Positions 1-33,294 of a stretch of 33,294 bases of DNA are shown one piece after another (within the stretch, counting starts at the first letter, position 1; every line of letters begins with the position of its first letter). This stretch comes from Clostridia bacterium. GTDB lineage: Bacteria > Bacillota > Clostridia > Christensenellales > Aristaeellaceae. The stretch spans positions 1 to 33,294 of the forward strand of contig JAFWXL010000109.1 in NCBI GenBank assembly GCA_017545905.1. Direction: 5' to 3'. Position numbers and translations under genes: made by a program. Under the pieces are notes generated by a model. It saw nothing but the letters and a program-made list of their open reading frames with translations, did not search any database and was not told the DNA's origin.

Positions 1-293
1 AGTTCGGTCCCTATCCATCGTGGGCGAAGGATACATGAGAGGAGCTGCTCCTAGTACGAGAGGACCGGAGTGGACGCATCACTGGTGCAACAGTTGTCCT
101 GCCAAGGGCACAGCTGGGAAGCGAAATGCGGAGCGGATAAACGCTGAAGGCATCTAAGCGTGAAGCCCACCTCAAGAATAAGTATCCCATTCGAAAGAAG
201 TAAGACCCCTGGAAGACTACCAGGTGATAGGTCATCGGTGGAAGTGCGGTAACGTATGGAGCTTGATGATACTAATCGGTCGAGGACTTGATC
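1..293 (+). rRNA. 23S ribosomal RNA, 3' end (partial)
   Basis: This is the last ~290 nt of a large-subunit rRNA gene, truncated by the window start. It contains the sarcin-ricin loop core (AGTACGAGAGGACC, 53-66), one of the most conserved rRNA sequences, followed by the conserved GGAGTGGACGCATC and CATCTAAGCGTGAAGCCC stretches of domain VI. The 3' end is placed near 293 by comparison with the usual Firmicutes ending (ACTAATCGATCGAGGACTT); the exact end is uncertain by a few bases. Confidence 0.96.
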
Positions 294-571
294 TAAGAAA
301 GAACTGAGAATCAAGTGAGACCAAAGGGAAAATTGAAAAGAGATTGGTTTTTCACAAGATGGAAAGAAATCTGGATGTGCGGTTTTCAGGGTACGCGGCG
401 CTTTGATGCGCAGGCTGATCCGGTCAGGCCGAAGAGGCTGTTTGCCGGACAGCGCTGAAATAATAGAAAAACGCGTAGCTTGTGCGGAGGTTCCCCAAGT
501 CGAAAGCTTCGGTTACAAATAGACGAAGCGGAAGCCAAGAGGAACGCGGGCTGCACAAACCCTCAACAAAT
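294..571 (+). other. 23S-5S rRNA spacer
   Basis: This stretch separates the 23S and 5S genes within the rRNA operon. I looked for a tRNA cloverleaf and a CCA-type acceptor end and found none. Short complementary stretches probably form the usual RNase III-type processing stems, but I cannot place them exactly. No credible coding sequence is present. Confidence 0.7.
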
Positions 572-688
<117 letters not shown>

Positions 689-700
689 TCCAAATGAAGA

Positions 701-730
701 AGCTCAGCAAATGCTGGGCTTTTTCTTTTT
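701..730 (+). terminator. rRNA operon terminator
   Basis: The inverted repeat AGCTCAGCA / TGCTGGGCT (one G-T pair, 2-nt minimal loop) is followed by TTTTCTTTTT. It lies 12 nt after the 5S gene and is a typical intrinsic terminator. Confidence 0.88.
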
Positions 731-948
731 GTGTTTTTGGGAGAAAAACAAAGAAAAGAAGAAGAAGAACAGCAAAAACCGGAAAAAAGGTAAAAAGGAG
801 CATTTGACTTTTCGGCGGATGCGGTGATAGATTGATCGTCCGTCACATTTATGCGATCGCCTGATGAAAGGACAGGCGGCGCCCGACTTGGCAAGATAGT
901 AACGCTATAACTACCAGGAGGAAGCAGACAGAAAGGAGTCTTGCAGCC

Positions 949-1494
949 ATGAAAATGGAAACAGAGCGCTTAACGCTCAGAGAACTGACCATGGAGGATT
1001 TTGACGCGCTCCATAAAATCCTCTCCGATCCGCTGACGATGCGGCATTATCCCATGCCCTTTGATGAAACGCGCACACGCGGATGGATCGCAAAGAATAT
1101 GGAGCGCTATGCAGAGCATGGCTTTGGCTTGTGGGCCGTCATTCTCAAGGAGACCGGCGAGCTCATCGGCGACTGCGGCATCACGATGCAGAATATCCAT
1201 GGCGTAATCCGGCCGGAGATTGGCTACCACATCCGCAGGGATCTCTGGCGCAAAGGGTATGCATCGGAGGCGGCCCGCGCATGTATGGAGTTCATATTTG
1301 AACAAACGATGTTTGACAGCGTGTATTCCTATATGAAATACACGAATGTGGCCTCATATGGCGTGGCGCTCAAAAATGGCATGACATTCATCGAGGAATA
1401 CGATGACCCGGTCAATATGCGCACGAGGGTATATGCGATCAGCCGTGAAGCGTGGCAGGCGCTCAAGGCTCGGGAGGTGCGCAGGCATGATTGA
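949..1494 (+). CDS. GNAT family N-acetyltransferase (RimJ/RimL type)
   Basis: A 181-residue protein with the layout of RimJ/RimL-like acetyltransferases, which transfer the acetyl group of acetyl-CoA to an amino group on a protein or small molecule. It opens with the typical ETERLTLREL strand, has the IGYHI strand at 91-95 and the acetyl-CoA pyrophosphate-binding segment RKGYASEA at 101-108. The late motif NVASYGVALKNGM resembles the family's usual N-x-x-S-x-x-x-x-x-K-x-G-F segment. The ATG is preceded by AAAGGAG at a good distance. Its last 8 nt overlap the ABC ATPase gene, so the two are probably translationally coupled. The substrate is unknown; a resistance or detoxification role alongside the exporter is possible but not shown. 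Confidence 0.85.
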   Translation: MKMETERLTLRELTMEDFDALHKILSDPLTMRHYPMPFDETRTRGWIAKNMERYAEHGFGLWAVILKETGELIGDCGITMQNIHGVIRPEIGYHIRRDLWRKGYASEAARACMEFIFEQTMFDSVYSYMKYTNVASYGVALKNGMTFIEEYDDPVNMRTRVYAISREAWQALKAREVRRHD

Positions 1495-2284
1495 GATGCA
1501 GCATATCCGCAAAACCTATCGGGTAATGAGGCGCAGCGCGGGCTTCAAAGAAGCATGCAGGCAGCTGTTTCGCAGAGAACATGACGAAATCCGCGCGCTG
1601 GACGACGTCAGCTTCGCCATCGGCGACGGCGAGATCGTGAGCTACATGGGGCCGAACGGCGCAGGAAAATCCTCAACGATCAAGATCCTCAGCGGTATCC
1701 TCACGCCGGATTCGGGACATTGCGTGATCGATGGGCTTGTGCCATGGAAGGATCGCATGAAGCATGTCGCCAGAATCGGCGTGGTCTTCGGCCAGCGGTC
1801 GCAGCTCTGGTGGGATATTCCGGTGATCGATTCCTTTGAACTACTGCGGGATATTTACCGCGTGGATCAGAGGCGATATGAGCAGAATCTCGACGAATTG
1901 ACTGCGCTGCTGCAGCTGGAAGAGCTGCTCAGGACCCCGACCCGTCAGCTTTCACTGGGACAGCGCATGCGCTGCGAAATTGCTGCTTCTCTGATTCACA
2001 ATCCGCGCATTTTGTTCCTTGATGAACCTACGATTGGTCTGGACGCCGTATCCAAGCTGGCTGTGCGAGATTTTGTGAAGAAGCAGAACCGGGAGCACGG
2101 CACGACGGTGATCCTCACAACGCACGATATGCAGGATATCGCCGCGCTGGCCGAACGCGTGATCCTGATTGGCCGGGGCAGAATTCTGCTGGATGGCACA
2201 CTCGATGACATCTGCCGCGAGGGCGGAAGCGGCGATCTGGAGCAGGCGGCAGCCGGGCTCTATCGCAAGCTGGATATTGCTTGA
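1487..2284 (+). CDS. ABC-2 type transporter, ATP-binding subunit
   Basis: A 265-residue ATPase that would power export through the two following membrane proteins. Visible motifs in order: Walker A GPNGAGKSS (55-63), Q-loop FGQRSQLWWD (101-110), signature LSLGQR (155-160), Walker B ILFLDEP with the catalytic Glu (175-181), and the H-loop His in TTHD (213). The long insert between the first strand and Walker A and the LWWDIP Q-loop are typical of the uncharacterised NatA-like family (COG4586 as I recall it) that is found with paired ABC-2 permeases. I chose the ATG at 1487 because it has GGGAGG upstream and starts the conserved IEMQHIRKTYR strand; upstream in-frame starts would add unrelated residues. 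It overlaps the acetyltransferase by 8 nt. Substrate unknown. Confidence 0.9.
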   Translation: MIEMQHIRKTYRVMRRSAGFKEACRQLFRREHDEIRALDDVSFAIGDGEIVSYMGPNGAGKSSTIKILSGILTPDSGHCVIDGLVPWKDRMKHVARIGVVFGQRSQLWWDIPVIDSFELLRDIYRVDQRRYEQNLDELTALLQLEELLRTPTRQLSLGQRMRCEIAASLIHNPRILFLDEPTIGLDAVSKLAVRDFVKKQNREHGTTVILTTHDMQDIAALAERVILIGRGRILLDGTLDDICREGGSGDLEQAAAGLYRKLDIA

Positions 2285-2292
2285 GGTGCACT

Positions 2293-3096
2293 ATGAAAAA
2301 ATATCTTTCTTTTTTCAGGGTGCGTTTTGCGATGGGCCTTCAGTACAGGACAGCGGCCATTGCGGGCATGACGACGCAGTTTGTCTGGGGGCTGATGGAG
2401 ATTCTGGTCTTCCGCGCGTTTTATGCAGATAATCCTGCGGCGTTTCCGATGACATTTGAGGCGACAGCCAACTATATCTGGCTGCAGCAGGCCTTTCTGG
2501 CGGTCTTTGCCGCATGGCTGATTGAACCGGAAATCTTTGACTGTATCGTCGATGGCAACGTGGCGTATGAGCTGTGCCGGCCGGTGAATATTTACGATAT
2601 GTGGTTTTCAAGAAGCATGGCAAGCCGCCTTTCGCGCGTGCTGCTGCGCTGCATTCCGATCCTGATGATTGCGCCGCTGGTGCCAAAGCCCTATGGAATC
2701 AGCCTGCCGCCCAGTGCGGGGCAGTTTCTTGTGTTCCTGCTTACGCTGGCACTCAGCTTTCTGGTGTCGGTTTCTTTCTATATGTGGATATACGTGCTGA
2801 CATTCTATACAGTATCGCCTTTGGGCCTTCGGCTCATGGTGGGTTCCGTGGTGGAGTTCCTCTCCGGAGGCGGCATTCCGCTGCCGTTCTTCCCGGAGAA
2901 GGTGCGGCGCTTTCTGGAGATTCTGCCCTTTGCATCGATGCAGAATGTGCCGCTTCGCGTATACAGCGGCAGCATGACGCCGGGAGAGACGCAGCGGGCT
3001 ATCCTCCTTCAGATCTTCTGGCTGGTGGTGCTGGCTGCTGCGGGACGGGCGATGTGCGCAAGGGCTGTACGCCATGTGACGCTTCAGGGAGGCTGA
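2293..3096 (+). CDS. ABC-2 family transporter permease (first)
   Basis: A 267-residue integral membrane protein with about six hydrophobic segments, for example at AIAGMTTQFVWGLMEILVF near the N terminus and LVFLLTLALSFLVSVSFYMWIY in the middle. It matches the ABC-2 permease family normally encoded next to the preceding type of ATPase (COG4587-like). The likely start is the ATG at 2293, eight bases after the ATPase stop, with TGAGGTG as ribosome binding site; a TTG at 2281 is in frame but has no better site. It probably forms a heterodimer with the next gene product. The cargo cannot be read from the sequence. Confidence 0.85.
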   Translation: MKKYLSFFRVRFAMGLQYRTAAIAGMTTQFVWGLMEILVFRAFYADNPAAFPMTFEATANYIWLQQAFLAVFAAWLIEPEIFDCIVDGNVAYELCRPVNIYDMWFSRSMASRLSRVLLRCIPILMIAPLVPKPYGISLPPSAGQFLVFLLTLALSFLVSVSFYMWIYVLTFYTVSPLGLRLMVGSVVEFLSGGGIPLPFFPEKVRRFLEILPFASMQNVPLRVYSGSMTPGETQRAILLQIFWLVVLAAAGRAMCARAVRHVTLQGG

Positions 3097-3100
3097 CACG

Positions 3101-3898
3101 ATGCACAGAATCAAAGACTGCGTCAATCTGTATGCGCATTATGTCTCGCTCAATCTGCGCAGCGCCATGCAGCATAAGGCTTCCTTCTTCCTGCAGATTG
3201 CTGGTCAGCTGCTCACGTCGATGACCACATTTCTGGGAATCACATTCATGTTCATGCGCTTTGAGCAGGTTGGCGGATACACATATGCGGACATACTGGT
3301 GTGCTATTCCATCGTGCTGCTGCAGTTTTCTCTCGCAGAGATGTTTGTCCGCGGGTTTGATGCGTTCTCTTCGCTGGTGAGGAAGGGCGAATTTGACCGC
3401 GTGCTCGTCCGTCCAAGGAGCCCGATTCTGCAGGTGCTTGGCGCACGGTTTGAGTTCACGCGCGTCGGCAGGCTGCTTCAGGCGCTGATCGTTTTTTCGT
3501 ATGGCGTGAGGGCTTCCGGTGTGGAATGGACGCCCGTGCGCGTGCTGACGCTGATATCCATGCTGCTGGGCGGGATTCTGCTCTTTGCCGGATTGTATCT
3601 GATGTATGCGTCATTCTGCTTTTTCACGCTGGAAGGCCTCGAATTCATGAATATCTTCACCGACGGTGCGAAGGAATACGGCAAGTATCCTGTGGACGTA
3701 TATGGAGAGAGGATGAAAAAATTCGCGACATTTGTGATCCCGTATGCGCTCGTGCAGTATTATCCGCTGCAGCTGCTCCTTGGGCGGAGCGACTGCTGGT
3801 ATTGCATGCTGTATCCGTTGGGAGCGGTTGTGTTTCTGGCGGCATGCTATGCCTTCTGGCGCTTTGGCGTGCGCCATTATACATCGTCTGGTTCGTAA
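3101..3898 (+). CDS. ABC-2 family transporter permease (second)
   Basis: A 265-residue membrane protein with about six predicted transmembrane helices, starting 4 nt after its partner and preceded by GGGAGG. The sequence SLNLRSAMQHKASFFLQ near the N terminus and VRKGEFDRVLVRP in the cytoplasmic loop are characteristic of the COG3694-like half of this exporter family. The expected complex is two different permeases with two copies of the ATPase. It is the last gene of a compact four-gene unit, and a strong terminator follows. Function beyond export is unknown. Confidence 0.85.
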   Translation: MHRIKDCVNLYAHYVSLNLRSAMQHKASFFLQIAGQLLTSMTTFLGITFMFMRFEQVGGYTYADILVCYSIVLLQFSLAEMFVRGFDAFSSLVRKGEFDRVLVRPRSPILQVLGARFEFTRVGRLLQALIVFSYGVRASGVEWTPVRVLTLISMLLGGILLFAGLYLMYASFCFFTLEGLEFMNIFTDGAKEYGKYPVDVYGERMKKFATFVIPYALVQYYPLQLLLGRSDCWYCMLYPLGAVVFLAACYAFWRFGVRHYTSSGS

Positions 3899-3903
3899 TC
3901 GGA

Positions 3904-3942
3904 GAAAAGTTCTGGATACATAACCAGAACTTTTCTTTTTTC
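3904..3942 (+). terminator. Intrinsic terminator of the ABC exporter operon
   Basis: A perfect 12-bp stem, GAAAAGTTCTGG / CCAGAACTTTTC with an 8-nt loop, runs into a T-rich tract. It lies 5 nt after the second permease gene. Confidence 0.93.
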
Positions 3943-4020
3943 TGCGCAGGAAAGAAAGATACAGTAGGCGAAATATACAAGATCGTGTATCAGGACGTAT
4001 AAGAAGGATGGGTATTCCCG

Positions 4021-4857
4021 ATGAGATTTTCCAAAATGCATGGCCTTGGCAACGATTATATCTATGTCAATGCTTTTAAGGAGACGATTGCCGATCCGAA
4101 TGCGCTGGCCAGACGAATCAGCGACAGGCATTTCGGTGTGGGCAGCGACGGTCTGGTGCTCATCGCGCCCAGCAGCGTGGCGGATTTTCAGATGCTCATG
4201 TACAATGCCGATGGCTCGCAGGGCGAGATGTGCGGAAATGCCAGCCGCTGCGTGGCCAAGTATGTCTATGATCGCGGCATGACGGACAATACGACTGTTA
4301 CGCTGGAAACGCTGGGCGGCGTCAAAACGCTGCATATGACGGTGAAGGACGGAAAGGTCGAGACAGTGCGCGTGGATATGGGCGAACCGAAAACGGCTTG
4401 CGCGCAAGTGCCCTGTACGCTGGGCGAGGGCGTGGTGTGCAGGGCAAAGATCCGTGCGCTGGATCGCGAGTTTGAGATTACGCCGGTCAACACCGGCAAT
4501 CCCCATGGCGTCATCTTTCTGGATGAACCGGTGGAGGCATTTGACATTTACAAATATGGCCCGGTGCTGGAAAGGCATCCGGCCTTCCCGAAAAAAGCGA
4601 ATATTGAGTTTGTCAATGTGCTCGCGCGGGACCGGCTGCGCATGCGCGTGTGGGAACGCGGCAGCGGCGTCACGCTGGCCTGCGGCACGGGTTCCTGCGC
4701 GGTACTGGTGGCGGCAAACCTGTGCGGCCTTGCACACAGACGGGCGACCATCGTGCTCGATGGCGGTGAACTGGTGGACGAATGGGACGAGGAGACAGGC
4801 CATGTGTTTATGACCGGTCCGGCGACCCACGTGTTTGACGGCGAATACGACATTTGA
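4021..4857 (+). CDS. dapF: Diaminopimelate epimerase
   Basis: Interconverts LL- and meso-diaminopimelate, the last step before meso-DAP enters lysine synthesis and peptidoglycan. The 278-residue length is normal. The two catalytic cysteines are present: Cys71 in EMCGNASRCVAKY and Cys221 in ACGTGSCAVLVAA. The N terminus MRFSKMHGLGNDY and the NTGNPHGVIF segment (158-166 region) are family signatures. The GNASRC form in place of GNGIRC is usual in clostridial enzymes. AAGGATG lies 11 nt before the ATG, a somewhat long spacing. It is 24 nt upstream of a small alarmone-hydrolase gene and probably co-transcribed. No clear promoter was found in the 80 nt before it. Confidence 0.96.
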   Translation: MRFSKMHGLGNDYIYVNAFKETIADPNALARRISDRHFGVGSDGLVLIAPSSVADFQMLMYNADGSQGEMCGNASRCVAKYVYDRGMTDNTTVTLETLGGVKTLHMTVKDGKVETVRVDMGEPKTACAQVPCTLGEGVVCRAKIRALDREFEITPVNTGNPHGVIFLDEPVEAFDIYKYGPVLERHPAFPKKANIEFVNVLARDRLRMRVWERGSGVTLACGTGSCAVLVAANLCGLAHRRATIVLDGGELVDEWDEETGHVFMTGPATHVFDGEYDI

Positions 4858-4881
4858 AGCGACCAGAAAGCGAGGTAGCCC

Positions 4882-5457
4882 ATGACGCTCGTTTCCGACG
4901 CGATGATTTTTGCCGCCCGCGCACATGATGGCATGCTGCGCAAGGGAACCAGCATTCCCTATATCGTTCATCCTGCCGAGGTGGCGGCTATTGCAGCCAC
5001 ACTCACAGATGATCCTGAAATTCTGGCTGCGGCGCTGCTCCACGATGTGATGGAGGACTGCGGTGTGAGCGAGGAAGAGCTCGCCGCGCAGTTTGGCGCA
5101 CGCGTTGCGCATCTGGTCAAAAGCGAGACGCAGGAGCGATGCGGCGATCCGGCGGAGACATGGCTTGTGCGCAAGCAGGGCGCTGTTGCGCGGATTGCAA
5201 AGGGAGAACGGGCGGTTAAGATCATTGCGCTGAGCGATAAGCTGAGCAACATGCGGGCGATTCACAGGGATTATGATCGCGACGGAGAGCGCTTGTTCTT
5301 CCGCTTTCATCAGCACGATAAGGCGCTGCATGCCTGGTATTATCGCAGCTGCGCAGCGCTGCTGAGGGAAGAATTGGGCGGTACGTTGGCCTGGCAGGAA
5401 CTATCCGAACATATTGCCTACGTGTTTGCGGATATTCCGCAGATATCTGAACAATAA
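4882..5457 (+). CDS. HD-domain hydrolase, MESH1/SpoT-hydrolase-like
   Basis: A 191-residue HD-superfamily protein resembling the hydrolase half of RelA/SpoT enzymes and the single-domain MESH1/small alarmone hydrolases that cleave (p)ppGpp 3'-pyrophosphate. Visible metal-binding signature: His30 in YIVHP, His54-Asp55 and Glu58-Asp59 in ALLHDVMED, and Asp119 in ALSDKLSNM. The N-terminal AxxAHxGxxRKGTxIPYIxHP pattern is the family fingerprint. There is no synthetase domain, so it can only hydrolyse. Ribosome binding site GAGGTAG is weak. It follows dapF closely and a strong independent promoter begins right after it. Substrates other than ppGpp, such as NADPH for MESH1, are possible. Confidence 0.85.
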   Translation: MTLVSDAMIFAARAHDGMLRKGTSIPYIVHPAEVAAIAATLTDDPEILAAALLHDVMEDCGVSEEELAAQFGARVAHLVKSETQERCGDPAETWLVRKQGAVARIAKGERAVKIIALSDKLSNMRAIHRDYDRDGERLFFRFHQHDKALHAWYYRSCAALLREELGGTLAWQELSEHIAYVFADIPQISEQ

Positions 5458-5466
5458 AAGAAAGGC

Positions 5467-5495
5467 TTGACAGAACTGCCGGGAACGTGTATGAT
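5467..5495 (+). promoter_or_regulatory. Consensus promoter of the cysteine-rich mini-gene
   Basis: TTGACA (5467-5472) and TATGAT (5490-5495) are separated by exactly 17 bp. Transcription would start near 5502, immediately at a stable hairpin TGAGCGC-TG-GCGCTCA (5503-5518) at the 5' end of the transcript. Confidence 0.85.
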
Positions 5496-5553
5496 AATCA
5501 ACTGAGCGCTGGCGCTCAAGGATAAAAGGGAATAATGGAGGAGGAAAGCGGCT

Positions 5554-5622
5554 ATGAAGTGTTGTATGTCCAGTGTGGCGATGAACGTGCTGTTTTCCTC
5601 TATTTGTCTGATTTGTGCATGA
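5554..5622 (+). CDS. Putative 22-residue cysteine-rich peptide
   Basis: A small reading frame with its own consensus promoter, a strong ribosome binding site (GGAGGAGG, 5537-5544) 9 nt before the ATG, and a terminator stem starting 2 nt after the stop. The peptide reads MKCC, then a short polar-to-hydrophobic stretch, ending SSICLICA. It has four cysteines (positions 3, 4, 18, 21: a CC pair and a CxxC pair). I do not recognise it. It could be a metal-binding or secreted microprotein, a small membrane-active peptide, a leader peptide whose translation affects the adjoining terminator, or the coding part of a small regulatory RNA. A longer frame from 5535 runs through the terminator into carA and is unlikely. 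Confidence 0.5.
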   Translation: MKCCMSSVAMNVLFSSICLICA

Positions 5623-5623
5623 T

Positions 5624-5650
5624 AACCGCCTTTTGGCGGTTTTCTTTTTG
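5624..5650 (+). terminator. Terminator of the mini-gene, upstream of carA
   Basis: The stem AACCGCC-TTTT-GGCGGTT (7 bp, 4-nt loop) is followed by TTCTTTTT. It closes the ~150-nt transcript that starts near 5502. A ribosome at the stop codon (5620-5622) would cover the stem. Confidence 0.85.
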
Positions 5651-5661
5651 CTCGGCGCGAA

Positions 5662-5690
5662 TTGACGCTATTTGCTCAATGCGCTATAAT
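5662..5690 (+). promoter_or_regulatory. Promoter of carAB
   Basis: TTGACG (5662-5667) and a perfect TATAAT (5685-5690) are 17 bp apart. The resulting ~90-nt leader up to carA is AT-rich and shows no terminator hairpin or obvious PyrR-type anti-antiterminator, so I see no direct sign of pyrimidine attenuation. Confidence 0.88.
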
Positions 5691-5785
5691 TTCGCTGATA
5701 TACATGGAAATGTGCATATTTATACAGCAAATATACGAACATGTTTGAAAAGATTCCGGCTTTTGCATAAAGAAGGAGAGATTCG

Positions 5786-6835
5786 ATGGCAGTTTTGATC
5801 TTGGAAGATGGCACCCGCTTTGAAGGAACCCTGTTTGGCGATAAGCGCGGCGCCTGCGGCGAGGTGATCTTCACCACCGGCATGTGCGGCTATCAGCAAA
5901 CGCTCACCGATCCGGCTTACAGGGGACAGATTGTGTGCATGACCTATCCGCTCATCGGCAACGTGGGCGTCAATGATCTGGATTTTGAGAGCAGAGGCGT
6001 GCAGCCGGCGGGCGTTGTGGTGTCCGAACTGTGCGAACTGCCCAGTAACTGGCAGCTCAAAAAGAGCCTGGATGAATATATGAATGAGCAGGGCGTGACC
6101 GGCATCTATGGCGTGGATACCCGTGCGCTCACCCGTCATATCCGCAGACAGGGCGCGATGCGCGGCTGGATTGTGGAAAACGATCAGGAAGCGGCGGCGC
6201 TGGGGGCCATTGACAGCGACGTGATCATGGAAGCCTCCTGCAAGGAGGCGCATACCGTGAGCACCGGGGGCGACGTCAAGATCGCCGTGCTGGATCTGGG
6301 TATGAAGAAGAGCCTGACCGACTGGATTGTGAAGAAGGGCGCACAGGTGTCCGTCTTCCCGGCGAATACTGCGTCTGAGGAGATTCTCGCTTCCGGCTGC
6401 GACGGCGTGCTCATCTCCTGCGGCCCGGGCAACCCGAATGCGTATCCGCAGATCGTGGAGAACGTGAAGGCGCTGATGCAGATGAAGCCTGTCATGGGCG
6501 TGGGCACGGGCCATCTGATGATGGCGCTCGCCTCCGGCTGCAGGGTTTCCAAGATGCTCTACGGTCATCACGGCAGCAATCAGCCGGTGAAGGATTTTGC
6601 ACGCGGCACCTGCGCGGTGACCAGCCAGGCCATCGGCTATGCGGTGGACGGCGAGAGCCTGCCGGGCAGCGTAACCGTCAGCCATATCAACTGGAATGAC
6701 AAGACCGTTGAAGGCCTTCGCTATGAGGGAAGGAAGGCATTCTCCGTGGCGTTTGTGCCGGGCGGTCTGGGCGGTCCGTTTGATACGACGTATCTGTTTG
6801 ACGAATTCCTCGCGATGGTTCGCGATGTGAAGTAA
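5786..6835 (+). CDS. carA: Carbamoyl phosphate synthetase small subunit with a degenerate glutaminase site
   Basis: CarA normally hydrolyses glutamine and channels ammonia to CarB for arginine and pyrimidine synthesis. The 349-residue protein has the right architecture: N-terminal CPSase_sm_chain domain (MCGYQQTLTDPAYRGQIV at 33-50, YPLIGNVG at 54-61) and a class I amidotransferase domain from about 165. The glutaminase site is gone. By eye alignment to E. coli CarA: nucleophile Cys269 is Gly240 (PVMGVGTGHLMMA instead of G-[IV]-C-L-G-H-Q), His353 is Val324 and Glu355 is Gly326 (FVPGGLGGPFD instead of FHPEASPGPHD). Glutamine contacts also differ: Ser47 to Ala44, Gln273 to Leu244, Asn311-His312 to Ala282-Ile283. 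The frame is intact with AAGGAGAG before the ATG and it is 12 nt from carB, so it looks expressed but glutamine-inactive. Confidence 0.93.
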   Translation: MAVLILEDGTRFEGTLFGDKRGACGEVIFTTGMCGYQQTLTDPAYRGQIVCMTYPLIGNVGVNDLDFESRGVQPAGVVVSELCELPSNWQLKKSLDEYMNEQGVTGIYGVDTRALTRHIRRQGAMRGWIVENDQEAAALGAIDSDVIMEASCKEAHTVSTGGDVKIAVLDLGMKKSLTDWIVKKGAQVSVFPANTASEEILASGCDGVLISCGPGNPNAYPQIVENVKALMQMKPVMGVGTGHLMMALASGCRVSKMLYGHHGSNQPVKDFARGTCAVTSQAIGYAVDGESLPGSVTVSHINWNDKTVEGLRYEGRKAFSVAFVPGGLGGPFDTTYLFDEFLAMVRDVK

Positions 6836-6847
6836 GGGGGCCTGACT

Positions 6848-10066
<3,219 letters not shown>

Positions 10067-10069
<3 letters not shown>

Positions 10070-10142
10070 CCGGCGTGCCGCCGGAGGCACTTCCGACGAA
10101 GCGCAGTAGAGACTGCTGTTTTTGCGGTCGAGGCCGAAGGGA
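10067..10142 (+). repeat. 3'-flanking element shared with purL (copy 1)
   Basis: The ~75 nt starting at the carB stop codon resemble the ~75 nt starting at the purL stop (22020). Both begin TAACCGGC-TGCCGCCGG, share TAGA-A-TGCTG at the same distance, and end with a G-CGAGGCCG-A-GGA block offset by one base; I count roughly 70% identity by eye. The start can form a small stem CCGGC/GCCGG. Function unknown. Confidence 0.45.
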
Positions 10143-10167
10143 AACTTAAGCATTCATTGAACCAATC

Positions 10168-10197
10168 GGGTAGGGCGAATTCGCCTTGCCCTTTTTT
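10168..10197 (+). terminator. Terminator after carAB
   Basis: GGG and GGCG pair with CGCC and CCC around an AATT loop, with symmetrical mismatches, followed by six T residues (10192-10197). It lies about 100 nt after carB. Confidence 0.75.
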
Positions 10198-10242
10198 CAA
10201 TTGCAGCGAATCTATACGTGCGCTCTTTCGTCTAATGGGTGC

Positions 10243-10254
10243 AAAAGCGCTTTT
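10243..10254. other. 12-bp perfect palindrome before the sigma factor gene
   Basis: AAAAGCGCTTTT is a perfect dyad 27 nt before the sigma factor start codon. It may be an operator or chance. No convincing housekeeping promoter was seen between 10198 and 10280, so the gene may use an alternative or autoregulated promoter. Confidence 0.3.
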
Positions 10255-10280
10255 GATGAAACAACACAAGGAGGACACTC

Positions 10281-10757
10281 GTGGATAAGGAACAATTTGC
10301 CCGGCAGGTAACCGGCTTGCAGGGCAGCCTCTATCGCGTGGCGGCGAGTTATCTGCGCGGAGAAAGCGACCGGCTGGACGCGGTGTCCGAGGCGATCGCA
10401 AGAGCTTGGGAAAAGCGGTATACCCTGCGCGATGAAACGCTCTTTCGCACGTGGATCACGCGGATTCTGATCCGGGAATGTGTGAATATCCAGAGAAGGC
10501 AGAAGCGATCCGTTCCCATGGAGCAGATGCCTGAGGGCGAAGCTGCAAAGGAGGACGAACGCATCGTAAGCCTGCGCGAGGCGATTGATCAGCTGCCCCA
10601 GCGGCACAGGACGATGGTCGTGCTCCATTACATGGAGGGCTGCGACGTGCGCGAAACGGCGCGCATCATGGGCACGACGAAGGGCGCTGTCTGCGCGGGA
10701 CTCGCACGGGCACGGGCTGCGCTCAGGCGGATGATCGGAGAGGAGATGGATGTATGA
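10281..10757 (+). CDS. ECF-type RNA polymerase sigma factor
   Basis: A 158-residue sigma-70 family protein of the extracytoplasmic-function type, redirecting RNA polymerase to a stress or envelope regulon. Region 2 is at about 10-75 (LDAVSEAIARAWEKRYTLRD, then FRTWITRILIRECVN) and region 4 is at about 100-150 (LPQRHRTMVVLHYMEG, then the helix-turn-helix CDVRETARIMGTTKGAV). Regions 1 and 3 are absent as expected. The start is GTG with AAGGAGG at ideal spacing. The stop overlaps the next gene by 4 nt (ATGA), so the two are translationally coupled, as expected for a sigma/anti-sigma pair. The inducing signal and target promoters are unknown. Confidence 0.92.
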   Translation: MDKEQFARQVTGLQGSLYRVAASYLRGESDRLDAVSEAIARAWEKRYTLRDETLFRTWITRILIRECVNIQRRQKRSVPMEQMPEGEAAKEDERIVSLREAIDQLPQRHRTMVVLHYMEGCDVRETARIMGTTKGAVCAGLARARAALRRMIGEEMDV

Positions 10758-11665
10758 AACGGGAAGACCTCATGAGGGTATATGAACCGAAGGAGGGACT
10801 CGAAATGCGGGTAAAGAATGTTTTGAATTCGCTGGAGGAGAAGCCCGTGCGCCGCATGAACGTACGAAGGGCTGCTGCGCTCGCGGCATGTATGCTGATG
10901 CTGGTGACGGCATGTGCCGGAGCTGCAGGCCTGCTGTTTTCTGATGAATACGACGCGGTGCGCCTGGCTCATCGTGCGTTGGCGGAGGAATACGGCATCA
11001 CCGAGGAGATGCAGACCTATTTCGCCCAGGATGTGCGCGAGGAAAATGGGGTGACCACGATCGTCTTCAGCGGTATGACAGGTTTGCACCATGTGCTGGG
11101 CGAGTATACCGTGACCATCCGGGACGGCGATGCGACGGTTTCATGGTCGAAGGATGGAGAATCTACCGAGGGCGATCTGGAGGCGCACGCATGGGGTGCC
11201 AGGCAGCTCGAAATCCTGCTGGAAATGGCCAAACAGGAGAACGGGTTCTCCCGCGGCTATCACAAAGCGCAGGAGATCCGTGCGCAGATGGACGGCGATG
11301 AGCTGACTGTTTCCATCACCAAGGGCGGCGATGCGACGGTGGTCAAGCTCGATGACGCGCAGATTGATCAGGCGCGCATCAGCGTCAGCGAGAAAGAGGC
11401 GATTGCCATCGCCAAGCGGGCTTTCGCGCAGGAATACGGCTTGACCCAGGCACAGCTGGACGCAATGATCTACGAAAAGGATTATGCGGGATACACCTAC
11501 GCGATCCGGGAGGGAAAGACGATCTGCGAGGTCTGGTTCTGGCTGCATCAGGATGAAGACGTTGTGCACGCGGATGGAGACGGGCTGTACTGGGCGCGAA
11601 TCAATGCGGAAAGCGGTGTTGTGGAAGAAATGATGTATGATTCTGCGCTCGCCGGTAACGGTTGA
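10754..11665 (+). CDS. Probable membrane anti-sigma factor with PepSY-like extracellular region
   Basis: A 303-residue single-pass membrane protein. About 38 residues are predicted cytoplasmic (MKREDLMRVYEPKEGLEMRV...), enough for a short sigma-binding segment. One hydrophobic helix follows at about 43-63 (AAALAACMLMLVTACAGAAG), and the rest would be outside the cell. The outside part holds two related segments, each beginning with an alanine-rich helix and an E-Y-G-[IL]-T motif (LAHRALAEEYGITEE near 76 and IAKRAFAQEYGLTQA near 217) followed by strands, resembling PepSY-like repeats. Position and 4-nt overlap with the sigma gene indicate that it holds the sigma factor inactive until a surface signal arrives. 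No classical zinc anti-sigma motif (HxxxCxxC) is present. The role is inferred from context. Confidence 0.7.
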   Translation: MKREDLMRVYEPKEGLEMRVKNVLNSLEEKPVRRMNVRRAAALAACMLMLVTACAGAAGLLFSDEYDAVRLAHRALAEEYGITEEMQTYFAQDVREENGVTTIVFSGMTGLHHVLGEYTVTIRDGDATVSWSKDGESTEGDLEAHAWGARQLEILLEMAKQENGFSRGYHKAQEIRAQMDGDELTVSITKGGDATVVKLDDAQIDQARISVSEKEAIAIAKRAFAQEYGLTQAQLDAMIYEKDYAGYTYAIREGKTICEVWFWLHQDEDVVHADGDGLYWARINAESGVVEEMMYDSALAGNG

Positions 11666-11670
11666 GCCAT

Positions 11671-11698
11671 GGAGGCCTTTGGGCCTCCTTCTTTTTTT
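11671..11698 (+). terminator. Terminator after the sigma/anti-sigma unit
   Basis: The stem GGAGGCC-TTTG-GGCCTCC is followed by TTCTTTTTTT, 5 nt after the anti-sigma stop codon. Confidence 0.9.
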
Positions 11699-11733
11699 GC
11701 TCAGAATAACATACGCTTGCCCGGGGTGATGGG

Positions 11734-12318
11734 ATGAACCATGTTTTTTGCGCGATGCTGCTCATCGGCATGCTGGCGGCGGTGATGGGCGGGGACCTTT
11801 CGGGTGCGCAGACGGCGCTGTTTTCCGGCGGCGGCGAGGCGGTTTCCTTCTGCCTTTCGATGGCGGGCGCGTATGCGTTCTTTGGCGGGCTGCTGGGCGT
11901 GCTGCGCGAGAGCGGTGTGACGGATGCGCTGGCAAGAGGCATGAGAAAACCGCTTGCGCGGCTTTTTTGCTTTGAGCGCGGCGAAGAGGCTGCGCTGGAC
12001 GATATCTGCGTAAATCTCGCGGCGGATCTGCTGGGCATGGGCGGCGCAGCGACGCCGGCGGGATTGCGCGCCATGCGCACAATGGCGGCGGCTGGAGGCG
12101 ATACAGGGCGGCTGAGCGATGCGATGGGGCTCTTTCTTGTGCTCAATATGTGCTCCGTACAGATGCTGCCCACCACCATGATCGCCATCCGGGCTCAGCA
12201 TGGCTCAAAAAGCCCCGCCGATATCGTGCTGCCGACGCTGCTGGCGACGCTGGCGTCGGGATTGACAGGAATTGCTTTGTGCAAATTCTTCGCCTCAAGG
12301 AGCAAAATGCATGATTGA
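11734..12318 (+). CDS. spmA: Spore maturation protein A
   Basis: A 194-residue multi-pass membrane protein with the nucleoside-recognition (Gate) domain of SpmA, which with SpmB supports dehydration of the spore core. The signature ICVNLAADLLGMGGAATPAGL (near 90-110) matches the family's N-x-x-A-N-x-L-G-L-G-N-A-A-T-P-x-G-L. The following LFLVLNMCSVQMLPTTMIAIR segment is also typical. Length equals the usual SpmA size. The ribosome binding site (GGGGTGAT) is weak. The gene overlaps spmB by 8 nt, the same coupling pattern as the exporter operon. Presence of the pair suggests spore formation, or a recent spore-forming ancestor. Confidence 0.92.
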   Translation: MNHVFCAMLLIGMLAAVMGGDLSGAQTALFSGGGEAVSFCLSMAGAYAFFGGLLGVLRESGVTDALARGMRKPLARLFCFERGEEAALDDICVNLAADLLGMGGAATPAGLRAMRTMAAAGGDTGRLSDAMGLFLVLNMCSVQMLPTTMIAIRAQHGSKSPADIVLPTLLATLASGLTGIALCKFFASRSKMHD

Positions 12319-12814
12319 TTCGTCTTATCTGATGCCGTGCCTTGTCGTTTTCGCGCTGCTGTGCGGTCTGCGCGCGCGCATCGATGTGTACGATGCGTTT
12401 GTTCGCGGGGCAAAAGAGGGACTGCTTACACTGCTGGAGATGACGCCGTATCTGTGCGCGGCGCTCACGGCAACGGCGCTGCTGCGCCAGACGGGTGTGA
12501 TGGATGCGCTGACCAATCTGCTTTCGCCGCTGCTTGCGCATCTGAGCATTCCGGATGCGGCGGCGGGCGTGGTACTGCTTCGTCCGCTGTCCGGCTCCGC
12601 GGCTCTGGCGGCTGTGCGCGATGTGATCGCGCAAACGGGCGCGGACAGCCGTGCAGCGCGTTTTTCCTGCGTGATCAGCGGAGCAAGCGAGACGATCTTT
12701 TTTACAGGCTCGCTCTATATGGGCGCGGCGGGAATCAGGAAGGCTGGTTATACCATCGCTGCGGCGATGATCGCCTATATGGCAGGCATTCTGGCGGCCG
12801 CTATATGCGTATAA
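12311..12814 (+). CDS. spmB: Spore maturation protein B
   Basis: A 167-residue membrane protein of the same Gate-domain superfamily, partner of SpmA. Family features: the RIDVYDAFVRGAKEGL start, VVLLRPLSGSAAL in the middle, and ISGASETIFFTGSLYMGAAGIRK near the end, where SpmB proteins have S-x-x-x-E-T-x-F-Y-x-x-x-V-Y. The ATG at 12311 is chosen because AAGGAG lies 8 nt before it and MIDSSYLMPCLV begins the first membrane helix; an in-frame start at 12272 would lie deep in spmA. No obvious terminator follows before the next promoter. Confidence 0.9.
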   Translation: MIDSSYLMPCLVVFALLCGLRARIDVYDAFVRGAKEGLLTLLEMTPYLCAALTATALLRQTGVMDALTNLLSPLLAHLSIPDAAAGVVLLRPLSGSAALAAVRDVIAQTGADSRAARFSCVISGASETIFFTGSLYMGAAGIRKAGYTIAAAMIAYMAGILAAAICV

Positions 12815-12844
12815 GGGGAAATAGCTGACAAAATGCCGCCGGAC

Positions 12845-12873
12845 TTGACAGAAACGGCACAATAGAATACAAT
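12845..12873 (+). promoter_or_regulatory. Promoter of the surface protein gene
   Basis: TTGACA (12845-12850) and TACAAT (12868-12873) have a 17-bp spacer. The ~95-nt leader contains the small hairpin GGCAGAGTATTCTGCC (12912-12927) and a GGGAGG that is too far (about 33 nt) from the chosen ATG. Confidence 0.8.
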
Positions 12874-12972
12874 AAACCAAAGTGGGTTTGTGTACGCTTT
12901 CGACATAGATCGGCAGAGTATTCTGCCGCGGAAGGGAGGAAGGGGTCGATTCTTTCGGCCCTGAACGTAAGA

Positions 12973-15228
12973 ATGGATAAGCGCTTGAAAGGCTTCCGGC
13001 TTGGCGTGGCTATGCTGCTTTGCATGCTGATGCTCTGCGTATGCGCCGCTGCGTCTGCTGATGCGGATCCGATCCGCGTCTCTTCGCTGAGCGAACCGCA
13101 GTCTGTTATCTCTGAGCAGGATGTATCCATCACCATCAAGATCTACAACAGCAGCCAGACGGATATGCTTGACGAGATCACGCTGTTTAATCCGAAGGGC
13201 GTTTCTGTTGAGAAATACAGCGGCCTCAAGGGCGAGCAGAGCGTGACCTATACCGGAAAGTGGTATGTCACCAAGGAGCAGATCGAAAAGGGCAAGATCA
13301 ATTACTATATTCAGTATACGGTCGATACCGGCGACGGTCCGCAGAAGGCGACCCGCACGGTGCCTGTGACGATCCAGACCGAGGAAGTGGCGCCGCAGCT
13401 GACGGCGAGCTATTCCATCTCTCCGGCCAGCGCGCGCGAGGGCCAGATGGTCACGCTTTCCTATACGCTTTCCAATACCGGCAATGTCGAACTGCGCAAT
13501 ATCGTGATCGAAAACGAGGGTGTATCCAAGGAAGAACTGGTGCAGCCCTCTCTGTCCGTGGGCGAGAAGGTTACTCTTACCGACAGCTTTGAGATGGGCA
13601 GCAAGGAGCTTGTCAGCAAACCGTCGATTACCTATCAGTCGGCGGAATCCAGCAAGAAGCTGACCATTTCCGATCTGGCCCGCAAGACCATCACCGTTGC
13701 GGAAGATGGTCTTGAAATCGAACTGACGGCTGAAAAGACCGAGGATATTTACCCGGGCGAAAAAATCGCGCTGACGCTGAATCTCAAGAATACGGGCAGC
13801 GGCTCCTACACCGGCCTGAACGCCGTGCTCAGCGACGGTACTGAGATCGCCTCCGGCGTGGAGCTGGCGGCGGGCGCCTCATTCAAGAAGGAAATCGAGT
13901 GGGCTGTGGCCAGGGATGCCGCGCTCACGGCGAGCGTCTCCGGCACGGACGGAAACGGCGAGGCTGTGGCCGTGGTTTCCAGCGAGCTGGCTGTGCGCAC
14001 GCAGGACGCATCCCGCGCGCTGCTGCTGAATATCTATGCCGATGCGGCGAAGGATGTCATTCACAGCGAGCCTGCGGTTGTGCGCTTCGGCGTTGTGGTG
14101 GAGAATATCGGTCAGACCGACGCCGCCACGCTGACCATCGAGCAGGCGGGTACGACCGTTGCCAAGATTCCCTCCCTGCCGGCTGGCGAGAGCTGCACGG
14201 TGGTTTTTGATCTGGAGACGAGCATCGCCGGCAAGTTCCAGTTTGTGGTCAAGGGGCGTGACGCCGACGGCAATGAGCGCGCCTATGAATCCAATATCCT
14301 GCAGGTGGCCTATGTAGCGCCGACGCCGACGCCGACCGCTGCCCCGACGCCGACCCCGGTACCGCCGACGCCGAGCCCGGTGCCGACCGCGACCCCGGCG
14401 CCGACGCTGCAGGAAATCATCGCCGAGAAGGTGAACCCCGTTGTGCTCTACAGCGTGGCGGGCGTGCTGGCCGGTCTGCTGGTAATCGTGCTGACCGTGA
14501 GCGGCGTGACAAGTGCAAAGCGCAAAAAGCGCATGGCACAGGCGATCGATACCATCTCGCTGACGCCGGATGTGCGCAATCACAGGGGCGTTGCCCGCCG
14601 CCGCAGGCCGAAGGCGAACAGAATGCCGCCGGCTTCGGATACAGAGCAGAACGAGCCGATCGTTCCGACGGCAGAGCTGACGGACGAGGAGCCCGGTCAG
14701 GAGACGCCGGCTGCTCCGTCTGTTGTGCGCGAAGAGGGACGCCGCCGCCGCAGTGCGGTGGAGGTGCCCACGGATGAGACGCTGCGCGTTATGCCGGTGG
14801 ATCAGCGTCCGGAGTTCATTGCGCAGGGTCGGGTGGATGATTCCCAGACCCGTATCTTCGGCGGTCTGGCCGACGAGGTTGCGCAGGCGCAGGCGGATGT
14901 GAAAAATGCTGGCGATGTGACGCCTGTTCACAAGGTTTCTGATCTGTTTGCGCAGCAGGAAAGCACGCAGGGCGATGCGGACCAGACGATCCGCCTGAGC
15001 CGCGAGCAGATCGAGGAGATCCGCCAGCAGGAGCCGCGCGAGGATAAGTACGCCGGCAGCGGCAGGAAGAAAGACGAGATCAAGCCGATGAAGAAGCAGA
15101 AGAAGAGCTTCCTCTTCGGCCGCAAGAAGGCAAAGAATGAGGACGAGGAAGACGACTTCTTCGAGGACGCTGCCGGTGATGATGATTTCGTCTACGATGA
15201 TGACGGCGACGACGACATCTTCGAATAA
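12973..15228 (+). CDS. Large single-pass surface protein with Ig-like repeats and acidic cytoplasmic tail
   Basis: A 751-residue protein I do not recognise as a named family. Order: signal peptide (hydrophobic stretch about 10-30, cleavage near ASADA); four or so beta-sandwich repeats of the CARDB/DUF11 kind (NTGNVELRNIVIEN, NTGSGSYTGLNAVL, NIGQTDAATLTIEQ); a Pro-Thr-rich spacer at about 449-480; a membrane helix at about 489-512 (VLYSVAGVLAGLLVIVLTV); a basic stop-transfer; then a ~230-residue cytoplasmic part ending in a run dominated by Asp and Glu (from about 722). The cytoplasmic part has three spaced threonine motifs, TLRV (603), TRIF (626) and TIRL (672), which resemble phospho-threonine sites read by FHA domains. 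The ATG has no good ribosome binding site nearby, so the start is less certain. A structural or signalling role at the envelope is plausible. Confidence 0.75.
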   Translation: MDKRLKGFRLGVAMLLCMLMLCVCAAASADADPIRVSSLSEPQSVISEQDVSITIKIYNSSQTDMLDEITLFNPKGVSVEKYSGLKGEQSVTYTGKWYVTKEQIEKGKINYYIQYTVDTGDGPQKATRTVPVTIQTEEVAPQLTASYSISPASAREGQMVTLSYTLSNTGNVELRNIVIENEGVSKEELVQPSLSVGEKVTLTDSFEMGSKELVSKPSITYQSAESSKKLTISDLARKTITVAEDGLEIELTAEKTEDIYPGEKIALTLNLKNTGSGSYTGLNAVLSDGTEIASGVELAAGASFKKEIEWAVARDAALTASVSGTDGNGEAVAVVSSELAVRTQDASRALLLNIYADAAKDVIHSEPAVVRFGVVVENIGQTDAATLTIEQAGTTVAKIPSLPAGESCTVVFDLETSIAGKFQFVVKGRDADGNERAYESNILQVAYVAPTPTPTAAPTPTPVPPTPSPVPTATPAPTLQEIIAEKVNPVVLYSVAGVLAGLLVIVLTVSGVTSAKRKKRMAQAIDTISLTPDVRNHRGVARRRRPKANRMPPASDTEQNEPIVPTAELTDEEPGQETPAAPSVVREEGRRRRSAVEVPTDETLRVMPVDQRPEFIAQGRVDDSQTRIFGGLADEVAQAQADVKNAGDVTPVHKVSDLFAQQESTQGDADQTIRLSREQIEEIRQQEPREDKYAGSGRKKDEIKPMKKQKKSFLFGRKKAKNEDEEDDFFEDAAGDDDFVYDDDGDDDIFE

Positions 15229-15249
15229 TTGCTGAACAGCACCATACGC

Positions 15250-15282
15250 AAAAGCCGCCGGGTTTTCTGGCGGCTTTTCTTC
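15250..15282 (+). terminator. Terminator after the surface protein gene
   Basis: A perfect 10-bp stem AAAAGCCGCC / GGCGGCTTTT with a 9-nt loop, ending in a T-rich tail, 21 nt after the stop codon. Confidence 0.9.
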
Positions 15283-15301
15283 AGGCTGCTGCGCTGCGGC
15301 G

Positions 15302-15331
15302 TTGTACTTTTGCCTGTCTGCGTGATATAAT
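15302..15331 (+). promoter_or_regulatory. Promoter of the DUF2461 gene
   Basis: TTGTAC (15302-15307) and a perfect TATAAT (15326-15331) with an 18-bp spacer, 24 nt before the start codon. Confidence 0.7.
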
Positions 15332-15355
15332 GTCATGCAACAAGGAGGTTGATCT

Positions 15356-16150
15356 GTGTTTACCGGTTTTACGCAGGATGCACTTGATTTTCTGCAGGAC
15401 ATCCGCTTCAATAACAATCAGACATTTTACGAGCAGAATAAAGAGCGCTACGAGAAGAAGGTGAAAGCGCCGCTCAGGCTTCTGAGCGACGAGATGACGC
15501 CAGTGGTACAGCTAATCGATCCCCGGCTGGATACGCGTCCCGGACGCACAATGTCGCGCATCCGGCGCGACACGCGCTTTACCAAGGATAAGTCTCCGTT
15601 CCGCGATCATGTATGGCTGGGCTGGCGTTATCCGGGCGAGAGCCGCAGCGAAGGCTTTGGCATGTGGTGGGGCTTCGGGCCGGACTGGCTCTCGTGGGGC
15701 TGCGGCTGCTATGGCGCCGATAAGCCGCTCATGGATGCGCTCCGTCTGGAAATCCGGCGCAATCCGGAGGCTGTGCGCGAGGTGTTTGCCGTTTCACGTA
15801 TCCGGGAAAGCTTTGATATCTACGGCGAGAGCTATCGGAAGATTGCCGTGCCGGACGATGTGCCGCAGGATCTGCGCTTTCTGTATGTTAAGAAGGGCTT
15901 CGGCATTGAGCACAACGGTACGCCGGCGGAATGGAAAGCGCTCTTCACACATGAGGCGGCGGATATCCTCGCGCGCGATCTGGCTGCGATGGCGCCGCTT
16001 CACCAGCTGATGCAGCGCATGCGCTCCATCGCGGATTATGCGCAGGCGCAGCAGGCGAAGGAACGGGAAGCCGGGCAGCGCGAGGCTGCGAAGCACGCTG
16101 ATGTGCCCGCGAAGATTACCGTGCGCAGCGCGGAGGAATTTGAGTTCTGA
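15356..16150 (+). CDS. DUF2461 family protein
   Basis: A 264-residue cytosolic protein of the DUF2461 (TIGR02453) family, whose biochemical role is not known to me. Recognisable family landmarks are the N-terminal FLQDIRFNNNQTFYEQNKERYE (phenylalanine-x5-NNN-x-WF pattern), RIRRDTRFTKDKSPFRDHVWL (68-88 region) and the Y/WGFGPDWLSWGCGCYG core. The start is GTG with a perfect AAGGAGG 7 nt upstream. The C-terminal ~40 residues are charged and low in complexity (QAQQAKEREAGQREAAKHA), longer than the core family. Transcribed alone from its own promoter. Confidence 0.85.
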   Translation: MFTGFTQDALDFLQDIRFNNNQTFYEQNKERYEKKVKAPLRLLSDEMTPVVQLIDPRLDTRPGRTMSRIRRDTRFTKDKSPFRDHVWLGWRYPGESRSEGFGMWWGFGPDWLSWGCGCYGADKPLMDALRLEIRRNPEAVREVFAVSRIRESFDIYGESYRKIAVPDDVPQDLRFLYVKKGFGIEHNGTPAEWKALFTHEAADILARDLAAMAPLHQLMQRMRSIADYAQAQQAKEREAGQREAAKHADVPAKITVRSAEEFEF

Positions 16151-16182
16151 GAATGCTGATGAGTAAGTCGGCTGCGGCCGGG

Positions 16183-16344
16183 GCCTCATCCGTCAGACCT
16201 TACGGTCTGCCGCTTTCCCCATAGGGAAAGGCGGATTCTGCGGGCGAACGCAGTTCGCCAATGCCGAAAGGCTTCAAGCAGCCGCGAAGCGAAGAAGGGT
16301 CAAGGGATGAAATCCCTTGTCAGGGGTTTGGGGATGAAATCCCC
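16183..16344. repeat. Cluster of palindromic repeats between genes
   Basis: The 217-nt gap before uppP is filled with hairpins rather than a gene. Visible dyads: CAGACC-TTAC-GGTCTG (16194-16209), CGCTTTCCC-CATA-GGGAAAGGCG (16211-16233 region), GCGAAC-GCA-GTTCGC (16244-16258), CAAGGGAT-GAA-ATCCCTTG (16301-16319) and GGGGAT-GAA-ATCCCC (16330-16344). The last two share the GATGAAATC core, so they are related to each other. The GCCTCATCCGTCAG start is, from memory, typical of interspersed repeats in clostridial gut genomes. No promoter for uppP stands out. Confidence 0.6.
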
Positions 16345-16367
16345 AACGTGCCCCCGGAAAGGAAAAG

Positions 16368-17210
16368 ATGAATCTGTTTATCGAAACCATCAAGGCCGTG
16401 CTTTTCGGCGTGGTCGAGGGCGTCACGGAGTGGCTGCCCATCAGCTCGACGGGACATATGATCCTGCTCGATGAGTTTGTTCAGCTGCAGATGAGCGACG
16501 CATTCAAGGAGATGTTCAACGTTGTCATTCAGCTGGGTGCGATCCTTGCGGTTGTGCTGCTGTATTTTCCCAAGCTCTGGCCGTTCAGAAAGGGCAATGC
16601 GAAGGACGGTCTCGTTTCTTGGCTGCGCACGGATACGTGGATGCTGTGGATCAAGGTCATCGTGGCGATCCTGCCCAGCGCGCTGATCGGTCTGCCGCTG
16701 GATGACTGGATGGATGCGCATCTGCATACCGCGCCCGTCGTGGCGGCGATGCTGATTCTCTATGGCGCGGCGTTTATCGTGATCGAGCGCAGGCAGGGTG
16801 CGATGAAGCCGGCGCGCATTGACAGCGTGGAATTGCTGGATATGCGTACGGCGCTGCTCATCGGCTGTTTTCAGGCGCTTTCGCTGATTCCGGGCACGAG
16901 CCGTTCCGGCGCGACGATTCTGGGCGGCGTGCTCATGGGCTGCTCCCGCGCGGCGGCGAGCGAGTTCAGCTTCTTTATGGCCATTCCGACGATGGCCGGC
17001 GCGAGCCTGATCAAGGTACTCAAATTCGGCTTCGGCTTTACAGGCGCAGAGCTTCTGATCCTGCTTGCGGGCTGCCTGACGGCGTTTGTCGTGTCTATTG
17101 TGGCGATCAAGACGTTTATCGGCTACATCAAGCGTCACAGCTTCACAGCCTTTGGCTGGTACCGCATCGCGCTGGGCGCGCTGGTGGCGCTGTATTTTCT
17201 GGTGAAGTGA
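16368..17210 (+). CDS. uppP: Undecaprenyl-diphosphatase
   Basis: Dephosphorylates undecaprenyl pyrophosphate to recycle the lipid carrier for peptidoglycan and other wall polymers; overexpression gives bacitracin resistance. The 280-residue membrane protein carries both family active-site motifs: EGVTEWLPISSTGH (17-30) and PGTSRSGAT (175-183). About eight membrane helices are visible. GGAAAGGA precedes the ATG. It follows the palindromic repeat block and ends before a bidirectional terminator, so it is probably monocistronic. Confidence 0.95.
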   Translation: MNLFIETIKAVLFGVVEGVTEWLPISSTGHMILLDEFVQLQMSDAFKEMFNVVIQLGAILAVVLLYFPKLWPFRKGNAKDGLVSWLRTDTWMLWIKVIVAILPSALIGLPLDDWMDAHLHTAPVVAAMLILYGAAFIVIERRQGAMKPARIDSVELLDMRTALLIGCFQALSLIPGTSRSGATILGGVLMGCSRAAASEFSFFMAIPTMAGASLIKVLKFGFGFTGAELLILLAGCLTAFVVSIVAIKTFIGYIKRHSFTAFGWYRIALGALVALYFLVK

Positions 17211-17219
17211 CGGGAAACG

Positions 17220-17237
17220 TTGGGGCTGCTGCCCCAA
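17220..17237. repeat. G/C-rich hairpin after uppP
   Basis: TTGGGGC-TGCT-GCCCCAA forms a perfect 7-bp stem 10 nt after the uppP stop, without a T tract. It resembles the short interspersed palindromes before uppP and may protect the mRNA end. Confidence 0.5.
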
Positions 17238-17284
17238 GCCCCATTCTTTCACGGCTGCGTCGCGAAAAGAGAATAGAAAATTTC

Positions 17285-17325
17285 AGCTGCATGACCGATT
17301 GTTTGAAGGTCATGCAGCTTTGTTT
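17285..17325. terminator. Bidirectional terminator between uppP and the TraX-like gene
   Basis: A perfect 12-bp stem AGCTGCATGACC / GGTCATGCAGCT with an 11-nt loop. T residues follow on the plus side (TTTGTTTTA) and a shorter T-rich run lies on the minus side, fitting the two convergent genes. Confidence 0.85.
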
Positions 17326-17329
17326 TATG

Positions 17330-18031
17330 TCAGAAAAAGTGCGGTGGAATTATGCGCATGGCGCGAATGACGACGAGCGCGATCAGGTGCAGCGGATACG
17401 CGCCGTAGAAGAGAAACGTGATGGCTGGACTGCGCAGCCCCTGTCTGCCATTGTATAAAAGAAGCGGAACAAGCGAAAACAGCGAACAGAAGGAAGCGAG
17501 CGCCCAGCCCGGCGCGACGCCGCTGAGCAGCAGACTCAGCGTGTAGAGCAGCAGCACGGCGCCTGTGGACAGCGTGAATCGCAGCCTGTCTGCCTGCGTA
17601 TTGCGCATGGTCAGGCACAGCGCGACGCCCAGCCAGCCGTAGCTGACATTCAGCGCCATCGCGCCAAGACACAGCGATGCGCAGATAAAAAGGGCGTATA
17701 CAGGCCTGTCTGCCCAGACGTCAGCGGCATAGAGCGCCATGAGGCCCAGAAGCAGGGAGAAGAGCACATTCTGCTCGACGGGGCTCGCTGCGCGGCCAAA
17801 GATCAGAAGATCAAACGGAATCTCGGAGAGGATGGCTGTCAAAAGCAGCCGCCGGCCGTAGGCCGATACATCTCGCGTGTGCAGATAGCCCTGCACGACG
17901 AGAAAACAGTAAAGCGGAAAGGAGATCCGGCCGATGCAGCGCAGCAGAGCGAGATCGGGAAAAAGCGCCAGTCCCGCGTGATCAGCGATCATGGCGAGCA
18001 GCGCCGCGGTGCGCAGCGCAAACGAAGACAA
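17330..18031 (-). CDS. TraX-like integral membrane protein
   Basis: A 233-residue protein, mostly hydrophobic with about seven or eight membrane helices, resembling the TraX family (PF05857); TraX of the F plasmid acetylates pilin, but chromosomal homologues in Firmicutes are uncharacterised acyltransferase-like proteins. Landmarks: LRTAALLAMIADHAGLALFP at the start, GRISFPLYCFLVVQGYLHT, LLTAILSEIPFDLLIFG, and the C-terminal FLFYGAYPLHLIALVVIR. The start is a TTG at 18031: AAAGGAGG lies 8 nt upstream, and a nearby ATG is out of frame. A consensus promoter lies upstream on the same strand. No conjugation genes are nearby. Confidence 0.8.
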   Translation of the reverse strand: MSSFALRTAALLAMIADHAGLALFPDLALLRCIGRISFPLYCFLVVQGYLHTRDVSAYGRRLLLTAILSEIPFDLLIFGRAASPVEQNVLFSLLLGLMALYAADVWADRPVYALFICASLCLGAMALNVSYGWLGVALCLTMRNTQADRLRFTLSTGAVLLLYTLSLLLSGVAPGWALASFCSLFSLVPLLLYNGRQGLRSPAITFLFYGAYPLHLIALVVIRAMRIIPPHFF

Positions 18032-18075
18032 ACGGCATGCCTCCTTTTCTTAGACTGAACTGAATGAACCTGTAT

Positions 18076-18104
18076 ATGATATCTGATGGGCGGTTTGTTG
18101 TCAA
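18076..18104 (-). promoter_or_regulatory. Promoter of the TraX-like gene
   Basis: On the minus strand, TTGACA (18099-18104) and TATCAT (18076-18081) with a 17-bp spacer, about 45 nt before the TTG start. Confidence 0.8.
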
Positions 18105-18173
18105 TGTTCGCTATGTTCCGAATGATTCCCTGTATAACATGATAAGAAGAATCGGAAATCGACGGCAAATTGA

Positions 18174-18202
18174 TTGCAAACCGATTTTTGAAATGATATA
18201 AT
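18174..18202 (+). promoter_or_regulatory. Promoter of purL
   Basis: TTGCAA (18174-18179) and TATAAT (18197-18202), 17-bp spacer. The transcript leader to the purL start is only about 58 nt, too short for a purine riboswitch. The TraX-like gene promoter is about 70 bp away in the opposite direction. Confidence 0.82.
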
Positions 18203-18266
18203 CGATACACTACCCCTTTCAGAACGGGTGCAGAGGATTTTCCGCTTGTATGACGGAGGAGGATGT

Positions 18267-21200
18267 ATGGTGAGTCAGGTAAGAAGAATTTATGCTGAAA
18301 AGCGTCCGGGATATGACGTGGCTGCGCAGCAGCTGCGCGGCGAGCTTTGCGATGTGCTGGGCACGCAGGCGATTGAGCGCGTGCGCATTTTCCAGCGCTA
18401 TGACGTGGAGGGGCTTTCCGAGGCTGCGCTTGAGAGCGCGAAGGGTATCATCTTCTCCGAGCCGAACGTGGATGTTTTGTATGACGAGAACCTGCCGGAG
18501 ATGGACGCCCATCTGCTGGCTGTGGAATACCTGCCCGGTCAGTATGACCAGCGCGCGGACAGCGCCAGCCAGTGCCTGCAGCTGCTCAGCCCGAATGAAG
18601 AGCGCCCGAAGGTTGTCTGTGCGAAGGTGTACGCCATCGAGGGCGCTCAGGTGACCCGCGTGATGATGGATGCGGTTGCCGCCCATCTGATCAACCCGGT
18701 CGAGGCGCGCCGCGCCTCCATGGAAAAGCCGGAGACGCTGGCTATGCAGGCCGACGTTCCTGCGGACGTGGCTGTGCTGGAGGGCTTTATCGCCATGAGC
18801 GATAAGGAGCTTGCCGCGATGGTTCGCTCCATGGGCATGGCGATGAGCGCGGAAGACCTGTGCTTCTGCCGCGACTATTTCCGCGACAGCGAGAAGCGTG
18901 ATCCGTCTGTGACGGAGCTGCGCGCGATCGATACCTACTGGTCCGATCACTGCCGCCATACGACATTCCTGACCGCGATTGACGAGTTCGAGTTCGAAAG
19001 CGGCCTGTTTGCCGAGCCGATCAAGGCGGCGTACGAGCTGTATATCGATACGCGCAAGGACGTCTACGGCGAGCGCAAGAAGGACGTGTCCCTGATGGAC
19101 ATGGCGACGCTCGGCGCGAAGGCGCTGCGCAGAATCGGCAAACTGGATGATCTGGACGCCTCTGACGAGATCAACGCGTGCTCCATCGTCGTTACCGCAA
19201 ATGTGGACGGCAGGGAAGAGCCATGGCTGATCATGTTCAAGAATGAGACGCATAACCATCCCACCGAGATTGAGGGCTTCGGCGGCGCGGCCACCTGTCT
19301 GGGCGGTGCGATCCGCGATCCGCTCTCCGGCCGCAGCTATGTCTATCAGGCGATGCGCATCACCGGCGCGGGTGATCCGCGCGTGCCGTATTCCCGTACC
19401 CGTCAGGGCAAGCTGCCTCAGCGCCGCATCACCACCACCGCCGCGCAGGGCTATTCTTCTTACGGCAACCAGATTGGTCTGGCCGCCGGCAAGGTGCAGG
19501 AATATTATCATCCGGGCTTTGTTGCCAAGCGCATGGAGCTGGGCGCCGTTATTGCGGCGACTCCGCGTGATCATGTGCGCCGCGGCCAGCCGGCCCCGGG
19601 CGACGTGGTCATGCTGCTGGGCGGACGCACTGGCCGCGATGGCTGCGGCGGCGCGACGGGCTCTTCCAAGGCGCACAGCGTGGAGTCCCTGTCTACCTGC
19701 GGTGCGGAGGTACAGAAGGGTAATCCGCCGACCGAGCGCTGCATCCAGCGCCTGTTCCGCAACGGTGAGTTTGCGCAGATGGTCAAGCGCTGCAATGACT
19801 TCGGTGCGGGCGGCGTGTGCGTTGCCGTGGGCGAACTGGCCCCGGGGCTTGTCATCGAGCTGGACGCCGTGCCCAAGAAGTACGAGGGTCTGGACGGCAC
19901 CGAGCTGGCGATCTCCGAGTCCCAGGAGCGCATGGCCTGCGTGATCGAAAGCGATATGGTCGAGCGCTTCAAGCAGATGGCCTATGAGGAGAATCTCGAG
20001 GCGACGCAGGTGGCGACCGTCACCGAAGAGGCGCGTCTGGTGATGCACTGGCGCGGCAAGACCATCGTGGATCTCTCCCGCGAGTTCCTGGATACAAACG
20101 GCGTGACCCAGCACGCAAAGGCTGTAATCGCCGCGCCGGCAGAGGATCAGCCCTATCTGACCGCGCAGCCGGACTTTGCCCGCGGAAAAACCGTGCGCGA
20201 GGCGTGGCTGTCCATGCTCGGCGATCTCAATATTTGTTCTCAGAAGGGCATGGTCGAACGCTTCGATGCGACCATCGGCGCCAGCACGATCCTTGCGCCG
20301 TACGGCGGCGTGCATCGCGACAGCCCGAACGAGGCGATGGCTGCGCTGATCCCGACCGACGGCGAGACCACCACCGCGACCCTGATGTCTCACGGCTATG
20401 ATCCGTATCTGAGCGAGTGGAGCCCGTTCCACGGCGCTGTGTATGCGGTGACCGAGTCTCTTGCCAAGATCTGCGCGGCCGGCGGCGACGTGACCAGGGC
20501 GCGCCTGACCTTCCAGGAGTATTTTGAGAAGCTGGCCAGGGAGCCGCGCCGCTGGGGCAAGCCCGCCGCTGCGCTGCTGGGCGGCCTGAGCGCTCAGCTG
20601 GGCTTTGGCACCGCGTCCATCGGCGGCAAGGATTCCATGTCCGGTACGTTTGAGGATATTCACGTTCCGCCGACGCTTGTCTCCTTCGCGGTGAATGCAG
20701 TCGAAGCGAAGAATATCATCTCTACCGATTTTAAGGGCGGAGACCACCGAATCGCGCTGCTGCGCCTGCCGGTGGACGAGCATCTCGTGCCGGTTTATGA
20801 CAAGGCGCTCATGCGCTATGATCTGCTGCGTCAGGCGATTGAGCGCGGCGACGTGCTTGCGGCGCATACCGTGGGCCGCGGCGGCGTGGCTGCTGCTGTG
20901 ACGATGATGGCGCTGGGCAGCCGCATCGGCGTGAATCTGACGGGCGTAACGGAAGAGGAGCTCTTCCTGCCGGCATACGGCTCCATCGTCTGCGAGCTGG
21001 CTGACGGTGCGCCGGTTCCGGCTGGCCTTGAGGTTGTCGGCTTCACGTCCGAGCATCCCATGATCAATGTGCTGGGCACGATGGTTTCCCTTGCTCAGGC
21101 GGATAAGGCATGGAAGGAGCCGCTGGAGAGCGTATTCCCGACGGATGCGCCGGCAAGACATTCCGTTGCGCCGTACAAGCCGTTTGTGGCGCGCAATACG

Positions 21201-22022
21201 AACCGCCCGGCGATCCATGTGGCCAGGCCGCGCGTGTTCATTCCGTCTTTCCCGGGCACCAACTGCGAACTGGACAGCGCCAAGGCTTTCCGCCGTGCGG
21301 GCGCCGAGGTGGATACGTTCATCTTCCGCAACCTGACGGCAAAGGGCATTGAGGAATCCGTCGAAGCGATCGTGAAGGGCATTGAAAACGCGCAGATCGT
21401 CATGCTGCCGGGCGGCTTCTCCGCCGGCGATGAGCCGGACGGTTCCGGCAAGTTCATCGCCACCGCGTTGCGCAATCCGCGCATCATGGATGCGATCCAT
21501 ACGCTGCTGGATCAGCGTGACGGCCTGATGCTGGGCATCTGCAACGGCTTCCAGGCGCTTATCAAGCTGGGTCTGGTTCCCTACGGCGAGATCCGCACGC
21601 TCAGCGAAGCGGATCCGACGCTGACCTATAACACGATCGGCCGCCATGCCGCCACGCATGTGCGCACCGTGGTTTCCTCCGTCAAATCCCCGTGGATGGC
21701 GGGCGTACATGTCGGCGACGTGCATGAGGTTGCGATTTCCCACGGCGAGGGCCGCTTCGTCTGCCGCGAGGGCCAGCTGCGCCGCCTGATGGAAAACGGC
21801 CAGATCGTCACGCAGTACTGCGATGAATTCGGCATTCCGGCCGCCCGGATGCCGCTCAACCCGAACGGCTCCTACTGGGCGATCGAGGGTATCTGTTCGC
21901 CGGACGGTCGTGTGCTGGGCAAGATGGGCCACAGCGAACGCACCGGCAGGTTTGTTGCCAGCAATATTCCGGGCAATAAGGATCAGAGAATCTTTGAATC
22001 CGGCGTTCGTTACTTCCTGTAA
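18267..22022 (+). CDS. purL: Phosphoribosylformylglycinamidine synthase, single-chain
   Basis: Converts FGAR, glutamine and ATP to FGAM in purine synthesis. The 1251-residue protein joins the synthetase and glutaminase in one chain, as in the clostridial-type long PurL. Landmarks: TYWSDHCRHTTF near the start of the synthetase domain, FKNETHNHPTEIEGFGGAATCLGGAIRDPLSGR, a second PurM-like half with GGLSAQLGFGTASIGGKDSMSG, and the class I glutaminase from about 990 (FIPSFPGTNCELDSAKAF). The glutaminase triad is present: Cys1092 in GICNGFQ, His1222 and Glu1224 in KMGHSER. The ATG at 18267 follows GGAGGAGG; the GTG at 18228 would sit too close to the transcription start. Monocistronic, with its own promoter and terminator; other pur genes are not nearby. 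Confidence 0.96.
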   Translation: MVSQVRRIYAEKRPGYDVAAQQLRGELCDVLGTQAIERVRIFQRYDVEGLSEAALESAKGIIFSEPNVDVLYDENLPEMDAHLLAVEYLPGQYDQRADSASQCLQLLSPNEERPKVVCAKVYAIEGAQVTRVMMDAVAAHLINPVEARRASMEKPETLAMQADVPADVAVLEGFIAMSDKELAAMVRSMGMAMSAEDLCFCRDYFRDSEKRDPSVTELRAIDTYWSDHCRHTTFLTAIDEFEFESGLFAEPIKAAYELYIDTRKDVYGERKKDVSLMDMATLGAKALRRIGKLDDLDASDEINACSIVVTANVDGREEPWLIMFKNETHNHPTEIEGFGGAATCLGGAIRDPLSGRSYVYQAMRITGAGDPRVPYSRTRQGKLPQRRITTTAAQGYSSYGNQIGLAAGKVQEYYHPGFVAKRMELGAVIAATPRDHVRRGQPAPGDVVMLLGGRTGRDGCGGATGSSKAHSVESLSTCGAEVQKGNPPTERCIQRLFRNGEFAQMVKRCNDFGAGGVCVAVGELAPGLVIELDAVPKKYEGLDGTELAISESQERMACVIESDMVERFKQMAYEENLEATQVATVTEEARLVMHWRGKTIVDLSREFLDTNGVTQHAKAVIAAPAEDQPYLTAQPDFARGKTVREAWLSMLGDLNICSQKGMVERFDATIGASTILAPYGGVHRDSPNEAMAALIPTDGETTTATLMSHGYDPYLSEWSPFHGAVYAVTESLAKICAAGGDVTRARLTFQEYFEKLAREPRRWGKPAAALLGGLSAQLGFGTASIGGKDSMSGTFEDIHVPPTLVSFAVNAVEAKNIISTDFKGGDHRIALLRLPVDEHLVPVYDKALMRYDLLRQAIERGDVLAAHTVGRGGVAAAVTMMALGSRIGVNLTGVTEEELFLPAYGSIVCELADGAPVPAGLEVVGFTSEHPMINVLGTMVSLAQADKAWKEPLESVFPTDAPARHSVAPYKPFVARNTNRPAIHVARPRVFIPSFPGTNCELDSAKAFRRAGAEVDTFIFRNLTAKGIEESVEAIVKGIENAQIVMLPGGFSAGDEPDGSGKFIATALRNPRIMDAIHTLLDQRDGLMLGICNGFQALIKLGLVPYGEIRTLSEADPTLTYNTIGRHAATHVRTVVSSVKSPWMAGVHVGDVHEVAISHGEGRFVCREGQLRRLMENGQIVTQYCDEFGIPAARMPLNPNGSYWAIEGICSPDGRVLGKMGHSERTGRFVASNIPGNKDQRIFESGVRYFL

Positions 22023-22095
22023 CCGGCATGCCGCCGGTCCTGCTTCTGGCGTTGTTTCATAGACATTGCTGCGCTGAGGACGAGGCCGGATGGAT
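22020..22095 (+). repeat. 3'-flanking element shared with carB (copy 2)
   Basis: Counterpart of the element at 10067: TAACCGGCATGCCGCCGG directly at the stop codon, TAGACATTGCTG 41 nt in, and GACGAGGCCGGATGGA at the end. It lies between the purL stop and the purL terminator. The function is unknown; a decayed repeat is as likely as a regulatory site. Confidence 0.45.
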
Positions 22096-22115
22096 GCAGA
22101 CAGACGCATATGACA

Positions 22116-22152
22116 AACGCCTGACCGGGCTGTGCCCGGTCAGGCGTTTTCT
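22116..22152 (+). terminator. Terminator of purL
   Basis: A near-perfect stem AACGCCTGACCGGGC / GCCCGGTCAGGCGTT around a 3-nt minimal loop, followed by a short T-rich tail. Confidence 0.92.
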
Positions 22153-22154
22153 GT

Positions 22155-22183
22155 TTGACAGGGTTTGCAGATTGCGGTATAGT
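22155..22183 (+). promoter_or_regulatory. Promoter of the Lgt-like gene
   Basis: TTGACA (22155-22160) and TATAGT (22178-22183), 17-bp spacer, immediately after the purL terminator. Confidence 0.82.
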
Positions 22184-22243
22184 GTATGACGTATGATTTG
22201 GATGCGGACAGAGTATTGTCCGTCCATCGGCGGAGGAATGAAC

Positions 22244-23167
22244 ATGATTTTGTCGACATATGGTCTTTGTCTGCTTGGCGCATGTGCACTTGGCTTTGCG
22301 CTGATGGCGTGGCTCTACAGCCGCGAGGGCGTCAGCGCAAAGGCTGTGGGCGTGTTTGCGCCGCTTGCGCTTGCGCTTGGCTGGCTGGGCGCAAGGATGT
22401 ATGCGCTGCTGTTTTCTGTGGCAGGCGCATGTCCGGCAGGCCCGCTCTTTTCGGCGGAGCCGGTGCATTATGCTGCCGGCGGCGCCGTGCTGGGCGTGGC
22501 GCTTGCCTGCCTGCTGGCGTCGAGGGTGACAAAGCAGCCCCTTGGCGAGCTGGCGGATGCGCTGGCGCCCGCGGGCATGCTGACGATGGCGCTGGCGCGC
22601 TGCAGCGAGGTCTTTGCGGACTTTGGCGGCAGCGCCGCAATCGAAAACGGACCGACGTTTTTCCCGCTTGCCGTGCAGTACGGCGACGGGACATGGCACA
22701 TGAGCGTATTCTTTCTGGAGGCACTCTTCGCCTTTGCTGCGCTGGCATATGCACTGAATATGCGCACCAGCAAGCCGGGAGAGCGCTTTGTGCTTACGTT
22801 TGTCTTCTGGAGCATGACGCAGGTGCTGTGCGAATCCTTCCGAGAATATACGGTGAATTTGGGCTTCATTGGCGTGCAGCAGCTGCAGTACATTGTCATG
22901 GCGGTGGCGATTCTGGCGATCTATGCAAGGATCCTCGCGGCAAAGCCTTATTACAAAAAAGAGCTGCCGGAGCTCCTGTGCTGGGTGACGACGATCGAAT
23001 GCGCAGCGTTCGTTGTGATGCTGGAATACGCAATCGCTTACTGGGTGCTGCCGGCTGCGCTGGATTACCTGATCATGGCGATGGCGCTGTGCGGCATTTT
23101 CCTTTCCGTGCGCCTGATTGTTCGCCGAGCGCTTAGAAATGAGGATGTGCCATGGAAAGACAGATAA
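22244..23167 (+). CDS. Divergent Lgt-like (prolipoprotein diacylglyceryl transferase family) membrane protein
   Basis: A 307-residue protein with seven to nine membrane helices whose middle resembles Lgt, the enzyme that lipidates lipoprotein cysteines: LGWLGARMYALLF, then a GG-containing helix (YAAGGAVLGVALACLLASR), ELADALAPAGMLTMALARCSEVF, and FFLEALFAFAALAYALN. Residues needed in E. coli Lgt seem altered by eye alignment: the His103 of HGG is Ala, Asn146 of RxGN is Glu, Tyr235 and Arg239 are Trp and Gln, while the Arg143 and Glu243 positions are kept (ALARC, CESFRE). It may not be a working Lgt. The start at 22244 has GGAGG 7 nt upstream; earlier in-frame starts lie at or before the transcription start. 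It overlaps the next gene by 16 nt. Confidence 0.6.
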   Translation: MILSTYGLCLLGACALGFALMAWLYSREGVSAKAVGVFAPLALALGWLGARMYALLFSVAGACPAGPLFSAEPVHYAAGGAVLGVALACLLASRVTKQPLGELADALAPAGMLTMALARCSEVFADFGGSAAIENGPTFFPLAVQYGDGTWHMSVFFLEALFAFAALAYALNMRTSKPGERFVLTFVFWSMTQVLCESFREYTVNLGFIGVQQLQYIVMAVAILAIYARILAAKPYYKKELPELLCWVTTIECAAFVVMLEYAIAYWVLPAALDYLIMAMALCGIFLSVRLIVRRALRNEDVPWKDR

Positions 23168-24093
23168 AGCTGGCAACGCTGGGCGCGCTGATCGGCAACA
23201 GCATATTCGGCTTCAGCTTCATGTTTTCGCGCATGGCGCTTGGCATTACAACGCCGTTTGTGATGCTGATGTACCGATTTATTCTGGCAGCCGTGCTGCT
23301 GGGGATTATTGCCTGTTTTGCCGCGAAGAAGGGCGACAGGCGCGCTGCAGACGGAAGCATCCACTGGCTGCGTTTTCATCTTCGTGGCTCGTCGCTTGCG
23401 CCGCTGCTCGTGCTGGGGCTTGTGCAGCCGGTTGCGTATTTCCTGTGTGAGAGCTATGGCATCAGCATGACCAATGCGACATTCTCCGGCGTGATCATTG
23501 CGCTGGTGCCGATTGTGGCGCTGTGCGCAGGGGCGCTGGTGCTGCGCGAGATTCCCGGCAGGGCGCAGGTGGGCTGGTCGGTTTTCTCGATTGCGGGCGT
23601 GGTGCTTATGACCCTGCAGCAGAGCGCGGAGGGGGCGATCAGGCCGCTGGGTGTGGCGATGCTCTTTGGCGCGGTCATCTCTGGCGTGACATTCAATATT
23701 CTCAGCCGCAGGCTTTCGGGTGCATTTTCCGCGCTGGAGCGCACGACGGTGATGATGATCGTCGCCTCGGTGATCTTTACCGTGCTGGCGCTGATTGAGT
23801 GCCGGGGCGATCTGGCGCGCCTGCTGGCGCCGCTTGGCAGCGCCGCATTCCTCGGGGCGATGGTGTATCTGTCCGTCTTCTCGTCGATCATCGCCTTCCT
23901 GTTTATCAATTTTGCCAGCAATACGCTGCCTGTGGCCAAGACGACGGCATTTTGCAATCTAACGACGGCGATCTCCATGTTTGCGGGTGTTGTGTTCCTG
24001 CGCGAGCCGTTCGGCATGCTGTCGCTCGTCGCTTCGGTGATGATCATCGTGGGCGTGTGGAAGGTGCAGACGGCAGGTCAAGCAAAGCAATAA
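23152..24093 (+). CDS. EamA (drug/metabolite transporter superfamily) permease
   Basis: A 313-residue protein with ten predicted helices in two homologous EamA halves. Half one contains IGNSIFGFSFMFSRMALG and MLMYRFILAAVLLGIIA; half two contains GVAMLFGAVISGVTFNILSRRLSG, VYLSVFSSIIAFLFINFASN and PVAKTTAFCNLTTAISMFAGVVFLREPFG, the last being the typical EamA ending. Such proteins export amino acids or other metabolites, but the substrate is not predictable. The ATG overlaps the upstream gene by 16 nt; GAGGATG serves as ribosome binding site, so translation is coupled. Confidence 0.9.
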   Translation: MERQIKLATLGALIGNSIFGFSFMFSRMALGITTPFVMLMYRFILAAVLLGIIACFAAKKGDRRAADGSIHWLRFHLRGSSLAPLLVLGLVQPVAYFLCESYGISMTNATFSGVIIALVPIVALCAGALVLREIPGRAQVGWSVFSIAGVVLMTLQQSAEGAIRPLGVAMLFGAVISGVTFNILSRRLSGAFSALERTTVMMIVASVIFTVLALIECRGDLARLLAPLGSAAFLGAMVYLSVFSSIIAFLFINFASNTLPVAKTTAFCNLTTAISMFAGVVFLREPFGMLSLVASVMIIVGVWKVQTAGQAKQ

Positions 24094-24095
24094 GA

Positions 24096-24125
24096 AAAAG
24101 CGATGGATTGTCCATCGCTTTATTC
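24096..24125. terminator. Bidirectional terminator between convergent genes
   Basis: The stem AAGCGATGGA-TTG-TCCATCGCTT, with A residues before and T residues after, lies between the EamA gene and the end of the convergent DUF1836 gene; the stop codon of the latter is inside its right flank. Confidence 0.85.
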
Positions 24126-24659
24126 GTTGCTGTCGTTTTGCGGTTTCAGGTCTTCGCGGATTACTGTGAAGAGCTTGTCCAGATAGATCTTGTGTGCCAG
24201 GGCGATGATCATGTTGCGCAGCATCACCTTCTGGTCGGTTGCGCTTTCATCCAGCGCGCTCAGCTCGTCTTTGCGGTTGAATACGTAGTCCAGCACGCAG
24301 TCGAGCTCTGTGCGGAAGTAATCATAGGCGATCCGGCTGGGATAGGTCTTTCTCTGCACGGTGAGCATCAGGTGGACGTCGTCCATGGACAGAACCATTT
24401 TGCCCACGGCGATGAACATCAGCTGCGCGATCTGCTCGCGGCTGTACTGCTTGCGCACGGGTTTGGCGATCAGCCCCTTTTTGACGTAGTTGCTGATCAT
24501 TGAGCCGGTTACAGGCGTGTCCTGCACAGGGGAGAGGCAATCGGTGATGTATTTGGCCGTCTGCTCCAGATACAGTCCCACATCGGGGATTTCCTGATAG
24601 GCAGGCAGGCAGAACGCATCGATGGATGCGGTGATTCTCTCGCGGGTGTTCGGATTCAT
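24120..24659 (-). CDS. DUF1836 domain protein (probable DNA-binding regulator)
   Basis: A 179-residue protein matching DUF1836 (PF08876), found in Firmicutes and thought to contain a MerR-like winged helix. The signature is DTPVTGSMISNYVKKGLIAKP followed by RKQYSREQIAQLMFIAVGKMVLS, which is a helix-turn-helix followed by the wing and a second helix. The C-terminal third is helical (LSALDESATDQKVMLRNMI). The start at 24659 has GGAGGG 7 nt upstream; a longer in-frame extension upstream crosses the promoter and is not believable. It is divergent from the DegV-family gene, so it may regulate that gene or itself; targets are unknown. Confidence 0.82.
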   Translation of the reverse strand: MNPNTRERITASIDAFCLPAYQEIPDVGLYLEQTAKYITDCLSPVQDTPVTGSMISNYVKKGLIAKPVRKQYSREQIAQLMFIAVGKMVLSMDDVHLMLTVQRKTYPSRIAYDYFRTELDCVLDYVFNRKDELSALDESATDQKVMLRNMIIALAHKIYLDKLFTVIREDLKPQNDSNE

Positions 24660-24681
24660 GGATATCCCTCCATTCCCAGCT

Positions 24682-24710
24682 ATTATACATCTCATACCGG
24701 GAAAAGTCAA
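24682..24710 (-). promoter_or_regulatory. Promoter of the DUF1836 gene
   Basis: On the minus strand, TTGACT (24705-24710) and a perfect TATAAT (24682-24687), 17-bp spacer, 23 nt before the start codon. Confidence 0.85.
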
Positions 24711-24741
24711 TTAAACCTGATGACAAGTTTTTGAAAAACCC

Positions 24742-24771
24742 TTGACGCGGTACGTCGGTATTTGCTAAAAT
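24742..24771 (+). promoter_or_regulatory. Promoter of the DegV-family gene
   Basis: TTGACG (24742-24747) and TAAAAT (24766-24771) with an 18-bp spacer. It is divergent from, and about 30 bp away from, the DUF1836 promoter. Confidence 0.75.
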
Positions 24772-24817
24772 TGATATGATAAACCGTACATATCACAGGG
24801 ATTTGAGGGAACACATC

Positions 24818-25657
24818 ATGCAGTACAGAATTGCCGCCGATTCATCTTCCAATATCCGCACGTTTGAGGGCGTCGACTTTGCCGGCGTGCCGCTGAAGAT
24901 CATCACCAAGGAGAAGGAGTACATCGATACGCCGGATCTGAATCTGGAGCAGATGGTTGCAGAACTCAAGGCGTATAAGGGTACATCCGGCACGTCCTGC
25001 CCGAATGTATACGAGTGGCTGGAGGCCTTCGGCGATGCGGACTGCGTGTTTGCCATTGCCATCACGAGCAATCTGTCCGGCAGCTGCAATGCAGCACGTC
25101 AGGCTGCCGAGGACTATATGGCGGCCAATCCGGGCAGGAAGGTCTGCGTGCTTGACTCGCTGTCTGCCGGCCCGGAGCTGCGCCTGATCGCCGAGAAGAT
25201 CCGCGAGGGCGTGCATGCCGGCAAGGCTTTTGAGGAGATTGAGGCGGAAACCCGCGCCTATATGCAGCATACGCACCTGCTCTTCACCCTGCGCTCCCTG
25301 GAAAATCTTGCGCGCAACGGCCGCGTGAGCCCCGCTGTGGCGAAGATCGCCGGCGTGCTGGGCATCGTGGTGGTTGGCAAGGCGAGCGACGCGGGCACGC
25401 TGCAGCAGATGCACAAGTGCCGCGGTGAAAAGCGCGCCATCGATACGCTCTACAGCGAAATGAAGGCGCATGGCTATGCGGGCGGCAGGGTCCGCATCGG
25501 CCACAACCTGAATCTGCCGGGGGCAAAGCAGCTGGAGGATATTATCCGCGCGGAGTATCCCGGTGCGGATATCCAGATTGAGATGAGCGCCGGACTGTGC
25601 ATGTTTTATGCGGAGGCGGGCGGTCTGATGGTGGGCTACGAGGACGCAAAGCAGTAA
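24818..25657 (+). CDS. DegV family fatty-acid-binding protein
   Basis: A 279-residue DegV-type protein; members such as FakB bind a single fatty acid and present it to the FakA kinase. Features: the opening RIAADSSSNI strand, GTSGTSCPNVYEWLEAF (the T-S-x-P ligand-contact motif) near 50-66, AIAITSNLSGSCNAARQA (the SxLSGT-like phosphate-side loop), and RSLENLARNGRVSPAVAKIAGVLGI, all typical. The start at 24818 follows GAGGG by 8 nt and begins the first strand; the ORF's upstream ATG overlaps the transcription start. It stands alone, with no fakA seen here. A terminator follows. Confidence 0.92.
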   Translation: MQYRIAADSSSNIRTFEGVDFAGVPLKIITKEKEYIDTPDLNLEQMVAELKAYKGTSGTSCPNVYEWLEAFGDADCVFAIAITSNLSGSCNAARQAAEDYMAANPGRKVCVLDSLSAGPELRLIAEKIREGVHAGKAFEEIEAETRAYMQHTHLLFTLRSLENLARNGRVSPAVAKIAGVLGIVVVGKASDAGTLQQMHKCRGEKRAIDTLYSEMKAHGYAGGRVRIGHNLNLPGAKQLEDIIRAEYPGADIQIEMSAGLCMFYAEAGGLMVGYEDAKQ

Positions 25658-25671
25658 ACAGATATTGAGAC

Positions 25672-25714
25672 AAAAAGATTCTCCTTTCCTGATGGAAAAG
25701 AGAATCTTTTTTTC
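25672..25714 (+). terminator. Terminator after the DegV-family gene
   Basis: The long stem AAAAAGATTCTC / GAGAATCTTTTT with an inner TTTCC/GGAAA pair and a TGAT loop, ending in seven T residues. Its A-rich left arm could also serve the minus strand, where the beta-helix gene ends. Confidence 0.9.
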
Positions 25715-25785
25715 ATGAATGCGGAGCTGCGCAAAAAGCATGCAGCCGGCACTGGATTACTTCGGATTGTAAAGCATTCGCAGGC

Positions 25786-27342
25786 TTAGTCTGCCGCCTG
25801 CACGTTGGTAAAGCCGGTGGAGGATTTGCTGAGTGCAAAGTCTGCCGTCGCCACGTCCGCAGAGGAATTGAGGCTGCGCGGACCGCCCATACCGCCGCGG
25901 CCCATGCCGCCGAAACCGCGATCCGGCGCGGACATGGCGCTCAGATCGATCTCTCCGAAATACTGCTGGATCTGCTCCTGTGTGAGCAGGTCTGTCACGC
26001 TGTAGGCGTCAAGCAGCCGGTTGAGATCCAGCGTCCTGAGCAGCTCGTTGAGGTCGGCGTCCTTGAGCAGCTCGTTGAGGTCGATGTGCTGCAGCGCCTG
26101 CTGGTAGGCCGCCATACCGGCCGTACCGCCGGGTATCTGCGGCGCGCCGTCCTGCGGCATGCCGGGCATGCCGCCCCTGCGCATCTGCGCGGTGCCTTCG
26201 CCGTGCTGCATGCGGACGCCCGGCTTGTAGGCGGTGATCTGCGTGTACAGGCCGTCCGTCTGCTCGCCTTCGATTTCGCCGCCCAGATACACGCGGTAGG
26301 TTCCTTCGGTCAGCTCGGGCGTGGAGAAGGCAATGTACATATAGTCGTACGGAAAATCATAGGCGAAGACGGGCTTGTCGTTTTCATCGGTGACGACGAC
26401 GAGCTGGTCGGTTTCCTCGGCGAATTCGAGCATCATGAACAGCTGGCCGGATGCTTCCTCGATCGGGTCATACATGTTGCCCGCACCGACGATAAGGCCG
26501 CCGTTGATGGTGGAGCCGAGATCGGAGTCGATGCCGCTGTCCTGGCTGGCGGGGTGGGCAAGATTGATGACGGTGCCGCCGTTGAAGATGATGCGGCCGT
26601 TGGAGTCGATGCCGTCGCCCTCGCCGCCGGCGAGCGGCTTTACGGAGGAGTAGACGTATCCGCCGTTGACGGTAAGCGTGCCCACGCCGTCCTCGGCGAC
26701 GTTGAGCGGGTCGTCGCAGGCGCTGATGCGGAATGTGCCGCCGTTGATGGTCATGTGACCGGAGGCGACCTCGATGCCCTCGTTGTCCGCATCGACGCGC
26801 AGGCTGCCGCTGCCTTCAAAGCCCAGAGAAACCTGTGAACCGATGGCGCCGTCATATTCCAGCGCGTCATCGTCGCCGTCCGGCGCCTTGGTGTGGGAGC
26901 CGGTGATCGTGTTTTCGCTGCCGTCGGCCAGCTCGATGGTCACGCCGTACTGGCCTGCGATGCGCGCGTCACAGGCGCTTTCGATCGCGATGGCCGGCGC
27001 TGTGCGGCAGCTGATGTCCGCGCCGTCGAGAATCAGGCGGACCTTGTCCTCTTTGCCGGCGCGTACGAGGATCTGCGTATCTTCGGCCTTGCCGCTGATG
27101 CGATAGCTGCCTTCGCCTGTGATGACGACGACGCTGTTTCGGAGTCCTCTGAGATTCTCCGGCACATCCTCGTGGCTTTCACTGATCAGTTCAAGATGCA
27201 CGGGAGCAGCGACGTCTGCAGAGATCGCTTCGCCGTTTACGGTGATCATTTTACCCAGCACAATGCCGGTTTCATTCTCCTGTGCGCAGGCGCTGCCAAG
27301 CAGCATCAACGCGCACAGCAGCAGGGTGAGCCGTTTTTTCAT
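25786..27342 (-). CDS. Secreted beta-helix carbohydrate-binding-type protein (DUF4353/Cthe_2159-like)
   Basis: A 518-residue exported protein. The signal peptide MKKRLTLLLCALMLLGSACAQE is followed by a large domain made of repeated short strands of the DUF4353 (carbohydrate-binding domain-containing) family, related to the Clostridium thermocellum Cthe_2159 beta-helix. Typical pieces: GEGSYRISGKAEDTQILV, RLILDGADISCRTAPAIAIE, DDALEYDGAI, GIEVASGHMTINGGTFRISA, GDGIDSNGRIIFNGGTVI. A Gly/Met/Pro-rich linker (about 395-410) follows, then a leucine-rich helical region with 9-residue repeats (DLNELLKDA, DLNELLRTL, DLNRLLDAY at 421, 430, 439) and a Gly-Arg-rich end. The ATG at 27342 was chosen for the signal peptide; its ribosome binding site is poor. 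Possible roles are binding plant cell-wall sugars or adhesion. Confidence 0.78.
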   Translation of the reverse strand: MKKRLTLLLCALMLLGSACAQENETGIVLGKMITVNGEAISADVAAPVHLELISESHEDVPENLRGLRNSVVVITGEGSYRISGKAEDTQILVRAGKEDKVRLILDGADISCRTAPAIAIESACDARIAGQYGVTIELADGSENTITGSHTKAPDGDDDALEYDGAIGSQVSLGFEGSGSLRVDADNEGIEVASGHMTINGGTFRISACDDPLNVAEDGVGTLTVNGGYVYSSVKPLAGGEGDGIDSNGRIIFNGGTVINLAHPASQDSGIDSDLGSTINGGLIVGAGNMYDPIEEASGQLFMMLEFAEETDQLVVVTDENDKPVFAYDFPYDYMYIAFSTPELTEGTYRVYLGGEIEGEQTDGLYTQITAYKPGVRMQHGEGTAQMRRGGMPGMPQDGAPQIPGGTAGMAAYQQALQHIDLNELLKDADLNELLRTLDLNRLLDAYSVTDLLTQEQIQQYFGEIDLSAMSAPDRGFGGMGRGGMGGPRSLNSSADVATADFALSKSSTGFTNVQAAD

Positions 27343-27458
27343 ATCCTTACATACCTTTCCTTTCATAGAGTTGTTTTCCAATTATATGATAACGCGGCTT
27401 CGTGTAATGCGGTTGAAGCAATTGTGTACCGGAAGTGAAAACCGCTTGTTCTGAGTGG

Positions 27459-27487
27459 ATGACGGTTACGCGGCGCTGTGGTATAAT
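27459..27487 (+). promoter_or_regulatory. Probable promoter of the peptide deformylase gene
   Basis: A perfect TATAAT (27482-27487) lies 32 nt before the ATG. The -35 is weak: ATGACG (27459-27464) at 17 bp. The divergent minus-strand gene has a separate TATAAT (plus-strand ATTATA near 27380) but no clear -35. Confidence 0.5.
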
Positions 27488-27519
27488 CAGAAAAAAGCTG
27501 TGAGAAAAGAGGAAGCGAT

Positions 27520-27930
27520 ATGATACAGCCCATTATGAAGGATCCGCTTTTTCTGGCTGTGCCCAGCGAGCGGGCGACGGCGGCGGATAAGCGGATTGCA
27601 ATGGATCTGCTGGATACCCTGCGCGCCAATCTGGATGGCTGCGAGGGCATGGCGGCCAATATGATCGGCGTGCATAAGCGCATCATCGCTGTGCATACAG
27701 GCATTGCGCAGATGGCGATGATCAATCCGAAGATTGTCAAAAAGGACGGACAGTATGAAACGGAGGAGGGCTGCCTGTCCCTTGCCGGCGTGCGCAAAGC
27801 AAAGCGCTATGAGCGCATCGAGGTAGAGTATCAGGATCTGAATATGAAAAAACAGCGCCGCAGCTTTTCCGGTTTCACGGCGCAGATCATCCAGCACGAA
27901 ATCGATCATTGCGACGGCATTCTGATCTGA
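27520..27930 (+). CDS. def: Peptide deformylase, short variant
   Basis: A 136-residue metalloenzyme of the peptide deformylase family, which removes formyl groups from nascent protein N termini. Metal ligands are present: Cys85 in EEGCLS (82-87) and His126, His130 with catalytic Glu127 in QHEIDH. The first motif reads GMAANMIG (43-50); in the canonical G-x-G-[LI]-A-A-x-Q the Gln that stabilises the reaction is here Met48. This short type occurs widely in clostridia and is often a second deformylase, so the activity may differ from the housekeeping enzyme. GAGGAAG precedes the ATG. Its 3' end is separated from the convergent HIT gene by a strong hairpin. Confidence 0.85.
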   Translation: MIQPIMKDPLFLAVPSERATAADKRIAMDLLDTLRANLDGCEGMAANMIGVHKRIIAVHTGIAQMAMINPKIVKKDGQYETEEGCLSLAGVRKAKRYERIEVEYQDLNMKKQRRSFSGFTAQIIQHEIDHCDGILI

Positions 27931-27933
27931 ATA

Positions 27934-27967
27934 CAGCGGCGCCTGCATCGGCTGATGCAGGCGCCTG
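27934..27967. terminator. Symmetrical hairpin between def and the HIT gene
   Basis: A perfect 12-bp stem GGCGCCTGCATC-GGCT-GATGCAGGCGCC, extendable past one bulged C by ACAG/TGT pairs. It sits exactly between the ends of two convergent genes but lacks a T tract on either side, so it is a boundary structure of uncertain termination strength. Confidence 0.55.
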
Positions 27968-27978
27968 TGTATGTGCAG

Positions 27979-28398
27979 TTACAGGTTTGCCTTGATCTTC
28001 TCGATCATCTCGGCGTACTGCTCCTCGGTCAGGAAGGTCTTGCCCGGGTTCATGGCGAAGACGCCGCCATACTCGAATTCACCCTCATACTTGGGCACCA
28101 GATGGAAGTGCAGGTGGCAGCCGGTGTCGCCGTAGGCGCCGTAGTTGACCTTCTTGGGGGCAAAAGCGGCGTGAATGGCCTTGGCGGCGCGGTTCACGTC
28201 GGCGAAGTAAGCGTTGCGCTCCTCGTCGGAGATGTTCACGATCTCGCTGACGTGATCCTTATAGGCCACGATGCAGCGGCCCGGATGGCTCTGCTCCTTA
28301 AAGAGGATCAGCTGGCTGACGCTCAGATCGCAGATGAAGATGCCGAAGGCGTCCAGCAGTTCGCCCTTCATGCAGTAGCCGCAGTTGCAGTCTTTCAT
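27979..28398 (-). CDS. HIT family protein
   Basis: A 139-residue histidine-triad protein, a nucleotide hydrolase or transferase acting on AMP- or ADP-linked substrates. The catalytic triad motif is CHLHFHLVP with His95, His97 and His99. The N-terminal CNCGYC cluster (Cys4, Cys6, Cys9) resembles the zinc site seen in several HIT proteins. SHPGRCIVAYKDHVSEI (37-53) is also characteristic. The start at 28398 has GGAGG 8 nt upstream and an excellent promoter on the same strand. Adenosine 5'-monophosphoramidase-like activity is likely but not certain. Confidence 0.9.
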   Translation of the reverse strand: MKDCNCGYCMKGELLDAFGIFICDLSVSQLILFKEQSHPGRCIVAYKDHVSEIVNISDEERNAYFADVNRAAKAIHAAFAPKKVNYGAYGDTGCHLHFHLVPKYEGEFEYGGVFAMNPGKTFLTEEQYAEMIEKIKANL

Positions 28399-28430
28399 GG
28401 GTGGGTCCTCCCCGTTTTGTATTTTTCCTC

Positions 28431-28459
28431 ATTATACACCATGGGTATGACGCCTGCAA
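28431..28459 (-). promoter_or_regulatory. Promoter of the HIT gene
   Basis: On the minus strand, TTGCAG (28454-28459) and a perfect TATAAT (28431-28436), 17-bp spacer, 33 nt before the start codon. Confidence 0.82.
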
Positions 28460-28601
28460 GGCGGATTGTAGGCAGGCTGTATGGAAAAATGGAAAAATAA
28501 CAGGGAATGATGCACGAAATTTGCAGCAATAAGGGCAGGAAATAGAGTACAGACGGCGAAAGGACGTATATTACGGTTTTTGAGCGGAAGGGGGCGGCTG
28601 T

Positions 28602-29579
28602 GTGAGCGAGATTCAGGGCAAGCACGTGGATTTGTCGCTGTCCAGGCCGGATATGCTCTACCGGTTTGCGCATGCGCTGGCTTCGCCTGTGCGCATCCGG
28701 ATCATGCAGGCGCTGTGCGAGCGCAGCATGAATGTGGGTGAGCTTTCCGCAGTGCTGGATATTCCCATGTCCACTGCGGCGCTGGCGGTCAAGACGCTGG
28801 AGGAGGCCGGTCTGATCACCACAGAAACGCAGCCCGGCGCGCGCGGCTCAATGAAGCTGTGCTCCCGCAGGATCGACACCATGAGCGTGAAGCTGGACGC
28901 GGAGAACAAGAGCGAAGACAGCGTGCTGGACATGCACATGCAGCTGGGCGGGTATTCCAGCGCGGACGGTATCAGGCCGACCTGCGGCCTGGCCGGCGCG
29001 GAGACCCTCATAGGCGAGATGGACAATCCGTCGGTATTCTATTCGCCCAACCGCTTTGACGCGCAGCTCATCTGGTTCCGCAAGGGATCGCTGGAGTATC
29101 GTTTTTCCTGTCAGCATCTGGAACGGATGGAGATCAAATGGCTGGAGCTGTCGTTTGAGGCCTGTTCGGAGGCGCCGATGTATCGCGATCCATGGGAGAG
29201 CGATATCGCGGTTTCCATCAATGGCGTCCGCCTTGGCGTGTGGACCTGCCCGTGCGACTGCGGCGGAAGGCAGGGCAAGCTGACCCCGGACTGGTGGCCG
29301 GCACTGTGCACGCAGTTTGGCTTCCTCAAAACGTGGCGCGTGACGGACAAGGGAACCTATCTTGACGGCGTGAGAATCAGCGACGTGACGATCGCGGATC
29401 TGAAAATCGCAGCAGGCAGCTACATCGCGGTTGTCATCGGGGTTGCGCCGGATGCGCAGCATGTCGGCGGCCTCAATCTCTTCGGCCGCTCCTTTGGCGA
29501 TTATCCGCAGGCACTGATTATGCGTCTGGGATACAGCATGAATGACGAAACCGTTTTCGATTCAGAAAAATTGGAATGA
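28602..29579 (+). CDS. ArsR-like winged-helix regulator with large C-terminal domain
   Basis: A 325-residue protein. The N-terminal 80 residues form an ArsR-type winged helix (FAHALASPVRIRIMQAL, then the helix-turn-helix MNVGELSAVLDIPMSTAALAVKTLEEAGLI). The remaining ~240 residues are predicted beta-rich and include CPCDCGGRQGKLTPDWWP and WLELSFEACSEAP; this two-part layout matches the COG4189 type of predicted regulators, which I know mainly from carbohydrate loci in Firmicutes. The C-terminal domain may sense a sugar, or a metal through its CPCDC cluster; neither is shown. The start is GTG with GGAAGGGG upstream. It is followed at 233 nt by the GH2 gene, whose leader carries two palindromes that are candidate operators. 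Confidence 0.8.
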   Translation: MSEIQGKHVDLSLSRPDMLYRFAHALASPVRIRIMQALCERSMNVGELSAVLDIPMSTAALAVKTLEEAGLITTETQPGARGSMKLCSRRIDTMSVKLDAENKSEDSVLDMHMQLGGYSSADGIRPTCGLAGAETLIGEMDNPSVFYSPNRFDAQLIWFRKGSLEYRFSCQHLERMEIKWLELSFEACSEAPMYRDPWESDIAVSINGVRLGVWTCPCDCGGRQGKLTPDWWPALCTQFGFLKTWRVTDKGTYLDGVRISDVTIADLKIAAGSYIAVVIGVAPDAQHVGGLNLFGRSFGDYPQALIMRLGYSMNDETVFDSEKLE

Positions 29580-29622
29580 TCATGCTGCATGGTACCGGTT
29601 TAATAAAATAATAACAAAATGC

Positions 29623-29652
29623 TTGACAGCATGACCCGGCGGCTGATATACT
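29623..29652 (+). promoter_or_regulatory. Promoter of the GH2 / sugar-binding operon
   Basis: TTGACA (29623-29628) and TATACT (29647-29652), 18-bp spacer, leaving a ~150-nt leader before the GH2 gene. The promoter is overlapped by a possible stem GACCCGGCG (29633-29641) / CGCTGGGTC (29667-29675) followed by six T residues, which could terminate the upstream regulator transcript. Confidence 0.78.
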
Positions 29653-29724
29653 CTTTATGTCAACTTCGCTGGGTCTTTTTTGTTTGGTTTGGTGAGGATG
29701 ACGAAGATAAAGTCCAGTTTTTTC

Positions 29725-29765
29725 ATAGTGGGCCCACTATTTGTTCCAAGAGACTTGGAACAAAT
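29725..29765. promoter_or_regulatory. Two adjacent palindromes in the GH2 leader (candidate operator or RNA structure)
   Basis: ATAGTGGG-CCCACTAT (29725-29740) is a perfect 16-bp palindrome. Directly beside it, ATTTGTTCCAAG-AGA-CTTGGAACAAAT (29739-29765) is a perfect 12-bp inverted repeat with a 3-nt loop; the two overlap by two bases. They lie about 70-105 nt after the predicted transcription start and 48 nt before the GH2 start codon. They may bind the upstream ArsR-like regulator as a roadblock, or fold in the RNA. No T tract follows. Confidence 0.6.
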
Positions 29766-29812
29766 TGCGCCGCTCATGACATTTACTACAAGTATTCGGG
29801 AGGGCGACTGAA

Positions 29813-31654
29813 ATGAGCACCGAAAAGATTGTCAATATTCCGCGTCCGGAGCATCCGCGTCCGGATTTTATGCGTGAAACGTTCTGCAACCTCAACGGCA
29901 CCTGGCAGTTCGCCTTTGACGACAAGGATGAGGGCGTGGCTGCCGGCTGGATGAATCCGGGCTATGCGCTTCCGCTTGAGATCGTCGTTCCCTTCGCGTA
30001 TCAGACCAAGGCTTCCGGCCTTGGCCCGACGGACGCCATCCATCCGGTGATCTGGTATCGCCGCAGCTTTACTGTCCCGGCTGAAATGGCGGGCAAGCGC
30101 GTGCTGCTGCGCTTTGGCGCGGTGGATTTCGCCTGCACCGTGTATGTCAACGGCCGCCAGATGGGCCAGCATAAGGGCGGCTACACGCCGTTTGCTATCG
30201 ACATTACCACCGCACTCGTGGACGGCGAGAACGATCTGTGCGTGCGTGTTCAGGACGATCCGGACTGCACGCAGCCGCGCGGCAAGCAGTACTGGGCTGA
30301 GGGCCTGATGGGCTGCTGGTATACCCCGGTTTCCGGCATCTGGCAGACTGTGTATCTGGAGGCTGTGGGCGAGTACGGCGTCAAGTATGTCCATGTCACC
30401 CCGGATATCGATAACCACATGTTCACGGCCGAGATCGCGCTGGACAAGCGCCCGGTCTGCCCGCTTGATCTGGAGCTGACCGTCACCTTCGAGGGCAAGC
30501 TCAAGCGCAAGGTGCGCGTCAACTGCGAAGACCGCATCACCCGCGTGCCGGTCGATCTGATCGTCAAGGCTGATCTTGATCCGATCTACATCTGGCAGCC
30601 GGGCACGCCGTACCTCTATGACCTCAAGGTCCGCGTCCTCAAGGACGATGCCTGCGTCGATATGGTCGATACCTATTTCGGCATGCGCAAGGTCGAGGTC
30701 AAGGAAGGCCGCATCTACCTCAATAACAATCCGCTGTATCAGCGCCTGATCCTTGATCAGGGCTACTGGCCGGACAGCAACATCACCCCGCCGAGCGACG
30801 AGGCGATCAAGCTCGACCTGCAGTATACGCTGGACTTCGGCTACAACGGCGCGCGCAAGCATCAGAAGCTTGAGGATCCGCGCTACTACTACTGGGCGGA
30901 CAAGATGGGCGTTCTGGTCTGGGGCGAGCTTCCCAGCCCGTACGATTTCACCGACGATACCGTCCGCAACCTTGCCGAGACCATGATGGACTTCATCGAC
31001 CGCGACTTCAACCATCCGTCCATCATCACCTGGGTTCCGCTCAATGAGAGCTGGGGCGTGCGCAACATCTACACCGACAAGCGCCAGCAGTCTGCCGGCC
31101 GCATGCTCTATCACATGACCAAGGCTGCCGACGGCACCCGCCTGTGCTCCAGCAACGACGGCTGGGAGCAGGTGACCACCGACATCTGCGCGCTGCACGA
31201 CTATGCGGCGGAGAAGGAAGTCATGGCGGCGCACTTTGCCGACCGCGCCGAGATCGAAAAGCACTCCTGCGACTGGCGTGCTGCCTATGCACAGACCGAA
31301 AAGCCCACCGGCAAGGAGGCCTTCATGGTCACTGAGTACGGCGGCATTGCCTTCCAGAATATCGGCATCCAGGGCGAGATGGGCGGCATGCAGACCTGGG
31401 GCTACGGCAACAAGATGAGCGATGAAGAGTCGTTCTTCGAGCGCTTCAAGGGCGTCACCGACGCGATCCGCGAGATCCCGTATTGCCAGGGCTTCTGCTA
31501 CACGCAGCTGACCGACGTTATGCAGGAGATCAACGGCGTGCTCAGCCCGGAGCGCAAGCCGAAGATCGACGTCAAGCGCTTTGCTGAGTACAACACCGGC
31601 GTGAAGGCGAAGGAAGGCCCGAGCGCGCAGGAGATCGTCAACCACACCGCCTGA
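29813..31654 (+). CDS. Glycoside hydrolase family 2 protein
   Basis: A 613-residue enzyme of the GH2 family (beta-galactosidase, beta-glucuronidase and relatives). Domains in order: sugar-binding jelly roll (about 20-190: LNGTWQFAF, WYRRSFTVP, FGAVDFACTVYVNG), immunoglobulin-like domain (about 190-295), and TIM barrel (about 300-610: YWPDSNITPPSDEAIKLDL). The acid/base Glu412 is in VPLNESW and the nucleophile Glu508 in VTEYGG. No signal peptide, so it acts inside the cell on an imported sugar. The N-x-K pair that marks beta-glucuronidases was not seen, so the substrate is open. GGGAGGG precedes the ATG. It is followed at 71 nt by a sugar-binding protein gene. Confidence 0.93.
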   Translation: MSTEKIVNIPRPEHPRPDFMRETFCNLNGTWQFAFDDKDEGVAAGWMNPGYALPLEIVVPFAYQTKASGLGPTDAIHPVIWYRRSFTVPAEMAGKRVLLRFGAVDFACTVYVNGRQMGQHKGGYTPFAIDITTALVDGENDLCVRVQDDPDCTQPRGKQYWAEGLMGCWYTPVSGIWQTVYLEAVGEYGVKYVHVTPDIDNHMFTAEIALDKRPVCPLDLELTVTFEGKLKRKVRVNCEDRITRVPVDLIVKADLDPIYIWQPGTPYLYDLKVRVLKDDACVDMVDTYFGMRKVEVKEGRIYLNNNPLYQRLILDQGYWPDSNITPPSDEAIKLDLQYTLDFGYNGARKHQKLEDPRYYYWADKMGVLVWGELPSPYDFTDDTVRNLAETMMDFIDRDFNHPSIITWVPLNESWGVRNIYTDKRQQSAGRMLYHMTKAADGTRLCSSNDGWEQVTTDICALHDYAAEKEVMAAHFADRAEIEKHSCDWRAAYAQTEKPTGKEAFMVTEYGGIAFQNIGIQGEMGGMQTWGYGNKMSDEESFFERFKGVTDAIREIPYCQGFCYTQLTDVMQEINGVLSPERKPKIDVKRFAEYNTGVKAKEGPSAQEIVNHTA

Positions 31655-31676
31655 TTGCAGGCTGATGCACTTGCAA

Positions 31677-31703
31677 TTATACCGCGAAGAGATTGCGGTA
31701 TAA
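31677..31703 (+). other. Hairpin between the GH2 and sugar-binding protein genes
   Basis: TTATACCGC / GCGGTATAA is a perfect 9-bp stem with a 9-nt loop, followed by A-rich sequence rather than T. It is more likely an mRNA processing or stabilising structure than a terminator and may help the binding protein to be made in larger amounts than the enzyme. Confidence 0.6.
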
Positions 31704-31725
31704 AAATAAAAGGAGGGTACTCTCT

Positions 31726-32958
31726 ATGAAGAAGACTCTGGCTCTGGTCCTGTCTCTGGTTATGCTGCTGACCGCGGCGACCGCGATGGCTGCGACCGAA
31801 ATCAACTACTGGTCCGTCTTTACCGGCGGCGACGGCGCGGTCATGCAGGGCATGGTTGATGCGTTCAACGCTTCCCAAGACGAAGTCCATGTTAATCACA
31901 CCCCGATGACCGCGGACGATCTCTATCAGAAGATCCCGCTGACCGTCCAGACCGGCACCGGCATCCCGGATGTCTGCGTTATCCACATCGAGCGCATCCC
32001 GAACTTCGTGAATCAGGAGCTGCTCTACTCCTATGATCTGGATCTCGTCGCCGAGGCCGGCATCAAGCAGGAGAACTACAACCAGGCCGCTTGGGTCAAG
32101 TCCACCATCGATGACGAGCAGTACGGCATCCCGCTGGACGTCCACGGCTACATCACCTACATCAACAAGGACCTGTTCGACCAGTATGGCCTGAACGAGA
32201 TCCTGGCTGACGGCTACATCACCTTCGACGAGGTGAAGTGGGCTGGCGACAAGGCGAAGGAGCAGGGCTTCACCGGCAAGACCTTCGACCTGGGCTGGAT
32301 GCGCGCTCAGATGCTGGGCTACTATGCTCAGCTGGCTGACGGCCACAAGCTGACCGACGACGGTATTGCCCCGGCGCTCGACAGGGAAGCCATGAAGAAG
32401 GCCATGGAGACCATGAAGGAACTCTATGAGCAGGGCTACACCACCACCAAGACCGACGACTACTCCTCCATGTTCTACGGCGGCGAACTGCTGATCTGGT
32501 CCGAGGGCATCTGGATGAAGGCCGCTGCTGTTGACGCTGGCGTGAACTTCGAGATGTATCCGGCCGTCTGCTTCACTCCGGAAACCTGCAAGGAGTGGAT
32601 GTCTTCCCACAACTTCGTCCAGTTTGCTGACGAAGAGCGCACCGAGGAAGAGGACCTGGCCGTTGCCAAGTTCGTCAACTTCATGGGCGAGAATTCCCTC
32701 GTTTGGGCGAAGGACGCTGGCCAGGTTCCGGCTCACGTCTCTCTGAACGAAGTTGCTGAGTTCGCTTCCATGCCGCAGGCCTTCCTGGCTGATCCGGCGC
32801 GCGAAGACGAGCTGGCCATCTACTACTACCTGCACTGGGGTCTGTTCGACACCGCGTTCTCCCGCATTGGTTGGGACTTCGTTGACGGCACCATCGAAAT
32901 CGACGCCGCTATCGATCAGGTTCTGCAGGAAGTTGCTGACGCCATCGCTGCTCAGTAA
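31726..32958 (+). CDS. Extracellular sugar-binding protein of an ABC transporter
   Basis: A 410-residue family 1 solute-binding protein that would deliver a sugar to an ABC importer. Signal peptide MKKTLALVLSLVMLLTAATAMA, then the mature start ATEINYWSVFTGGDG, the usual NYW-x-x-x-x-x-x-G opening of this family. IPLTVQTGTGIPDVCVIH (about 67-84) and YGIPLDVHGYITYINKDLF are typical. There is no lipobox cysteine, unusual for a Gram-positive binding protein. Codon use is strongly biased to C-ending codons, suggesting very high expression. A strong AGGAGGG lies 8 nt before the ATG. The gene is in the GH2 operon, so the ligand is probably the glycoside hydrolysed by that enzyme. Confidence 0.92.
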   Translation: MKKTLALVLSLVMLLTAATAMAATEINYWSVFTGGDGAVMQGMVDAFNASQDEVHVNHTPMTADDLYQKIPLTVQTGTGIPDVCVIHIERIPNFVNQELLYSYDLDLVAEAGIKQENYNQAAWVKSTIDDEQYGIPLDVHGYITYINKDLFDQYGLNEILADGYITFDEVKWAGDKAKEQGFTGKTFDLGWMRAQMLGYYAQLADGHKLTDDGIAPALDREAMKKAMETMKELYEQGYTTTKTDDYSSMFYGGELLIWSEGIWMKAAAVDAGVNFEMYPAVCFTPETCKEWMSSHNFVQFADEERTEEEDLAVAKFVNFMGENSLVWAKDAGQVPAHVSLNEVAEFASMPQAFLADPAREDELAIYYYLHWGLFDTAFSRIGWDFVDGTIEIDAAIDQVLQEVADAIAAQ

Positions 32959-33007
32959 TTGCAAAGCTTTCAGGGTAGGGTAAATCCTATCGCTAACTGA
33001 CATGCTG

Positions 33008-33037
33008 TAAGGCAGGGGGAGCAATCCCCCTGCCTTA
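33008..33037 (+). other. 13-bp hairpin with GCAA tetraloop after the binding protein gene
   Basis: TAAGGCAGGGGGA-GCAA-TCCCCCTGCCTTA: a perfect 13-bp stem closed by a GNRA-type tetraloop, 50 nt after the stop codon. It has no T tract, so partial termination or protection of the upstream mRNA from 3' decay is more likely than full termination. Confidence 0.75.
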
Positions 33038-33038
33038 T

Positions 33039-33132
33039 CCGGCATGATGCCAGATTCATCAGACGCGGGCGCAGCGCGCGCCCCAACGGGCCGCCCGGCT
33101 GCGTCTGTGATGATTGTCTGACATGATGCCGG
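33039..33132 (+). other. Long imperfect hairpin before the last gene
   Basis: A ~94-nt region folds back on itself in nested steps: CCGGCAT (33039-33045) with ATGCCGG (33126-33132), CAGAT (33051-33055) with GTCTG (33116-33120, one wobble), TCATC-AGACGC (33056-33066) with GCGTCT-GT-GATGA (33101-33113), and CGGGCG (33066-33071) with CGCCCG (33092-33097). No coding sequence is credible here. Confidence 0.6.
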
Positions 33133-33168
33133 GCACAACCGCAACATCAAGAGAAAAGAGGTGTCGGA

Positions 33169-33294
33169 ATGACACGTTCCAAAATCGCGGCGTTTCTGGC
33201 GCTCGCGTTTATCGTCCTCTTCTGCTTTGCTGGTGTAACGGCGACGACGACGGTCAAGGATACGACCGTGGCTATCGAGATGGGCATGCCCAAG
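33169..33294 (+). CDS. N-terminal part of a membrane or secreted protein (partial)
   Basis: Forty-two codons from an ATG with AGAGG about 8 nt upstream, open to the window end. The start, MTRSKIAAFLALAFIVLFCF, is a basic residue cluster followed by one hydrophobic helix, as in a signal peptide or first membrane segment; the rest (AGVTATTTVKDTTVAIEMG) is polar. By position after a sugar-binding protein gene it may be a transporter permease or another exported component, but 42 residues do not allow a family assignment. Confidence 0.6.
   Translation, partial: MTRSKIAAFLALAFIVLFCFAGVTATTTVKDTTVAIEMGMPK

Follow-up and report, generated by a model that had tools for sequence, protein, structure and literature searches.

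Recurrent loss of the glutaminase triad in the small subunit of carbamoyl phosphate synthetase among Bacillota

The carAB locus and the catalytic positions of CarA

The window, that is, the whole stretch of 33,294 nucleotides that was analysed, carries adjoining genes for the two subunits of carbamoyl phosphate synthetase (CPS). The small subunit is encoded by carA (5786..6835, + strand, 349 aa), whose frame is full length with no internal stop, as a previous sequence-only reading of this DNA had stated. The product exceeds the curated cut-offs of NCBIfam model TIGR01368 (381 bits, cut-off 307) and of both Pfam domains (PF00988, 175 bits; PF00117, 104 bits). After a gap of 12 bases follows carB (6848..10069, +), which encodes a synthetase subunit of 1073 aa (TIGR01369, 1463 bits). 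In an alignment reaching to near residue 980, window CarB shares with its E. coli counterpart the WKE.E motif of the first half and, in either half, the RP and IE.NPR motifs; we presume the functional roles of these motifs. Upstream of carA lie a sigma-70-like promoter TTGACG-17-TATAAT (5662..5690, +; called purely by consensus, with 11 of 12 positions matching) and, before the start codon, a Shine-Dalgarno-like AAGGAG (5773..5778, +). A terminator-like hairpin (5624..5649, +), likewise a consensus match only, precedes the promoter. Together with the 12-base gap, these features agree with the earlier description of promoter and carB spacing as normal. Two further genes serve as synteny markers: dapF (4021..4857, +) and a gene of 191 aa (4882..5457, +) with a partial, below-cut-off match to RelA/SpoT.

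Several other features of the region are recorded here. Between a promoter-like site (5467-5495) and the hairpin lies a Cys-rich ORF of 22 residues (5554-5622, +; MKCCMSSVAMNVLFSSICLICA); like-placed short Cys-bearing ORFs precede carA at loci L041, L042 and L043, and none was picked up at L032. Antisense to carAB runs an open frame of 822 aa without any Pfam match (5720-8188, -), likely a by-product of base composition. The contig starts with the end of a 23S rRNA gene (1-295, +) and a 5S rRNA gene (572-688, +); the only two RNA-family matches in the window at gathering threshold are both rRNA at this start, and none lies near carA.

Residue equivalences were taken from an alignment of window CarA to E. 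coli CarA in the PDB. The window protein resembles the E. coli CPS II small subunit in sequence, domain order, adjacency to carB and Gly359 (kept as Gly330), but differs in all catalytic positions: Cys269 corresponds to Gly240 (codon GGC, 6503..6505, +), His353 to Val324 (GTG, 6755..6757, +) and Glu355 to Gly326 (GGC, 6761..6763, +). Ser47, Gln273, Asn311 and His312 are likewise replaced, by Ala44, Leu244, Ala282 and Ile283, respectively. Both sets of changes had been read from the letters; the alignment and a check of the altered codons confirm them. The residues Cys269, His353 and Glu355 of CarA are required for glutamine hydrolysis. Because the alignment continues without a break through both catalytic sites, the triad is not displaced to another part of the protein, and a misaligned, hidden triad is ruled out by this alignment together with that of 145 CarA rows described below. 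A sequencing error is very unlikely (a single error had already been ruled out in the sequence-only reading), given that CarA is degenerate at the same place behind dapF in seven other genomes of the genus. The protein passes the sequence cut-offs of the CPS II small subunit and adjoins an intact CarB, and lacks Cys-His-Glu. We treat it as a CarA homologue and do not file it as a glutamine-hydrolysing CarA, as the residue loss argues against hydrolysis.

Occurrence in the genus, the family and the phylum

Of 29 genomes searched in the genus, 26 gave a CarA match. Eight of these, including the window's own genome (G000), carry a full-length degenerate CarA of the window type, for brevity termed dead, as are other CarA without the full triad. 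Its replacements vary: in place of Cys/His/Glu we find Gly-Val-Gly (G000, G135, G207), Gly-Val-Ser (G096), Gly-Ile-Ala (G177), Asp-Thr-Ala (G210) and Ala-Tyr-Asp (G209), while G208 retains Cys and has Val-Asp for His and Glu. The gene order dapF, RelA/SpoT-like gene, carA, carB is common to the window, L032, L041, L042 and L043 and to the intact sisters L046 and L047; at L045 it can be followed up to carA, where the contig ends, and dapF also lies upstream of carA in G208, G209 and G210 (L089-L091). The shared gene order therefore identifies the dead carA as an orthologue in place. The sequence-only reading had named related genomes as the place to look for the same changes and for a second carA. 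Besides the seven further degenerate genomes, there is one additional carA each in G096 and G177, whose product is divergent, has the full triad and is accompanied by a separate CarB; the other six hold one CarA only at completeness 78-93%, and the 77.8% of G000 itself limits inference on a second carA there. The intact second carAB of G096 is neighboured by guaA (GMP synthase), and G177 has a like-placed frame with a length like that of G096 guaA (loci L048, L049). The relatives at L033 and L032 are MAGs of rumen or gut type, the latter from sheep rectum; the window bacterium is probably from an animal gut.

In the wider family, CarA matches were obtained in 138 of 200 genomes. We opened 146 CarA loci, drawn from the family, the genus, second copies and five outside (the family matches left out are mostly fragments or lower-ranked), and aligned 145 proteins: 120 have Cys-His-Glu, 22 do not, and 3 end before a catalytic position. 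The 22 comprise the eight of the window's genus clade, seven of genus g25 (Gly with Met-Gln, Leu-Gln or Gln-Ala), one each in G045, G034 and G041, the second CarA copies of two g6 genomes (G005 and G156), the CarA of G191 (Ser for Cys, His and Glu kept) and that of Allobacillus saliphilus (L034). At the nucleophile position 18 have Gly, and Asp, Ala, Ser and Cys occur once each. Not all of genus g25 has lost the triad, which is intact in G162 and G111. A tree of 142 CarA rows requires at least seven changes, also when the catalytic columns are removed. As judged from these sequences, loss of the triad is recurrent and extends across several families of Bacillota, a partial answer to the question of how widespread it is, which had been left open. 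In the CarA tree the dead genus clade and G034 group together, again also without the catalytic columns, at a point where long branches meet. The CarB tree places G034 outside the dead genus clade, beyond intact relatives, and a separate loss in G034 is therefore more likely.

A motif scan of 398 genomes of the phylum returned 51 places in 49 genomes, all of which were opened; 14 are CarA, in 14 genomes. The scan detects only Cys to Gly changes with kept GHQ and certain codons, so that this count is a lower bound and carries no information on how often Gly is the replacement. One place (G515, a frame of 202 aa) matches CarA in part, in a genome without a PF00988 match, and for 36 blastp found no similarity to any of six reference CarA; the sequence GLI/V..A...GLGHQFL occurs in 13 of these, which are presumably the GTPase ObgE. 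A scan centred on Allobacillus (348 genomes, 16 places) shares 15 coordinates with the first, adds Allobacillus only, and seems to be a redraw of the same set. Dead CarA is found among arginine genes in G252, G257, most of g25, G045 and one copy of G223, and among pyrimidine genes in G191, G005, G459, G611, Allobacillus and the other copy of G223. The arg names, as well as the pyr names outside pyrR, pyrB and pyrC of locus L351, were assigned by reading and similarity. Two genomes listed as 96% and 99% complete, G377 (L273, L278) and G223 (L272, L276), each have two CarA genes, neither with a full triad.

We note a gene fusion encountered among these loci. At L193:2019-6044 (-) CarB is fused in frame to the diaminopimelate epimerase DapF; the fusion protein has 1341 aa and exceeds the cut-offs of both NCBIfam models. 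Frame length and dapF similarity indicate the same fusion at L189-L192, L194-L197, L203-L205, L052, L059 and L060 and, in another family, at L282. By contrast, dapF of the window is a gene of its own that precedes carA.

Selection on CarA, second copies and ammonium transport

Within the dead genus clade CarB is 88-98% identical and CarA 55-80%. The ratio of CarA to CarB divergence (log identities) has a median of 4.6 in this clade versus 1.6 in intact relatives, and the corresponding values for g25 are 3.5 versus 2.1; measured against CarB, the divergence of CarA is thus roughly threefold higher in the dead clade than among intact relatives. Median Nei-Gojobori dN/dS values are 0.41 for CarA and 0.13 for CarB in the dead clade, 0.26 and 0.20 in intact relatives, and 0.20-0.52 for CarA in seven listed pairs of the window with its clade; all are rough figures from a simple method and non-independent pairs. 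Columns invariant in 11 intact CarA were checked for the absence of change in all 8 dead CarA: 63 of 98 remain unchanged in the N domain and 48 of 121 in the glutaminase domain (p 0.0004). The relaxation is concentrated in the glutaminase domain, and dead CarA is under purifying selection. It is no pseudogene, the open frame and a dN/dS below neutral both speaking against this. At least one transcarbamylase-family gene is present in all 22 genomes tested, and in 7 of them only one was seen.

A conserved form of the loss occurs in family f27, where CarA was found in 11 of the 12 genomes searched and all 11 carry a Gly-Asp-Glu protein. These dead CarA have the motif FDPE[GS][YF].G[YF]S[ED]T in common (11 of 11 genomes; L320-L324, L328-L333), and such conservation, rather than drift, hints at a positive role for the dead protein. 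In the nine genomes whose surroundings were fetched, the gene sits in the order pyrR-pyrB-pyrC-carA-carB-pyrK-pyrD-pyrF-pyrE (pyrR, pyrB and pyrC of L351 named by NCBIfam). Six of the 11 genomes harbour an additional, intact CarA (G589, G547, G526, G456, G278, G406). In G547, G589, G278 and G406 it is adjoined by genes for PII and the ammonium transporter Amt; in G456 its neighbour is a glutamate-synthase-like cluster, and 5-7 kb separate it from Amt and PII. For G526, a glutamate-synthase-like gene of weak similarity was seen at a distance of 2.6 kb, and 17 kb of sequence gave no match to Amt or PII. NCBIfam models supplied the names of PII, Amt and one part of glutamate synthase. No carB is found beside the intact f27 CarA in four wider regions (L353, L355, L357, L359). 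G589 and G456 have one CarB for two CarA; G547, G526, G278 and G406 have two CarB. Among 78 loci compared, PII/Amt matches occur at four (L353, L355, L357, L368), all of them the intact CarA of genomes that also hold a dead one; four further intact-CarA loci of dead-CarA genomes (L048, L049, L359, L369) gave no match.

The presence of Amt was compared in 66 genomes of known CarA state. These are the genomes at hand and not a random sample: all 25 intact-only genomes belong to family f1, and genomes outside f1, except Allobacillus, were included because they, or relatives of theirs, showed the Gly motif. Of the 29 genomes that lack an intact CarA, 1 has Amt, versus 27 of 37 others (Fisher p 5e-9), the single case being G207 with Amt in two fragments. 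The others comprise 12 genomes with a dead and a second CarA, 11 of which have Amt (the exception is G005, whose intact CarA is not accompanied by Amt; in G156 the second CarA is in fragments with the triad unread), and the 25 intact-only genomes, 16 with and 9 without Amt. At a completeness of at least 90% the counts are 0 of 18 versus 20 of 24 (p 2e-8), within f1 alone 1 of 17 versus 19 of 29 (p 0.0001), and within f27 alone 0 of 5 versus 6 of 6. Since the Fisher test treats kin as independent, pairs from a CarB tree were used as well (one CarB for each of 62 genomes out of the 66, with paralogues mixed). Of 12 independent pairs, a mean of 8.7 show Amt in the direction opposite to the loss of intact CarA, and none show it in the same direction (median p 0.004, range 0.001-0.03). 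A control permease of an unrelated family shows no difference (24 of 29 versus 28 of 37, p 0.56), although it is less frequent among genomes with a dead and a second CarA (6 of 12); assembly gaps therefore do not explain the Amt result. The association between loss of intact CarA and absence of Amt is strong. As genomes without intact CarA nearly always lack Amt, their arginine and pyrimidines are probably built from free ammonia.

Other glutamine amidotransferases were considered for comparison. A window gene outside the carAB system (18228..22022, +; start unsettled), which from reading we take to be purL, keeps the nucleophile motif GICNGFQ as well as MGHSE, as had been noted. The further claim that the loss is specific to CarA does not hold. 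A search for class I glutaminase domains covered 12 genomes, with all but three of the matches opened (the three being two of G096 and one of G045). Gly replaces Cys in GuaA of G135 (L311), in the GuaA-like genes L236 and L307 of G034 and, with HPE kept, in PyrG of G034 (L220) and G024 (L223); the families of these degenerate proteins were named by model. Cys is kept in GuaA and PyrG of G187 and G096, in PyrG of G045, and in HisH, named from motif and length, in the nine genomes read. In G000, at 77.8% completeness, CarA and HisH were the only class I domains detected. A weak class I match (G045:C153:8469-8981, 41 bits) in a frame of 506 aa, the length of a GMP synthase, is a candidate for another degenerate GuaA.

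The nitrogen donor of the synthetase

Taken together, we consider it probable that window carAB encodes an ammonia-dependent CPS of ammonia-rich niches in which CarA is kept as a non-catalytic subunit. A class I site cannot form the thioester without its Cys nucleophile; from the residues lost and the established chemistry of CarA, we infer that the enzyme no longer hydrolyses glutamine. CarB would then make carbamoyl phosphate from bicarbonate, 2 ATP and free ammonia, with CarA retained as a folded partner that caps or stabilises CarB and whose glutaminase pocket would be left to drift. Ammonia may reach CarB by an alternative path or through the emptied CarA pocket. The nucleophile of class I glutaminases sits on a strained turn, and Gly may be favoured as a replacement by relieving it; mutant work on Cys269 of E. 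coli is reportedly due to Rubino and colleagues. The change, mostly Cys to Gly, would have arisen repeatedly in Bacillota for which ammonia is rarely scarce and from which Amt has been lost, while lineages that keep Amt would mostly hold an intact CarA as well. An ammonia-dependent synthetase with non-catalytic CarA in an ammonia-rich habitat had been proposed from the sequence alone. The comparative data support this well (purifying selection, conservation of CarB, absence of Amt also in independent pairs, a transcarbamylase-family gene in every genome tested); the switch of donor is what we infer.

Other observations bear on this reading from both sides. Window PurL, and HisH in nine genomes, keep Cys and point to continued use of glutamine elsewhere in metabolism. 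According to a review (PMC6245113), the E. coli enzyme requires ammonia at very high levels that are likely of no physiological relevance, which counts against an ammonia-dependent enzyme; by extension the review takes glutamine to be the donor for all bacterial CPS. PMC4655335 describes CPS1 as unable to use glutamine since its Cys is Ser. It reports that E. coli variants whose tunnel is blocked or perforated retain normal activity on external ammonia, and it proposes an alternative route for ammonia.

Three alternatives were weighed against the ammonia-dependent synthetase. The dead CarA may have gained a regulatory or ligand-binding role beyond that of a mere cap, such as the sensing of a nitrogen metabolite. 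The motif that stands in place of FHPE in all 11 CarA-bearing f27 genomes favours this, but the pocket varies between relatives in the window's genus and no result indicates a ligand, so that we consider such a role unlikely. Somewhat less probable still is a supply of ammonia in trans, with CarB fed by an intact CarA elsewhere or by a different amidotransferase and the synthetase still dependent on glutamine. An intact-triad CarA does accompany the dead one in 12 of 41 dead-CarA genomes (counting G156, with fragments only and the triad unread), and G589 and G456 hold one CarB with two CarA, one of them intact. Against this, no intact CarA was found in the other 29 genomes, 18 of which are at least 90% complete and two of which (G480 and G232) are assembled as a single contig. 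Least probable of all, and in our view very improbable, is the decay of carA into a pseudogene, with CarB working alone or dispensable through salvage of arginine and pyrimidines. The fast evolution of CarA relative to CarB would fit such decay, as would uracil/xanthine-type permeases in 24 of the 29 genomes without intact CarA; opposed to it are the full-length frame and the dN/dS of the seven window pairs, the high identity of CarB within the clade, the transcarbamylase-family genes in all 22 genomes and the conserved motif of f27.

The ammonia-dependent reading has partial counterparts among known systems. Vertebrate CPS I is ammonia-specific and also combines a synthetase with an inactive glutaminase-like part, its S2 domain, in which the catalytic Cys is replaced (PMC4655335). 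The window type shares the replaced nucleophile but is encoded by two genes, with mostly Gly and often without His and Glu, whereas CPS I is a single polypeptide with Ser; both have arisen independently. Single-domain NAD synthetase NadE is likewise an amidotransferase-type synthetase and uses free ammonia in vivo, according to PMC3376133; unlike NadE, in which the glutaminase domain is absent, window CarA keeps the domain in a dead state. A further CPS of a gut prokaryote, the 41-kDa enzyme of Methanobrevibacter smithii, is described in section 3.1 of PMC6022934 as a dimer of synthetase domains that performs the full reaction, with glutaminase unmentioned there; unlike the window CPS, it is not a CarAB heterodimer. 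Searches of an open-access library, a scope with most subscription papers outside it, brought up no title or abstract on a glutaminase-dead bacterial CarA. Enzymes of this class are known, and the bacterial form seems to be new.

The observation is larger than first stated, comprising recurrent loss in Bacillota alongside absence of Amt. Tentatively, and with somewhat less confidence than an even chance would warrant, we suggest as a joint reading that several Bacillota switched nucleotide and arginine synthesis to free ammonia, with CarA and some GuaA and PyrG convergently becoming dead scaffolds, mostly through Cys to Gly, and Amt being lost, and that a subunit swap in some f27 cells changes the nitrogen donor. 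In such a swap the dead CarA of the pyr operon would serve in ammonia plenty and an intact CarA, without a carB of its own and beside PII/Amt or glutamate-synthase genes, in nitrogen starvation, both with one CarB. For annotation, we note that the automatic NCBIfam model name puts 'glutamine-hydrolyzing' on such triad-less CarA proteins. Dead CarA also provides a natural experiment on roles of the glutaminase subunit besides hydrolysis, and f27 a testable case of subunit swapping to change the nitrogen donor. If the reading is true, bacteria have repeatedly evolved a step known from vertebrate CPS I, and one readable from sequence; if free ammonia is indeed used, the joint absence of intact CarA and Amt would be a genomic marker for ammonia-replete life.
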